Positions 1 to 64,000 of a stretch of 64,000 nucleotides of DNA are shown piece after piece. The DNA comes from Myrmaecium sp. VS I D KN 1 (taxonomy: Eukaryota; Ascomycota; Dothideomycetes; Valsariales; Valsariaceae). The first letter of the stretch is position 1, and every line of letters begins with the position of its first letter. The notes under the pieces are model-generated. The model saw only the letters and a program-made list of their open reading frames with translations. It was not told where the DNA came from and did no database searches. Location: assembly GCA_019775845.1 (NCBI GenBank), contig JADQAV010000038.1, positions 602,812-666,811 of the forward strand, given 5' to 3'. The position numbers and the translations under genes are program-made.

Positions 1-2867
1 TTCTTTCTTTTCTTTTTCTTCTCTTTCCTCAGGTTTTTTTATACGCCCTTTATTGCGGCGTGAGCAAGATGGTAGATAAACCCCGCGTACAATATCGTAG
101 TATATCTCACGGTATGGTGGTCAGTAGGTAGTGAGCGGTAAGCCAATCAGCCAGCCCAGCCATCCGCGGGCGTGGAAAAGCCGGAAGCAGACCCGGAACA
201 GCCTGCGGGCGGGATACGGTAGGGAAGGTGAACCGCGGGCGGGTACGGGAACGGCCACACCTTCACCTGCAGCAGCAGGGAAGCAGGGAAGGCTTAAGCG
301 AGCGGGGAGGAAGAGAAAGAAAGAGTGAGAGAGCTCGATCGTAGATCGGATCCTTAGGCACCACACGGAGTACAACCCTATACTCCGTACATACTTACCA
401 CTGCCGATTCATAACTTAATCACTGCTTAAGCACCGCCGTCGCTGGTCTAGTTGTCATTGACTCTTGATGTGCGATGCGATGCCATGATAAGGATGTGTA
501 GACAAACTGTATGTATGTATGATGTCAGGAAGAACTTGAACCAAAGGGGCCGTCTAAAGCTCTCTATCTTGCGTTACAGTACATATGAACGTATCAAAAG
601 TGACGGCCAACTTACCCCGAACTATATGCGAACAGCCTCTTCTCTTCTCCTCTTCCTCCCTCATCTCCCAGCAGCGGTCGGTCACAGCAGCAACGAGCGG
701 GGCGGCGGACGACAGTACCGCAACTTTTTTATCACGCGAGAGAAGAGCCTTTTGGGCCCTACTATTACAACTCCACGATCGAAATCGACGCAGCGAGCGG
801 GCGGGAAGGCACGGATGGTGAAGCGAGTGAATCCTACATAGGGAGCGGGCGGAGGGTCGATATGCATTGCGTCGCTCCCCCCCGATATCCTGCTTTCCTT
901 CTTCATCTCCATCGCTCTTTAACGCTCAGTTCAGCGGGTGCAATAACCGATGTGGATATAAAACTCCATACGCGCGCGACAAAGCTCTCTCTCTTCCTCT
1001 CTCTGCTCGGATTATCGGCTGGCGGACGAGGTTTCTGTTCCCGCCCTGCCCTGGCACGCCTGGATACCCGATCGGACCCACCTCCACAGGGCACTGGCAC
1101 TCTGGGCAGGCACGAGTCGGATCCGTCCTATCGCCGAAGGCCGAAAGAAAACCAACACCAACACCAACGCAGCCCTGCCTCCCCCCGGGTTAGGCGGGAA
1201 ATGGATCGGCGATGCGGTGTCTGTCCCTGTCCCTTGGTGGTCACGCAGCTCGAGGTAAGGGAGGGGAGCTGCAGGTTGGACGGGAATAATTGACTTTTTT
1301 GTGGTTTCCTCTTTTTCCATTTCTCGTTCTGCTGCTGCGTAAGGATGAGACTTTTGTGAAACGTGTCTGCGTGTTGTGTCAGGAAGCTGAAGTGCTTCAC
1401 TTCTTGATGTTTCTTGCTGTCACAACGATGCGACGCCTCAGCGCGTGGAAGCGGAAACATGAAGCTCTTTTTTTCTCTTTTTCCCGCTGACTTTTTTCTT
1501 TTCTCCTCCCGGCGGAAGCTAAAACAGCCCTAAAGTATCGTATGTACCCACCTCCGCTACTTATTGCTCGGAGTTGAGGTAAGCGATTTTCTTTCTCCCG
1601 CATGCGACGGATGAAGGCTGAGGTAAGGGAGTTACGATTTCAATACTCTACTGACCGTCTGGCGACTGTATCGTATGTACCATAAGGTAGGGAGTCGCGG
1701 AAAAAAGCCTTCCTTTGTTGAAGATGGAGATGGATATCGATCGGATAGAACGTGGACGTTGACCAAGCGAACTGGAGTGCGATGCAAGGCCAGCACCTAT
1801 GCGCGCAGGCTCTTCATTCTTCCTTTCACTGATGAACTGCCCATGTGCGTGAGCAGGGGACTGTGACATTTGGTCACAGGAATCCTGCATGTATACCCGT
1901 ACCTTCCTCTCACTTTCTCCATACACCATATGTGCGAGAGTCTCTCCCCGCGGACATGCACCGGGCTCGTTCCTCGGTTTTTGGCTCTTGTCATATGACC
2001 TTAAGTCCGGAGCGAGCTCCGTAGACTCACTCGATCTTCCAAGACGATATGTATGTATGATACATACCTGATGGCAATCGTCACTTCGATCACTGGAAGT
2101 ATCTCTTTCTGCAAACACCGCACGTTTCACAATCAGGGAGCTTGTTGCGATCGGGGGAGAAGTGTTTTGGGTTGACTCATTATCCTCCTCAGGTAAAGTA
2201 AAAGGTAAGGTAAAGATCCCGGGGGGGTTCTACTGGAGGTGGTCAGAGCTCCCCATCGCTCGGATGGCTCGGAGGCGCTAAGGCAAGGCGGAGCACCCAC
2301 GTCATGCCGAAAGAAGCGAGCGGAAGCCAAGGCGCCTCGGCGGTCGGTTCGACGGCGGGGGGGCTCGTGCTCGTGCCTGTCCTGTCAGGCATGGAAGAAA
2401 GCCAATCCACGCACCACGGTCCCTTCGATGCGATGCCTTTCCATCCCGATCGCTCTGCGGCTGCTGCTGCCTGTCCGCTGGTGCTAAACCTTCCACTCTA
2501 ACCGCGTCCAGGTGGTCAAGCTCGCTCTTACCTTACGGACGCTGCTGACATATCCGGGACCCTGCCCCCTCCCCGCCCACCTCCTCCCCCGTTTTTTTCC
2601 CATTATTCGCGCCTGCGCCGACCCTCAGGCCATCGCTGCGTCGGTAGGCCGACAAAGCCCATGTCATCCGGTCGATGCCGAGCGAATATCTACCACCGCC
2701 ATGCCACTTGCTGTCCAGCATTTCTAATCCTCTTCCTGCTCTCTCTTCCCTTCACTCCCTCACATACCTAAACCCTACCGACCTGCAGCTTCCTGCAGCT
2801 TCCTACACCTCCAAAACCTACACTCGCGTTCCCTTCGCATAGTTGCGCACGCTTCCCACAGACCCCG
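1..2867. other. Gene-free left end / upstream region of YTP1-like gene
   Basis: No reading frame here looks like a real protein; the frames are short, overlapping and low in complexity. Visible items are an 8-bp inverted repeat ACGGAGTA / TACTCCGT at 365-388, a GTATGTATGTATG run near 508-520, a purine-rich stretch of repeated GGTAAAG/GGTAAGG at about 2193-2216, and two tandem copies of CCTGCAGCTT near 2782-2801 just before the pyrimidine-rich leader of the gene starting at 2868. It may hold an untranslated leader, a non-coding RNA or decayed sequence; the bases do not decide. Confidence 0.4.
365..388. repeat. 8-bp inverted repeat ACGGAGTA-N8-TACTCCGT
   Basis: The arms ACGGAGTA (365-372) and TACTCCGT (381-388) are perfect reverse complements with an 8-base spacer. 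The paired CGG and CCG triplets resemble the half-site arrangement bound by fungal Zn2Cys6 factors, but no neighbouring gene start is close, so a regulatory role is only a possibility. Confidence 0.45.
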
Positions 2868-4873
2868 ATGCGCTGCAGTCGCTCCCTCACCGTCGCTGCC
2901 GCAGCGCTGCTCCTCGGAGCTCTCCCTCTGGTGCTCGCCCACGGCGACGAAGATGACAGCGCTGGCATGAGCATGGACATGGACATGGGCGACAAGCCCG
3001 CGCCCGCCGCGACCGACAGCGACACGCTTGCGAGCTACTGGAGCCATCCGGCGCACGTCGGCCTGATCTACACACACATCCTGCTCATGGTGATCGGCTG
3101 GACGTTCGTGCTGCCTATCGGTACGGAGCTTGCGGATTCGGTGAATGTGCTGTGTGCCGATTGCTGACCTCCTCGCAGGTGTCATGTTCAGTATCGTCAA
3201 GTCCCGGTACACGTTGTTGGCCCAGTTCGTCTTCCTCTGCGTCAACGGGCTCGGCCTGCTTCTCGGCGTCATCTATGACCGCAGCACCCCGGACCTCTAC
3301 CCGAACAACTCGCACAGCAAGTTCGGATGGGCGGTCACCTGGATCGCATCAGCGTGGACCGTCATGGGATTGGTCAACCTCTACACCGGTTCCAACGCCG
3401 AACCCGTCTCCGCCGCCAGCCTCGCCAAGTACCAGCCCGTCCACACGTCCAGCGCCGAGACGGTGCCCAGGTGGTCCAACGATTCCGGCCAAGGCACCGA
3501 GCGCAACTCTTCCTCTCTCTACGGCCACTCCCGCACCCCGAGCGTCGAGTCGGGCGAGCCGCAGTTTCCCGACCGACCCCACGATTCGCCTTACCCGCAC
3601 GACGAGGAGGATGACTTCGCGCAGGATGAGAAGCGTGGGTTCTTGCAGAACAGCCGCGTCGACCGGTTCCTTTCCGAGAAGATCACGAAGCTCGCCCCGT
3701 TCCGCCGGACTCTGAAGGCGATCCGGATCTTGTACTCCACAATCGAGCGGTTCATGATTCCGCTGGGCTTCGTCGGCATCGCGACCGGGACCGTCGTGTA
3801 CGGTGGTATCGCAGTAAGTTGTTGCGCTGACGAAGAGTGTTGGTGTGGTAAGCTGACCGATCGTCTAGCGCGGTAACGACGTCTTCAACGTCCTGGCGCA
3901 TTACATCAAGGGCGCCATCTTCTTCGGCTATGGTCTACTCACCCTCGGTCGCTGGATGGGCGCATTCGCTGATTTCGGATGGGCTTGGAACGTGAAGCCG
4001 CCGGCGGAGATCGTCGGCCGTGGCAAGGCTCGCGTTCCCACCGCGGAGTTCACCGAATCGTTCGTGATCTTCCTGTACGGTGCATCCAACATGTGGCTCG
4101 AGCATCTGGCGGCATGGGGAGGAGAATGGACTGCGCAAGATTTGGAGCACGTTTCCATCTCGATCATGTTTTTCGGTGGTGGGCTGGTATGTGCTGTCGT
4201 CCCATTTGCCTTCCGCCTCCCCGCTTTTCACAAGCGAGCGGCAAGGCTACCCGCAGCCGTTCCCTGCTAACGCTGACCCTCCTAGCTCGGAATGATCGTC
4301 GAATCACGCCGCTTGCGCGACCTGCTCAACAACTTCATGCTCGCCGCCCAGGCCGACCGCGCGCACCTCACCACCGAAGACGCCTGGACGCCGCCGAAAC
4401 AGTACACCGTCTCGCTGAACCCGCTCCCGGGTCTCGTCATCCTCCTGCTCGGCTCGATGATGGGCTCGCACCACCAGGCCTCGATGCTGTCCTCGATGGT
4501 GCACAAGCAATGGGGCAACATGTTCGTCGGCTTCGCCCTCGCCCGCGCCGTCACCTACGTCCTGATGTACCTCGCCCCGCCCACGTCCTATCTGCCCACC
4601 CGCCCCCCGTCCGAGATCATCGCGTCCTTCTGCCTCGCCGCCGGCGGCATCACCTTCATGATCAGCAACAAGGACACCGTCGCCGCGCTTGAGTCGTACG
4701 GCCTCGACGCCATGTTCACCCTCACCGTCACCATCGGTCTCACCGCTTTGATCCTGGCGTGGGCTACCGTCGTGATGTGCGTCAAAGGGTGGGCTGCCCG
4801 GAAGGAGGCGGCTCGCCACGGCCGCGGTGTCGCTTCGCCTGTAACTCCTATGGGCGGTGCGCTTTCCGCGTAG
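2868..4873 (+). CDS. YTP1-like multi-spanning membrane protein (DUF2427 + Ytp1 C-terminal domain)
   Basis: Four exons: 2868-3120, 3179-3813, 3869-4186 and 4286-4873, giving 597 residues. The first ~25 residues form a signal peptide ending at LVLAHG, followed by a Met/Asp-rich stretch (MSMDMDMGD) that could bind metal. A cluster of membrane segments (IYTHILLMVIGWTFVLPIG, then LLAQFVFLCVNGLGLLLGVI) matches the DUF2427 half. After a polar Ser/Pro-rich linker comes the Ytp1 half, with further membrane segments and conserved stretches around GYGLLTLGRWMGAF, SNMWLEHL and GSMMGSHHQ. The family is common in ascomycetes and is predicted to sit in a membrane, with resemblance to cytochrome b561/ferric reductase folds; biochemical function is not established. 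All junctions are GT-AG and keep phase. It converges on the RecQ gene. Confidence 0.88.
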
Positions 4874-6560
4874 AAGAATCCGTCGAGTCTCCGACACTAA
4901 TCTCGCCGGTTGTCGAGGAATCTCCCCGCACGTCGGGATTCCCGATCTCGTTTCCCTTTTCGTCCTTTTCTCCTCTTCTTCTTTCCTCTCATTTTCGGCG
5001 AACCTTTTTTGCATCGATGATACCCTTGGAGGGAGGAGAGACAGTGGGATTGTATGTAAGGTGGTGGTTGAGAGCGCATACGTGCGCTCGCGCGCGCGTG
5101 TGTATATCATTTTTCCTTTCCCTTTCTCTTTTTTACTTCATACCCTGTCCTATCCGGATACCATCCTCGCGATACCCCCTAACCCCAGCCCACATCTCTC
5201 CACTCCATCCGCCGCATCGCGTCGTTGGCGGGTTTCATTTTTTCTTTTATGGCTGCAATGAATTTTATTCGTTCCGTTTCATTCTTTTTAGTTGGGAGGG
5301 AGGGGAGGGGAGGGGAGGTGAGGCGATCGGATTTGGGCTTGGAACACACGGCAATGGTGGCGTGGATCAAGGATGGGTAATGAAGGGATGTTTTCCTATG
5401 ATGATGCGGTGGGAGGAGAAAGATGGGGTGCGGAGAGGAAGGGAGATGAGATGAGTGGGTGGGTGGAAGGAAGTAAAGGGAAGGGTATGCCCGTTATGCA
5501 TTTTTTTCTATTCTTACTATAACATCAATGATAATGGTCATGATTGAAGAACCTCACTTCTCCGAAGACCCTCTCGAATGTTTAATCTACTCATCCATTC
5601 ATTCATCCATCCATCACCGCCGCTGCTCCCCGCCTTGTCCTGGCTCCGGAAAGCTCGTCCGACATATCTTCCCGTCTCCGAAGCTTCGGTGGAATATGGA
5701 AAGAGAAGAAGAAGAAGAAGAGAGTAGGCTACTAACATGACATCCTAACCTATCCTACCCTCAGCGCCGTCGCCCATCACGGAGCGCAGGAGAGCAATCC
5801 GCGTGATGACGAGGCTGTTTCTTCTGTGTTATTCCTCTCTCGTCGGTAGAGCAGATGTTCCTCCTTGTCGATCCGAGGGTGTCGTGAATCCGTGTAACGA
5901 GGAGCCCTCGATGCCTCTCTCTTCTCCTCTCTATGTAACGGCACCCCACCCCACCCAAATCAACCCCAACCCAGCAATCAAACAGCAGAAGCAACAGCAG
6001 CAACAGTTCTAAAAGCAATATTTAGTAGCTGGACATACGTAGATTGCTTCTATGCGGCCGTCCGAGATCATATATTCATCGTAAGTGAGGTATGAAGAGA
6101 GAGAGAGAGCAAAAGAACAGAAAAAGAAAGACAGATATGGCAGATCCTCCCTCTCATTCTCTCCCGAAACAAAAAAAGAAAGACTAAACCCCAATACAAG
6201 ACCCGAACCAAGCCAAGCCAAGCCAAGCCAAACCGTCGCACCATCGAGGTCCAAAAAGAGACAGCAATAGCAACGACAGATGTGAGACATCTGAAAAGGA
6301 AAGGAAAAGGAGAGGTGGGGGGAGGAATCAATCAATAGATAAATGTCGGGTTTCCAAAACGCCTACGCCATACCATGCCACACTACGCCGTGCCACCCAC
6401 CCGTCCATAAACCCCAAAAATTCCATGTCCATTTCGTTTCCACGTTACGGGAGAAGGAAAAAGACCTGACGCAATTCCTTCGTGTCATAGCTCAGATCCC
6501 GACCGCCAAAACAAAAAGAACTCTTGATTGAACAAACCCAGCACTCACTGTACCCCTCTC
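4874..6560. other. Convergent 3' intergenic region between YTP1-like and RecQ genes
   Basis: No supported gene. It contains the 3' ends of two converging transcripts, a G-run block at 5294-5319 (GGGAGGGAGGGGAGGGG-type, able to form a G-quadruplex on the + strand), a CGCGCG/TGTGTA patch near 5090-5104, and four tandem copies of CAAGC-type pentamer near 6208-6231. The long frames crossing it are composition artefacts. Confidence 0.5.
5294..5319 (+). repeat. G-rich tract with quadruplex potential
   Basis: At least five consecutive GGG or GGGG runs separated by single A bases lie on the + strand, in the 3' region between two converging genes. This matches the simple G-quadruplex pattern; function is inferred only. 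Confidence 0.5.
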
Positions 6561-9500
6561 TCAAACGGGCATCATACCAATCCCCCCACCCCCACCCCCA
6601 CCTCCACCCCCACCATATCCACGGCCACCCCCACCTCCCCACGAGCCTCCCCTCGCAACCGTCGTCGTCGTCGTCGTCGCACCACTCCTCTTCCTCGCCA
6701 CCCCTTTCTTCTTCGCGACCCCACCCGCAGCACCACCACTCGTACGACTCCTAGAAGAATGCGCCGCGCCCTTCCGCTGATACGCGCCATACCCGCTGCC
6801 GCTCCGCCGGCCACCGCCGGACCGAGCCGCCTTGGCATACCGGCCCGCCCCCGCGCGGGACGTGGTGGTGCCGCTGTTGCTGCCCGTCGTCGCTGCCGCG
6901 CCGGGGAGGTTGGTCTCGAACTGACTCGCGCGAGCGTTGAAGGCGCGGACCGCGGCGGGCGGTTGGTACGGGGCCGGGGCCGGGGCCGGGACGGAGGCGG
7001 AGACGAAGTACGAGGACCGCTGGTCGTCCGCCGCCGCCGCCATCGCCGCCGCCGCCACCTCGTCGAATTCTTCTTCGGCGAAGGCCTCCGAAGGATCCGA
7101 GGACGGGAACTCGCCGTAGTCGTCGTCGTCGTCGTCGTCGGAGACGAGGTTGACGACCTCGTGGTTCGGGTCCGCCGGTCGCTCGTCCTCGTCCTCCTCC
7201 TCGGAGGCCTCTTCGTCTTCCTCGTCCCCGTCCGGATCCGCCTCGTCGATAACGAAAGGGTTCCCGCGCTGACGCGCTGGCCGTGGTTCCGGCCGCGTGC
7301 CGCGCTGCTCTTTGGCAGTGGTTCTCTCGATGTCGCCAAGCTGCTGCTCCGCCTGCCGTAGGAGGCCGAGGAAGCGCGGGCCGTAGTGGCGGGCCATTTC
7401 CGGGCGGATGTGGGGGATCTGCATCAGCTCCTCAACGTTCTTCGGTGTGCGAATGAACATCTCTTGGAGAATGGTGTCGGAGAACGGCACTTCCCGCAAG
7501 GACTTGTCAACGAGGATTTTGCGCCCCACGTTTTTACCGAGCTCCATGAAGCCCTCCATGACATATCTGCGACTCTCGCTGAGTCCGCTTGCTGGGCCGT
7601 TGAGAACGATTGGCGGGCCCAGTTCTTTCCGTAGCTGCCGTGGTGCTGTGTTGACCGGACGTGCAGGCTTTGCGGGTTTGATCGGCTTCGGCGGCTTGAT
7701 GGGCCTTCGATCACGCACTGGTTCGAAATCGTCGTCCGCGGAGTCCTTAGCGTCATCATCGACGACGAAGGAGTCCTTCAGATATCCATTCGGATGTATC
7801 TCAACGTCAGAGTCGTCTTGCACCAACTTAGCCTTGCGCCGCCGTGAAGCAGCCTGTATTGGAGATGATACATAGGTTGAGATGGGATAGTCGGCCTTCG
7901 CAGCAGCGACGCCCGTCGCGCCCTTTTTCTTGGTGGACGTCGTCTTCGTGGCAGGTTTAGACTTCAGCTTGGTAGGTGACACGCGAACATGGAGTGTGAG
8001 GGACCGGCGGCCCGGGCCGAACAGGTTGCAGTTCTTCCCCAGGATGACGTATTCCGTGGGGAAACCGCTACGGTTCACCACGCGGTCCACATCAAGCGCA
8101 TCCTCCACGATAAGACGATGGAACAGCCGCTCCGCATCTCCGCGCTCAAACTCGGCACCAATACCATACTCCAGGAGCTCGTTGTGGCCTAGGTTAGTGA
8201 TCTTCTTCGACTTCGCGCCCCGGAAGACGTCCACGCAATGCAGCAGGGTGACCTGTTCATGCTTGATCTTCCGGACCAGGTCGATTGCCGATGCAGCGTA
8301 TTCGGTCAGATCGCGGTCCTCGAATTTCGAGGTCGAGTTGCAGTTGTCGCACGAACGATGGCAGTCTTCCCGACGGAAATGTTCGCTGAAGTAGCTGAGC
8401 ACCTGCACACGTCGACAGTCGGTGGTGTTCTCGCAGTATTGGATCACGTTGCGGAGCATCTGGATCTGGCGCTCCTGCTGCTCGAAACTGCCATCCCCGT
8501 CCTTGATCATCTTCTTCAAAATCGTCGCGTCTTGGTAGCCGTAATACAGGTAGCATCCGGAGCGCTTGCCGTCTCTGCCAGCTCGTCCGGTCTCTTGGTA
8601 GTATCCCTCCAAGCTCTTCGGAATGCTGTGGTGGATGACGAAGCGCACATCCGGCTTATCGATGCCCATGCCGAAGGCAATCGTGGCAACGATGACGTTG
8701 TGCTTGCCTGCTTGCCACTCCTCCTGGACTTTATTCTTTTCCTGCGCAGGCATCCCGGCGTGGTAATGGGCGGCTTTAATCCGATGTTCTTTGCGCAACT
8801 GCTCCGCAATCGACTCGCACTTCTTGCGAGAGAGCGCATACACGATCCCGCATTTGCCCGGATACATGCGGGTGATCGTTTCCGCGATGCTCGCCAGGAC
8901 CTCCTTCTCTTTCCCTTTTTGTCTGATTTCGTACGTGAGATTGGGTCGATTGAACGACTGCGTGAAGGTTTTGCATCCCTCGATGCCGAGATTGTGGATG
9001 GTGTCCAGTTTGACATTCGCAGTAGCCGTTGCCGTGAGTGCCATAACCGGCACCCCCGGGAACTGTCGCCGTACCTCGCCAAGGGCTTTGTAATCTGGAC
9101 GGAAGTCATGGCCCCATTGACTGACGCAGTGAGCCTCGTCAATGACAATCCGCGCAAGTCGATCACGTCGGTGTAGCGCCAGGAAAGCATTGATCATGCT
9201 TTGGTTCTTACTCAGCATCTCTGGGGTGACATAGAGTAGCTGGATGAACTGCTCAACGTCAGGCTCTTGCAAGGCATTCATGACGAAACGACGATGGTCC
9301 GCAGAACACTCTCCGTTGATGAAAAATGCTTGAGCGCCGATCGCTCGAAGATGTTGAACCTGATCCTGCATGAGACTCAGCAGCGGCGAGATGACAATGG
9401 TAACACCTCGCGTCTTGCCACTGCTGACGAGAGCTGGAAGTTGGTAGCACAAAGACTTGCCGCCTCCGGTGGGCATGAGCACGAATACATCCTTCCCGCC

Positions 9501-11969
9501 AAGAGTCGCGTTGATAGCTTCGAGCTGGTTTGGCCGGAAACCCTGCAGGCCGAAACGATGGAGAAGAACACGCTTGACTTCGTTCGACCACGGATGATTC
9601 ATCAGAGCCGCCGTCATAGACGAGCGACCTTTCGCGGGGGTTCGTTTGGCAGGTGGCTCTTGCGCAGGTTTTGCCTGCCGTATGATCGCGCTGGTGTGAT
9701 CGCCGAAAACATATTTATCCGTCTCTTCCCAGCTCACTGTGCTTCCGAACGTGCGATTCTCGACGTCTTCGGCGACATCGAGCATTTCCGGATCGAATTC
9801 GTCGAAGTCATCTTCATCATCTCTCACCGGCGTAGCCATCCGGTTGCTGAAGACTGCTTCGTCCTCATCGGACTCAATAAGCTGGGGGATATCATCGGGC
9901 ATATCCGGAGGCGGGAACCAATGGTCGCGAGGTCTGGGGCGGCTTTCCTCAGCAAACTTCCCTGGTATAGAAGGTGTCCTCGTCTGCTTCAGCGATGGTA
10001 ACTTCTGCTCGTTCGCACGGGAATCGGACTGCTTGAGCAATCGAGAAGAGGGCGTGTTGACATCGTTCGAAGGTGGTTGGGGGGAGGTAATTCGTATCGG
10101 TGATGCGGCAAATCGGGTCTTCTTTGAGGGAGACCTGGGTCTTGGAGCCGGAAGCTGAGTCTGTTGCACGAACTCGGTTTGCTTAATCGTGCTCGAGCTG
10201 GACAGCCCAGTGGCACTATGGCTGTCGAACACTGGCGTAACCTGCGTAGATTCGACAACAACATATTTGGAGCGCACTTCCTGTATTTCTTTCAATGTCC
10301 CTAGGCTTGTGAGCAGATCAGCAGCACCCAAGCAATCAACCATCTCCGCCTCGATCTCTTTCACAACGGCAATGGCCTTCTTATTTGCAACCTGGAGTTC
10401 ATCATCCGGCTCTATGCCATCCGTGAATGCAGCGATGATGCGTCTCTTCAGCTCCTCTTTCTCCTGACTCGGCTTGATGTACCTCTGGCGTAGCTCAAGC
10501 AGTCTTTCCAGCGCTTCGCGACATTGCTTGGTGCGTTGGATCTCCTCTCTCAGCTCCGGTGGAATGGGCTCTTCGGCTGCTACCACCTGGTAACACTGAT
10601 TTCCCAGATTCGCGGATTGTCGACTGAGGTACTGTAGATAGGCTGCTATATCGTCATCAGCCCAGGTCATGAAGCTTTTAACAATGTCGGAGTTCTGCTT
10701 CATTTGATGCCCGTCGCCTGTACTGGCAGAAGAAGGGACGTCTTGAAACTTTGCAGGAGAATTTTGCTTGAAGGGTGATGTAGCAGAGGCCTGCACACTC
10801 GGCAGCCGAGCAGACCTAGGAACGATCGGCCGCTCCACGTTGGAGAGGCCTGAGTTCGTCCGAGACGGGCTTCTGTGTCTAGATACAGCAGGAGATGGTT
10901 CAGCTCTGGAAAGTTTGGAAGGGGAGGTGTTCGCGCGCATCTTCGACGGACTCTCCAAGATGGCCTCCGGTTGTGTCTCCAGAGATCCGGACTCCACATC
11001 GTCATCCTCTTCCTCGGAGTCTCCAATGACCGTAAAATGAGGTCTGTGCTTAACGGGCGACGGCCGTCGTCTATCATGTTGGACCCGCTTCGGCGGATTG
11101 CTCACCACCGAGGGAACCCTGCTCAACTGTTTCCGTTTGCGAGGTTCCAATTCGATGCTCGTCCCGGTGGTATCGAAGTCCGCATCCTCGCCATACTCAT
11201 CATCCTGCTGCGCGCTATCGTCACCAGCAGTGGTAGACTCGGTAGATTCCTCGACGGCGTTGCCAGCTACTTGGCTATACGGAGGCGGCGGATCGGATGG
11301 AATCCCATCGACAGGAGTAAAGCGGCCAACCGTCGAACTGGTCGTGTTCGGAGCATTGATGCGTCGAGTGACAGTGCGTATCCCCGGGAGGTCGGCCTCA
11401 AATTCGCTGCTCTTTCTCTTTCTTCGGTTGCTGACGGCGACAGGGCTTGATCCTGGTTCGCCAGTCAAATCAATGGCTTCTATTTCCCAAGTATCTTGAC
11501 GCTCGTTTTTCGGTGCTGCCGATACCTCCCGTGCGGCCTTGACTGGCGACTGCCGGACGTATGAAGCAAACTCCTCCTGTCGATGGGTACTGACATGTCG
11601 GTCGGTGGCGGTCGATGTGGCACCGTATGAAGCACTTCCAGGCGTCTTCGTCCGAAGCAAAGCTTGCGAGAGCAGCCGGGGCTTCACAGCCGAGTTCGGT
11701 TCGGTCCTCAACCGAGCCATGTCGACCGCTGTGCCCGGTACTTCCTGGCCGGTGTGCGCTTCGACCGGCGGCGGCGACAGATGTGGGCGGTGTTCGAGTA
11801 CTCGACTTTGCGACAAAGGAGCATCGTTCGGGGTTAAAGATATTTCGTCAACCGGACGGCTGGTGGAAGGCGCTGTATCGGTCGACGGTACAAGGGGAGT
11901 CTGTGGCGGAATGAAGGGCTTCTCCGATAGCAACCAGGCGAGCTGTTCTCGAAGGTTGTTCCTCGTCAT
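6561..11969 (-). CDS. RecQ family ATP-dependent DNA helicase (Sgs1/BLM/QDE-3 type)
   Basis: An uninterrupted frame of 1802 residues when started at the ATG at 11969. I chose it over the upstream in-frame ATG at 12164 because the protein then begins MTRNNLREQLAWLLSEKP, which resembles the N-terminus of fungal Sgs1-type helicases. A long acidic, Ser/Pro-rich N-terminal half precedes the helicase core. Walker A is GGGKSLCYQ (about residues 833-841) and Walker B is DEAH (about 945); the RecQ motif (ETGRAGRDG), zinc-binding Cys cluster, winged-helix RQC and an HRDC domain (about 1440-1545) follow in order. The C-terminus is unusual: acidic runs (DDDDDDDYGEF) and a long Gly-rich tail ending in a polyglycine run. 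Such helicases unwind DNA with Top3-Rmi1 in homologous recombination and replication restart, and the Neurospora homologue QDE-3 is also needed for quelling. No intron is visible. Confidence 0.93.
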   Translation of the reverse strand: MTRNNLREQLAWLLSEKPFIPPQTPLVPSTDTAPSTSRPVDEISLTPNDAPLSQSRVLEHRPHLSPPPVEAHTGQEVPGTAVDMARLRTEPNSAVKPRLLSQALLRTKTPGSASYGATSTATDRHVSTHRQEEFASYVRQSPVKAAREVSAAPKNERQDTWEIEAIDLTGEPGSSPVAVSNRRKRKSSEFEADLPGIRTVTRRINAPNTTSSTVGRFTPVDGIPSDPPPPYSQVAGNAVEESTESTTAGDDSAQQDDEYGEDADFDTTGTSIELEPRKRKQLSRVPSVVSNPPKRVQHDRRRPSPVKHRPHFTVIGDSEEEDDDVESGSLETQPEAILESPSKMRANTSPSKLSRAEPSPAVSRHRSPSRTNSGLSNVERPIVPRSARLPSVQASATSPFKQNSPAKFQDVPSSASTGDGHQMKQNSDIVKSFMTWADDDIAAYLQYLSRQSANLGNQCYQVVAAEEPIPPELREEIQRTKQCREALERLLELRQRYIKPSQEKEELKRRIIAAFTDGIEPDDELQVANKKAIAVVKEIEAEMVDCLGAADLLTSLGTLKEIQEVRSKYVVVESTQVTPVFDSHSATGLSSSSTIKQTEFVQQTQLPAPRPRSPSKKTRFAASPIRITSPQPPSNDVNTPSSRLLKQSDSRANEQKLPSLKQTRTPSIPGKFAEESRPRPRDHWFPPPDMPDDIPQLIESDEDEAVFSNRMATPVRDDEDDFDEFDPEMLDVAEDVENRTFGSTVSWEETDKYVFGDHTSAIIRQAKPAQEPPAKRTPAKGRSSMTAALMNHPWSNEVKRVLLHRFGLQGFRPNQLEAINATLGGKDVFVLMPTGGGKSLCYQLPALVSSGKTRGVTIVISPLLSLMQDQVQHLRAIGAQAFFINGECSADHRRFVMNALQEPDVEQFIQLLYVTPEMLSKNQSMINAFLALHRRDRLARIVIDEAHCVSQWGHDFRPDYKALGEVRRQFPGVPVMALTATATANVKLDTIHNLGIEGCKTFTQSFNRPNLTYEIRQKGKEKEVLASIAETITRMYPGKCGIVYALSRKKCESIAEQLRKEHRIKAAHYHAGMPAQEKNKVQEEWQAGKHNVIVATIAFGMGIDKPDVRFVIHHSIPKSLEGYYQETGRAGRDGKRSGCYLYYGYQDATILKKMIKDGDGSFEQQERQIQMLRNVIQYCENTTDCRRVQVLSYFSEHFRREDCHRSCDNCNSTSKFEDRDLTEYAASAIDLVRKIKHEQVTLLHCVDVFRGAKSKKITNLGHNELLEYGIGAEFERGDAERLFHRLIVEDALDVDRVVNRSGFPTEYVILGKNCNLFGPGRRSLTLHVRVSPTKLKSKPATKTTSTKKKGATGVAAAKADYPISTYVSSPIQAASRRRKAKLVQDDSDVEIHPNGYLKDSFVVDDDAKDSADDDFEPVRDRRPIKPPKPIKPAKPARPVNTAPRQLRKELGPPIVLNGPASGLSESRRYVMEGFMELGKNVGRKILVDKSLREVPFSDTILQEMFIRTPKNVEELMQIPHIRPEMARHYGPRFLGLLRQAEQQLGDIERTTAKEQRGTRPEPRPARQRGNPFVIDEADPDGDEEDEEASEEEDEDERPADPNHEVVNLVSDDDDDDDYGEFPSSDPSEAFAEEEFDEVAAAAMAAAADDQRSSYFVSASVPAPAPAPYQPPAAVRAFNARASQFETNLPGAAATTGSNSGTTTSRAGAGRYAKAARSGGGRRSGSGYGAYQRKGAAHSSRSRTSGGAAGGVAKKKGVARKRSGATTTTTTVARGGSWGGGGGRGYGGGGGGGGGGGIGMMPV

Positions 11970-13066
11970 GAGGACAGTGCTATGTCCATTCGTTATCCGG
12001 CATGAGGGTATCCGCTGCACTCTCTTGCCAAGGGACAACGAGCCGGGGTGTTTGTCGGGGACGTTTGTACTCCGGATGTTTCTTCGTGCTGTGCCTAATC
12101 TTTGAACCCCTCGCGACAATCGCGTCCGTTCACGCGTGGCCCGGTAGATCTTCGGCCATGACAATCAAACCGGATCGATTGCTGCCTTGATGCCCCGCTG
12201 CCTTTCTGCCTTGCTGCCTCGATGCCTCACAGCCTTACACATTTCCTTGCATTCACATAAACACGTTCCAGAGACGCCTCTACAAATAGGGAATCAAGAC
12301 TTTAAGGGTATCTTCAAAGGTAGTCAGTTCAAATCAAGAAGCCTGGGTGATGATACTAGTAGAGGGTTGGCCCTTCAGATTCGCCTTGTTCCTCTCTGGA
12401 GTCCATTCGATATACTGGCTGCTGTCATCTCTTCCGAGTGGACAACAATCGAAGAAGCTCTCACTATCGCCTCCAATATACCATCAATAGTACAGTAGTA
12501 TGTACTATCTAGTACAGTAGAGTGACTATCAAAAAAGCGACTCTCACCTTTCCCGAATTCCACGTCTGTTTCATTAAATATCCCCCGCATAGGAACTCCC
12601 CCACTCCTCAGAGTCCGTCCCGCCGTCTTCTCACACCACGCTACCGGTATAAAAATGGGCCACTGCAGTACCTACGGCGCCGGACCGAAGAAGAAGGATG
12701 CGGACGGGAGCTATTTATAAGATATAGCGTTGGTGATGACGACCTCAGCGTCTGCTTCTCCGCCCCCGCCGCTTCCACCGCATCCGCCCCCGCCATCCGG
12801 AGGGGTCCCGGCCGAGAAATAGCATCAAATCCCAACGACGACAACGTTCACTAGTGATAGTGGGGAAGATATCACATGCACTCCTGCCTGTCTGCCAACG
12901 CTATATATCTACTGTATGTACTCCCAGCAGCCTCGGAACCTTTCAACACCTCATCTCCTTCCGATTACTAGAACTCGTGGTTGGATACGTCAGCCAGCCA
13001 TCCCACCACTGCCAGCAAAGAGCCACGAAGAACAAGAGCATATAGCATGACCACGAACCCACCAAC
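11970..13066. promoter_or_regulatory. Divergent promoter region between RecQ and PLP decarboxylase
   Basis: The interval lies between the two divergent start codons and holds no convincing gene. TATA-like words TATAAAAA (12648-12655) and TATTTATAA (12712-12720) lie 412-420 and 347-355 bases before the decarboxylase ATG. If the RecQ start were instead at 12164, the first 195 bases would be coding. Confidence 0.5.
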
Positions 13067-14659
13067 ATGCTTCCAACACCAGAGGACAAACAGGCCATCG
13101 CCTCCGCCCGCGCCGAGCTGAACGCAAGCTACACGACCTCCAATGACAACGAGCCAACCCACGTCCTCCCCAGCGCGGCCGCCCTCGCCCGCGCGCAGGA
13201 GAAGCTCATCACGCACCTCCCCTCCGCCGGCCTGGGCGTCCCAGCAACGATCCAGCACCTGCAAGACGACATTGTGCCCGCGCTGAACGCGAACTCGCGG
13301 TCGACGGTCTACTACGGCTTCGTGACGGGCGGGGCGACGCCCGTCGCCAGCCTGGCCGACAACCTCGTCACCGCCCACGACCAGAACGTGCAGGTGCACC
13401 TGCCGGCCGAGAGCGTCGCGACCGCGGTCGAGGACGGCGCGCTCGTCCAGCTGTGCGAGCTGCTCGCCCTCGACCCGGCCTGCTGGGCCCATCGCACCCT
13501 CACCACCGGCGCCACCGCCGGCAACGTCGCCGGCCTCGCCCTCGGCCGCGAGTTCGTCGTCGCCGAGGCCACCTCCGCCGTCCAGGGCACCTCCGCCCCG
13601 GCCGTCTCCAGCGTCGGCGAGCTGGGCCTGTACGCCGCCATGCGCGCCGCCGGCCTCGACCGCATCCAGATCCTGACCACGACGCCGCACGCCAGCCTCA
13701 GCAAGGCCGCCAGCGTCGTCGGGCTCGGCCGGGCGGCCGTGCAGGACGTCGGCCTCCCCGACGCCCCCCACCGCTTCGACTGGGCCCGTCTCGAGGCCGC
13801 CCTCAAGACCCCCCGCACCGCCAGCATCGTCGCCGTCAGCTGCGGCGAGGTCAACGCGGGCCGGTACTCCACCGACGGCCGCGCTGGCCCCGCCACCGAT
13901 ATGCGCGCCCTCCGCCAGCTCTGCGACCTCCACGGCGCCTGGATCCACGTCGACGGTGCCTTCGGCATCTTCGCCCGCCTCCTCGACGGCGTTGACAGGG
14001 GCGCCGAAGGCCCGTACGCCTCCCTCCTCGCCGGCACCGGCGACATCCACCTCGCCGACAGCATCGCCGGCGACTGCCACAAGCTCCTTAACGTCCCCTA
14101 CGACTGCGGCTTCTTCCTTTCCCGCCACCCGTCCCTCGCCCCGCTCGTCTTCCAAAACCCAAACGCCGCCTACCTCTCCGACAGCGGAGCCGGAGGGGCC
14201 GCCGCCACCATCCCTTCCCCGCTTCACATCGGCCTGGAAAACTCCCGCCGCTTCCGCGCCCTGCCCGTCTACGCCACCCTCGCCGCCTACGGCCGCGCTG
14301 GCTACCGGGCCATGCTCGAGCGCCAGGTCACCCTCGCCCGTCGCATCGCCGTTTTCCTGCACGCCCACCCGGCCTACGAGCTACTCCCGGCCCGGGCCCC
14401 GACGGCGGCCGAGGCCGAGGTCGTCGCCGATATCTTCATCGTTGTGCTGTTTCGGGCGCGGGATGCCCGGCTGAACGCCGAGCTCGTCCGGCGGATCAAT
14501 GGCGGCCGGGAGATCTACGTTTCCGGCACGGCATGGGAGGGCCGACCGGCGGCCCGGTTCGCGGTGAGCAATTGGCGCGTCGATGTCCAGCGGGATCTGG
14601 CGAGGGTGAAGAGGGTGCTGGAGAAGGCTGTCGCGGAGGAAGATGTGTTAGCCGTCTAG
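13067..14659 (+). CDS. Pyridoxal-phosphate-dependent group II decarboxylase (aromatic-L-amino-acid/tyrosine decarboxylase-like)
   Basis: Single-exon gene of 530 residues. The N-terminal part has the group II decarboxylase pattern (STVYYGFVTGGATPVASLAD), the middle contains TTGATAGNVAGLALGRE, the phosphate-binding loop region, and the HVDGAFG motif in which Asp contacts the pyridine nitrogen of the cofactor. The Schiff-base lysine is in SIAGDCHKLLNVPYDCG (about residues 338-354). Members remove the alpha-carboxyl of amino acids such as tryptophan, tyrosine, DOPA or glutamate; the substrate cannot be read from the sequence. Coding GC at third positions is extreme, which opens long meaningless frames on the other strand. 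An upstream ATG at 13047 is out of frame. It converges on the repeat-bearing secreted protein gene. Confidence 0.88.
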   Translation: MLPTPEDKQAIASARAELNASYTTSNDNEPTHVLPSAAALARAQEKLITHLPSAGLGVPATIQHLQDDIVPALNANSRSTVYYGFVTGGATPVASLADNLVTAHDQNVQVHLPAESVATAVEDGALVQLCELLALDPACWAHRTLTTGATAGNVAGLALGREFVVAEATSAVQGTSAPAVSSVGELGLYAAMRAAGLDRIQILTTTPHASLSKAASVVGLGRAAVQDVGLPDAPHRFDWARLEAALKTPRTASIVAVSCGEVNAGRYSTDGRAGPATDMRALRQLCDLHGAWIHVDGAFGIFARLLDGVDRGAEGPYASLLAGTGDIHLADSIAGDCHKLLNVPYDCGFFLSRHPSLAPLVFQNPNAAYLSDSGAGGAAATIPSPLHIGLENSRRFRALPVYATLAAYGRAGYRAMLERQVTLARRIAVFLHAHPAYELLPARAPTAAEAEVVADIFIVVLFRARDARLNAELVRRINGGREIYVSGTAWEGRPAARFAVSNWRVDVQRDLARVKRVLEKAVAEEDVLAV

Positions 14660-14861
14660 ATCACGCAAGGTCGAATTGGTAGATGCCTGTCTCTTATGAG
14701 AGGGAAAGGCTTGATGTTGATCGAATATTTGTTACTGGACTCCCTCCGACACGGCAGTTTTCAGACGTCTGGCGCCGTGCATGCTAACTGAACCCCTTGA
14801 CGTCCAAAGTATGTACAAATAGGTAGCCAGGAGAAAAGAAGCAGCCACAGACGTCTATTCC

Positions 14862-16178
14862 TCACAGCAACGCAAAGGCAGCGACCGCCATACCCAGACC
14901 CACAAGCATCATCTTGCCTTGATTCGCGGAAGCGGCGCCAGACTGACTCGTCGTCCGATTATGCAGACTGGCCGGGGTTTCTGATACCGAAAGGTCCCAG
15001 TTAGTCGTAGAAGCACTGGTCACTGACGTGCGGCTGCTGCCGGAGGCCGCGGTGGTGCCGGTCACCTCGAAATAGTATGAGGTGACGATCAGGGTACTTT
15101 TCGGTGATGTTTTCGCAATGGATACCCTCTTGGCTGAAGTTGTAGGGCGGCCAGTCCAAGTATAATTCGAAGGGCTGGCAGTGGCGGATCCGTTAAAGGA
15201 CAGTGGGCCGGTACCCGTAACGTGGCTTCTAATGGAAGAGTTTAAGGCAGCAAGAATATCCGAAGTAGTCGCTGCGCCCTCGCTGTCGGAGGACCGCGCC
15301 GCGCCGATTTCGGACATCCTTGAAGCTGGGATCGTTGTCAAAACCGGGATCGCCGTCAAAGTTGGGATCGCCGTCAAAGTTGGGATCGCCGTCAAAGTTG
15401 GGACCTTCATCAAAGCTGGGATGGTCATCGAAGCCGGGATGGTTCTCGAAGTTGGGATGGTCTTTGAAGCCGGGATGGTCCTCGAAGGTGGGATGGTTGT
15501 TGAAGCTGGAATGGTTGTAGGTGAGGTATGGATGACCGAATCGGACACCGTTAAAGGGTCGAGCGTCACAATGGTAATGCTCCGCGAGGTAGAGGACGGA
15601 GTATATGCAGATCTAGACTCCGTATAATCGCTGGCGGGAGCAGTGCTTGTTTCTAGGGCTTTGGCTGAGTCTTCGGAGGTAGAGCTATCGTGGGTTTCAG
15701 AAATGGTAGGGGAATCGACTTCTGGCGTAGCAAAGACAGGAGGGGCCAGACTGGCGGCGGCAGCGGCGGCAGCGGCAGCGGCAGCAACCTCTTGCCATGC
15801 GATGCTCGACCAAGGATGAGTGCAGTCGATATAAACAGTGGCGCCATTTACCGAGCCGTATGCAGGGCATAACCAAGTCTTGTCGCCGATCAAGGCTCCT
15901 GTACCATCCAAATGAGTTTCCGAGTGGGATCGAGACAACAAGGACGAATGCTTACTGTGGGCATCGCTTCGCTTTGGTAATTCCTCGGTATCGCTCCATG
16001 TCCATATCCGTCGAGGGGAAGATGAAGGTACAGGAAGTGTATCGTTTGGTAGGGGAATGGCAGCGGTACCTGCAGCAGTCAGCTAGTGATTCCGCTTGGC
16101 TTCAGGGCGTTGCTGTTCACCGTAACCAAAGCCAGCAAGGGCACATAGAGCGGCGGAGACACAGACGGAGGGTTTCAT
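14862..16178 (-). CDS. Secreted Ser/Thr-rich protein with hexapeptide repeats and GPI-type tail
   Basis: Three exons on the minus strand: 16121-16178, 15956-16069 and 14862-15898 (402 residues). Exon 1 encodes a signal peptide (MKPSVCVSAALCALAGFGYG). It is followed by a short proline-rich part and a Lys-Arg site (ELPKRSDAH) typical of kexin cleavage. A small Cys-containing segment (GDKTWLCPAYGSVNG, then YIDCTHPW) follows, then an alanine run. Next is a long Ser/Thr-rich region with eleven tandem hexapeptides of type TIPASR/AIPTLT. The C-terminus has small residues followed by a hydrophobic tail (MMLVGLGMAVAAFALL), as expected for GPI anchoring. Intron 1 uses a weak GTGAAC donor but a good GCTGAC branch and CAG acceptor; phases agree across both introns. 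It is probably a cell-wall or surface mannoprotein. No family is recognised. Confidence 0.75.
15324..15521 (-). repeat. Coding minisatellite, eleven 18-bp units
   Basis: Eleven consecutive 18-base units without interruption, each coding a hexapeptide of the form (T/A/K)-(I/V)-P-x-(S/L)-x. Units 3 and 4 are identical, and neighbouring units differ by a few bases. All units keep the frame. The outer copies are more diverged than the central ones, which suggests recent central expansion by slippage or unequal exchange. Confidence 0.9.
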
Positions 16179-17466
16179 GGTGACGGAGAGGAGATGATGT
16201 TGGGATTCGAATACGACGGATCAACGGGATAGCAGATGTTCGAATAAGATGGACGTTGCCGCTGGACTGGAAGAGATGTCTGATGAAGTGATTTTGAAGA
16301 AAGGTTGAGAGAAGCAGAGAATGGAATGCCTTTAAAGATGTTCAGAAGAGAGCTTACCAAAACCTGTCAGTCCAGCAGGTGCGATTCCCGTGCATGTTTC
16401 TGAAGCATCCGAGTTGTTCCAGGAAGGAAGCCCGGCATTGTGGAAGGCGGAAGGAGCGGGACGCGGTTGAGCGTACGCAGTAATTGTGAGGTTACAGCAC
16501 AGTGAGATGGAAGGAAGTGAGAAATCAGCTGAGCCAGGTGTAGCATGAAGTAAGGTAAGCACTGCAGGCCTAGATACACACGGTAGGTACTGTAGGTGAT
16601 AAAGTGCAGTTGGATGTCCGGCGGGGCTGTATGGCTTTGAATACCGAGTGAGTCTCTTGGGATAGTGCCCGCTCTGGCCGTGATATAACAAGACTGCTCG
16701 GGATCTGAAGCTTTTTGCGGACATGAGGGCGCCTAATCCCAGTTGATCCAAGACATGAACGGCACGCAAAAGGAAGGCTTTCTCCCATCCTCCAGCCGCA
16801 AAGCGTATAAGCCTACCTACCGTTCTGGCTCCACCTTGAAACTCGTCCTACGTAACTGTGATTTGATGTTGAGAAATAAGCTGGCTTCCAGTGACCGAGT
16901 CCCGCTGTGATGTCTGATGCGGGCCGTCTTGGAGGTTGTCTAAGTAGGGCGGAAAGACTGTTGACTCCGTCAGGTCGCCGAAGTGAAGGTGCTCGAGGTA
17001 CCGAAAATATAACGAGAGGTGTGACAGAAACCCAGGTCGTTCTCTTACCACCAAGTTACAGAGCAGACATATGTGACAGAAGATGATGAATATACGACGA
17101 AGACGGGACTTTACCTACTAATTCACGCCCCCTCGTATGTACGTTACCTAAGGTACTTAGATACCGTATGTGTGCAGCAAGTCGCTAAGTACCTGACCTA
17201 CCGTGAATGCGATTCCGCTTTCACATGCTTTTGAACGGTGACCGCCTCTGCGTCGCGACTGCCTCTCGCTTCCGCCAGTCTGTCGGTCTCGCCCCGACCC
17301 GTCTATAAAGGCTTCCTCGCCCGCCTCCCTCCCACCTTCTCTACAACCAACTTCCGTCCGCTCGCTCTTTCGACTCGCTCCTACACTGCACCCGATCCTT
17401 CCTGTCATTCATTATCTTCCCTTTCCGTATCAACTCTTTTCAGTCCTTTCATCTCTCCAAGGCAAG
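16179..17466. promoter_or_regulatory. Divergent promoter region between two GPI-type wall protein genes
   Basis: 1288 bases between the start codons of two divergently transcribed secreted-protein genes. A TATA box, TATAAAG, lies at 17304-17310, 157 bases before the + strand ATG, and is followed by a pyrimidine-rich leader. No credible gene is visible inside. Confidence 0.5.
17304..17310 (+). promoter_or_regulatory. TATA box of the RQLSPP-repeat gene
   Basis: TATAAAG 157 bases upstream of the ATG at 17467, followed by C/T-rich leader sequence typical of well-expressed fungal genes. Confidence 0.55.
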
Positions 17467-18687
17467 ATGCAGTTGATCAAACTCGCGGTCGTTCTGGCTG
17501 GCGCTGCTTCCGCAGTCAACGTCATGCTCCCGGTCCAAGGTACGTTGTCAACAACGCATACCCAAACAACAACAGCAACAACTGCAGAACGCAGTCGCCC
17601 CCTTCCTCGCATTCCTTCTCCTTCATCAACCATCCACTGACATTCATCGTTCCCAGGTCAAGAGCTTTCCGCTCGTCAACTTTCACCTCCGACCAAGGCC
17701 AACGGAGCCGAAGCTCGTCAGTTGTCTCCTCCCAAGGACGACGGAGTCGAAGTTCGTCAGTTGTCGCCTCCCACGAAGGGCTTCGAACCAATCGACATCC
17801 GTCAGCTGTCTCCGCCCACTAAAGAAGCTGGTTCTCTGGATGCTCGTCAGCTTTCGCCTCCTGCGAAGGGAAATGGTCTTGACGCTCGTCAGCTCTCTCC
17901 ACCTACCACGGGTGCCAATGCTGGAGACATCAAGGAACGCGATGATACTCTGGATGCGAAGGAGGATGCCAACTTGGCAGTGTCCACCGTCTACACCAAT
18001 GCAGCCGTCACTGTCACGGCCTGTGATGCCACGGTCACCAACTGCCCTGCCGACTCCACCAAGGTCATTACCACCTCGACCTCTTACACCACCATTTGCC
18101 CGATCACGGCTGGTGCTTACACAACCGGTTCGGAGATGGCTGCAGACACGTCCAGTACTACTCCCGCACTCCTTGCCACGACTGCCCCTAGCTTCATGAG
18201 CTCTTCCCCCGGTGTCCAGTCTTCTTCCGAGTTGGCCGGGTCCAGCGTTTCTCAGTCCACCAGGACCCTCCACGAGACTAGCACTGTGTCTTCGGTTGTG
18301 GTCGTCTACGTGACGCGCAAGTCAAGCAGCTCGGAGCTCGCTACCGGCACCTCCAGTTCTTCTGTTGGTGTCACCGAGAGCAGCGCATCTGTTCTTGCTA
18401 CCTCATCTTCTGCAGTTGGCCTTACTGGAAGCAGCTTCCCAGCTCTTGCTACCGCAACTTTGCCGATCAGCGCTGCTGCAGGCACTTCCACGTTCTCACT
18501 CCAGCCATCTGGCTTCGTCTCAAGCGCATCGACCCTGGCTGCTTCGACTAGCAACTCTACTAATTTCACCATGCCGAGCGCCACTCCTATCCAGTTTGAG
18601 GGTTCCGCCAGTAACGCTGCTGGTGCAATGCTCACTGTCGTTGAGGGTATTTTCATCTGTGCCATGTTCATTGGACTCCATTGGTAG
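17467..18687 (+). CDS. Secreted precursor with six RQLSPP repeats, Ser/Thr-rich domain and GPI-type tail
   Basis: Two exons, 17467-17539 and 17657-18687 (367 residues). Exon 1 encodes a signal peptide (MQLIKLAVVLAGAASA). Exon 2 opens with six repeats of 13-15 residues, each containing an invariant RQLSPP preceded by Ala, Val or Ile and followed by a variable acidic/Gly spacer. A segment with TVTACDATVTNCPAD and TSTSYTTICPIT follows, a pattern frequent in fungal GPI-anchored wall proteins, then a long Ser/Thr-rich stalk. The tail is small residues followed by a hydrophobic end (IFICAMFIGLHW), consistent with GPI anchoring, though it ends in His-Trp, which is slightly polar. The conserved Arg before Gln could be a monobasic processing site that would free Gln-starting peptides; classical kexin prefers Lys-Arg. 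Function is unknown. The gene is divergent to another secreted repeat protein. Confidence 0.78.
17669..17930 (+). repeat. Six peptide repeats (RQLSPP core)
   Basis: Six in-frame copies of the core Arg-Gln-Leu-Ser-Pro-Pro at irregular spacing of 13 to 15 codons. Synonymous positions differ between copies while the six-residue core is invariant, which points to selection on the peptide rather than recent DNA duplication. Confidence 0.85.
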
Positions 18688-19855
18688 ACCAACATCGCAA
18701 ACACATGAGATGCTCGCCAAACATGAATAGTTCATGCGGTAAGGGAATCTCGAAAGGTTATGAAGAGGTCTTTTAGGAGATTGGTCTCGTGTTCTAATGG
18801 TGGCCATGCCACACACTCACATCGAGCGCATACTCTCAGTCCATTTGGTCGTTTCTTTGAGCACATGGTCCGTACTACGGCTTAGAAAATTTGTACTTAG
18901 GTTCCAGAGGGAAAATCCAAATGACAACATGAGACAATCATCGTAATTTGACCTTTGCTGCTGCAGTGAACGTGTTAGCTCTTGTAGATGTTGTTAGATC
19001 CACGCGCTGGTGCTGCCTAATAAATGATGGTGGGCTATACCTACTAACACATCTAAACAAACATGCCGCAGGCTCGAAAGGCTTTCACCAAGTGATATCG
19101 CGACCCTCCCGCTAGGATTCTAACAAATTCGTGAGATACGACGCGTATCCTCTCGTTCATCCAACAGGCCAGAATGTTTTCCGTATGCACCTAGGTTCCG
19201 GAGAAATAAGGCGGAGAGGGGAACGTGAGGTTAAGCGGCGAAGCGTATCCCTCGACTTGGCGTCGTCGATCGATTGGACGGACGACGACCGCCGGACAAG
19301 CCAGAGTGAAACAACCACCACGAGCAAGCCGCTTGTTTCATATTATCTTTAAAAAAAAAGAACGGAACATGTGTTTTACTTCTTGTTCGATATAATCAGG
19401 TATGTTTGCCTTCTATTCTTTTCTGGCTTCGCCGCAATCTTTTAATTTGTCTTTGTTTCTTTTCTTTTTCTTTTCCCGGCTTTATATACGGTTGATCAAC
19501 CCCTATCGTCCGCCGTATAATTGTCGTCTTTCCATTACGACGGCGTCATTTCTACACCGGTAGGGATCACTTTCCTTAAGTACGGCGGGGATGACTACTG
19601 CCATCTCAATTCCAGAAGGGTTGTGGAGGTAAACATGTTTTTCATTCAAGAAAGAGACAACAGAGGACCAGCCTCGAATTGCGATGAATAACCGTAGGCC
19701 CCCCGTTCTCAACAGCGGCAAGACACGTCGTAAGCAAAGGGGGAGTGGGCTCCATACATGAATAGGGCAAACCGGGAAGGATGAAAGATCTCGCCGCCGC
19801 ACCCTCCGTGACATCTGCGGGAATTACCACCTACCTAACGAGCACCTCTTTTTTC
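18688..19855. other. Intergenic region with no supported gene
   Basis: Lies between the 3' ends of the repeat-precursor gene and the RNA-dependent RNA polymerase. AT content rises towards 19330-19500, with A and T runs. Short frames exist on both strands but none has recognisable features. Confidence 0.4.
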
Positions 19856-22800
19856 TCACCGCAGCCGCAAGCACCCGCCGTGGAACCGCTCCAGCTCCCT
19901 CAGCACGATGGCCGCGCTCACATACCCGAAACTCCTCAGCCAGCTTCCGCCCCGCTCGCGGTCCATCAAAGCTACATTCAGACAGGCCACCGCCCTCGGT
20001 AGCGCTTCCTCTCGGCCGGTCAGGTACACGCCGTCGTACGCTGCCTGCTCCTCTCCATCCCCGTAGATGATGCGTTGCACCGTCCAACTGCAATCCCGCT
20101 CGAACGCGGCCCGCATGTCCATCGCCGCCTGCCTCGCCCTCTTCCCGCCCCCGTTCGAAGTCTCGCTTTTATCACCCAGGACGTGTCCGCAGAAGACCTC
20201 CAGCTCACTCAGCGGCTGGCGTGGGTGCGTGCTGTACTGAGCCATCAGTCGCCTCATCTCGCCCTCGTACTCATCTCGAATCTCGCGAGCCAGATCTAGA
20301 TATCCTGCCCATTGGAACCCACGCGTTTCCCGCTCCACGTACTCCCAGAGCCGCGTCATCAAGCTCTTTTTGGTGCTGTCCCGCAGTGTTTCGGACATCT
20401 TCTTCATCGCTTCCAGGAACTTACGTTCGTCAATATCCCGGTAGAGGAAGCCGAGGGCCTTTTCCGATTCGTAGTAGGTGTAGGGCACCCTCTCCGGGTC
20501 GAGTGCAGCGACCGGACAGGGCGCTCTGAAATCCGGGTCAAGAGCGGGGTCGTCTTCCTCGTCAACTGAGGGCCGGGAGGATTCGATGATGACGCGAGGG
20601 TTTGTGGCCATGAAGTCGGGACGAAGTTTGCCACGGGTAGGTCCCTTCGGGATGCGGGACATGTCGACCTGAAGTAGGTGTAAGTGAGTGGGTAACTTTC
20701 TCGGGGCTCAACGGAAGACACTCACTGCTCTGCCCGATTTAGAAAAGTCTACGGCTACCGAAGCCATCTCCGCTAGCTGGACACATTCGGGAGAGAAAGT
20801 GCCGGCCTTCAGCTGATCGGCATAGATCTGATGCAAGGTGGCAATCTGGCCGAGCTGATCATTTTCCATGAATCTAGTAGATTTAGTTAGCGGAGGTAGA
20901 GTGGTGAACAGTCGTTCATGCTTACTCTATGAAAAAATCGCTCATGTCCTCCCTCCTCACCTCTCGACCGATATCCTTAGCCACCACACGAGGGTAGTTG
21001 GCTGGCGGGTGGATCGAAAGTCGGTTGGGCACGAGCCGAGGGTCCCATATGACATTGTACAAGTCGCCGTCAAGGTCACCGCCGCTGAGCATGCTGGGAA
21101 GATCTCGTTCGCCCTGCTGGCTAAACACCACGCAGTTTCGCAGGCTTCTCAGGGGCGAGTTCTCCGGTACCTGAACAGCTTTGACGACACGGACGTCTCC
21201 CGGATGGAGAGCAGGTGAGCGCGTGATCATAATGTTGCCGCCTGCGACTACCTCATTACTGCCACCTGGACATTCCAAGGTGCAATAAATCTCACCCTCT
21301 TTGAGAATTCCAGTCTCGTCCATCACCCCGTATAAGGTGGCTCCATCCTCAACGAATATCCGAGACCTATGCTTGATCTCCCTGAGGCGTGCTAGAGCTG
21401 CAATCTCGACGACCCCGCGCAGGAAATCATCCTGTTGAAACTGAAGTCCGATTTCGCCGAGGAGGCGAATGAGGACGGAGGTCTGAGCAGGAGTTGCCAC
21501 TCGTTCCCATTCGAGGAATGACGACGCATTAAGCGGAGTCAGGGTAACTTCACGGAGCCTCTGCACCGCGGTTCGCTGCAGATCTAGAAGATGCTGCGTT
21601 GGGATGCCGAGGTCCTCCAAAATCTTGATGAGCGGTCGATTGAGATACATAGGTAATGGCTTGAAGGATGCACCACATATTTCAATATCTGCTATGTCTG
21701 TACCGTCGAATTTTACCATTGATCCACGTAGGCAAAGCTTGTCACCAGAGATGCGGGTGTCTAATGAAACGACGCCTTTGGCTCCTATGTTTTGTTAGCT
21801 TCTGCCACTCCTTGACGAATTGAACGCCACAACTTACCAGCAAAGCGGATCTGCAGGACCGTTGGTTTTGTGGTTTTGCTAAGAGCATATACACCCCATA
21901 CTTTCCGTAATAGCTCAGATGATATGGTACCACAGCCGTCGCTGAATGTCCGCCCGTTTCTCTCGACATCAGGCAGCACAACGCATTGTTCCGGATTCAC
22001 CCTCACAGTGCTCGTACTGTCTGAGAATGCCTGGCCGATCCTAGCGGCACATTTAGCTGGACACCGAAATTTGCTGAATTCGCCCAGACCCTTGATCACT
22101 TCCTGCGCGTGAACAAGCCCAGCTTCAGCAATGAATGGCGCCATGAACCAACATGTTTGGTTGCGGAGGGAGGAATTCGAGAATCCCAGAAAAACATAGA
22201 GTCTCCCGGCAATTGCTATGCCCTCACGCAGGATATTCTGGAAGCGTTTGTGGAAGATATCTGACAGGGAGACATTTGGGTCGAAGTGGAGCTGTCCACC
22301 ATCCTCTTCGGCAAAGGTAACCCTCAAAAAATAATCACTATGCTTTTGATACTTACGCAGCACTCGATTCGAAGGCTCTTGTGCCGGACCTTCGAAATAG
22401 ATCGTTGTGGGCGTGACCACCGCATGGTGAACCCAAACAAGATGACTGTACTCAGGCGGCTTCTTGTAAGACTTCGCATTCTCTGTAAGTTCTTCCTTCA
22501 GTCGCTCTTTAAAGAAGGAAGCCGCTGGCTCAGTAGGGCCGGCAAAGGGCAAAGACCACCCCAAATCCTGGAGCGAGGTAACAACAGCGGGTGCACCGTA
22601 TTTGCCTTTGAGGCTTGCAACATGGGGAAGCAAAGCCTTGAGCACAGCGGGGGGCAAGAAACCGCCCGACGCTAATCTGTGGAGTTGGAAGCGGACAGAA
22701 AAGTCTAATAGGTCCTCTTCGGAGTATCTCTTATAATCATCTAGGGTGTTAAGTAGATCCTTAAGCTGATCAACAAGTGGTACTGAGTATCTTCCAACAG

Positions 22801-23689
22801 GTGTGGGATAGACTATGCTTCGTGGGATTGCCCTATTTACTTGAAGCTTTCGTCGGACCTCGTGCATCTTGGAAGGATCCGAAAGAGTCACTCTGTAAAC
22901 GAAGCAGGAACCGACTACGGCCTCATGTTCTGGATTGATCGCGGACACCCTTATACGCGGGAGTGCGTGATTTTGACCGTCCCCTTTAGCCAATGTCAAG
23001 TTCAGCATCAGCGACTCAATGGAAGTCGGGGAAGGGATGCTAATCTTAGGAGGGGCCCGGAGGGTAAACGTGATAGACGGCTCAGACTGGTCACCTGTGG
23101 CTATGCACTCGATATTCGAAAATGGGATGTCTATACGACATGATGATGATCCAGATTCCGAGAGCAGTAGAATGGCAAAGGAATGGCTGCCGAAGATGAT
23201 GTTCCCAGATCTCGTGTCCGTGTAGGATGGAATGAATAGCAGTCTCGAATTCGAGTTGTATGCCCAGATACCGCACTGCACCAATCGACACAAAAATGAG
23301 CTGGACGGATGGCGCTCTTGAACCAGTTCTTGGGCGGCTGTTGGAATGAGTTTGAGTTTGTCAAGCCTCCTCTTCTCCCGCATTTTCAAGCTACGCAGGA
23401 CCAAAGGATCCGCGATGTTTTTGCTCTTACTGCAGCGTACCATGGAACCATTGAGGAGCAAGGGTGAGCGAGCGCGTGCGCTTGAATTGCTATTGACCGG
23501 GACGCCATGTAACTGCAGGAATACATTCCCACGCTTCTCGTCGGGCACTGTGAGGAAGGCGAAGCTTTTGTCTTTCGGCTTCTTGCACTCGAATATGTAG
23601 ATCCCACATCGCTCCAAGGGCTGCTTGAACAGAGCCCTGAGGTCCTCTGTTTTTGCGTGAGACTGTATGTTATTCACGAATATATCCAT
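19856..23689 (-). CDS. Cellular RNA-dependent RNA polymerase (QDE-1/SAD-1/Rdp1 family)
   Basis: Four exons on the minus strand: 21838-23689, 20926-21784, 20726-20873 and 19856-20668, giving 1223 residues. The catalytic motif DLDGD (about residues 853-858, in SMLSGGDLDGDLYNVIW) binds the metal ions of the two-barrel RNA polymerase fold. Family blocks DGCGTIS, RSPALHPGDVRVVKA and EFMENDQLGQIA (spanning an intron, with all phases consistent) surround it. The N-terminal ~60 residues (MDIFVNNIQSHAKTEDLRAL, later KSFAFLTV) look like an RNA-recognition-motif domain. These enzymes copy single-stranded RNA to double-stranded RNA that feeds Dicer in quelling, meiotic silencing or heterochromatic siRNA pathways; which branch this one serves cannot be told without phylogeny. 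All key catalytic residues are present. Confidence 0.93.
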
Positions 23690-24408
23690 GATAGGATGTA
23701 CGGCTACTCATTCAAAGCAGGGTTCAGCGAAAAGAAGAGATAACGAAGGAGGGTTTACGACGTGCAGGCCTGCAAGTAGCATGTGCGTTAAGTCAAACAG
23801 AAGACATTGTAACCATGCAATAGACCGAAGCAAAGAGGCTGTCTTGAAAATGGGATTGGTAAAGAGATCAGAGTCTGCTGCTCACAAGTCAAAGACGGCA
23901 AAGAACGTTGAGGAAGAAGCGGGGTGAGATGGTTTGGCTCCCGGAGCGGGATCCCAAGTAAATGATTGCTGGCCTGCAAAGACAGGCAACGAGCGAATCA
24001 AAGTAACCTGTGTACTAACTGATCATGCTTGTTGTATTTGACACTGAATAAGGTACGACCTACAACATCGGGTACTTGCCGTGTACGAAACGCGCCCGCT
24101 ACTCGACGAGAGGGTCATGTGTGGCCACTCCTCGGCTTGGGCTGCTCGTCGGGGTTGATGGGTACATCACATATCAAGTGGTGGATATATGCACTCGCGC
24201 CTAGTATATCACAGTCGTGTATCATGACACGACTTCTTGTGTAGACGTACTCTGGATCCCCGGTCACAGAAGCGTCGGGTCCGTAGCATCATGTCATGTC
24301 ATACAACTTGAAGGGCAGATCGAAGCTTAAGGTAGCATTAGAACGAAACCTCTCCACATTTGCATCATTCATTCATCTACTCGTCTAGATATTTTGTCCG
24401 AGATCAAC
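23690..24408. promoter_or_regulatory. Upstream region of RdRP, 3' region of ThrRS
   Basis: 719 bases between the RdRP start and the ThrRS stop, both on the minus strand. It must carry the RdRP promoter and the ThrRS 3' end. No gene and no clear TATA box are seen. Confidence 0.4.
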
Positions 24409-26823
24409 TCATAGGGCGTTCTTAAGACCGCGGCTATCCCTCAGAGCAACGAGCTTCTGGATTGCTTCGTCCAGAGGAATCAGGTCACCTTTAGCCTGCG
24501 TGGACGGGTCATCACGGTTGCGGATGTTCACCGTGCGGCTTTCCTTCTCCTGCGCCCCCACGACAAAGATGAAGTTGTACTGCTGAAGCTGACCCGTACG
24601 AATCTTCTTCTGCATGGTGTTACCACTAATGTCGATGTCAACGTGCATGCCCTGCGCGCGGAAGATGCTCTGAACCTCCTTGACATAGTCATTAACGGCA
24701 GGCATGACAGGGACGACAAGGACTTGACGCGGGCTAAGCCAGAAAGGCCATTTTCCAGCAAAATGTTCGGTGAGAATCGCGATGAAGCGCTCAAAGCTGC
24801 CGTAGATAGCGCGATGGATCATGACAGGGCGACGGTAACCGGGAGTTAGAGGCTTCTCCTTCAGAGCAAGGGGATCCTTCTCGTTCGCGGCCTCAGCTTT
24901 CTCCTCGGCCTTCTCCTCGGTCTTGGTCTCGGGCTTAGTCTCTGCGTCGGCCTCCTTTGGCTTAGCAACCGCGGCCTCAGGGGTCATATACTCAAGACCG
25001 AAGCGGCGGGGCAACATGAAATCGAGCTGAATAGTGGCGCACTGATGTTCTCTCTTCAGCGCATCAGAGATTGTGATGTCAATCTTAGGGCCATAGAAAG
25101 CGCCGTCACCGGGGTTCAGTTCCCACTTGTCGCCACCTTGAGCGGTGAACTCATCAAGGGCGTCCGCGAGCTTCTTTTCGGCCTTATCCCACGTTTCAAT
25201 GTCGCCGAGGTATTTTTCAGGCCGCGTAGACAGCTTCATTTTGAAAGTGAAACCAAATTTGCCATACACTTCTCGTAGGAAATCGAACAGTCCAGTTATT
25301 TCTTCACCGATCTAGACCATGTCAGCATTCTTGATATGCAGCGGGCGGTAGAAGGGAAGACGTACTTGTTCTTCGGTTACGAACAAGTGAGAGTCGTCCT
25401 GCTGGAAGCGACGAACTCTTGTCAAGCCAGTAAGAGCGCCGGATGCTTCATTCCGGTGGAGAACGCCGAAATCCGCAATTCTCATCGGGAGCTCGCGGTA
25501 GCTACGCTCGCGATGGCCAAAGAGCAGCGCATGTCCCGGACAGTTCATGGGCTTGAGAGCCCACTGATCTTTCTCAACTTCGAAGGTAAACATGTCGTCT
25601 TGGTAATGCTGCCAGTGTCCGGATTGTTTCCAGAGAGCCGAATTGTACATATTGGGGGTCTGTACCTCCTGGTAACCACGTTTCCAGTACTCTTGACGGA
25701 GGAAGGACATGAGAGTGTTATATATAATCATGCCATGAGGGAGGAAGAAGCAAGATCCCGGAGAGAACTCGTGGAAAAAGAAGAGTTCCTGATCCTTGCC
25801 GATCTTCCTGTGATCGCGCTTCGCGGCTTCCTCAAGATATTTCATATGTTCGTCCATCATTTTCTTATCTGGGAAAGAAACACCGTAGATGCGTTGAAGG
25901 GAATCATTCTTTGCGTCACCCAAAAAGTAGGAAGCGGAGTTCTGGCCCCCAGGTTAGCCTACTGGAAGAAACGTTTAGACCAATCCACCTACCTTCATGA
26001 CCTTGAAGGACTTGATTCGCCCGGTGTGCGGAACGTGAGGTCCACGGCACAAGTCGATGAGCGGACCGCAACGGTAGACGGTGGTGCTAGTACCATCGGG
26101 AATTTTGTCCTTGATGATATGCTGCTTATATTTGTTGGACTTGAACATCTCCAAAAGCTCCTCCTTGGTAAGGGTAAGCCGCTCGAACTTCTGCTTCTCC
26201 TTTATCACGTTGTTCGCGATGGTCTCTAGGGGCTTATGGTCAGAGACATCAACGGAACCTCCGTCGGGTAGAGCCATCTCATAATAGAAGCCATCCTCGA
26301 TCGGGGGTCCAATGCAGAGGTCACAACCGAATCTTCTCTCCGCCGCCTCTCCCAGAATATGTGCAGAAGAATGCCAGAAGACCTTCTTTCCCTCGGGGTC
26401 CTCGAAAGGAAGCAGCTCGAGCGTGCAGTCACCTTCGAGGGGTCTCTCCAGGTCCCAAAGCTCGCCATTGACTCGCGCGATCACGGTGCGCTCGAACAAC
26501 GACTTGCTGATGTCGCGCGCGATCTCCGCGGGGGTGGTAGTCCACGACTCGCCAACACGGACGCTCCCATCGCTCAATGTGATGTTGATTTTCTCCCTGG
26601 GCTTCTTGGCGAGCTCTTCGTCATGCTTGGCTTTCAGCTGCTCGAATATCTTTATGCGGTGATCGAAGTACTCAGGCGGCGGGTTGAGCTCGGTGGGCCG
26701 GGAAGATGACCCCTCGGCGGGGCCCTTTTTCTTCTTCTCCTTTTTCTGCTGCTGCTGCTTTTGGGAACCGTCCTTGACGGCGAGGTTCTTGACGCCCTCG
26801 ACGGCTTCCTTTACGGCATCCAT
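24409..26823 (-). CDS. THS1: Threonyl-tRNA synthetase
   Basis: Three exons on the minus strand: 25993-26823, 25366-25941 and 24409-25311 (769 residues). The basic N-terminal extension ([12 protein letters not shown]) is typical of eukaryotic enzymes. The TGS domain follows ([14 protein letters not shown] to CTLELLPF, about residues 80-145), then the second additional domain with [10 protein letters not shown]. The class II catalytic core has [10 protein letters not shown], with the zinc-ligand Cys, and motif 2 [13 protein letters not shown]. The C-terminal anticodon-binding domain contains [12 protein letters not shown] Glu/Lys-rich insertion ([17 protein letters not shown]) interrupts the catalytic part before [20 protein letters not shown]. 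It charges tRNA-Thr in cytosol and possibly mitochondria; no mitochondrial presequence is obvious. It is head to head with GAR1. Confidence 0.95.
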
Positions 26824-27069
26824 GGTGGGAGAGTTAGCCTATTGATGTTGCTCTGCTTGCGCCAACTTCAAATTCGGGAGCGTGAGTCTGGCGACCCCAC
26901 CAACGCTGCCGCCAAGCACCGCTGAGTCGAAATAACGCTCAGACCCTCTTCGGCATCTCAGTTTTTCCGCCGAACAGTGTCAAATCTGAGAAAAGTTCGC
27001 CGGTGCTGAACCTGCAGAGCTTCCAAGACACCAGACAATTGCGCCCACGTTGTTTCACATAATCGCAAT
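26824..27069. promoter_or_regulatory. Compact bidirectional promoter ThrRS / GAR1
   Basis: Only 246 bases separate the start codons of ThrRS (-) and GAR1 (+). Both products serve translation or ribosome biogenesis, so a shared promoter is plausible. No canonical TATA box is visible. Confidence 0.55.
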
Positions 27070-27918
27070 ATGTCATTCCGCGGCGGATTTCGTGGCGGTC
27101 GCGGGGGCGGAGGCGGCGGCCGTGGAGGTGGGCGAGCAATGCGGCATGGAAATGAGACGATTTTTTGCTAATCTTTATTCCAGGTCGTGGTGGCTTCCAG
27201 CAGAGCTACGGCCCTCCTGACACTGTCCTCGGTACGGAAATTGCGAAAGATATGACGAGAGAGCCTTGCTAATCTCCTCGACAGAAATGGGTTCGTTCTT
27301 GCACGCTACCGAGGGCGAAATGGTCTGCGAATCCATCAACCCCAAAATCCCTTACTTCAATGCGCCTATCTACCTGGAGAACAAGGTATGCGACTCCCTA
27401 AGCCAACGCAGCTCCACAACGGGAGCTAACATCCTTTTAAGACACCCATCGGCAAGGTCGATGAGATTCTCGGGCCTTTGAACCAGGTCTACTTCACCAT
27501 CAAGCCCCAGGAAGGCATCGTTGCGACCTCCTTCAAGCCTGGCGACAAGTTCTACATCGGTGGAGATAAACTCCTGCCTTTGGAGAAGTGAGTTGACAAT
27601 CACGGTCTATTTGTAACATGAGAGCTCATCGAAAAATTCAGGTTCCTGCCCAAGCCCAAGCCGCCACCAGGCGCCCCCAAGCCGAAACGCGCAGGAGGCG
27701 CATCCCGTGGCGGCCCTGCTCGCGGGGGCCGTGGAGGACGCGGAGGAGCTGGCCGAGGTGCTCCTAGAGGCCGTGGTGGCTTCGGCGGTGGATTCGGCGG
27801 TGGTCGCGGCGGCTCGAGAGGAGGAGGGTTCAGCGGAGGTTTCGGTGGCGGAAGGGGCGGTGCTGGCGGTCGTGGCCGTGGTGGATCTGGGAGAGGTTTC
27901 GGCCGCGGAAGGGGTTGA
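27070..27918 (+). CDS. GAR1: H/ACA ribonucleoprotein complex subunit Gar1
   Basis: Five exons: 27070-27127, 27184-27231, 27285-27385, 27442-27587 and 27642-27918 (209 residues). The protein has an RGG-rich N-terminus ([15 protein letters not shown]), the conserved Gar1 core ([53 protein letters not shown]) and a second long RGG-rich tail. Gar1 binds Cbf5 in the nucleolar H/ACA snoRNP that pseudouridylates rRNA and snRNA. Intron 1 starts with the less usual GTGGGC, but the phase and the join [15 protein letters not shown] fit the family. All introns are about 50 bases long. Identification is secure. Confidence 0.95.
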
Positions 27919-28953
27919 GCTCACACAAAAATCCGCAGGCTAGGTGTCTTGGGTTTTGCTCTTCACAGGACGGCGTTTAAAGGATGGGTTGGGTTATTTG
28001 TCGAACAGTACGTTTCAATAAGTATGTCCGTTCGGACGGGCATGCCTTTGAATTATACATTGTTTTGATTTTCTTCAGACAAGCAGTGTCACTTTCATCC
28101 TGAAGCCTATTACGTTAGGCTTTCATCGAAGTTGCTCCGTCCCGTACATGTGAATGTCTTGGTCCTCGAACTCCGAAGTGAAGGTTCTCCGCCGGTATAT
28201 GGGAGGCAGTTCCCTCTCCTCTGAGAGTTAGTGAATAGTATGAGGAAAATATATAGAAGTAGGTAAACCTCTTGCTTCCTCTTTATCTTTATATCTACCT
28301 ATATATAATATATAGAGTAATGCCTCACCTCTCTATCTCTGAGCCCGGTTATTATATTTCTATATCCTCGTATATTACTTCGTTCCTTATTTCAAATGAT
28401 ATATAGCCTTTCCACTTCTTTATTTACATCTCCCCTTTCTCTTGCTATTGCTACTCCTACAGTACTTACTGCTGCTTGTCCAATCCAATCTCTCAAACTG
28501 CCTAGCCCAGAAATCCCGTGGACGACACCGAGGCCGAGATGAGGAGATTGATTTTTGGTAGACTGGACTTGGTCTTTCGATTTCCTAATCTTGGTATTGG
28601 CGACATGCACGACTGAACAAATGAGCTCCAGGATTGCTGTCCCGACTTACTCCAGGATACGGAAGTTTCACGGAGAACCGATGCGGTGGTCACTGTGGCT
28701 CTGTGGCTGTGTGCTGCCAAGCTTTGGCCAAATGCGTCATCACAAGCGTGCGCCTCAAACCCTGGAAGTTCAAGAAAACTGACAGTGACGGCCAGGCCTT
28801 CCTGCTTTATATTCCACTTTCGTGCCCGCAAACCTTCACTTCCTCGTCCTCCACCAACTACAACACCCGTCATACTCTGCATCGTTCTTTACAGGTGCAA
28901 AATCCGTACCATCATACCTGTTAAATTTCTAAACAACACCCCATTCATTCACC
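27919..28953. other. Intergenic region with an AT-rich island
   Basis: 1035 bases between GAR1 and the phosphatidylserine synthase gene, same strand. The part at about 28235-28410 is rich in TATA, TATATA and CTATAT words, in strong contrast with GC-rich surroundings. No gene is supported on either strand. A TTTATATTCC word near 28805 may serve as a TATA element for the gene starting at 28954. Confidence 0.45.
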
Positions 28954-29912
28954 ATGTCGAGAAGAAACGGTGCACCTGCGGGCTCTGAGCTAGAAAGGAA
29001 GCCCTCCAACCCTGCGCCTGGTTCAGGTTCGTTCTGGCGGAGATCTGCGGGAAAACTAGTCTCTCACACTAATTATAGCTTCAGAGAAGCAAGCGAGGCT
29101 GCTGTCTTCAGACGCGGGCCATTTCTCGTTACTGAGGTATGCTGTCGGACATAGAAAACGACGATCGACCGTACTCTAACGCGGGCATAGAGCTCTCCAC
29201 CTAGCTGACTTCATCACCGAGTTGAACGGTATGTAGCGCCTGCCAGGACTTCGTGGCACCGCTAGCTGACATAATTCGTTGTTCGTCCTAGGCTTCTGCG
29301 GTGTAATGTCCGTGTTCTCCTCGATGCGTTACTTGCTCGGCGACCCCAGCGACAAAGGCAACCTTTGGGCAGCGTTGACATTCATGCCCTTCGGCCTGTT
29401 CTTCGATTTCATGGACGGAAAAGTAGCTAGGTGGAGGAGAAAGAGCTCGTTGATGGGACAGGAACTTGACTCCCTTGCAGACCTCGTACGTCTAGCCCCG
29501 GGTGAACAAAGTAGCAATGATTCGCTTGCTAACTCTGTCCAAGATTTCTTTCGGCGTCGCTCCCGCAGCGGCCGCATTCGCTATTGGGGCCCGTACCCCG
29601 CTCGACCACCTCTTACTGACCATCTTCGTTCTTTGCGGCCTCACCCGTCTCGCTCGGTTCAACGTCACCGTATCCCTTGTTCCCAAGGATGCTACGGGGA
29701 AATCGCGCTACTTTGAGGGCATGCCCATCCCTATGTCTCTGGCTAACGTTGCGCTCATGGCATACTTCGTGAAGCAAGGCTGGATACATGATAACCTGCC
29801 TCTCGGAACGGCTGCTCAAGGATCCATCTTCGAGTTTCATCCCATCGTTGGTGTTTTCCTTATCCACGGCTGCTTAATGGTGAGCAAGACTCTTCACGTG
29901 CCGAAGCCTTAG
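28954..29912 (+). CDS. CHO1: CDP-diacylglycerol-serine O-phosphatidyltransferase (phosphatidylserine synthase)
   Basis: Five exons: 28954-29026, 29079-29136, 29191-29228, 29292-29485 and 29544-29912 (243 residues). The CDP-alcohol phosphatidyltransferase signature D-G-x2-A-R-x8-G-x3-D-x3-D is complete ([20 protein letters not shown], then the next Asp). Several hydrophobic membrane segments follow ([45 protein letters not shown]), and the end is SKTLHVPKP, close to other fungal PS synthases. The enzyme makes phosphatidylserine from CDP-diacylglycerol and serine in the endoplasmic reticulum. Three exons are very short (38-73 bases), but every phase matches. The GTGAGC near the end at 29880 is read as coding, because [11 protein letters not shown] is the expected C-terminus. 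Confidence 0.93.
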
Positions 29913-30738
29913 TGGAGGAGGACTCTGGTAGTCACATTTCAGCGCGGGTAGAAGGAACAGAGAAGGGGGGGCTCCCAAGAAACCTGGTTGAAAGCATATT
30001 TGGAGCAACGGCAGGCATGAGTAACGATGACAGACAGGACCACACAAGGCGGCACGATAAATGGGCTTAGTACTGAATTTCCCTTCGCTTTTGCTTTCAC
30101 AGTGACCGAATGATCACCGTTTTCTGCTTTCCTTGCCGACCTCTTATGTGACGTCAACCTTTCTTGCATCGGTTTCCACACTGGACGGGACATCGTTCAG
30201 GAGCCACCGGACAGATGGAATCACGCTTTCCTGCAATGCCTCGTCCTGCGACGTGAGTTGGTACGGGAGTCCACTAAGCTGAAACATCTCACATGCCGTT
30301 CCACAATCCCGTCGTCCCGTCGTCCCGTCCCGGCCGTCCCGCTTTCCCTCCCGCAACAGTAATAACAGGCCAATACCGCTCATACCATGGGCTTCATTAT
30401 ACTTGCCAGGACGGTCGCCGGACCCGCAACCTACCTGTGACTGGACCTGGGAATCATTGATCCAAGCATCAGGACTGTCGGGTCTGCCCTTGCAATATAA
30501 AGCGCGCGGTGGGACGGGGTTTTCTTATCCAGCGGAGGGCATCATATCACGTAAAGCAAGTCAAGCGTGGAGGGAGAACCTCGGGGGGAAGAAAAAAGCA
30601 GGGAAGAAAGCAAAGATCACATTGAAAGATACCTAATCGATCAAAGAGCGAAGGGGGAAAGGGGCGTGGGTGCGGAGGTTCGACAGGCCCAAAGGTCGGA
30701 GAGCGAATTTGCGGAGAACAACAGGGAGGGAACAACAA
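29913..30738. other. Convergent 3' intergenic region
   Basis: 826 bases between the 3' ends of CHO1 (+) and AcrB (-). It contains a tandem CCCGTCGT-like patch at about 30306-30345. No gene is supported. Confidence 0.4.
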
Positions 30739-33695
30739 CTATGGATTATTGCCTACGGCTGGCCCGAGCGGTGAACCGACTGGTTGCGCACCGACGACGC
30801 TCTTCGGGACGGGGCTGAGGGGATCGCGTTGGCTGTCGTTGGCACTGCCACTGCCACTGCCACTTCCGTTGACGTTCCCGCTTCCACTCCCGGTGCTTCC
30901 CTTGCGCGTGGTGCCGGGGATGTCGCCACCGAAGGGCCCGTTGATGGGGAAGCCCGGGGCGACCGGAGGGTCCTCGAGGTCGTCGGTGAAGCCGCTGATG
31001 CCGGAGAGCATCGAGCTGGACCGACCGCGCCGCGAGCCCGGGGTGCCACTAATCGGTGCGTTGAGAGCAGGGAAATGGAAGTTCGCCGGAGTGGTGCGAT
31101 GGCCAGTGCCCGGCAGATGCCCTTCAGGAGTTGTCGGAACGGAGTGTTGTTGCCGTTGCTGCTGTTGCTGTTGCTGTTGCTGGAAGTGGGATTCCAAATG
31201 CTGAAGCTGTTGCAAGAGTTGTGCCTGCTTGGCGTTCATCTCCACGATCTGGACCTCGTAGCTGTTGATCATGTTGATGTACTGTTGTTCCTGAGCGGAG
31301 CGCTGAGCCATGATAGTTGCATGCGCCTCATGCTTCTTCGCCAAGGCGTTGATGTCCTGAGCGGCAGCAAGAAGCAACCGATCTTGCTGTTCATTGAGCT
31401 TCGATTGACGAATCAACAGTCTTTCGCGCTTTTGGATGATCGTGGCGATGTCGTTTTGTACGGAGGTAAGCTCACGCTCACCCTCGGCCTTGCAGCGGTC
31501 AAACTCCGCTGATGCGGTTTCGTGCAGATCCCGTTCCTGTTGCCAGTCACGTTTGATCTTAGCAGCTTCGTTGCGCTCGTCTTCAGGTATATCGCCCAGG
31601 AGCTCGATTTGCGCCTGGAGGTCTAACGCTGCCTCCTCCATCTGCTTGATGTTCTGGCTGAACTGGAGAGCACGTTGCTTCTGGCGCTCGTCGCCGCCAC
31701 TGGAACCCGATAAACGTGAGCTGAGGCTATCGACTTCCTTCCTGATGGACGCAAGGTGGCTTTTATGTTCTTTGCGATTGCGCTTGAGACGGTTCCGTTG
31801 ATCCTGAAGATCACGTTCCGCTGCGGCAATGGAATTCTTCAAGGTTGTAGTAGGTGAGGATGGTCGTAAAGACTGGCGGGGAGAGACAACTAGAAGGTAT
31901 AAGACAATGTCGAAGAGTATCAGAGAACGGCCCACATACCTTGTTCTGCGCATGGGGCAAGCGAAGTGATCAAGCTTGTCGCGCAAATAACCTTATCGTC
32001 CAAGCTTCGCACAAACTCACAGTAGTAGTTCGAAAGTGCGGTAAGCCCGAAGATCTCTCCCGTCCATGAGTCCATCGTTGCGTCCTCTCCATTTCCATTC
32101 GCCACCACCTCGCGCACCCGCGTGGAACTCCAGTTCGCGCCATTAACGCGGATATAGAACGGCTTAGTCCTGTCGATACCTGCTCCGCGCACTGGCTCCT
32201 CACTCTGCCTCAGCTCCTCAAGAAATGACTTATACAAGCATATCTTGAAAGAGATGTCCGTGGCCCCAATGTTCGTTATCCAAACCCGATCTTCACCCGC
32301 CCTGATATCGGCATTTCCAATGTGATTTGCATCCCTGGCATTCGCCTCGGCGGCATCGTTCGCTGCCAGACTTTGCTCCATTTCCTTCAACACTGTAACC
32401 TTTGTACTCGCGAGCGCCGCCCAAAATGGCTGCCGACTCCGGACATGTGTGGCCTGCCGTCGCTTCATCTTCCCGCTTAAGCTTTTTTCTTTCGGCAATG
32501 CTGGCGAGGGCCCAGGCGGTCGTCCATCGGTACTAGAGCTACTCGGGACTTCGTTATTGGAATCTATACTCGTTGACCGTCTTCGAGGTAATTGAGGAGC
32601 TACCGCGGCCTCTGGATCCACCTTCTTCCCTATCGGATTTGTTTGCGACGATTCCCGCCGAGACAGCGACCTACGCACCATCCTCACTATCCCCTGTGAG
32701 AGAATGTGGATTCCAAGCAAACTACGAAACCAACCATGTGGGACGTTGAGCGAATCCCGATATTCGTGGCTCGACGGCGGTTTGGAAATTGCCGACCCCC
32801 CATCATACATCCCCGTCCGTAAGAAGTACAGAAGATACTGCGGTAATGGTTTCCATCGGAATACATGCGAGAGTAGTATGATAGATACGCATAGGAAGAC
32901 GCTGTTGGTTGTGCCGCCTTTCCCGGCAGCAGCGCCTCCCAGCGAAATTGCGATAACCGCCTGCGCAAGATCCAGGAATATGTTCTGCATTGGCACCCAC
33001 ATCAGGAGCCAAAACAGGAGAATGATGATGTCGGTTACGAATATCGTGAAGAGCGAAGGAGTGCCGCCGGAGCCCTGGAACATGTCGGTGAGGGAAGGTA
33101 GGGCGGAGAGTGCGGATAGTGAGGTCCCAGTTTGCGGAGGTACGAAGGTAAGCGTGGCGAAGAGAAAGTGCACTATGGTCAGTACAGTAGGGGGTAGTTG
33201 TAGTAGAATGATGAGTATGGCGATTACATCTCGCAGAGGACACGACGAGAGAATGGTTGTCGTCAGAGTAAAGACATTTCCCCTGTAGGCGGACGCCGGC
33301 TTGATCCCACCGGCATCCGCCCTGTGCTGCGCGCTGGCGGACGCAGGGTCAGAAGCATTCGAGCTCTCAAACGCGTACCCCTCAAGAGCTTCGAGCGAGG
33401 CCTCCGAGGAGGTCCTTCCTCTCGGCTCTCCACCGCCACCTGACATGTTGCCGGCCATCCTTGAGTCCTGCTGTGGTCCATGTGCCCGTTCAGTCACAGC
33501 AGCCGGCAGCGTGTCGACGGGGTTTACATCGGCGGAGGGGAGCGGCGGCGTGGGAGGAGGAGGCTTCCCATTGGTATGGCCGTTGAGAGCAGGATTGGAC
33601 TTTTGCTTCTGGATACGTTTTCCGGGAGGGGCGAGACCGTTCTCATGCCGCTTGTCGTGCTGATTCGCCGCGGTTCGTTTGCCCTTCGGTGGCAT
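30739..33695 (-). CDS. acrB: Ubiquitination network signalling protein AcrB-like
   Basis: Two exons on the minus strand, 31940-33695 and 30739-31889 (968 residues), joined as CAEQ-VVSPRQ in phase. The N-terminus (MPPKGKR) is basic and followed by a Pro/Ser-rich part. Three or more hydrophobic segments (DVIAILIILLQLPPTVLTIV, IFVTDIIILLFWLLMWV, VFLCVSIILLSHVF) make it a membrane protein. After exon 2 begins there is a long coiled coil rich in Arg/Lys/Glu, a polyglutamine run encoded at about 31145-31180, and a disordered Gly/Ser-rich C-terminus. In Aspergillus nidulans AcrB is linked to the CreB/CreC deubiquitination network in carbon repression and acriflavine resistance. I assigned the name from overall layout and recall, not alignment. 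An in-frame ATG at 33923 would add 76 residues. Confidence 0.75.
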
Positions 33696-35707
33696 CAGCG
33701 AGCCGCTGTGACGGCTTGCAGTTCCAGGCCGGCTCGACGAGACAGAGCAAGGCGAGCGTGGCGGTTGGAACAGAGCCCTAGAGAGTGAGGGAGAGACGTG
33801 GGTCCGAAGGTGAGATAGCCCTTGGGTATGGATGTTTCTATGCAGCAAGTTGAAGGGTCTGTCGTGAAGGATGCAGTGAACGTTAGTTTGGAGATGTGCC
33901 TGTACCAACGACGAATACGGCAAATGCGAGTCAATCCACTAAACCCCTCTAGCATTTGCACCGACAAAGCCGCAGAATCACGCGAAAAATCCGCTCCCGC
34001 GGATACGGGGGGATTTGGGGCAAGCAACTTTACGGCGGTATCGGCGGCGGCTGATTCAGCTTTGCCGACCTTAATTTACGGGCATGCACATGAAGCTGCG
34101 CATAACCGCGGCAGTTTTCACTGACGATGTGGATTTTATGCGCCTGCCACTCTTCTTGCGCAACAACAGCTGAGGCCAGACAGTGGACAGAGGCTCCTCA
34201 TGGGCAATCGTGGGAGAGCTGCCACTGCATGGCACGAGAATCTACCCCTCTTCCTGATCGGATGAGTCCCGGTTACGTGACTGGGTACGTGCAGTCGCAA
34301 GCATAGGAGTATGGCAGGGTGGGAGGAGGGACAGGCGGGCAGGAGGTGAGGAAAGGCAGGCGGGCGCGAGTGATTCGGCCGCATGGAGGAGAGAGAGTCC
34401 CTGGTAAAGATCTCCCATCGCTCTCCACACACGCTGCCGTGGGATGCGCCAGAGGATTTCTGTGACGACCGTCGATCCGCGGGAGGCTTGCAACCTTACT
34501 CGGACTGAAACGGGCAAGCCGCAACACTTTTTCACCCACGCGCGACGCCGGATTCAGCCGAAGTCCCGCCCAAAGATCTTCGCACGCCCACCGCTGAACG
34601 CCGCTGTTGTCTCGGCACAAAACCTTTAGGCCTCTGGCAATGCGTCGGCGGGGGAGAAAGGGAAAGAAAAAGCTTGAGGCATTGAGCCCTAACGCTTCCG
34701 GCCCCTTTTGAAGCTTTGAAATCCAAGCATCAAATTCTGAATTCACCTCCGTTTTCAGCGTTTATCCTGCTTGGCCTTGTCAGCCACTCCCGGATGTACT
34801 ATTCCCGTCGCGTGTGGCTTGGGGGACTGCCGCTGTCAGGCTCGCCGCCTTCTTGGTGAGGCACCAACCATTTGTGGAGCAAGCATCCATGGAGGCCCAG
34901 CCTCGTCGAGGAATTCTTCCTTCACGATAGCAGCGCCGAACTCTAAAGGTTCATCGAGTTCGTAGCTATTATCATGCCCATACGCTTACTACAGAGAAAT
35001 GTGAGAGGATTATGACTATCGACGGAGCACTTCCCCCTCATTGTGAAGATCAACAACCTCTTATGTCTTCTGGATAAGTCTCCGCACGCTCCCCCGCACA
35101 CATCTGACCTGATTGCGCGATGATAGCAAGTCACTCACGACATGAGCGACCCTGCAGACAACGACTGGCTAGCAGTCAGACAGAGTACGAGGATTGTAGG
35201 TACTCCACTAAATCTGCACGATTCAACGGCTGGTGCTGGGCTGTGCTTCGCTTCCTTTGGATCGGTTGGGCCCGAACTAGGCATCGCACATACATCCCAT
35301 ATGCCAGTCCCGCCATGCAGAAGTCGCCTGCTTCGTGCCCTTCACCGCATATTCTGTGCCGGCTGGATCCAAGCGTTCCTTTGCCATGAACGAGTCACGC
35401 GCCCGCTAAGATTGTGTGCAGATCGTATCCTTGCGCGCGGGGAGGTGCATGTACAGGTTGTATCTATGAACGAGCTTACAGTACATTCAGTACATACGCA
35501 CGTATAGACGGCCTGTCCCTAATGCTGATTACTGGATATTGCGCCATTCTTTGCACGGCAGAAGCTGCAGAAGTCTCCCCGAGACGTCCTTCGTCTCGAT
35601 TGGTAGTGGATTCTTATAAGACGACGGCAACTGCCATCTATGGCAGCGGCGACAGATGGATAAGTAAGTAATATCAGGACGATGCTAAATATGTAGTTCT
35701 CGCCTTA
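33696..35707. other. Upstream region of AcrB and downstream region of thioesterase-like gene
   Basis: About 2 kb without a supported gene. It includes the AcrB promoter and the 3' end of the next minus-strand gene. Several overlapping frames of 60-160 codons near 34130-34750 have no domain signature, no splice logic and biased composition. Confidence 0.4.
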
Positions 35708-36819
35708 CTAGGTTGCGCTACCAAAGTCCTCCTGGGCATCTGGCCTATCCCAACTGCCTTGCTCCAATCGTCTTACCCGCTCCAATAGATCCCGGACTCT
35801 TGCGCCGTACTTGGCCTTTGTCTGTTCTTGCAGCTTAAACGTGCGCGTGAAGGCATCCACCATGAACGGATGCAGTGGCGCTTTCCGCGTTTTCGTGTAG
35901 TCATAGACCACGATGTCTTCAACGCATCTCGCAGCCGTCCGACGGTGCTTCTCGGACAGAATGATCACGTCGAGGATGAAGTGGTCCATATCTGCAGTAG
36001 GCTTTGATCGGAGCTTGTGGAGAACAGTCACGCGATCTGGCCATCTCATGGGCTTGAAGGAATCGGACATTAGTACATCAATAGATTCGGGGATTCATCT
36101 TTTGCCTTACAAACTTGTAGTCCGTACGTATACTTCGTAGGATGAGGCCAATGCCGTTAGGCGTGGTCAACTCTTTCCACTCGCGGCTGTGGGCTGGGTC
36201 AAGGATATTTGCAAAGTTCAAAGTCCAATTGACTCGCGCTGACTCCGCGTAGCGGTTGTAAGTAACGTTGTTGACATGTCCTACCGTTTCCCGAGTTAGC
36301 TATGACACCATATTGACTGCGATGTGCTGCTGCCATACCCTACGAAATATGGTCAATGAGTATATCACCGCCGATCTTATGAACAGCAACTTACCATGCT
36401 ATCCTGAACGTCCATTCCCCCTGTCAGCTTCAGATTTTTCGTGTTCAATGTCATTATCGGCATACCATCTCTCCCCATACGACCTCCTGTCTGTAGAGCC
36501 CCCGTCTTCCTTTGCCGGTAAGAAAGCCTTCACTGCCAGCGACCAATTCCCTCCAGCCCGTGGCCGTCTCCTGCAAGATAGAACCTGCCTCGACGGTCTG
36601 CTGTTGATTCAGACCAAACATGATACACTTGCCAATCCTGGTCCTGAGATCGGACAGCCATCGCGAGCTAAGGGAGGCTGTAGCTGGTTCCTCTGATCGG
36701 GTAGCGGAAGAGGGGTCGGCAACTGAGGAGAAGGAACAACAACAGGATCTGCCAGTGGGCGATGAGACGCTGGAAGATTTCAGGATCCTTGCCAGAGGAT
36801 AACGACCACGGGAGTTCAT
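35708..36819 (-). CDS. HotDog-fold thioesterase-like protein with 9-nt and 1-nt exons
   Basis: Five exons on the minus strand: 36466-36819, 36395-36403 (9 bases), 36339 (1 base), 36111-36280 and 35708-36052, giving 292 residues. The joined core reads VVWGEM-DSM-G-HVNNVTYNRYAESARVNW, a classical 4-hydroxybenzoyl-CoA thioesterase/YbgC-like HotDog signature with Asp and His in place. It continues SIRTDYKF-PMRWPDRVTVLHKL and CVEDIVVYDY. The N-terminal ~60 residues are Arg/Ser-rich with no acidic residues at first, compatible with a mitochondrial presequence. Introns are 62, 55, 58 and 58 bases, each with GT-AG ends; TACTAAT, GCTAAC and TTGAC branch words are visible. Without the single G exon the frame is lost before HVNN, so the small exons are required for the conserved reading. 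It likely hydrolyses an acyl-CoA; substrate unknown. Confidence 0.85.
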
Positions 36820-37310
36820 TGTGAAGAATGTAAAATAGTCTGTTAGTCTAGCAAGACAAGAAAACCAAGATCCTCATCATAGGCCGACGTTTGATCGTAC
36901 GGAGGTTGTCGGCATTTATTAGATAAGCGTGCAACTACCATGAGATTCTACGGAGTATATTCACGAAAACTGAACAAGTAGATCAGTCTTTAGATTTCAA
37001 GGCTAGTCTCTGGTAGAAGGCCACGTCAGGTAGCTTTATACATAGATAAATTCTTCAACTCCAAAAGAGTATATAGGTCAGCTGAATCCTTGATACTCTT
37101 AGAGGCGCGCTTTATCAAAGCTGTTTTCCAGGTCTTGAAGCTCCCGCGGCTCCTCTTCGGCTCCCTTAGCGAATCTCGGGAGTGACGACGTCAGAGATCT
37201 GGGGAAGAGCCGAACGTTGGGGTCCCGAGAACGAAACACCCGATACCTACGCACACCTTGTTCTACCTGCTAACGCCAGAAGCTCAAATTCGCTGCCATA
37301 TGATCCAGCT
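36820..37310. promoter_or_regulatory. Divergent promoter region thioesterase-like / LYR gene
   Basis: 491 bases between the start codons of two genes on opposite strands, both plausibly mitochondrial in function. It contains CTACGGAGTATA near 36948, sharing the ACGGAGTA word seen at 365. No TATA box stands out. Confidence 0.45.
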
Positions 37311-37768
37311 ATGAGCTCACCGAATCTCAGCTTGAGACATCAAGTATTTCGGGTTTACAAGGGTACGCGGGAATCCATGATCCCCTTCTTCAGTTGGTGG
37401 CCTGCTGATCGCACGTACATATTCTAGAGTTGCTTTTCTTGGGACGTGAATATCCGTTGGGCTATGATTATTACAGGGCGCGCCTGCACAAAAGTTTCGC
37501 CAATAATGCACACCTCTCCGACGAAGGCCAGATCAAGGCAGCCCTCGAACGGGCAGAATTTGTGAAAAAGGGTAGGTGTACCAAATCACGATATCTAGTG
37601 ACCGTGGACAATCGCTGACAAGGCACATATAGAAATTGAAACTCTGTAAGTATCGGGTATCTTTGCTCTAGCGACATGGAAAGAGTTATTTATAGTGGCG
37701 TTCGACGCGTCTTCAGATACTATTTGAAGCGATATCGCACCTTGCGGAAGCGATACGACCGGCTGTAA
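37311..37768 (+). CDS. LYR-motif protein, LYRM5/ETFRF1-like
   Basis: Four exons: 37311-37362, 37428-37571, 37633-37645 (13 bases) and 37717-37768, giving 86 residues. The product reads [19 protein letters not shown], then [35 protein letters not shown] and KRYDRL. This follows the complex-1 LYR family, in particular the LYRM5/ETFRF1 branch (LYKNLLYLGRDYP and FVMKELEALYFLRKYR in human). Such proteins act in the mitochondrial matrix; ETFRF1 binds electron transfer flavoprotein and displaces its FAD. The four exons keep phase 1, 1, 2 through GT-AG introns of 65, 61 and 71 bases. No single open frame covers the gene, so gene finders based on frame length would miss it. It ends 102 bases before the stop of the converging methyltransferase. 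Confidence 0.87.
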
Positions 37769-37870
37769 CCGGAAATACTACTCGCACCTTGTTCACCCCT
37801 GGCCCTCTCGCGAAACAAGCCCTGCTAGGTACGATGTCACCAGGCAACTCACAGCCTGTCGGATACCATG

Positions 37871-39278
37871 TCATATCTTTGTCGCCCACCACGCTCCGAT
37901 CTCCAAACATTCTCCGCTTGATGTATTCTTCTGCTCCAGCAGATCCGTCATCATCCATGCCCACCAGCGTTGCCACTCTTCGCGGTTCTTTCCACTGACC
38001 TCCTTCAGCAGTGGCTCAAGGCTTTCAATAAACTGTATGACAACAAGCAGAGCCGTGTATCTGAGAGCAGCCTGGTCATCAGTCAGGGCCACATCCGATT
38101 TCTTTTTTCCTTTGGAAGGCTCGCTCTCCCTTCGCTTGGACGCATTTCGATCATTGTAACCGTCCCGCTCCCACCTCAGTTCTCCTAAGGGCACAGCAAC
38201 CCTTCGATAGCCAATGTTTGTGAGAGTCTCCGACTCCTGCACAAGGACGCCCATCATTCGCGCACACGGCGTGGGACTTAACTTCCGGTTATCCAGTGCC
38301 TGCTGAATCCATGCATTGGAGTCATTTAGAAACTTATTCTGCGCCGTGGTGAATGGTGTTCCAGGCGAGATCAAGAATGTGCCGGTAGCTACCGCACATG
38401 CATATTCTTCCGGATTTTTTCCCGGGGGTGGTGGTGGATGGGGCAGCAAGGAGCGAATGGCATGGTCGACATCCCACACTTCCAAGATGCCGCCTTTTCT
38501 TAAGACTCGCACACACTCATCGATGAGTTGTTGGGATTGTTCGCCCAGCGGTACTACCAGGCTCAGATCTTTCATCATGACTAGGTCGAACTCTCCATCG
38601 GCAAAGGGCAGTGGCATTCTTTTGAGATCATGCTGGACGAATCGCCAGTCGACGCCTTGCTTCTTCAAGTCTCCAGCCAAACTCGCTATATCAAGTCCAG
38701 TAAAGGAGACATCCGGGTGCCCCAATCCCGCAAAATACTCCTGACAGAGTGATGACCAGTAGGCGCTTCCGCAGGCTATCTCTAGGACTTTCTTTGGCGG
38801 ATTCTTCGATAGCGGAGGGGCGCACACCGCTTTCCCGAACACGGATGTTGCTAGGAGCGTGTGCAGGTCCTGTCTTTGTAGTTCCGGGAGATCGCATGGT
38901 AAGGGGTAAGGATATTCCGGACGAAGGTAACGACGTCCATGACGCAGTATGAAAGGGCTCGCGTACGAACCGTCCTCCTTGGTGCTTTGCACGGAGCTGC
39001 TGGAAGTTGAGCCTCGTGTTGCGTCCATGGCGAAAAGGGGTGCAGCATTAGAGCTCGCTTGGGAGTTGGTTCGTCCAAGAGCGTCAGTCGTCGTAAGATC
39101 CCATTGCTTTGCCGGCTCGGGGACGGTGCGCGGTCTCACGGATTGCTGCAGCGCAACTTGGCTGGTATATCGGTACTGCAGAGAAGGGTCTCAAGTAAGC
39201 AGGGCGATGCTCCGGGGACGGAGAACAGATGGACGTTGCTCAATCACGGTAGTAATGTACCACAATCCACTCAGCCAT
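37871..39278 (-). CDS. SAM-dependent class I methyltransferase
   Basis: The main exon is 37871-39175. A proposed first exon of only 18 bases (39261-39278) encodes MAEWIV and joins through a GTACAT donor and TTCTCTGCAG acceptor in phase, giving 440 residues. Without it the frame has no ATG before MDATRGST, so the start is uncertain. The methyltransferase fold shows motif I VLEIACGSAYWSS, an acidic end of strand 2 in FTGLDIASL, DGEFDLVMMKDL and VLRKGGILEVWDVDH (motif III region). Upstream is FILRHGRRYLRPEYPYPLP, seen in a fungal methyltransferase group. The C-terminus (WWAWMMTDLLEQ, GECLEIGAWWATKI) is conserved-looking. The substrate is unknown, and no biosynthetic cluster surrounds it. Confidence 0.8.
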
Positions 39279-40984
39279 GGTTCACCCTTGCCCCCCACAG
39301 GGAAAATTGGTGGTCGTGCTTTCACCTAGGCCGGGAGTGAGAGGAGCACGTGTATGCGTGGGGATCGTGCTTCTGGCTCGGGCGCTGCCCAGGCGGGATG
39401 GGGTCAGAGGGTTGTGGGTTTAGGGGGGGAGGGTTGTATGCGAACGTCCGCTCGAAGTGGAACAATGAGAAAGGGAAACGAGTGGGCAAGGTGAGTTGAT
39501 ATATTATTTACAAAGGAGTGTGCCGTCACCAGCCGGCCGGAAAGCGAGGAAGTTCGTCAAGCTAGATAATCTACTAGAGCGAAGGATGGCATGTGTCAAC
39601 CTGTGGTTTTGGCTTGCCGTTGCCGCTCCCGCGAGGCGACCCCGCGCTCTACCCAGAAAGATCGGACGACGGCCGGCCTGCGCTCTCGGCAAACTGGTGT
39701 AACAATGCCGGAACGGCACCAGGACTGGACTCCGGTAGGGAGCAGGCGTGAAAAAGATGCCATGACTATACTCCTAGCGGTTGCTTCGATTACTGTCAGT
39801 TGAAGCGCTTGCATCGAGCTCTCAAGTACTAGTGCATTTGTATATAAACATAGGGATACATATACATATATATATCCTTGAATAAAGTAGTTCCTAGAAA
39901 CCACTGTACCCTTCTCCAGGTACGACCTATCGGCCGCCACTCTACGATCAGTCCAGCTGGTGTGTAACTGACTGCTTCTCCTACTACTACATACCCACCG
40001 ACCGGCCGATATGTAGACAGCGGCCTGTCAGTAAACAAACGCATGGAAAGAAAAACATCGGGGGGTGGTATTTACGCTTTGAGTACCGTTCTCGGCGCGT
40101 ATTAACGACAAGGATGCCTTGCTTGCATGCGATGCATGTTGACCAGCTTGCAGGACCGTGCCAAAGAACTTCTCGAAATAATTCACCCAGTTGTACGCAA
40201 GTAGCTATTTATATCTCTCATCCGTCCAACTCTTTCGGATGTACAGCACGTGTGCTGCTATCGATCCTTGAAGGTGCCTTAAGGATCAGGCGCGGGGATT
40301 TTAAAGTTCTGAGAACGGTCAACTCTGTTCTTAAGGAAACACGTGACAGGCCTTGGCGCGGAGCCACTCTTGCGAGCTGCTTCAACCACCGCGATTGACA
40401 CCCACTCACGCCGCCAGCATACTTCATCTATTCTTCCGAACACAGGACGTCCTGCTGTTTTCTAAGGAGCCACCCGACATCGAAAATTTTATCGCCGAGT
40501 GCTTACGAGGCCGCGGAGCTGGAGCAATCGTACCGTATGTGTCCACTTCTTGCCTGGGTTGACACAGACTTCGCATCCCCTCCACCGCATAGGCCGCGAG
40601 ATGACTCTGACCGCTAACATACCTGCATTCGGTTTTGTAGGCACGCGCAAACCTCTCGACTCCAGACCGTTAACCTTAGTCAAAGAAGCTGCACCTACGC
40701 GCCTGCCGCCCTCTATCCCACTCTTTGAGCGCCTGCATCCGAAACGTGCCTCGAACTCCGTCATAGCCACGGCTCGAGACCGAAGACAGGACGCCGCGCT
40801 GCGGCAACCTTCTACAATAGGAGCTTGATGAGTGCTTGTCGCTCATTTGCCGATGTTCAGACAACGAAGACACAGCCTCGAATCCCTGCCTCTCACTTGA
40901 CCCGAAAACCTCTCAACTCGAACCCCGCAATCACCTTCAACCCCTTCGACACTCGCAGCTCGCCATCGGGTGGATCAGCCTTAA
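39279..40984. other. Divergent interval between methyltransferase and CCR4
   Basis: 1.7 kb with the promoters of both flanking genes. TATA-like ATACATATATATATCC occurs near 39857-39872. No gene is supported; frames here are short and uninformative. Confidence 0.4.
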
Positions 40985-43362
40985 ATGGCCGATGGTGCTT
41001 ACCGGTTCCAACAGGGAACCGGGCAATTCTTTTTCAATCAGCACGCGAGGAATCTCCCACATCGAACTGGGTCACCAATAAACAATAGTAGAATACAGGG
41101 CTTTGCTGATACGCCTTCACCCACACGATCCCCTGGGCCCCAATCTCCGGCACACAACCCTTACGGAATGTTTGGTCAGGGCCATCCTTCACAGGCTCAG
41201 CATGCGGTGCTCAATGGAAATTCCCACCAACGATATGCCATGCAGATGAACATTGCAAAGCCATTCCAGCACCAGACCCATCAAAACCATTCGCACCAAC
41301 ACCAACAACACCAGGATCATGTGACCGGCAGCCATGGAGCGACTTTTGGGAACCATCAGCATACAATGTCCAGTGGTGGCCTGTCGAACGCCACGCCTCA
41401 TTTTGGTGCCACTCATCTGCAAAACGGTACCCCGGGCAGTGCCCACAGCGCTCTTAGCAAAGCCCCGACGGAGCACTGGGCGCTACAGCTTCAAATGGCA
41501 CAGCAAGCACGAGAGATGACAATGTCACACGCACACGCACGAAACCACCCGGGCGTCAGCAAGAGTGTAGTGGGCGGAAACACAAACGGCATGTTGAAGG
41601 ATTCGGAAGATAAGGAGAGAAACCGCGCCATGACCGATGGAGCCGATGATGGCGGAAAGAAAGAGGTTTGGACAAGCCTGGATTTCGGTGGTCAGAATCT
41701 CAAAGTCATCGCGCCCGCGCTGTTCAACTACACTTTCTTGACCAAGCTCTATCTCAACTCAAACAAACTGAAATACCTTCCACCCGCCATTGGACAGCTC
41801 CGCAGCCTGGTTCATCTTGACCTCTCGCTGAACGAACTCATCAGTCTGCCTCCGGAGGTCGGCATGCTCGTCAAACTCAAGCAACTATTACTGTTCGATA
41901 ACCATCTGGCGCGACTTCCGTACGAGCTGGGTTCGCTGTGCAACTTGGAAATGCTCGGTATTGAGGGGAACCCTCTTGCGGACGATGTCAAGACTATAGT
42001 AGCAGAGAACGGGGTGAAGGATCTCATCTTGCATTTCCGAGAAAATGCTCCAGGTAAGAGATGACTTTGACAGTCGCCTGCGGTCCGACATATCACTAAT
42101 ATACATTAGAGCCGCCCCCTCCTATGGACAGATCGTGGGCCGTACTCGACGAGACTCCTGTTCCGGCTCGCGACAAGCTCACTGTGCTCAGTTATAACAC
42201 TCTAGGTCCCTACTATGCTACGCCAACGCAATACGGATACACCCCGAAGCACGTTCTGGAATGGGATTACCGAAAGGAGCTCATCATACAGGAGCTGCGC
42301 GAGCGACATGCCGATATTGTATGTCTTCAAGAAGTCGATCAAGAGAATTTCGATGAGTTTTTCAGGCCCGCCCTGGCCCACAATGATTATAAGGGTCTCT
42401 TTTATCCGAAATCCAGGGCAAGGACGATGGCGCCGAAGGATGCGAAGCTGGTTGACGGATGCGCGACCTTTTGGAACAACAGCAAGTATGTGGAATATCT
42501 CTCCGAAGGTGGAGTGCATAGCTAACCCAATCTCAGGTTTGTGCTCCTAGATAAAGAGACGGTCGACTTCGCCAATATTGCCATCAACCGACAAGATATG
42601 AAGGGGGAGCACGATATCTTCAACCGAGTCATGCCGAAGGACAACGTGGCTATGATCATCTTCCTCGAAAACCGGGAAACAGGGGCAAGGTTGATGGTTG
42701 TGAATGTCCATGTTTACTGGGATCCTGCATTCAAGGATGTTAAACTTGTCCAAGTCGCTATCCTCATGGAGCGGATCTCGGATATTTCCGAGAAGTGGGC
42801 AAAGCGCGGTCCATGCACCGATAAAAAGGTCCATCAATTCACCAATGGCGACGGCGACGGGCAGTCTACACCATCAGAACCGCTACCGGAACCAGGTCCA
42901 TCACAATCGTATGGAAGCGGCACTGACATACCGATTATCATGTGCGGCGATTTCAATTCCACGCCTGGGTCTGGTGTCTATGATCTTATCAACCAGGGAA
43001 CTCTTTCGAATCAGCATTCTGACCTGGGCAACTGGAAGTATGGAAAATTTACACGCGATGGCATGGCCCATCCGTTCAATCTCAAGTCCAGCTATTCACA
43101 GATCGGTGAACTCAGTTTCACTAATTACACGCCCGGTTTCACCGGAGTCATCGATTACATCTGGTATTCGACCAACACTCTCCAGGTCACTGGTCTGCTT
43201 GGGGATGTCGATCAGGAATATATGAAGCGCATTCCCGGGTTCCCTAACCATCATTTCCCAAGTGATCATTTGGCATTACTAGCGGAGTTCGTGGTCAAAG
43301 GGCGGAAGGAAAAGAAGGTGGTAGAAGCAGATTTTGGGCCCCAACGGGAACGACGGACATGA
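40985..43362 (+). CDS. CCR4: CCR4-NOT complex 3'-5' poly(A) exoribonuclease Ccr4
   Basis: Three exons: 40985-42053, 42110-42485 and 42537-43362 (756 residues). The N-terminus is low complexity, rich in His, Gln, Asn and Pro (for example HQTHQNHSHQHQQHQDH). Leucine-rich repeats follow at about residues 225-350 (LYLNSNKLKYLPPAIGQL, LDLSLNELISLPPEVGML); they bind Pop2/Caf1. The endonuclease/exonuclease/phosphatase nuclease domain contains TVLSYNTL, DIVCLQEVDQENFDEF (catalytic Glu), IIMCGDFNSTPGSGVY (catalytic Asp/Asn) and PSDHLALLAEF (catalytic Asp-His). All active-site residues are present. Ccr4 shortens mRNA poly(A) tails in the cytoplasm. Exon phases agree. Confidence 0.95.
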
Positions 43363-44763
43363 TGTCCCCTCTGTCTTGCTCTGCTAGCTCACGCGTCTCT
43401 GCCGGTCTTGTTTCTATCTCCTGCTCGTTTGAGCGGGCGGACGGGCGCTGATGCCTCATATTGGAAAAAAACCAACCTTTCTCGTGGGCGGCGCGGGTCA
43501 AGGAGTTTGAATCCATTTTCTTATAAGGCGGCACTATCCGGGCGCGTGTTTGGGTCTGCGGGGTCTTTTCCTGTGCTTATTTCTGCGACTCGTGGGGTTT
43601 CAATGGTCCTTTCCGGTGTGACTAGGTGGTTCAGAGGGATGGACAGGCATTGCACGAACAGAGGGTGCGATGTTGTGTCCTTCACGTGCGCGCGTGTGTG
43701 TTTGTGGTGTTTTAGTCAAGTATAAGCTTCCATCTACTGCTTCTTCCTTCTTTCCATCCTCTCTGTCAAGCATTGGTGCGCATAGTGCGTTTTTTGTTTC
43801 CTTATAGGCTCGCTAGTTTCGCAGCCTACGCACCGGAGTTTGGCGTGCGCTATCTTGTGCATTCTGATTTCAGTAGATAGTAGTAGTTTCACTCTGCCGT
43901 CCGGTGAACAATATCACAGTATTACCGACCAATGGCTGGTAACGCAACCACGTCCTCTTCATATCCATTGACGACAATATTACTTATCCATGCTTTTAGC
44001 TTTTGAACATGCGCGTACGCGCTGCCACACGAAGGAGAGGCACAAGAGAAGCCGTCTGGCGTCCGCTTTGGTCATCGCATTTTGCTCCGAAACAGCACCC
44101 TCTACAGCATACATTCTCCCTTTCCTCGACGACATTCGTGCATTGCAAGCGGGTGCCGACTTGGAGTCCTCGCTCGTATTGCCAAAGAACGATCTTCACC
44201 GCTCGGCGAGGATCCGTACGCTGCTGAATACGACGCGTAATGGGACCGAGCACGCAGAGAGGGTTCGGCTTTCAGCCTCGGCCTCCGTGCTCAGGCTCGT
44301 GCTGGTCGGTTTCTCGGATCCACGGCGTCAAGCTGGCCATATGAACGGAGCGCGGGAAGGGAAAGGACGGTAGCCTTGAAAACAGCTGGAGAGAAGCATG
44401 TATAAAAGACATCTTCTGCAGCTTTCCGAGCACGTAGGATGCGTAGGCGGGCGTCGCTAGGAGTAGGATATGATGATCTGGAGGCGGGCGCCAAGGCCAG
44501 GATATCATTTACGCTGACCGCCAACTACAGTACGTTAGCTCACCCCTCCTTGCGGGCCACCCAATCACCCCCCTTCGCCTTATTTGCGTGCTCATCAACT
44601 ATTTGGCGGGCGAGACTTCCTGGACGAGCCTCCGTCATATTAATCCAAGCCCTCACTAAAACACTCGCACATTGCTCGACTCATCCCCTATCCCTCGAAC
44701 CTCCTTTCCTCTTACCTCCATCACCTACGGCCTCTCTACTCCGTCCGATAGCTCTCGCCCACC
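43363..44763. other. Intergenic region CCR4 - SEC14
   Basis: 1.4 kb on the same strand, holding the CCR4 3' end and SEC14 promoter. C/T-rich leader sequence precedes 44764. No supported gene. Confidence 0.4.
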
Positions 44764-46016
44764 ATGGCCGCCGACACGAAGCAACAACCTCACATCAACC
44801 TCGATCCCAAGTACGACAACTATGACTACCCGACCATTGCCCCTACCCCTCAGAGCGGGCACCCGGGCTACACCACCCCCGAGCAAGATGCCAAGGTCGC
44901 TCAGCTCAGAATGATGCTGGAGGCCGAGGGCTACAAGGAGCGATTGGACACGCTCACCCTGGTAAGCTGCGACGTCGCCTCTCACGGGTTCGACGAGCTT
45001 TCCGCTAACACGGACGGATGTAGCTTCGCTTTTTGAGAGCGCGCAAGTTCGACGTGGAGCTCACCAAGAAAATGTATGCCCCACACGTTCGATAACCCCT
45101 TGGAGAACATCGCCTGTTGACCCCCTATCCCAGGTTCATCAACTGTGAGAAGTGGCGGAAAGAGTTCGGTGGAGGCGTGGACAACCTTGTGCGGACCTTC
45201 GATTACCAGGAGAAGCCCCAGGTGTTCGAGTACTACCCTCAGTACTATCATAAAACGGACAAGGTATGCGGTGTTACATCTGGTGAAGGAGTAGCCCCGA
45301 CCTACTAACATCACATCCAGGATGGCCGTCCCCTCTACATTGAACAGCTCGGCAAGGTCGACATCAACGCCCTGCAGAAGATCACCACCACTGAGCGCAT
45401 GCTCCAGAACCTCGTTGTCGAGTACGAGAAGATGGCCGATCCCCGTCTGCCTGCTTGCTCGCGCAAATCTGGCTACCTCTTGGAGACCAGCTGCACAATT
45501 ATGGACCTGAAGGGCGTGGGCATCTCCAAAGCCAGCCAGGTTTACGGCTACCTCCAGCAGGTCTCCGCGGTGTCCTCGGACTACTACCCCGAGCGCATGG
45601 GCAAGCTCTATATCATCAATGCTCCTTGGGGCTTCTCTGGTGTGTTCAGCTTCGTCAAGAGGTTCCTTGACCCTGTGACCGTCTCGAAGATCCACGTTCT
45701 GGGCAGCGGATACCAGACCGAGCTGCTCGCCCAGGTCCCGAAGGAGAACCTTCCTAAGATTTTTGGCGGTACTTGCGATTGCCCTGGCGGCTGCGCTCTC
45801 AGCGACGATGGCCCTTGGAAAGACCCTCAATGGGCAAAGGAGCCGAAGTGGGCCAAGCCTGCTGAGACTTCCGATAATGCCATCGTGGACAACCCCAGCC
45901 TGAGTGGCGCCACAGATGCATCCGCTGCTGCTGCTGGCACAACGGCCGCTCCCACTGCTACCGCTGCCGCCCCAGCTGCGCAGGAGGCCCAGGCTCCTGC
46001 ACCCGCTGCCCCTTAA
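44764..46016 (+). CDS. SEC14: Sec14 phosphatidylinositol/phosphatidylcholine transfer protein
   Basis: Four exons: 44764-44961, 45024-45073, 45134-45263 and 45321-46016 (357 residues). The CRAL-TRIO N-terminal helices ([18 protein letters not shown], crossing two introns) precede the lipid-binding domain. That domain includes [88 protein letters not shown] and [10 protein letters not shown]. The Ala/Pro/Thr-rich tail of ~45 residues is not in yeast Sec14. The protein exchanges PI and PC and couples lipid metabolism to Golgi secretion. Exon 2 is 50 bases and all phases fit. Confidence 0.95.
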
Positions 46017-46821
46017 AAAAGAACTGCATTTGGTGGTTGTTGCGGTTTGTCTTGGAGTAGGAGTCGTACGAGGAGAGCGATGCTCGCAGGCGTAGTTGTC
46101 ATAGAGCGCTTCACGTGGGTATTTCAAACACTTCGCACGTTCTAGGTATTTCTATTTTGTCTCACAAGATTGGTTTCTCCTCTTTTCCGCCGGGTCCACC
46201 ATGACTACGAATACATATCTTCCCTTCCTGTTTTCCCTTTCGACTCCTGAAGATGGCGGGATCACATGGACTGTGTCCGCTCGGGTGGTGTCGGTACGCA
46301 TAGCGTGAAGTTGATGCGTGTTCATTTGGGCAAAGAGAAAATTTTGATCAGTTCCTTTCCTTCCGTGTACAATGATTATCGTCTATTGTTTCCTTCTTCA
46401 TCGAGTTTCCACGTCTTGCGCCCTTCAATATGATCGTCTATCCCCGTCGTGATCGATTCTAACATCGGGTCTCGACTTGAGAAACCGTGATCACGTTTCC
46501 GGGGTCGTTGCGCCTTTGTCCCAGCAACACCCGCTCGAGCTTGAGCGACCACACTCTTATCTCTTGTGTATCACTTGACTCTTCGACTGGAGCAGCCGAC
46601 GACACCACATGTCGACGTCGCAGTAACTGCCGACTCGAGGCGGACAGCGTCACCCCATTGACCGCGGATTCATATAAATTCTCCATTCATCCCCGCGGAG
46701 CGAAAAGGCTACCTCTCTCGACCAACTAACCAATGATCAGAATCACACAACTCACCACGACAACCGGAGGCCTGCGAGACTGACGAGCAAAATACGGATA
46801 TAAGGAACGACAGGAGCCGAT
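46017..46821. other. Intergenic region with no supported gene
   Basis: 805 bases between SEC14 and the unrecognised gene downstream on the same strand. It holds a 3' end and a promoter; TATAAATT occurs at about 46674-46681, some 140 bases before the next ATG. Confidence 0.4.
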
Positions 46822-47966
46822 ATGGCTCCACGCATGGCGTCGGCAACGGCGCCGCTGCGGAAGTTTCTCACGAAGCGTCGGGACGATGGCGATGGCGATG
46901 ATGATGAGAAGCTCCCTTCGGCCGAGGTGCAGGAGGAACGACGGCAGATGTTCAGGCGAGCCATGGGTATGTTCTTTCCGGAGGATTTCCCTCTCTCTCT
47001 CTCTCTCTCTCTCTCTTTCCGTCCCTCTCTCTTTCCGTCCCTCTCTCTTTCCGTCCGGGCTCACAAACCCACGGTATGAGAAGCAAAAGTAAAGTTCAAA
47101 GTTCGCTAAGACAAATCCGACGTGTCCCAGACCTCGCCACCACCCTGCTGGGCGATCCCAACCCCGACCAACCCGGCGAATACACCTGGGCCATCTTGAT
47201 CATGAGGTTGAACGCGCGGAGTGGCAACCGCAGCAGCGATAGCAGCGGCGACAGCGCTGCAGAACCCACGACTCCACCCGACGCCCGCCGCTCCCCGCTG
47301 CGCGCCAAGGCTATCGAGAAATTGCAGCGCTTTCTGCTGCGGAAGAAGAAAAATAAGCAGAACGCAGAGAAGGAGGATGAGGACGACGCAGCCGCAGCAG
47401 CAGAGGAAGAAACCCGCTGGACAGTCTTCCTCTACCCGCGACCCGCGTCCATGCCCGACCCGCTACTGGCGCCTAGTACGTCAGAAGCTCAGAGCCAGCC
47501 GCCGCCCGAGCAGCACGGGGGCGCGAGCAGCGCGAGCGTTACGACGAGGACGACCACCACCACCACCGAGCCAAAAACCACCATCCCGCCCCGACCTCTT
47601 ATCAACCCCGCCCACATCGACGACGAGGAGGAGGAGGAGGAGGAGGTCGAGGAAAGCACCGTCCTGCCGCCGTCCATCCAGGTGCGCGATTTCGCCTACC
47701 ATGCCTCCAGCGGCAAGATGAGGCGACCAGCGAGCCCGGCGAGCAGCGTGTATAATAGCGACGATAGCGACGACGACGACGGCGGCGACACGGCGGGGAA
47801 GGGGAAGGAGAGGAAAGAGAAGAGGAGCCGGGACCGCTCGGACCCGGTGATTCGCTGTTTGGGGCAGGGCGCGACGCCGAGGAGCGCGTTGGAGCGGGCG
47901 ATTGGGGCGTTGGAGAAGGCGTTGGCGGCGAGGGCGCGGTGGCTGGCGGAGGGGGGGAAGAGCTGA
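46822..47966 (+). CDS. Unrecognised low-complexity protein, two exons
   Basis: Proposed exons 46822-46966 and 47131-47966 (326 residues). Exon 1 ends in phase 1 at ATGG before GTATGT; exon 2 begins after CGTGTCCCAG and completes the codon as Asp (RRAM-DLATTLLGDP). The protein starts with a basic segment (MAPRMASATAPLRKFLTKRR) that could be a mitochondrial or nuclear signal. It continues with EEYTW-like GEYTWAILIMRLNARSG, a Lys-rich block (RKKKNKQNAEKE), an acidic block (DDEEEEEEEVEES), TVFLYPRPASMPDP and a conserved-looking end with CLGQGATPRSALERAIGALE. I recognise no family. The even composition of the C-terminal helix and the splice phase support a real gene; expression is unproven. Confidence 0.55.
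46989..47056 (+). repeat. CT microsatellite and 16-bp tandem repeats inside an intron
   Basis: A (CT)n run at about 46989-47016 passes directly into three copies of a CTCTCTCTTTCCGTCC-type unit. It lies within the 164-base intron of the surrounding gene, where a long pyrimidine tract could influence splicing. Confidence 0.75.
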
Positions 47967-49114
47967 GGAGGAGGGTGAACGGGATGTGAGGGGAGACGGC
48001 GATGGAGGGGGAGAGGGGGTGAAGCGGCTGGTGGTGGTGTTGGTGTTGCTGCTGTCTGGGTAAGTAAAGAGATGCGAAAATAGAAGGGGGGAGCGAAGCG
48101 TAGCGGGTGTAGCTTGCGGAGGATAAAGGGGGTGGGATGAGTGAGGGAGTATCTCATAGACACGGGGCGCTCCGGAACATATGAAGAAGAGATAAATGAA
48201 ATAGCCGCGTTTATCATGAAACACCTCAGCTACACACACGCCCTGTACAATCAATCATTCATTCAATACCCAAGCGAAGTGAAAGGACGTACCTGAAAAA
48301 AAAAGAGAAAGATATACACAAAGATAAGTATTGAATATATATACAATCGAAAGAAGATTAGAAAGAAAGGAGGGGCGGTGAAAGGGGTGGGAGGTGCTGG
48401 GTGGGGGAAACGCCTTCCAACGCCAACGCTGGGTATTTGCTGCAACACGCCAAAGATTATGAAAGCGAATAGTGGAAAAAAGAAGAAAAAAGAAAGAAAG
48501 GAAGGGAGGGAGGGAGGGAGGGAGGGAGGGAGGGAGGGAGTCAAAAACCAATTGGAAAAAGAAGAGAAAGACGTCCAGGCAAAGATCAACATCGAACAAA
48601 CATGCCCAAACTTCAAAAGACCGTGTCACATCCTCTCCACTCCCTTTTGCATCTCAGCTTTTTCACCTCAACAATCAATTCGTCATCCCCCTTGGACTTC
48701 TCATACTTCCAATACACGGACGGAGGTGAGACCATTCACTTCATCCCCAGGTATGAATCCAACCAACAACCAATCTACATGAGGCAAAGGGAAGAGTGGA
48801 AGATGAGAGAGAATGGATAAAGAGAGGGGGAAGAAAAGACAAACCAAAAGAAGGGAATATGGATGAGACCATATCCTAGGTGTTGGAGGACATGGAGCAA
48901 GAGGGAACAAGAGGCGCCAAAAGGAAATCTTTCCTGATGCAGAGCGTACAAAAAGCGGCAGGGGAACAATAAAAGCAAATAGATAAAGGGTAAGATGGTG
49001 AGCTTTTTTCTTCGTGTGGAAGAGTCTCCAAAAGTGTCGGTGAATGTCGTGTTGTAGTATGTCAATAAGATAGATCGAAGAGATAGATGGGTGGGGAGGT
49101 GGGCTAAATCAAGT
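47967..49114. other. Convergent 3' region with GGGA microsatellite
   Basis: 1148 bases between the unrecognised gene (+) and BCK1 (-). A purine-rich zone at 48470-48600 includes the GGGA repeat. No gene is supported. Confidence 0.4.
48503..48540 (+). repeat. (GGGA)n microsatellite
   Basis: About nine to ten uninterrupted GGGA units, flanked by GAAA-type purine sequence. It can form a G-quadruplex on the + strand and is probably length-variable between strains. Confidence 0.85.
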
Positions 49115-52100
49115 TTAGAAAGCACCACGGATCTTTGCATACAACTCCGTGTCCAAGAAGTTATAGCTGGGATCCGTGAAGCAGAAGGGAGCGCGGAGAA
49201 GGGTGTCGGCGGTGGGACGTTCGGAAGGATCGCTGTATCTCTAGGTTAGCCTCATGCTACTTGACTTCTTCTCGCAAAGCGGTGATACTCACATCGTGAA
49301 GCAGTCGTACATGAAGCTCAGCGCCGCGGGCGAGATCTTGCTGCTCACGTCGTCCGGGATGGGCGGTGCCTGGTTGAGGCTGCCGAGCTTGTAGATCGCC
49401 CCGATGGCCTCCTCCTTGCTCCACGGCCGGCGGCCGGCGAACATCTCGAGGACCACGCAGCCGAGCGACCAGATATCTACTTTCGCGGAGTAGCCCTGGC
49501 CGTGGGACCGGATGACCTCGGGCGCCATCCAGAAGACGGAGCCTTGCATGCTGTTGGTGACGTCGTTGCCGTAGATGTTGTCCGTGCGCTTGGAGATGCC
49601 GAAGTCCGAGATCTTGCACGTGCCGTCGAGGTCGAGGAGGATGTTGTCGGCCTTGAGGTCGCGGTGGAGGATGCCTTGCCCGTGGAGGTAGGCGAGCCCG
49701 TTGAGCGTCTGACGCGTCAGCGACGAGACGATGGGTTCGTCGAATTTGCCGTGCTTGCGCAAGCAGCTCCCGACGCTTCCACCGGAGATATACTCGAGGA
49801 AGATCGAGATGGAGTACTCTTTGCGCTCGCAACCAAGATATTGCACGATATTGGGGTGGTCCAGGTTCTGCATGGTGTCGATTTCCGAGTCCAGCGAACG
49901 GACGAGCTCCTTCATCTTGTCCTTATCCTGGCCGGCTGCTTTGGGGTTCACTTCGACTTGTTTGACCGCAATAAGTTCACCGGTGGTGATGTTCATACCA
50001 AGGTAGACGCGGCCAAATGTGCCTTTGCCGATCAGTTGACCCTTCATCCATTTAAACGTAGGCTGGCGCTGCGGTACGGGGAGATGATCCTGAGGGATGG
50101 ACTCAAGATTCATCAGCCGACTTCCTCCACGGTGAGGTTTCACCTGCTCGATCCTGGCATTGAACATCTTGGTACTCTTCCTCCGTACTATATCCCCGGA
50201 TTTCAACGTGTTGATCCTCGAAGGCCCCGGGAGCGGGGGTTTGGGCCCCGAATGATACTGGTTCTTGACCACTTCACGGATGGACTTGGTACGGCCAAGC
50301 CCACCAGCTTTCCGCATATTTCGCTGTGCCATAGACTGCACCGTATCGCCTCTCTTCAAGTTAGCCGCACTGGCGCCAACCGTGCCATCGTCGGCGGTGG
50401 ACATCGGCGTTGTAGCACGGCTGGTATCCGTCGGGGGCTTCGGCACCTCATTCGAGGTCGTCGGGGACGGCGGCTCGCCGAACTCATCCTCCACCATGGG
50501 CTGATCAAGGTTGACGTTCGGGAAGAACTCGTCAAGGTGTTCCACAAGTGCCTCTGGGGGAGGTCTGTTCGCCCAGACGTCGCTGGCAAAGGATTCCCGT
50601 CGCAAGAAGCGACTGCTTTCATCCGGAGAATCGATAGACCAAGTGGCAGATGCAGCTGACTCGGAGTTGAACTTGTCATTCGCGTCTGGAGTCATGGTGT
50701 TCTCAGATGCAGCACTTTGAGGGACGGAAGCTTGGTCGGGAGAGTTGAAGGCCACCCGTGACCTAGAAGTCTTGAGAGTAAGAGATGGTCGAGGGGTTCG
50801 ACCAGGCGAAGCATCCTCTGTGCCCTTGGAAGGTGGCGTCGAGGGCGTGTTTTTCGCCAAAGGCTTCGCAAACAAACCTTCATCTGAATCGTCATCGGAG
50901 TCTTGGGGCTCGATCCGTGGAGAAGTCTCGTGGAAGGGGACGTGTGCTTCCTTGAAGTCGAGAGTAGGGCCCCAGACGGAGTGACGGGAAGCTTGACGAG
51001 CGAGCCCCTCCTTGGCTGGTTGGGCAGAGTTCGGACTGACATCGGCGGATCGCGGTCTCTGCTGCTGCTGTGGGTTATATGCTTTGAAGCTCGGTTCGGC
51101 GGGAAAGCCATTTTGCGCAAGTTGAGGGGTAGTGGTCGATTCGTTGCGGGTTTTGGCGCCTGGAGAAGCTTGATAGTTAGGAACCTGGAACGAAACATTC
51201 CCTTTGCTCATCGTAAAGCGCGGGCTGTGAGGAGACCCACCTTCACTATGTCTGCCGGCGTTATCCGCACCAAAATCAACGGCGGCCATGGCGCGCTGCG
51301 AGTGCGCCTTCATGCTGATTTCAGCTGCAGGCGAAGCCGTCGGCTTCACTGGCGGTTTCGCGGTTGGCGCGCCGACCATTGAACCCTTGATACCCGCGCC
51401 AACAAGCGCCGCTCCGATGCCGGACATCACTCCAGCCGGTGCAGCTGGGATGGCTTTTCGTCGAAGCACAGCGTCCTCGGACGGACCGGCGACTGCATCA
51501 CCAGGATGCTTCTTTGGCTGCCCTTCATCACCCGGCCACGAACTGCGCGTGTCCTTCTTCTTCGTCAACGAGTTAGCCCTGATCGAAGTGTTAGAGTCTG
51601 GAGGCACCGGAGGAGGGTTCCTCATCGGTTCCCATCTGCGGGAATGATCTTCGAACGGTCGCCGCTTATCCTCGTAGGGAGAATCGCGCCGTTCATCGAA
51701 GTCGATCACGCCCTGCCTGATGATACCGAGAGCATTGGGATCCGGGGAAAGTGCGTCGGGCGATTCCTTGGGCGCCTTCTTCCTCAGCTGCTCTCGTCTG
51801 CGCCGGAGATACTCTTCACCTTTGCGCTCCGCTTCGCGTCGATGCTCCTCAGCCGCTTCAAGCAGATCCTTGCGTTCCGTCTCTGTCGGCTCGCTCTCAG
51901 CCGCCCACGATTTCCGATCACTTTCCTCCAACCGCCGTGCAACCGCATCCGGATTAATACCTTCATTCTTCCCAATGTTTCGCAACTCAGCAGCTTTGCT
52001 AGGCACTAGTGTCGATTCTCCCGAGGGCGCGACGGGAGAGTCGAGATCCGGAACGTGACTGTGGCGGGAGTATGCACCGTCTTCGGGTGGCGGCGGGTTG

Positions 52101-54274
52101 AAGTATGCTTTGAAGGGAGAGGGCTGCACGTTGAAGGTGCCGCCCAACGCAGCAGAGCCCGGTGCGGACGCTGGAATATTGACGAAGATTTTAAGGTCGC
52201 CAAGGGCATTCGCATACTTGTCACGGGCCTTGACAAGATGCTTATCGGAGAGACCTTCATCGTGTTCACACTGCCCCGGCGAGGTAAGATGCAACGAGAT
52301 GTCGGATGTGTTAGCGATGCCAAGACCTTCGCACACCGCATCCCGCAATGCCACAGCAGTTTCAGCATCAGTGACGTCCACTAAGCGGTAATTCCAACCG
52401 TCCGGCGTAATGAAAACAAACTTCTTTTCTCGTCGCTTGCTCGAGCCGCGATGGCGCTTAGCACTCTCGTTGTGCGATGTTCGCGATGGTGGACGCTCGT
52501 TGAGGGAGGTTTCACTGGAGTTCATTTTCGAGAAGGGCGCATTGAACGGGAAATGTCGCGACACCACAGGGCTGGTCGGTGAATCAAGGCTTGACTCCTC
52601 TGGAGACGGGTGGTTCTCATGGTTCTTCTTGTCTCTTCGCTTCCATTTGTCAAAGAAGCCTCTATGCTGCGTAGTGGCACTCGTCGGGATCTCGCCGCTG
52701 TTGTGACGCTGGGCATTCTCCGGAGGTTGCCGTGTCCCTTCAAGACCATTTCGTCGGCCTTCACCAGTTTTGGCAGACCCGGCATATAAAGGCACGCTGG
52801 ATTCTGAGCTGTTTGTGCGGTTGTGGCTGTAGTACCTGGTCTGACCTCCCGAAAGCCGTGCGGACGTTGTGGCAGGACTGTTTTGGGGGCTCGGTTGATG
52901 GATAGCTTCTCGATGGTTCATGTCGCTAGATGTGTTTGGACTATGTTTCTTCGAGGACACTCCTTCCAGGCTTCTCAAAGCCTTCTCGGTGTACACGTTC
53001 CGGTGACCGTTGTCCAGGAGGTACTCGCTTGGCTGGTTGAGGGTCGGTACGGTGAAGTTACGCTGTGTCGAGAGCCGTTTCGGGTTCGCAGATGAAGGGG
53101 AATTGAAGGACACCGGCAAATGCCGCCCGGGGCTATCATCCTCACCGCCTCCAGCAGTTGTCGGAGTTGACCCATATTCAGGCAGATGCGGCGAATTCTC
53201 CAGGGTCCCTTCGGTCCCTGCACTATGCAGGAACTGCAATGAAGCACGGCGGGTCGGTGCAGCCTTGGCACTGTTTGCATTGCCCGATTCGACGATGGAG
53301 CGGACAAACCTCCTTAGCCTACGGCCTTCCTCACGCTCCCGCTTCTCGTCGTAGGGCGTGCCGCTTGCCTGGCACTGCAACTTCAGCTGCGGGAGCAGAA
53401 CCTCATGGGTCATTGCGACATTTCCCTTGGTTCCGTGACCTTTTCCAATCTCCAGGAACGCGGAGCCGTGCAGATCCAGGGTCTTAAAGGCGTCTTGCCA
53501 GGTGCTGGAGAAGCCGTTATTAGCTAGCCAGCTCAACACGCGGTCCAAAGGCCATTGCAACCCAGCATCTGGGTTTGGAGAGACCGGCGTATTCCCAGCG
53601 GTATCATTTGCTCGAGGAGGATAGATGCCGTTGTGGCCGTGCGTATTGGCCAGAGTTGCGGTGGGCGGGCCTGGGGAGTTGTATTCTTGAGCATCTCGGA
53701 GGTTCATAGCAAGACCTTGTCGACTCGTCTGCGCTCCCGGCAACGCACCATAGCCAGTATGACCCTGCGATTCATCACTTGGCGTAACAGTATGCACATT
53801 GTTCCGTGAGCTATCCACATTGGCCGAATATTCACTGTTCCCACTGAAATATGTCGGTTGGTCTGGATGCGGACGGGAAGGGGTATGTAACGGCGGAATT
53901 CCTACTCCTGGTCCGAAAGACTCGCCGAATGGTATATACGTCGCGGAGGTTAGCGGTGGATCGGCCGGCGGAGGAGGCAAAGAAGGTTGGTAAGGCTGAT
54001 ACGCATTCGGGTTGTAAGGCGCGTACTGGGCCGTGGTTGCAGGCGGAGGTGGGTATGCCGTCCCGCGATTCCAGTAGCCGGTGATCGGGGTTGCCGGAGG
54101 TGCACCGCCTGGGGGTGGAGGTGGTAGTGCCATGCCATGTTGCTGGGCGGATGGCATGCGGGGCGGAGGGGGCGGAAGGGCTATGCCGTGAGCGCCTGGG
54201 GTACTGGCCATTTGCGGCGGAGGCGGAGGGACATATTGCCCTCGGGCAGTATCTGGCTGATATTGACCATGCAT
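49115..54274 (-). CDS. BCK1: MAP kinase kinase kinase of the cell-wall integrity pathway (Bck1)
   Basis: Two exons on the minus strand: 49293-54274 and 49115-49238, 1701 residues. A Pro/Gly-rich N-terminus (PPPPPQMAS, ALPPPPPRM) leads to a SAM-like domain (WPLDRVLSWLANNGF to LLPQLKLQCQ, about 238-301). A Ras-association/ubiquitin-like domain (KKFVFITPDGWNYRLVDV, about 615-675) and a long disordered regulatory region follow. The kinase domain starts at about 1406, with LIGKGTFGRVYLGMN (P-loop), VKQVEVNP (Lys), HRDLKADNILLD (about 1535), DFGISKR, GSVFWMAPEVI and DIWSLGCVVLEMFAG. The last intron joins CFT-I-YSDPSERPTADTLL through the second AG of a CTAGAG acceptor; the first AG would shift the frame. 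Bck1 is activated by protein kinase C and phosphorylates Mkk1/2, which activates the Slt2/MpkA MAP kinase. Confidence 0.93.
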
Positions 54275-56899
54275 GGTAGCCGATTTCCTTCAACAACCGG
54301 ACCTCTCTGCGGCAGGTATCGATTATGGCCAGTAGGGGAATGCGCGCCTCGTTAAGAAGACAATTCGGTTCCGAAATCCGAGCACAGATCTGTGATGGTT
54401 ATGTGGCAGCCAAAAATGCTATGAAAGAAAAGATACTGTAAATGAAAAGGCAGGGGTTGATCAGACGCGCTCGAGAGGAACCACGTCAGCCAGGACGGCG
54501 CGCCGAGTTGTATTGGCAGACAGAATCGTAAGATGACCGAGGAGAAGGGAACTCGAAGATGCTTGACACATTCGAGGGAGAGGCTTGTCTCGCTCGAATC
54601 GTCATATCCGGTCAACTGGAGAAGAAGAAGACGGGTTTGGCTTCAATGTTGTCGAGGGGTCCAATTCCCAACCCTTTACCTTATGACGCTACAGCAAGAT
54701 TCCTCCCTACGGTCACTATCGCAGGGCAGTGTGCCGGGGACTACCAGTTGCGACACCAGCGTCGCGAGAAGGCCTGCCTTCTCGAACCAGAGCGCGAGCA
54801 CCACGACGTCGTCGAAGTGACCCTGTGCAATCCGGGTGGACGGCGCAAACACACCCCCTCAGTATGGATCGGGACGGCAGCAGGACAGACGACGGAGCCC
54901 TCGAGGGAGGGAGGAGGCCGCGGCCCTGGACGGCAACAGAGGCAGGAGAGGATGCTGGAGGGCTGATATAGATCGGAAATGACGGCGGTTCTTTTTTTGG
55001 CCGTGCTAGGCCAGGCCGGTGGTGGTGAGGGGGGAACAGGCAGGGCAACGATGACAGCTACTCCTCACAAGGGACGGGGTGCAGGGCCTGACGGACGACG
55101 GGAGACGACGCGACCGGCCAAGGGCACGCCGCGACTCGTGGTGAAACAGCGGGGAGAAGGCCGATGGAGCGGTCTCGAGTCGGTCGGGGACGGGACGGCT
55201 ATAGGAAGAAGTCGGAGGGAGCAGGGCTGGGTAGGTTGGACTTCCTGTACAATAGGGAGAGAGCGTAGGTGGAGCGCACGACAGGGAGGGAACGGAAAAA
55301 TGTCTGGCGAGCCCAGCCGGCACTGGAGCACTGGAGGGCAGCGTTCGAGGTGTCCACCAGGTGCCACAGGAGCAGCTTTCTCTCAAGGGGCCACGATCCG
55401 CGACCCGAATCCAGGGCCAAAAACGGTTGGCAAGGCCGGTCGCGTCGAAACGTTCGATGAGCGGGAACGTGCGCGCCGGGTTGGCCTGATAAAGGCTTGG
55501 TGCACTGCAGACATTGAAGAGAACGACGATGCGAGAATGATGGGGCGCCAGGGCAACAACGACGAGAGGACGTTGGTTGGGCTGGGAAGCGAACAATTAA
55601 AAATGTCACCTCACCAGACCATGATCAGAGAGCTCCATAGCACACAGCGTTTCGCAACGTCTGATGTTCCAATCTTCCGTTGCATGCTATCCTTTTTTAT
55701 CTTCATTTAGATTTTTTTTTTCTTTCTCTGCTTCCGCCTCATAGGTCCTTTTTTTCCTCATCCGAATCCCGCGGCAGCGAAGTGATGTGACATTCAGTCC
55801 ACTGCTAGTTGACGATGATAGATAGGTACGTGCACAGATGAAGCATCATTTGCCTCCGATGTGAGATGTAAATGTGGGAATTGACGAGATAATTCGTCCA
55901 CTAAGAACTGTAAGATGCCTAGTGTGAGTGGGTGCGTGTCTGGGTACAAGGTAGCAGCGATGTTATGGATGTGATGTAGGAGTTTATGTGATCTCGTAGG
56001 AGTTGTAAATACTGTATGTAGCTATGGAGCCTGAGATTCGGTGTAGAGAAATTCTGCAACTCAGGGACAGCGGCCCTTCCGGACACGACACATCACTTGT
56101 GGTGGATCAAGCATCCATACAACGATCAAATCATCTATACCCACACATCGCCATCGTCCATGGATGGCATGTGGAGGTTAGGTGTGGCGCAGTCAAGGAA
56201 GAATGTGAGGGGATTTGATTTTCGTGAGTGGCAGAACTCTGGTTGCTCACACAGGGCATCTGCGCCGTCCCGTACCGGCCCTTCTCCTGCACATCGGCAC
56301 GGCACCGGGCGGCGGTTCCACCGAGCGAGCCGGCTGGGCATGCCGCATGGGACTGGCAGGCGGCAGCAGGCGGCGGGCAGGGCGGTGGCAGCGAGAGGGA
56401 GGGGCGGCCGGGGGCACTCGGAAGCTCTACGGGATTGACTAAGCTGCACCCGGCTACAGACCGTCGTCGGATCGGCCGTCAGAAACTCGGGCTGGACGGG
56501 CGAGGGCCGGGCGATGGACGGGTAATTGCGGACGTCAATGATGCGGTCGATAAGGTTGAGGTTCACTATTATGTGGCCAGCCCAGGGTCCTCGTCGCACC
56601 GTGTTTTTCGGCGAGACAGCCGGAGGGGGTGCTCGTACGGAGTTTTCACCGTAGCGACCGGTAAGGTACAGAAGCTGTTGGACTCCTTGCTTGTGCGGCC
56701 ATTCTCGACCGCATGGAGGAGTGGTAGGTAAGTATGATGTCGGATACGGATACATACAGAGAGTGTTCGTAGCTAAAGGAAACTGTAGGCTGTAATTTAC
56801 CTGCTTCAACAAGGCTAGCAGTCAAAGCGGTCGGCGGAAGGCGGTTGGTGGTTAGGTAGGAGTGGTAGGTTGTTTGATGGTGGTGCTGGTCCCTACCTA

Positions 56900-56923
56900 G
56901 TGGTGGTGGTGGTGGTGGTGGTG
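56900..56923 (+). repeat. (GGT)n microsatellite
   Basis: Eight tandem GGT/TGG triplets upstream of the pyruvate decarboxylase promoter. Confidence 0.85.
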
Positions 56924-57071
56924 TCCTCACCCCAAACCCACCCAAGCTCGGTCAGGTCATGTTGGCTGATAGCTCAGCTTCGTCATTTTTCGCGGACCTG
57001 GCCCAGCCCGGCGCAAGGCAGAGCGTGGATGCGGGTGGTGTACACGCCTATGCATCCGCCTACCTCGACCG

Positions 57072-57079
57072 TATATAAG
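57072..57079 (+). promoter_or_regulatory. TATA box of the pyruvate decarboxylase gene
   Basis: TATATAAG lies 161 bases upstream of the ATG at 57240 and is followed by an almost pure C/T/A leader, typical of highly expressed fungal glycolytic or fermentative genes. Confidence 0.65.
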
Positions 57080-57239
57080 ATTTCCATCGCCATCCTCCCT
57101 CCCCATCTATTTCTGACCTTATCCTCTCATCACTCCTCCTCACAAATCACCTCTCCCATCCAATCCCACCCACCTCCCCTCAGGTGTACTACCTACCCCT
57201 CCTAGTACCCCTCCTCCCATCACACATCAACCCTTCACA

Positions 57240-59047
57240 ATGTCCAACGGCAACGACCTCGTCACCGCTTCGCTCCAGAAGCCCATGGACGTTGCGGAGT
57301 ACCTCTTCCGCCGTCTGCAGCAGGTCGGCGTCGAGTCCATCCACGGTCTTCCCGGCGATTATGTTAGTACCTGCATCACCATCCCAACCCTCCCAGCCTT
57401 CCCCTCCACACAAAGAATAGCCGACTGACCTCTTGCCACCAACAGAACCTCGTCGCCCTCGACTACGTCGCCAAGCTTGGCCTCCACTGGGTCGGCAACG
57501 TCAACGAGCTCAACGCTGGTTACGCCGCCGATGGATATGCCCGTGTGAAGGGTATCTCCGCCATGGTCACCACCTTCGGTGTCGGTGAGCTCTCTGCCGT
57601 CAACGCCATCGCCGGTGCCTTCTCCGAATACGTCCCCATCGTCCACATCGTCGGTTACCCCCACACCGCCTCCCAGAAGAACGGCATGCTTCTCCACCAC
57701 ACTCTCGGCAACGGTGACTTCAACGTCTTCAAGAACATCTCCAGCGAGATCTCTTGCAACGTTGCCATGCTCAACGATGCCAACAACGCCGCCACCCTCA
57801 TCGATAACGCCATTCGCGAGTGCTACATCAAGTCTCGCCCCGTCTACATTGCTCTCCCCACCGACGTCGTCCAGAAGAAGATTGAGGGTGCCCGTCTCGA
57901 GACTCCTCTCGACCTTGAGTTCCCTCCCAACGATGCTGAGAGGGAAGACTACGTCGTCGACGTGATCCTGAAGTCCCTTCACGCCGCCAAGAACCCCGTC
58001 ATCCTCGTTGACGCTTGTGCTATCCGTCACAGGGCTCTCAAGGAGACCGACGCTCTCGTCAGGAAGTCTGGCATCCCCACCTTCGTCGCCCCCATGGGTA
58101 AGGGTGCTGTCGATGAGACCCTCCCCAACTACGGCGGTGTCTACGCCGGTAACGGCTCCAACGCTGGCGTTCAGGAGCGCGTTGAGTCGGCCGACCTTGT
58201 CCTCTCCATCGGTGCCATCAAGTCCGACTTCAACACCACCGGTTTCACCTTCCGCACCAACCAGCTCGCCACCATCGACTTCCACTCCTACATGGTGCGT
58301 GTGCGCTACTCCGAGTACCCTGGTATCCGCATGAACGGTGTCCTCCGGAAGGTCACCGAGCGCATGGGCCAGCTTTCCATCCAGCCTGGTCCCATCCCCT
58401 CCAACAAGATCCCCGACGCCGAAGTCAACACCACCGACCCCACAATCACCCAGGCCTGGCTCTGGCCCCGTCTTGGCCAGTGGCTCCGTGAGGGCGACAT
58501 CGTCATCACCGAGACTGGTACCGCCAACTTCGGTATCTGGGAAACCCGCTTCCCTCGCGGCGTCACCGGTATCTCTCAGGTCCTTTGGGGTTCCATTGGT
58601 TACGCTACCGGTGCTGCCCAGGGTGCTGCCCTCGCCGCCAAGGAGCTTGGCCGTCCCCGCACCATCCTCTTCACTGGTGACGGTTCCTTCCAGCTGACCG
58701 CCCAGGAGGTCTCCACCATGCTCCGCAACAACCTCAACCCCATCATCTTCGTCATCTGCAACAACGGTTACACCATCGAGCGTTTCATCCACGGCTGGAA
58801 GGACGAGTACAACGACGTCCAGGAGTGGAGGTACAAGGAGCTCCCGCTCGCCTTCGGCGCCAAGCCCGAGCAGATCCAGACCTACACGATCAAGACCAAG
58901 GAGGAGCTCAACACGCTCTTCAAGAACGAGAGCTTCAACCAGAGCGAGCAGCTCCGCTTCGTCGAGCTCGTCATGCCTTGGGACGACGCCCCGGTTGCTC
59001 TCCAGAAGACCTGCCAGGCCGCCGCCGAGAGGAACGCTGCTTTGTAA
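57240..59047 (+). CDS. PDC1: Pyruvate decarboxylase
   Basis: Two exons, 57240-57362 and 57446-59047 (574 residues). The first exon ends HGLPGDY and the second begins [18 protein letters not shown], a usual site for this family. Visible motifs are the cofactor-activating Glu in [19 protein letters not shown], the active-site histidine pair in [12 protein letters not shown], and the thiamine-diphosphate motif [19 protein letters not shown] with ICNNGYTIE. The enzyme converts pyruvate to acetaldehyde and CO2 in the cytosol, as the first step of ethanol fermentation. Codon use is strongly biased to C-ending codons, with very few A-ending codons, the mark of high expression. The symbol follows yeast usage; paralogues cannot be excluded. 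It converges on GPI1. Confidence 0.95.
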
Positions 59048-60231
59048 GCGTCTGCATTTGATATTACGGTCTCAAAAAAAAAGCGGAACGAAGAATCTTC
59101 TTGATATCTCTATAGACTTTGGATACGGATTCCGCTTTTTGGTTCCCATTGGGTTTTTTGTATTGGCGACAATGTTTTAGGAGATTCTCCCCTTGGTTTT
59201 TTGTTTCAATATTAATTTCCTCTTTCTCTTTTTCACTTGCTACATTATCATGAGACGCATGAATGGGTATGACATAAATCTCCTATCTATATAGAAAGGG
59301 ACAGAAAAAACCTTTACCTTTTGATTCTACAAAAATCAAATCTCTTTCAAAATCTTTTTTTACCTTAAAAAAAGCCAGCATCAAATAATTTGGATTGTCC
59401 GAGCCACCTTGCGGAGATCATGATAAAATAAAAGGTGACGTGAGGAGGGGCCGATGATATGGAAGTGGGGTCCGACCGGTGGCGGCGGCGGCGGCGGGGC
59501 TTTTCGGCTTCTTTTTTCTATGCATTCTTTCCGCAGGTCACCTACTCCTAGGTGGGACACCGAAGCGGATCTGATAAGGAAAACCTGCCCCCCCCCCCCC
59601 CCTCTCCTCTAGAGGAAAACTGCTGCGGAAAAAAATCTGATCCCTGCCCTCTCCGCTCCGTGCCTTGGAGCTTTTGTGAAAAAAAGCTTGGATCCTTGCT
59701 TGGTGGTTTCGGAGGGCGATTGGAGGGGGGTTTTACTTTTTTTTCTTCTTATCGCCGATCTGATTACGAGCACACGGACACAATCTCCGTTGTTGGTCCG
59801 AGGGGTGGGCGAGGGGGTAGGGTATGGCGGCAGGTGCAGGCGCAGCGGCAGTATCAGCGGTAGCAGCCTTTACTTTTGCCATGTTTTCCTTTGATAGGAG
59901 TACATACGGTAGTAATGGGGAAAGAATCAGCGGTAGGTTTGATTCGAATGAGGGGGATGTGTATCAGATAGAAAGAAAACAGAATGAAAAACATAAAGTG
60001 GAAATTAGGAATATATATAAAGATAGTACATGTATCTATATTGATAAAAGGCTTCAAACCGTGATAAACACCCAACGTGACAAAAGCGAGACGAGATCCA
60101 TTCAGTTTATTTATGCATTGATGCTACTTCATGCAGTCAAACTAAAATCAATATATATAATCGTATACCATACAATATGTACAATCCATTACATCCACCA
60201 ACCCCTTCCCTCAAAACCACAGCACAGCACA
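59048..60231. other. Convergent 3' region PDC / GPI1 with homopolymer runs
   Basis: 1184 bases containing a 15-base C run (59588-59602), a GGC triplet run near 59479-59497, several A and T runs of 6-9 bases, and AT-rich sequence near 59270-59400 and 60000-60180. A long frame crossing 59824-60639 has no protein-like features and runs antisense into GPI1. Confidence 0.45.
59588..59602 (+). repeat. Poly-C tract
   Basis: Fifteen consecutive C bases; its exact length is a likely place for sequencing error or strain variation. Confidence 0.8.
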
Positions 60232-62555
60232 TCACCTCCGCCTCCTCTCCCCCAACGCACCCACAACCCCCCTCTTCCCTCCAGCACCATACTGCGCATA
60301 CCCAAACCCATTAACAGCCACGCCATCGTCGCGCTCCGCCTCGCCGCTCTTCTCGGTCAGGCGATTCCAGAGCTCGACGACGCCGGCGCGCTGCGCGGGC
60401 AACATGCTGTACTGCAGGCTGTACAGGTTCTTCCGATGGATCGGGGGCACGAACTGGCCGGTCACGAGGCAGAGGAACACCCCCGCGGAGACGTAGTGCT
60501 TGGAGATGCGGTTGCCGAGCTGGAAGTACTCGTTGAACATGGCGCGGAGGGGGAGGGGGATGGACTAAGTGCTGAATGTCAGATTTGCCGTTCGGAGACT
60601 GGGAGATGGAGGAAAGATGTTACCTTGAGGACGATGTAGGAGGTCGGTGCGGGGGAGCCCGGGTGTGGAGGCGGCAGGTGCGGAGAGTGGGCGTACTGGA
60701 GATCGAAGCGGATGCCGCCGGGCAAGCGTCGGGAGTCCTTGACGCGGAGCATGAGCGCGAACAGCGGGAAATGATTCAAACACGCGAGCAGGGTATCGAG
60801 AACTGCTTTCAAAAGGATGATGGCCATCCGTGCCGAGGCAAAGGTGAGATAGAAGACGAAGACGGTCGGGATGAGGAAGAAAAGGAGAGTGAAGAGGACG
60901 GTCCCGAGGAGGAGCTGGTCCAGATCGTAGTCGCAGGAGTCAATGCGATTGCGAAGGACGTTGCGTTTCTTGCCGCGGAAGAGGTGGAAAAGCGAGATGA
61001 TGATGGTGAGCTGCCAGTTCCAGATGCGAGCGGAAGCTACATAGAAGGAGTATATGTGGAGAGTAAGCAACGAGACGAGGTCGGAGAACAGCGCGATGGG
61101 CAAGCTCGCTCCGGCAAAGCTGGAGAAACCGATGAAATAAATGATCTTTGGAAGGAGAGGTCGCAGAGCTGCCGTGTAGTCTGCGCGGAGTTAGTACGAG
61201 CGCTCACATATAGTCCTTGAGGGTGAGAAACAAACCTTCCCAATGATCGATGACCCAAAGGAACAGATCCCCCAGAAACTCAGCCAGCTCCGTGTTCAAC
61301 TTCAGCCCTCCAGGCCACTGCATCAGCCACTTGATCATTTGACTCAGTCCTTCCAGAGACCAGGAGCAAAATATATGGTCCACTTGCCCTGCGACAAAAT
61401 TGGCATTTTCGATGATGTACGATCCCAAGGCGATCCCGATGATCACATCATTTGCAACAAGCCACAAGCTGTTGTAAAATCGTATGTACTCCGGATGGCT
61501 ATTCGTAATACTTTCCCAGTTGCCTTTGCGCTTGCGAAGTGTGAGGTACTGTATCGGCCAGTAGCAGAACTGCTGTAAGCGAATGTCTACTTGCTGTGCA
61601 GTGGCCGATATATCTTTGAGCGCAGCTGCATCCTCGGTCGCCCGCCAGTCTAGAAGGATTAGGAGGATCTCCGCCGCCATGCGATGCAAGATAAGTCCTA
61701 TGACGAACAATCGGGCAATAACCGGGTACACCCATACTGTTAGGACATGTCGAAGCCCGATACGTGTATAGTCCCACAGATCATTGGCTGACTCTACAAC
61801 ACGTTCACTAACGCTGAGAGACCTTTTCGCGCGAGTGCCTATCAGACCGATATTCTTCTGAAGGAGGTCATTGATCTCCATAGAACAGTTGATCTGATCG
61901 ATGATCTGTGGTAATGCCAACTCTTTCTGCGTTGGGGGTCGCAGGATTACTGTGTGCTGCTTGAGCTTCTCCACCAGCTGCCGTTTTTGCTGCCTCTCCA
62001 GCTCCTCCTCCTTGTCGATGCCATCTAAGGGCGGGATACCTCTACCAGCGCGGTCGGATTTGTCGCCGAGGGCCAGAGATATCGGTTTCAGAGACACGTA
62101 CTGCATGCGCGTAGGATTCGGACGGTCGTAAAGGATGACTTGCACATGTAGGCGCGCATCATTCGGGCAGAGTAAACGGGGGAACTTCGAATTGCCGTCG
62201 GTATAGGCCACGATAAGACCTGAACTAGACTTCTGGACGGCGCTGGGAGGATTGACCGTTCCAAGGGCCAGTAGTGTGTGGTGTCCGCAGCGCTCAAATA
62301 TGCTGATCACTGGATGTGGACTGTTCCGGTAGAGCGTCCCGACCTTCAAGGCATTTTCCACGTTTCGAAGCTGCCGCCATCAGTATGGCTTAGATATGTT
62401 CGGGACGGCAAAGCGCATACCTCCACGTCTCCGAGGACCGCGACCACGAACAGGTCATATTCCGAGTTTTTCCAACCCACCAGCACCCCGGACTGTGAAC
62501 CCGAAAGGGCATCTGAGGGCCAGAATATCCTCATCAACCCATTGTTCGTGAACAT
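60232..62555 (-). CDS. GPI1: GPI-GlcNAc transferase subunit Gpi1 (PIG-Q)
   Basis: Four exons on the minus strand: 62421-62555, 61236-62370, 60624-61180 and 60232-60564 (719 residues). The protein starts MFTNNGLMRIFWPSDALSG and continues GVLVGWKNSEYDLFVVAVL, as in fungal Gpi1. The Gpi1 domain includes QWPGGLKLNTELAEFLGDLF, LTLHIYSFYVASARIW and RGKKRNVLRNRIDSCDYDLD (compare [21 protein letters not shown] in human PIGQ). Several membrane segments are present. Intron 2 was placed at a GTTTGT donor with a TACTAAC branch 16 bases before its acceptor, giving HWEDYTAALRPLLPKIIYFIG; reading through instead hits a stop. Gpi1 is part of the ER complex that starts GPI-anchor synthesis by moving GlcNAc to phosphatidylinositol. 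The frame stays open upstream to 62705, so the start could lie further out. Confidence 0.92.
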
Positions 62556-62640
62556 ATCAACATGCTGCGCGCGCCTAGAACGATCCGCGACGCTTGAGTT
62601 GTTCGCGAGCGGAAATACCTCCGCTGCCGGCGCGAGGATG

Positions 62641-62980
62641 CTAGATCGCCAAGTCAGTCCTCCGTGGGGGTAGTGATGCACATGCGACGTCGGGTACACT
62701 GACAAGGTCCGCCTCTTCTGCGGCGATGTGGTATATCGGGATTATGAAGAGGAAGAAGAACACGGAGAGGATGCCGAAGCCGGTGGCCGTACGTGTCTAG
62801 GGCAAGGGTGGTGTTAGCAATGCAGGGCCTCGGAGGCCGTCGGCGGCGTGGAACACCTACTACAACACCGTGGTCCCAAGCAAAAATTGCAAGCTCATAT
62901 AGTCGTGTGACGAGGTCCCAGCGCGCGGTGATGTAGCCAGCGACGAAGATGCCCAGAGTGAGGATAGAGAATGGGTGCAT
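62641..62980 (-). CDS. Small two-segment membrane protein
   Basis: Proposed exons on the minus strand 62861-62980 and 62641-62796 (91 residues). Exon 1 encodes MHPFSILTLGIFVAGYITAR, then WDLVTRLYELAIFAWDHGVV. Exon 2 continues TRTATGFGILSVFFFLFIIP, then IYHIAAEEADLV and a less convincing tail ending in TDLAI. The donor GTAGGT and acceptor CCCTAG are good and phase 0 is kept. Two hydrophobic helices separated by a charged loop suggest a small organelle membrane protein; I recognise no named family. The tail after EEADLV may be wrong: a GTCAGT or GTGTAC donor lies exactly there. The stop lies only 85 bases before the GPI1 ATG on the same strand. Confidence 0.55.
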
Positions 62981-64000
62981 GAAGCGGTAGCTATGGCAGT
63001 CGGAGCATCACACAGTACACGGCACACGGCACACGGCGGACGACGATGAAGGAAGGCTGCTGGCGGCCCGTTGATGGCTTGTCTGGTGGGAGTGAAGGCG
63101 GCGAGAATCCGTAAGGGCAGTGATCGGAGGTTAAGGTCTTGAACAGGCGCAGGTCATTGTGAGTAGTTGGAAGGGGGCTTGGGTGGACCTCCCATCAACC
63201 GCATTGGAACTCTCTGGTGACGGATCTCGGACGGGGGAGGGACAAGGTAGATACCTTTCATCACGTTTCAATGGGCCCTTGGGAATGGGCCCTTGGGATT
63301 GGCTGCTTGATGACGGATGCACCTCAGGTACGGTAACTTTACCCAGGTCTTGACTTCACCAACAACCAACAACCATTTGGGATCTGGCGCATCAACTTGG
63401 AACTTGCAAGTCCAACCCCGTCGTTCTTTTACTCTCCCCTCGTTCCATCCTCTGTCCTTTTCCTATCACATCGAGTCTGTACTTCAAGGATCGCGACACT
63501 TCCTTTCTTGGCACGACCACAAGCGGAACGGGCACTCAACCGGGCTCTCTCCAGATCAAGACTACAATTGAATTAGAGTAGTCTTTTCTGATACCACTCC
63601 TACCTACAGTAGGTATATACAGGTGTGTATATTCATATCCATCGCTTTTTCCACCTACTCCAGCCTCAGTCTCGGAGCCCAGAGCATAAGGCCTACTGTA
63701 ATTTACTACTTATATAGTGCTTACTACTCTATAAGTACGGTATATTATGTATGTACTGGTCCCCGCTACATATACTATGCACTGTTCAGGTATAGCTCAA
63801 GCTATCATTGTTACGCTTCCCGGCGAGCGAGGACGGGAACAGCTCCACTACCTACCACGCTACAGAAAAGTCCCGAGAGCCTCGAAGCTCCATGTTAACC
63901 GCAATGCATTGACTGCTACTTTTTCCCTCTTACTGCAAACCCGCTTCGATCGCGTTGCTATCGGACTTGTTCTGATGGCCCGACTAACCCGTACGATTTG
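62981..64000. other. Right end without a supported gene
   Basis: About 1 kb upstream of the small membrane protein gene. It includes three tandem ACACGGC units near 63015-63037, a tandem duplication of GGGCCCTTGGGAAT-like sequence at about 63271-63300, and AT-rich sequence at 63580-63800. No gene signature is seen; a gene may begin beyond the window. Confidence 0.4.

What the first reader, a model, noticed from the sequence alone, without database searches (positions are those of the whole stretch)
36281..36465. Thioesterase-like gene needs a 9-base exon and a 1-base exon (near-stwintron arrangement)
On the minus strand the conserved HotDog signature WGEM-DSM-G-HVNN can only be read if four pieces are joined: exon 1 to 36466, a 9-base exon (36395-36403), a single G at 36339, and the exon starting at 36280. 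The two introns flanking the single G are 55 and 58 bases, each of normal fungal size, with GT and AG ends and branch-like words (CATTGAC, GCTAAC). Removing the whole 114-base stretch as one intron loses one base and breaks the frame before the catalytic HVNN. It is either a true one-nucleotide exon or a stepwise (recursive, stwintron-like) removal in which the first splice creates the G|GTATGG donor of the second.
Basis: partly seen in the sequence, partly recalled or inferred. Interest (0 to 1): 0.82.

Follow-up and report, generated by a model that had tools for sequence, protein, structure and literature searches.

The report
Probable one-nucleotide exon in fungal thioesterase
A fungal enzyme gene can only spell its conserved active-site motif if the cell splices in a nine-base exon followed by an exon of a single base, a very rare kind of exon that gene-prediction programs easily miss; the splicing itself has not yet been observed.

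Summary
On the minus strand a 292-aa hotdog thioesterase-like protein (Pfam 4HBT_2) reads WGEM-DSM-G-HVNN only if a 9-nt exon (36403-36395) and a single G (36339) are spliced in. A search of all GT-AG removals of up to three steps, nested ones included, found one solution: G36339, between introns of 55 and 58 nt (median of 18 confident window introns: 56). Both fit a published fungal intron motif. Of 380 AG-N-GT sites in the window this one alone has signals this good.

By splice signals alone the 4-nt exon ranks slightly first, so protein constraint decides.

It is not a stwintron: the second donor is intact before any splice and either order works. It resembles the single-nucleotide exons of Arabidopsis APC11 and Fusarium CYP621A. 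No RNA or fungal orthologue could be checked; a base missing from the assembly or gene decay remains possible (about 0.1).

The parts
36466..36819 (-). exon 1 of the thioesterase-like gene, ATG to ...VVWGEM; serine/arginine-rich N-terminus that looks like a mitochondrial presequence (inference)
   Evidence: open frame, 118 codons, phase 0 at its end; the start codon is inferred
36404..36465 (-). intron 1, 62 nt, GTATGC..CAG, branch-like GCTGAC (A 20 nt before its end)
   Evidence: full match to the published fungal U2-intron motif
36395..36403 (-). 9-nt micro-exon GATAGCATG (Asp-Ser-Met), carrying the conserved Asp
   Evidence: Asp in 26 of 30 PF13279 loci aligned, Asn in the other 4
36340..36394 (-). 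intron 2, 55 nt, GTAAGT..TAG, branch-like ATTGAC (A 13 nt before its end)
   Evidence: full match to the published motif
36339..36339 (-). single-nucleotide exon G, first base of the Gly codon GGA of GHVNN
   Evidence: only base whose retention gives DSMGHVNN; best-scoring of 380 AG-N-GT sites in the window
36281..36338 (-). intron 3, 58 nt, GTATGG..TAG, branch-like GCTAAC (A 15 nt before its end)
   Evidence: full match to the published motif; donor score 1.02, lower in 8 of 29 predicted window introns
36111..36280 (-). exon 4, (G)GA-CAT-GTC... HVNN to ...DYKF
36053..36110 (-). intron 4, 58 nt, GTAAGG..AAG, branch-like ACTAAT
   Evidence: full match to the published motif
35708..36052 (-). 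exon 5, PMRWPDRV... to the stop codon
   Evidence: (292-aa translation)

Best explanation
This is a functional hotdog-fold (4HBT_2) thioesterase-like gene of a filamentous fungus whose active-site motif WGEM-DSM-G-HVNN is split by three short U2 introns, leaving two consecutive micro-exons of 9 and 1 nt. The 9-nt exon carries the conserved Asp and the 1-nt exon is the first base of the Gly codon. Each flanking intron is recognised as a unit of its own (intron definition). Because two spliceosomes cannot sit on sites one base apart, introns 2 and 3 are removed one after the other, in either order; intron 2 first is the natural co-transcriptional order. Using the two outermost sites at once removes 114 nt, shifts the frame and gives an early stop, predicted to lead to nonsense-mediated decay. 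Shown here: the sequence, its uniqueness as a solution, motif fit, chance estimates and family spacing. Inferred: that the mRNA is made, the order of removal, decay of the mis-spliced form, and enzyme function.
For: Unique solution among GT-AG paths of up to three steps. Both introns match a published fungal intron motif, which 3 of the 3 rival introns tested that avoid the one-nucleotide exon in frame (95, 110 and 67 nt) do not. Lengths of 55 and 58 against a median of 56 in 18 confident window introns. Signals as good as here at 1 of 380 AG-N-GT sites of the window, this one; in 9 of 20,000 shuffles; intron-N-intron 0.05 per simulated window. PF13279 score 88.7 bits against 80.1, 79.2, 79.0, 78.1, 75.6 and 74.5 for six rival products. 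No insertion or deletion between the Asp and His columns in 30 of 30 PF13279 loci aligned, out of 47 matches in 10 genomes found with the Pfam profile. PDB relatives carry similar WxxMD[SA]xGHVNN motifs. The rest of the 292-aa frame is intact. Precedent: Fusarium CYP621A has the same AGGGT one-nucleotide exon with reads across it (PMC12940212).
Against: There is no transcript evidence and no fungal orthologue: no genome is held for the window, viral contigs gave no relative and no fungal collection is offered. By splice signals plus codon score alone the 4-nt-exon path ranks first (-3.2 against -4.4 nats, ranks 1 and 2 of 43). If the frame is ignored, a single 114-nt intron scores better than the two introns (-3.09 against -5.44 nats) and also matches the published motif. 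The strongest sites are the outer pair (donor 5.24, branch and acceptor 3.66), and intron 3's donor is weak. My gene finder, started from recalled generic splice profiles and run unassisted, did not call the full gene, only 36070-35708 as one exon; codon bias here is weak.
Confidence: 0.8

Rival explanations
1. There is no one-nucleotide exon. A single 114-nt intron lies here and one base is missing at the junction, either as an assembly error or as a real deletion in a decaying gene; the AG-G-GT in the intron is a coincidence.
For: A 114-nt intron with GTAAGT and GCTAAC..TAG is itself a good intron and, frame apart, scores better than the two introns. One confident window intron is 117 nt, and two others predicted are 164 and 238 nt. 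The genome's sequencing method and RNA are unknown.
Against: AG-G-GT with signals this good arises in 9 of 20,000 shuffles and nowhere else among 380 AG-N-GT sites of the window. No intron-G-intron in 20 simulated windows. Both halves have the typical length. The rest of the gene is intact over 292 codons, and two frames of 1,867 and 1,666 codons elsewhere in the window are uninterrupted.
Confidence: 0.11
2. Intron 1 uses the acceptor 5 nt further on (36399), leaving a 4-nt exon CATG, and the 114 nt go as one intron: WGEM-H-GHVNN, in frame without any one-nucleotide exon but without the conserved Asp.
For: Best-ranked of 43 in-frame structures by splice and codon score.
Against: 79.0 against 88.7 bits to PF13279. 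It loses the conserved Asp and shortens a spacing without gaps in 30 of 30 aligned family loci. The 67-nt intron does not match the published motif, by a branch-to-acceptor distance just over the limit, and its acceptor lies 5 nt behind a CAG.
Confidence: 0.04
3. Intron 2 ends at 36300, a 95-nt intron, so that LTRETV is inserted before GHVNN; an ordinary two-intron structure.
For: In frame, GT-AG.
Against: Branch and acceptor score -3.89 against 0.88 and 3.66. No match to the published motif. It makes the branch word GCTAAC partly exonic. 80.1 bits. It puts six residues into a stretch with no insertions in 30 of 30 aligned family loci.
Confidence: 0.03
4. A genuine stwintron: an internal intron interrupts a splice element of an external intron and must go first.
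For: Two short U2 introns back to back, and use of the outer sites gives a frameshift, as in [D1,2] stwintrons (PMC9024468).
Against: No donor, branch or acceptor element is interrupted. The removed bases are not contiguous, since G36339 is kept. Both orders work. The published [D1,2] motif finds nothing in the window.
Confidence: 0.02

Closest known systems
Single-nucleotide exon of Fusarium CYP621A genes (Nelson and Syed 2026, PMC12940212)
   Same: Nuclear fungal gene; the same AG-G-GT core; total interval about twice the median intron (139 nt in F. graminearum, 114 here); the base completes a Gly codon of a conserved motif and restores the frame.
   Different: Unrelated gene; there the central base of the Gly codon, here the first base; there 20 orthologues (24 genes in the discussion) and 18 reads, here one sequence without RNA; here a 9-nt exon lies directly upstream.
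Single-nucleotide exon of Arabidopsis APC11 (Guo and Liu 2015, PMC4674806)
   Same: Constitutive one-base exon required for frame; the authors argue for intron definition with sequential removal.
   Different: Plant; base A; total interval 422 nt; shown by cDNA and mutants.
[D1,2] stwintrons of Hypoxylaceae (PMC9024468)
   Same: Two adjacent short fungal U2 introns that need two reactions; use of the outer sites gives a frameshift.
   Different: There the inner intron splits the outer donor and the order is obligatory; here both introns are complete and separated by one exonic base.
Recursive splicing in animals (ratchet points, RS-exons) (recalled; only the listing and start of abstract of PMC6224609 seen)
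   Same: Successive removal with a donor at the junction.
   Different: Ratchet points leave no base and serve very long introns; here one base stays in the coding sequence and both introns are of normal size.

Membership tests
single-nucleotide exon (as in APC11, CYP621A) | one base flanked by AG and GT with two complete introns of acceptable size | tested here: met
single-nucleotide exon (as in APC11, CYP621A) | the base is required to keep the reading frame and a conserved motif | tested here: met
   PF13279 scores of six rival products lower
single-nucleotide exon (as in APC11, CYP621A) | present in the mature mRNA | not testable with these tools
   no RNA data available
single-nucleotide exon (as in APC11, CYP621A) | conserved in orthologues | not testable with these tools
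   no fungal genome collection; no relative found in viral contigs
stwintron ([D], [L] or [A] type) | an internal intron interrupts the donor, branch or acceptor of an external intron | tested here: not met
   definition from PMC9024468
stwintron ([D], [L] or [A] type) | internal excision necessarily precedes external excision | tested here: not met
   both orders possible in sequence; real order not observed
4HBT_2 thioesterase-like superfamily (PF13279) | profile match over the curated cut-off | tested here: met
   88.7 bits against a cut-off of 25.5, positions 1-122 of 122
4HBT_2 thioesterase-like superfamily (PF13279) | acyl-CoA or acyl-ACP thioesterase activity | not testable with these tools
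   needs an assay

The most novel reading that the evidence does not exclude
The tandem 9-nt and 1-nt exons form a fidelity gate on the active site. Productive sequential splicing competes with direct use of the two strongest, outermost sites, which yields a stop 107 nt upstream of the last junction and hence decay, and skipping or trimming of the 9-nt exon yields in-frame but Asp-less, dead enzyme. The amount of active enzyme would then be set by splicing kinetics.
Probability: 0.12. Interest if true: 0.75.

Novelty: new member of a known kind. Interest (0 to 1): 0.5.

Why it matters
One-nucleotide exons are the lower limit of what the spliceosome can define as an exon. In the held library I found two nuclear precedents, one of them fungal (searches; most listed papers were not opened). 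A second, unrelated fungal gene with the same AG-G-GT core would suggest that such exons recur and are overlooked, since annotation can replace them by wrong in-frame exons, as it could here. The tandem 9 + 1 arrangement inside an active-site motif is a compact natural substrate for asking in which order abutting introns are removed and how often the outer sites are joined instead.

Tried and rejected
Whole genome of the window: none held. Relatives in viral contigs: 1 stretch matched a pattern, none was a relative. The genome-contig scan kept the best 80 of 506 relatives, bacterial and archaeal, but its pattern required the motif spacing, so I did not use them as evidence on spacing; I used 10 of the 80 as handles for a Pfam-profile search free of that bias (30 of 47 matches fetched). 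Of those 30 rows, L081 (E 0.28) is probably the wrong reading frame and L109 (E 0.0099) is doubtful; both were kept in the counts and also show no gap between the Asp and His columns.

Stwintron reading: rejected by enumeration with GT donors. With GC donors allowed and introns as short as 20 nt, 14 paths in all end in the same kept G (6 of the 14 were printed; the 4 extra ones seen nest a short GC intron in intron 3); with a minimum of 35 nt only the two plain orders remain. RNA structure of the region: nothing unusual (z 0.55). An unassisted gene finder did not recover the gene. Papers on microexons in Pezizomycotina: 2 listed, not relevant by title and start of abstract, not opened. One stwintron paper holds neither 'thioesterase' nor 'microexon' (PMC5639578), another neither 'thioesterase' nor 'micro-exon' (PMC9024468). 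The paper on a single-nucleotide intron shift (PMC5587772) is not held. The species was not identified; that it is a filamentous ascomycete is inferred from intron size and motifs and from families in the window (RdRP with the fungal PH-like domain, Gpi1).

Full report
What is there. The minus strand of 36819-35708 encodes a protein of 292 residues in five exons, the single base counted as one. It matches the 4HBT_2 thioesterase-like superfamily, PF13279, with 88.7 bits over the whole profile (185-residue part; 87.1 bits for the full protein). The nearest solved proteins are named thioesterase or conserved hypothetical protein (5byu, 2fuj, 5dio, 3qy3), with motifs such as WRDMDSMGHVNN. The N-terminus is rich in serine and arginine and may be a mitochondrial presequence (inference). 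The neighbourhood looks like housekeeping: a RecQ-type helicase, an RNA-dependent RNA polymerase, a class II tRNA synthetase, an LRR frame followed by an endonuclease/exonuclease/phosphatase frame (CCR4-like, recalled), a methyltransferase, a protein kinase and Gpi1 (searches scanned 20 long frames; 9 of the 20 had a Pfam match).

The observation. Between the codons for WGEM and HVNN lie intron 36465-36404 (62 nt), GATAGCATG (36403-36395), intron 36394-36340 (55 nt), one G (36339), and intron 36338-36281 (58 nt). I enumerated the ways of removing up to three GT-AG introns from the 9-nt exon to HVNN, nested and in any order. Exactly one product encodes DSMGHVNN, the one that keeps G36339, and it is reached by removing the two introns in either order.

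More than chance. A small gene finder, started from recalled generic fungal splice profiles and retrained on 18 confident introns of the window without this locus, gives a median intron of 56 nt. The two introns fit, with donor scores 5.24 and 1.02 and branch-plus-acceptor scores 0.88 and 3.66; donor 1.02 is low, but 8 of 29 predicted introns lie below it. Under a motif published for filamentous-fungal U2 introns (PMC9024468, section 5 read), introns 1 to 4 all match, and the window holds this intron-N-intron arrangement once, against 0.05 per simulated window (20 simulations). Of 380 AG-N-GT sites in the window (112 AGGGT), only this one reaches its signal score. Shuffling the interior of the 114 nt gives an AG-G-GT with signals this good in 9 of 20,000.

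Rivals inside the sequence. 43 in-frame GT-AG structures exist. By splice and codon score the best is a 4-nt exon CATG with a 114-nt intron (-3.2 nats); the reading with the one-nucleotide exon is second (-4.4); the third is at -9.6. If the frame is ignored, one 114-nt intron scores better than the two short ones (-3.09 against -5.44). The protein decides: 88.7 bits against 79.0 for the 4-nt exon, 80.1 for LTRETV, 79.2 for VR, 78.1 for skipping of the 9-nt exon, 75.6 and 74.5 for two more. In 30 PF13279 loci (of 47 matches in 10 genomes, found with the profile and not by the motif) the Asp is present in 26 and Asn in 4, Gly in 23, His in 19, and none has a gap between the Asp and the His column. 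A catalytic Asp of 4HBT, mutated in a YbgC-like enzyme of core DTD-x2-GVV, is described in PMC12794305 (passages); that it is the Asp aligned here is recalled, since the passages do not say which of the two it is. 5byu and 5dio differ by Asp to Ala at this place, which looks like an active-site mutant (inference). So the 9-nt exon most likely carries the nucleophile.

Mechanism. Both introns are complete and of normal size, so each can be recognised by intron definition. Sites one base apart cannot be occupied together, so removal must be successive, the argument made for APC11 (PMC4674806, parts 1 and 2 of 3 read). The donor of intron 3 exists before any splice and is not improved by removal of intron 2 (1.02 before, -0.57 after). 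The first splice therefore does not create it, and the arrangement fails the definition of a stwintron, in which a splice element is interrupted and the order is fixed (PMC9024468, passages). The published [D1,2] motif finds nothing here. Joining the outer sites removes 114 nt and leads to a stop (first base 36220) 107 nt upstream of the last junction, a likely target of nonsense-mediated decay (inference). Keeping intron 2 or intron 3 also leads to an early stop.

Comparison with what is known. Searches for one-nucleotide exons (open-licence PMC papers only; 22 and 11 papers listed) show two nuclear precedents by title or text read: Arabidopsis APC11 and, in 2026, CYP621A of Fusarium (PMC12940212, parts 1 and 2 of 3 read), also AG-G-GT and also in a Gly codon of a conserved motif; its authors call it the second one-nucleotide exon and the first fungal one. 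Mitochondrial single-base exons are listed too (for example PMC5436844, listing only); the other listed papers were not opened. The Fusarium authors propose that loss of a base near a junction was rescued by a cryptic AGGGT. Here two halves of median intron length with a branch word each may fit two former introns better, but orthologues are needed to tell.

Verdict. Probably a real one-nucleotide exon, a new member of a known, very rare kind, made more unusual by the 9-nt exon beside it. Unproven without RNA; the main alternative is a base missing from the assembly or gene decay.

Noticed in passing
57362-59071 (-) and 57368-59044 (+): Two long open frames (570 and 559 codons) overlap almost completely on opposite strands; the minus-strand one has no Pfam match, the plus-strand one was not scanned. 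The gene finder calls a gene on each strand there.
   Followed up: no
13046-14656 (+): Frame with a partial pyridoxal-dependent decarboxylase match (profile positions 154-361 of 375), opposite to a predicted minus-strand gene with no Pfam match in the frame scanned (12971-14380).
   Followed up: no
6564-12164 (-) and 49292-54289 (-): Very long uninterrupted frames (1867 and 1666 codons; RecQ-type helicase and protein kinase domains), which argue for good base accuracy of the assembly.
   Followed up: partly
window 1-64000: No tRNA gene was found in the 64 kb by ARAGORN.
   Followed up: no
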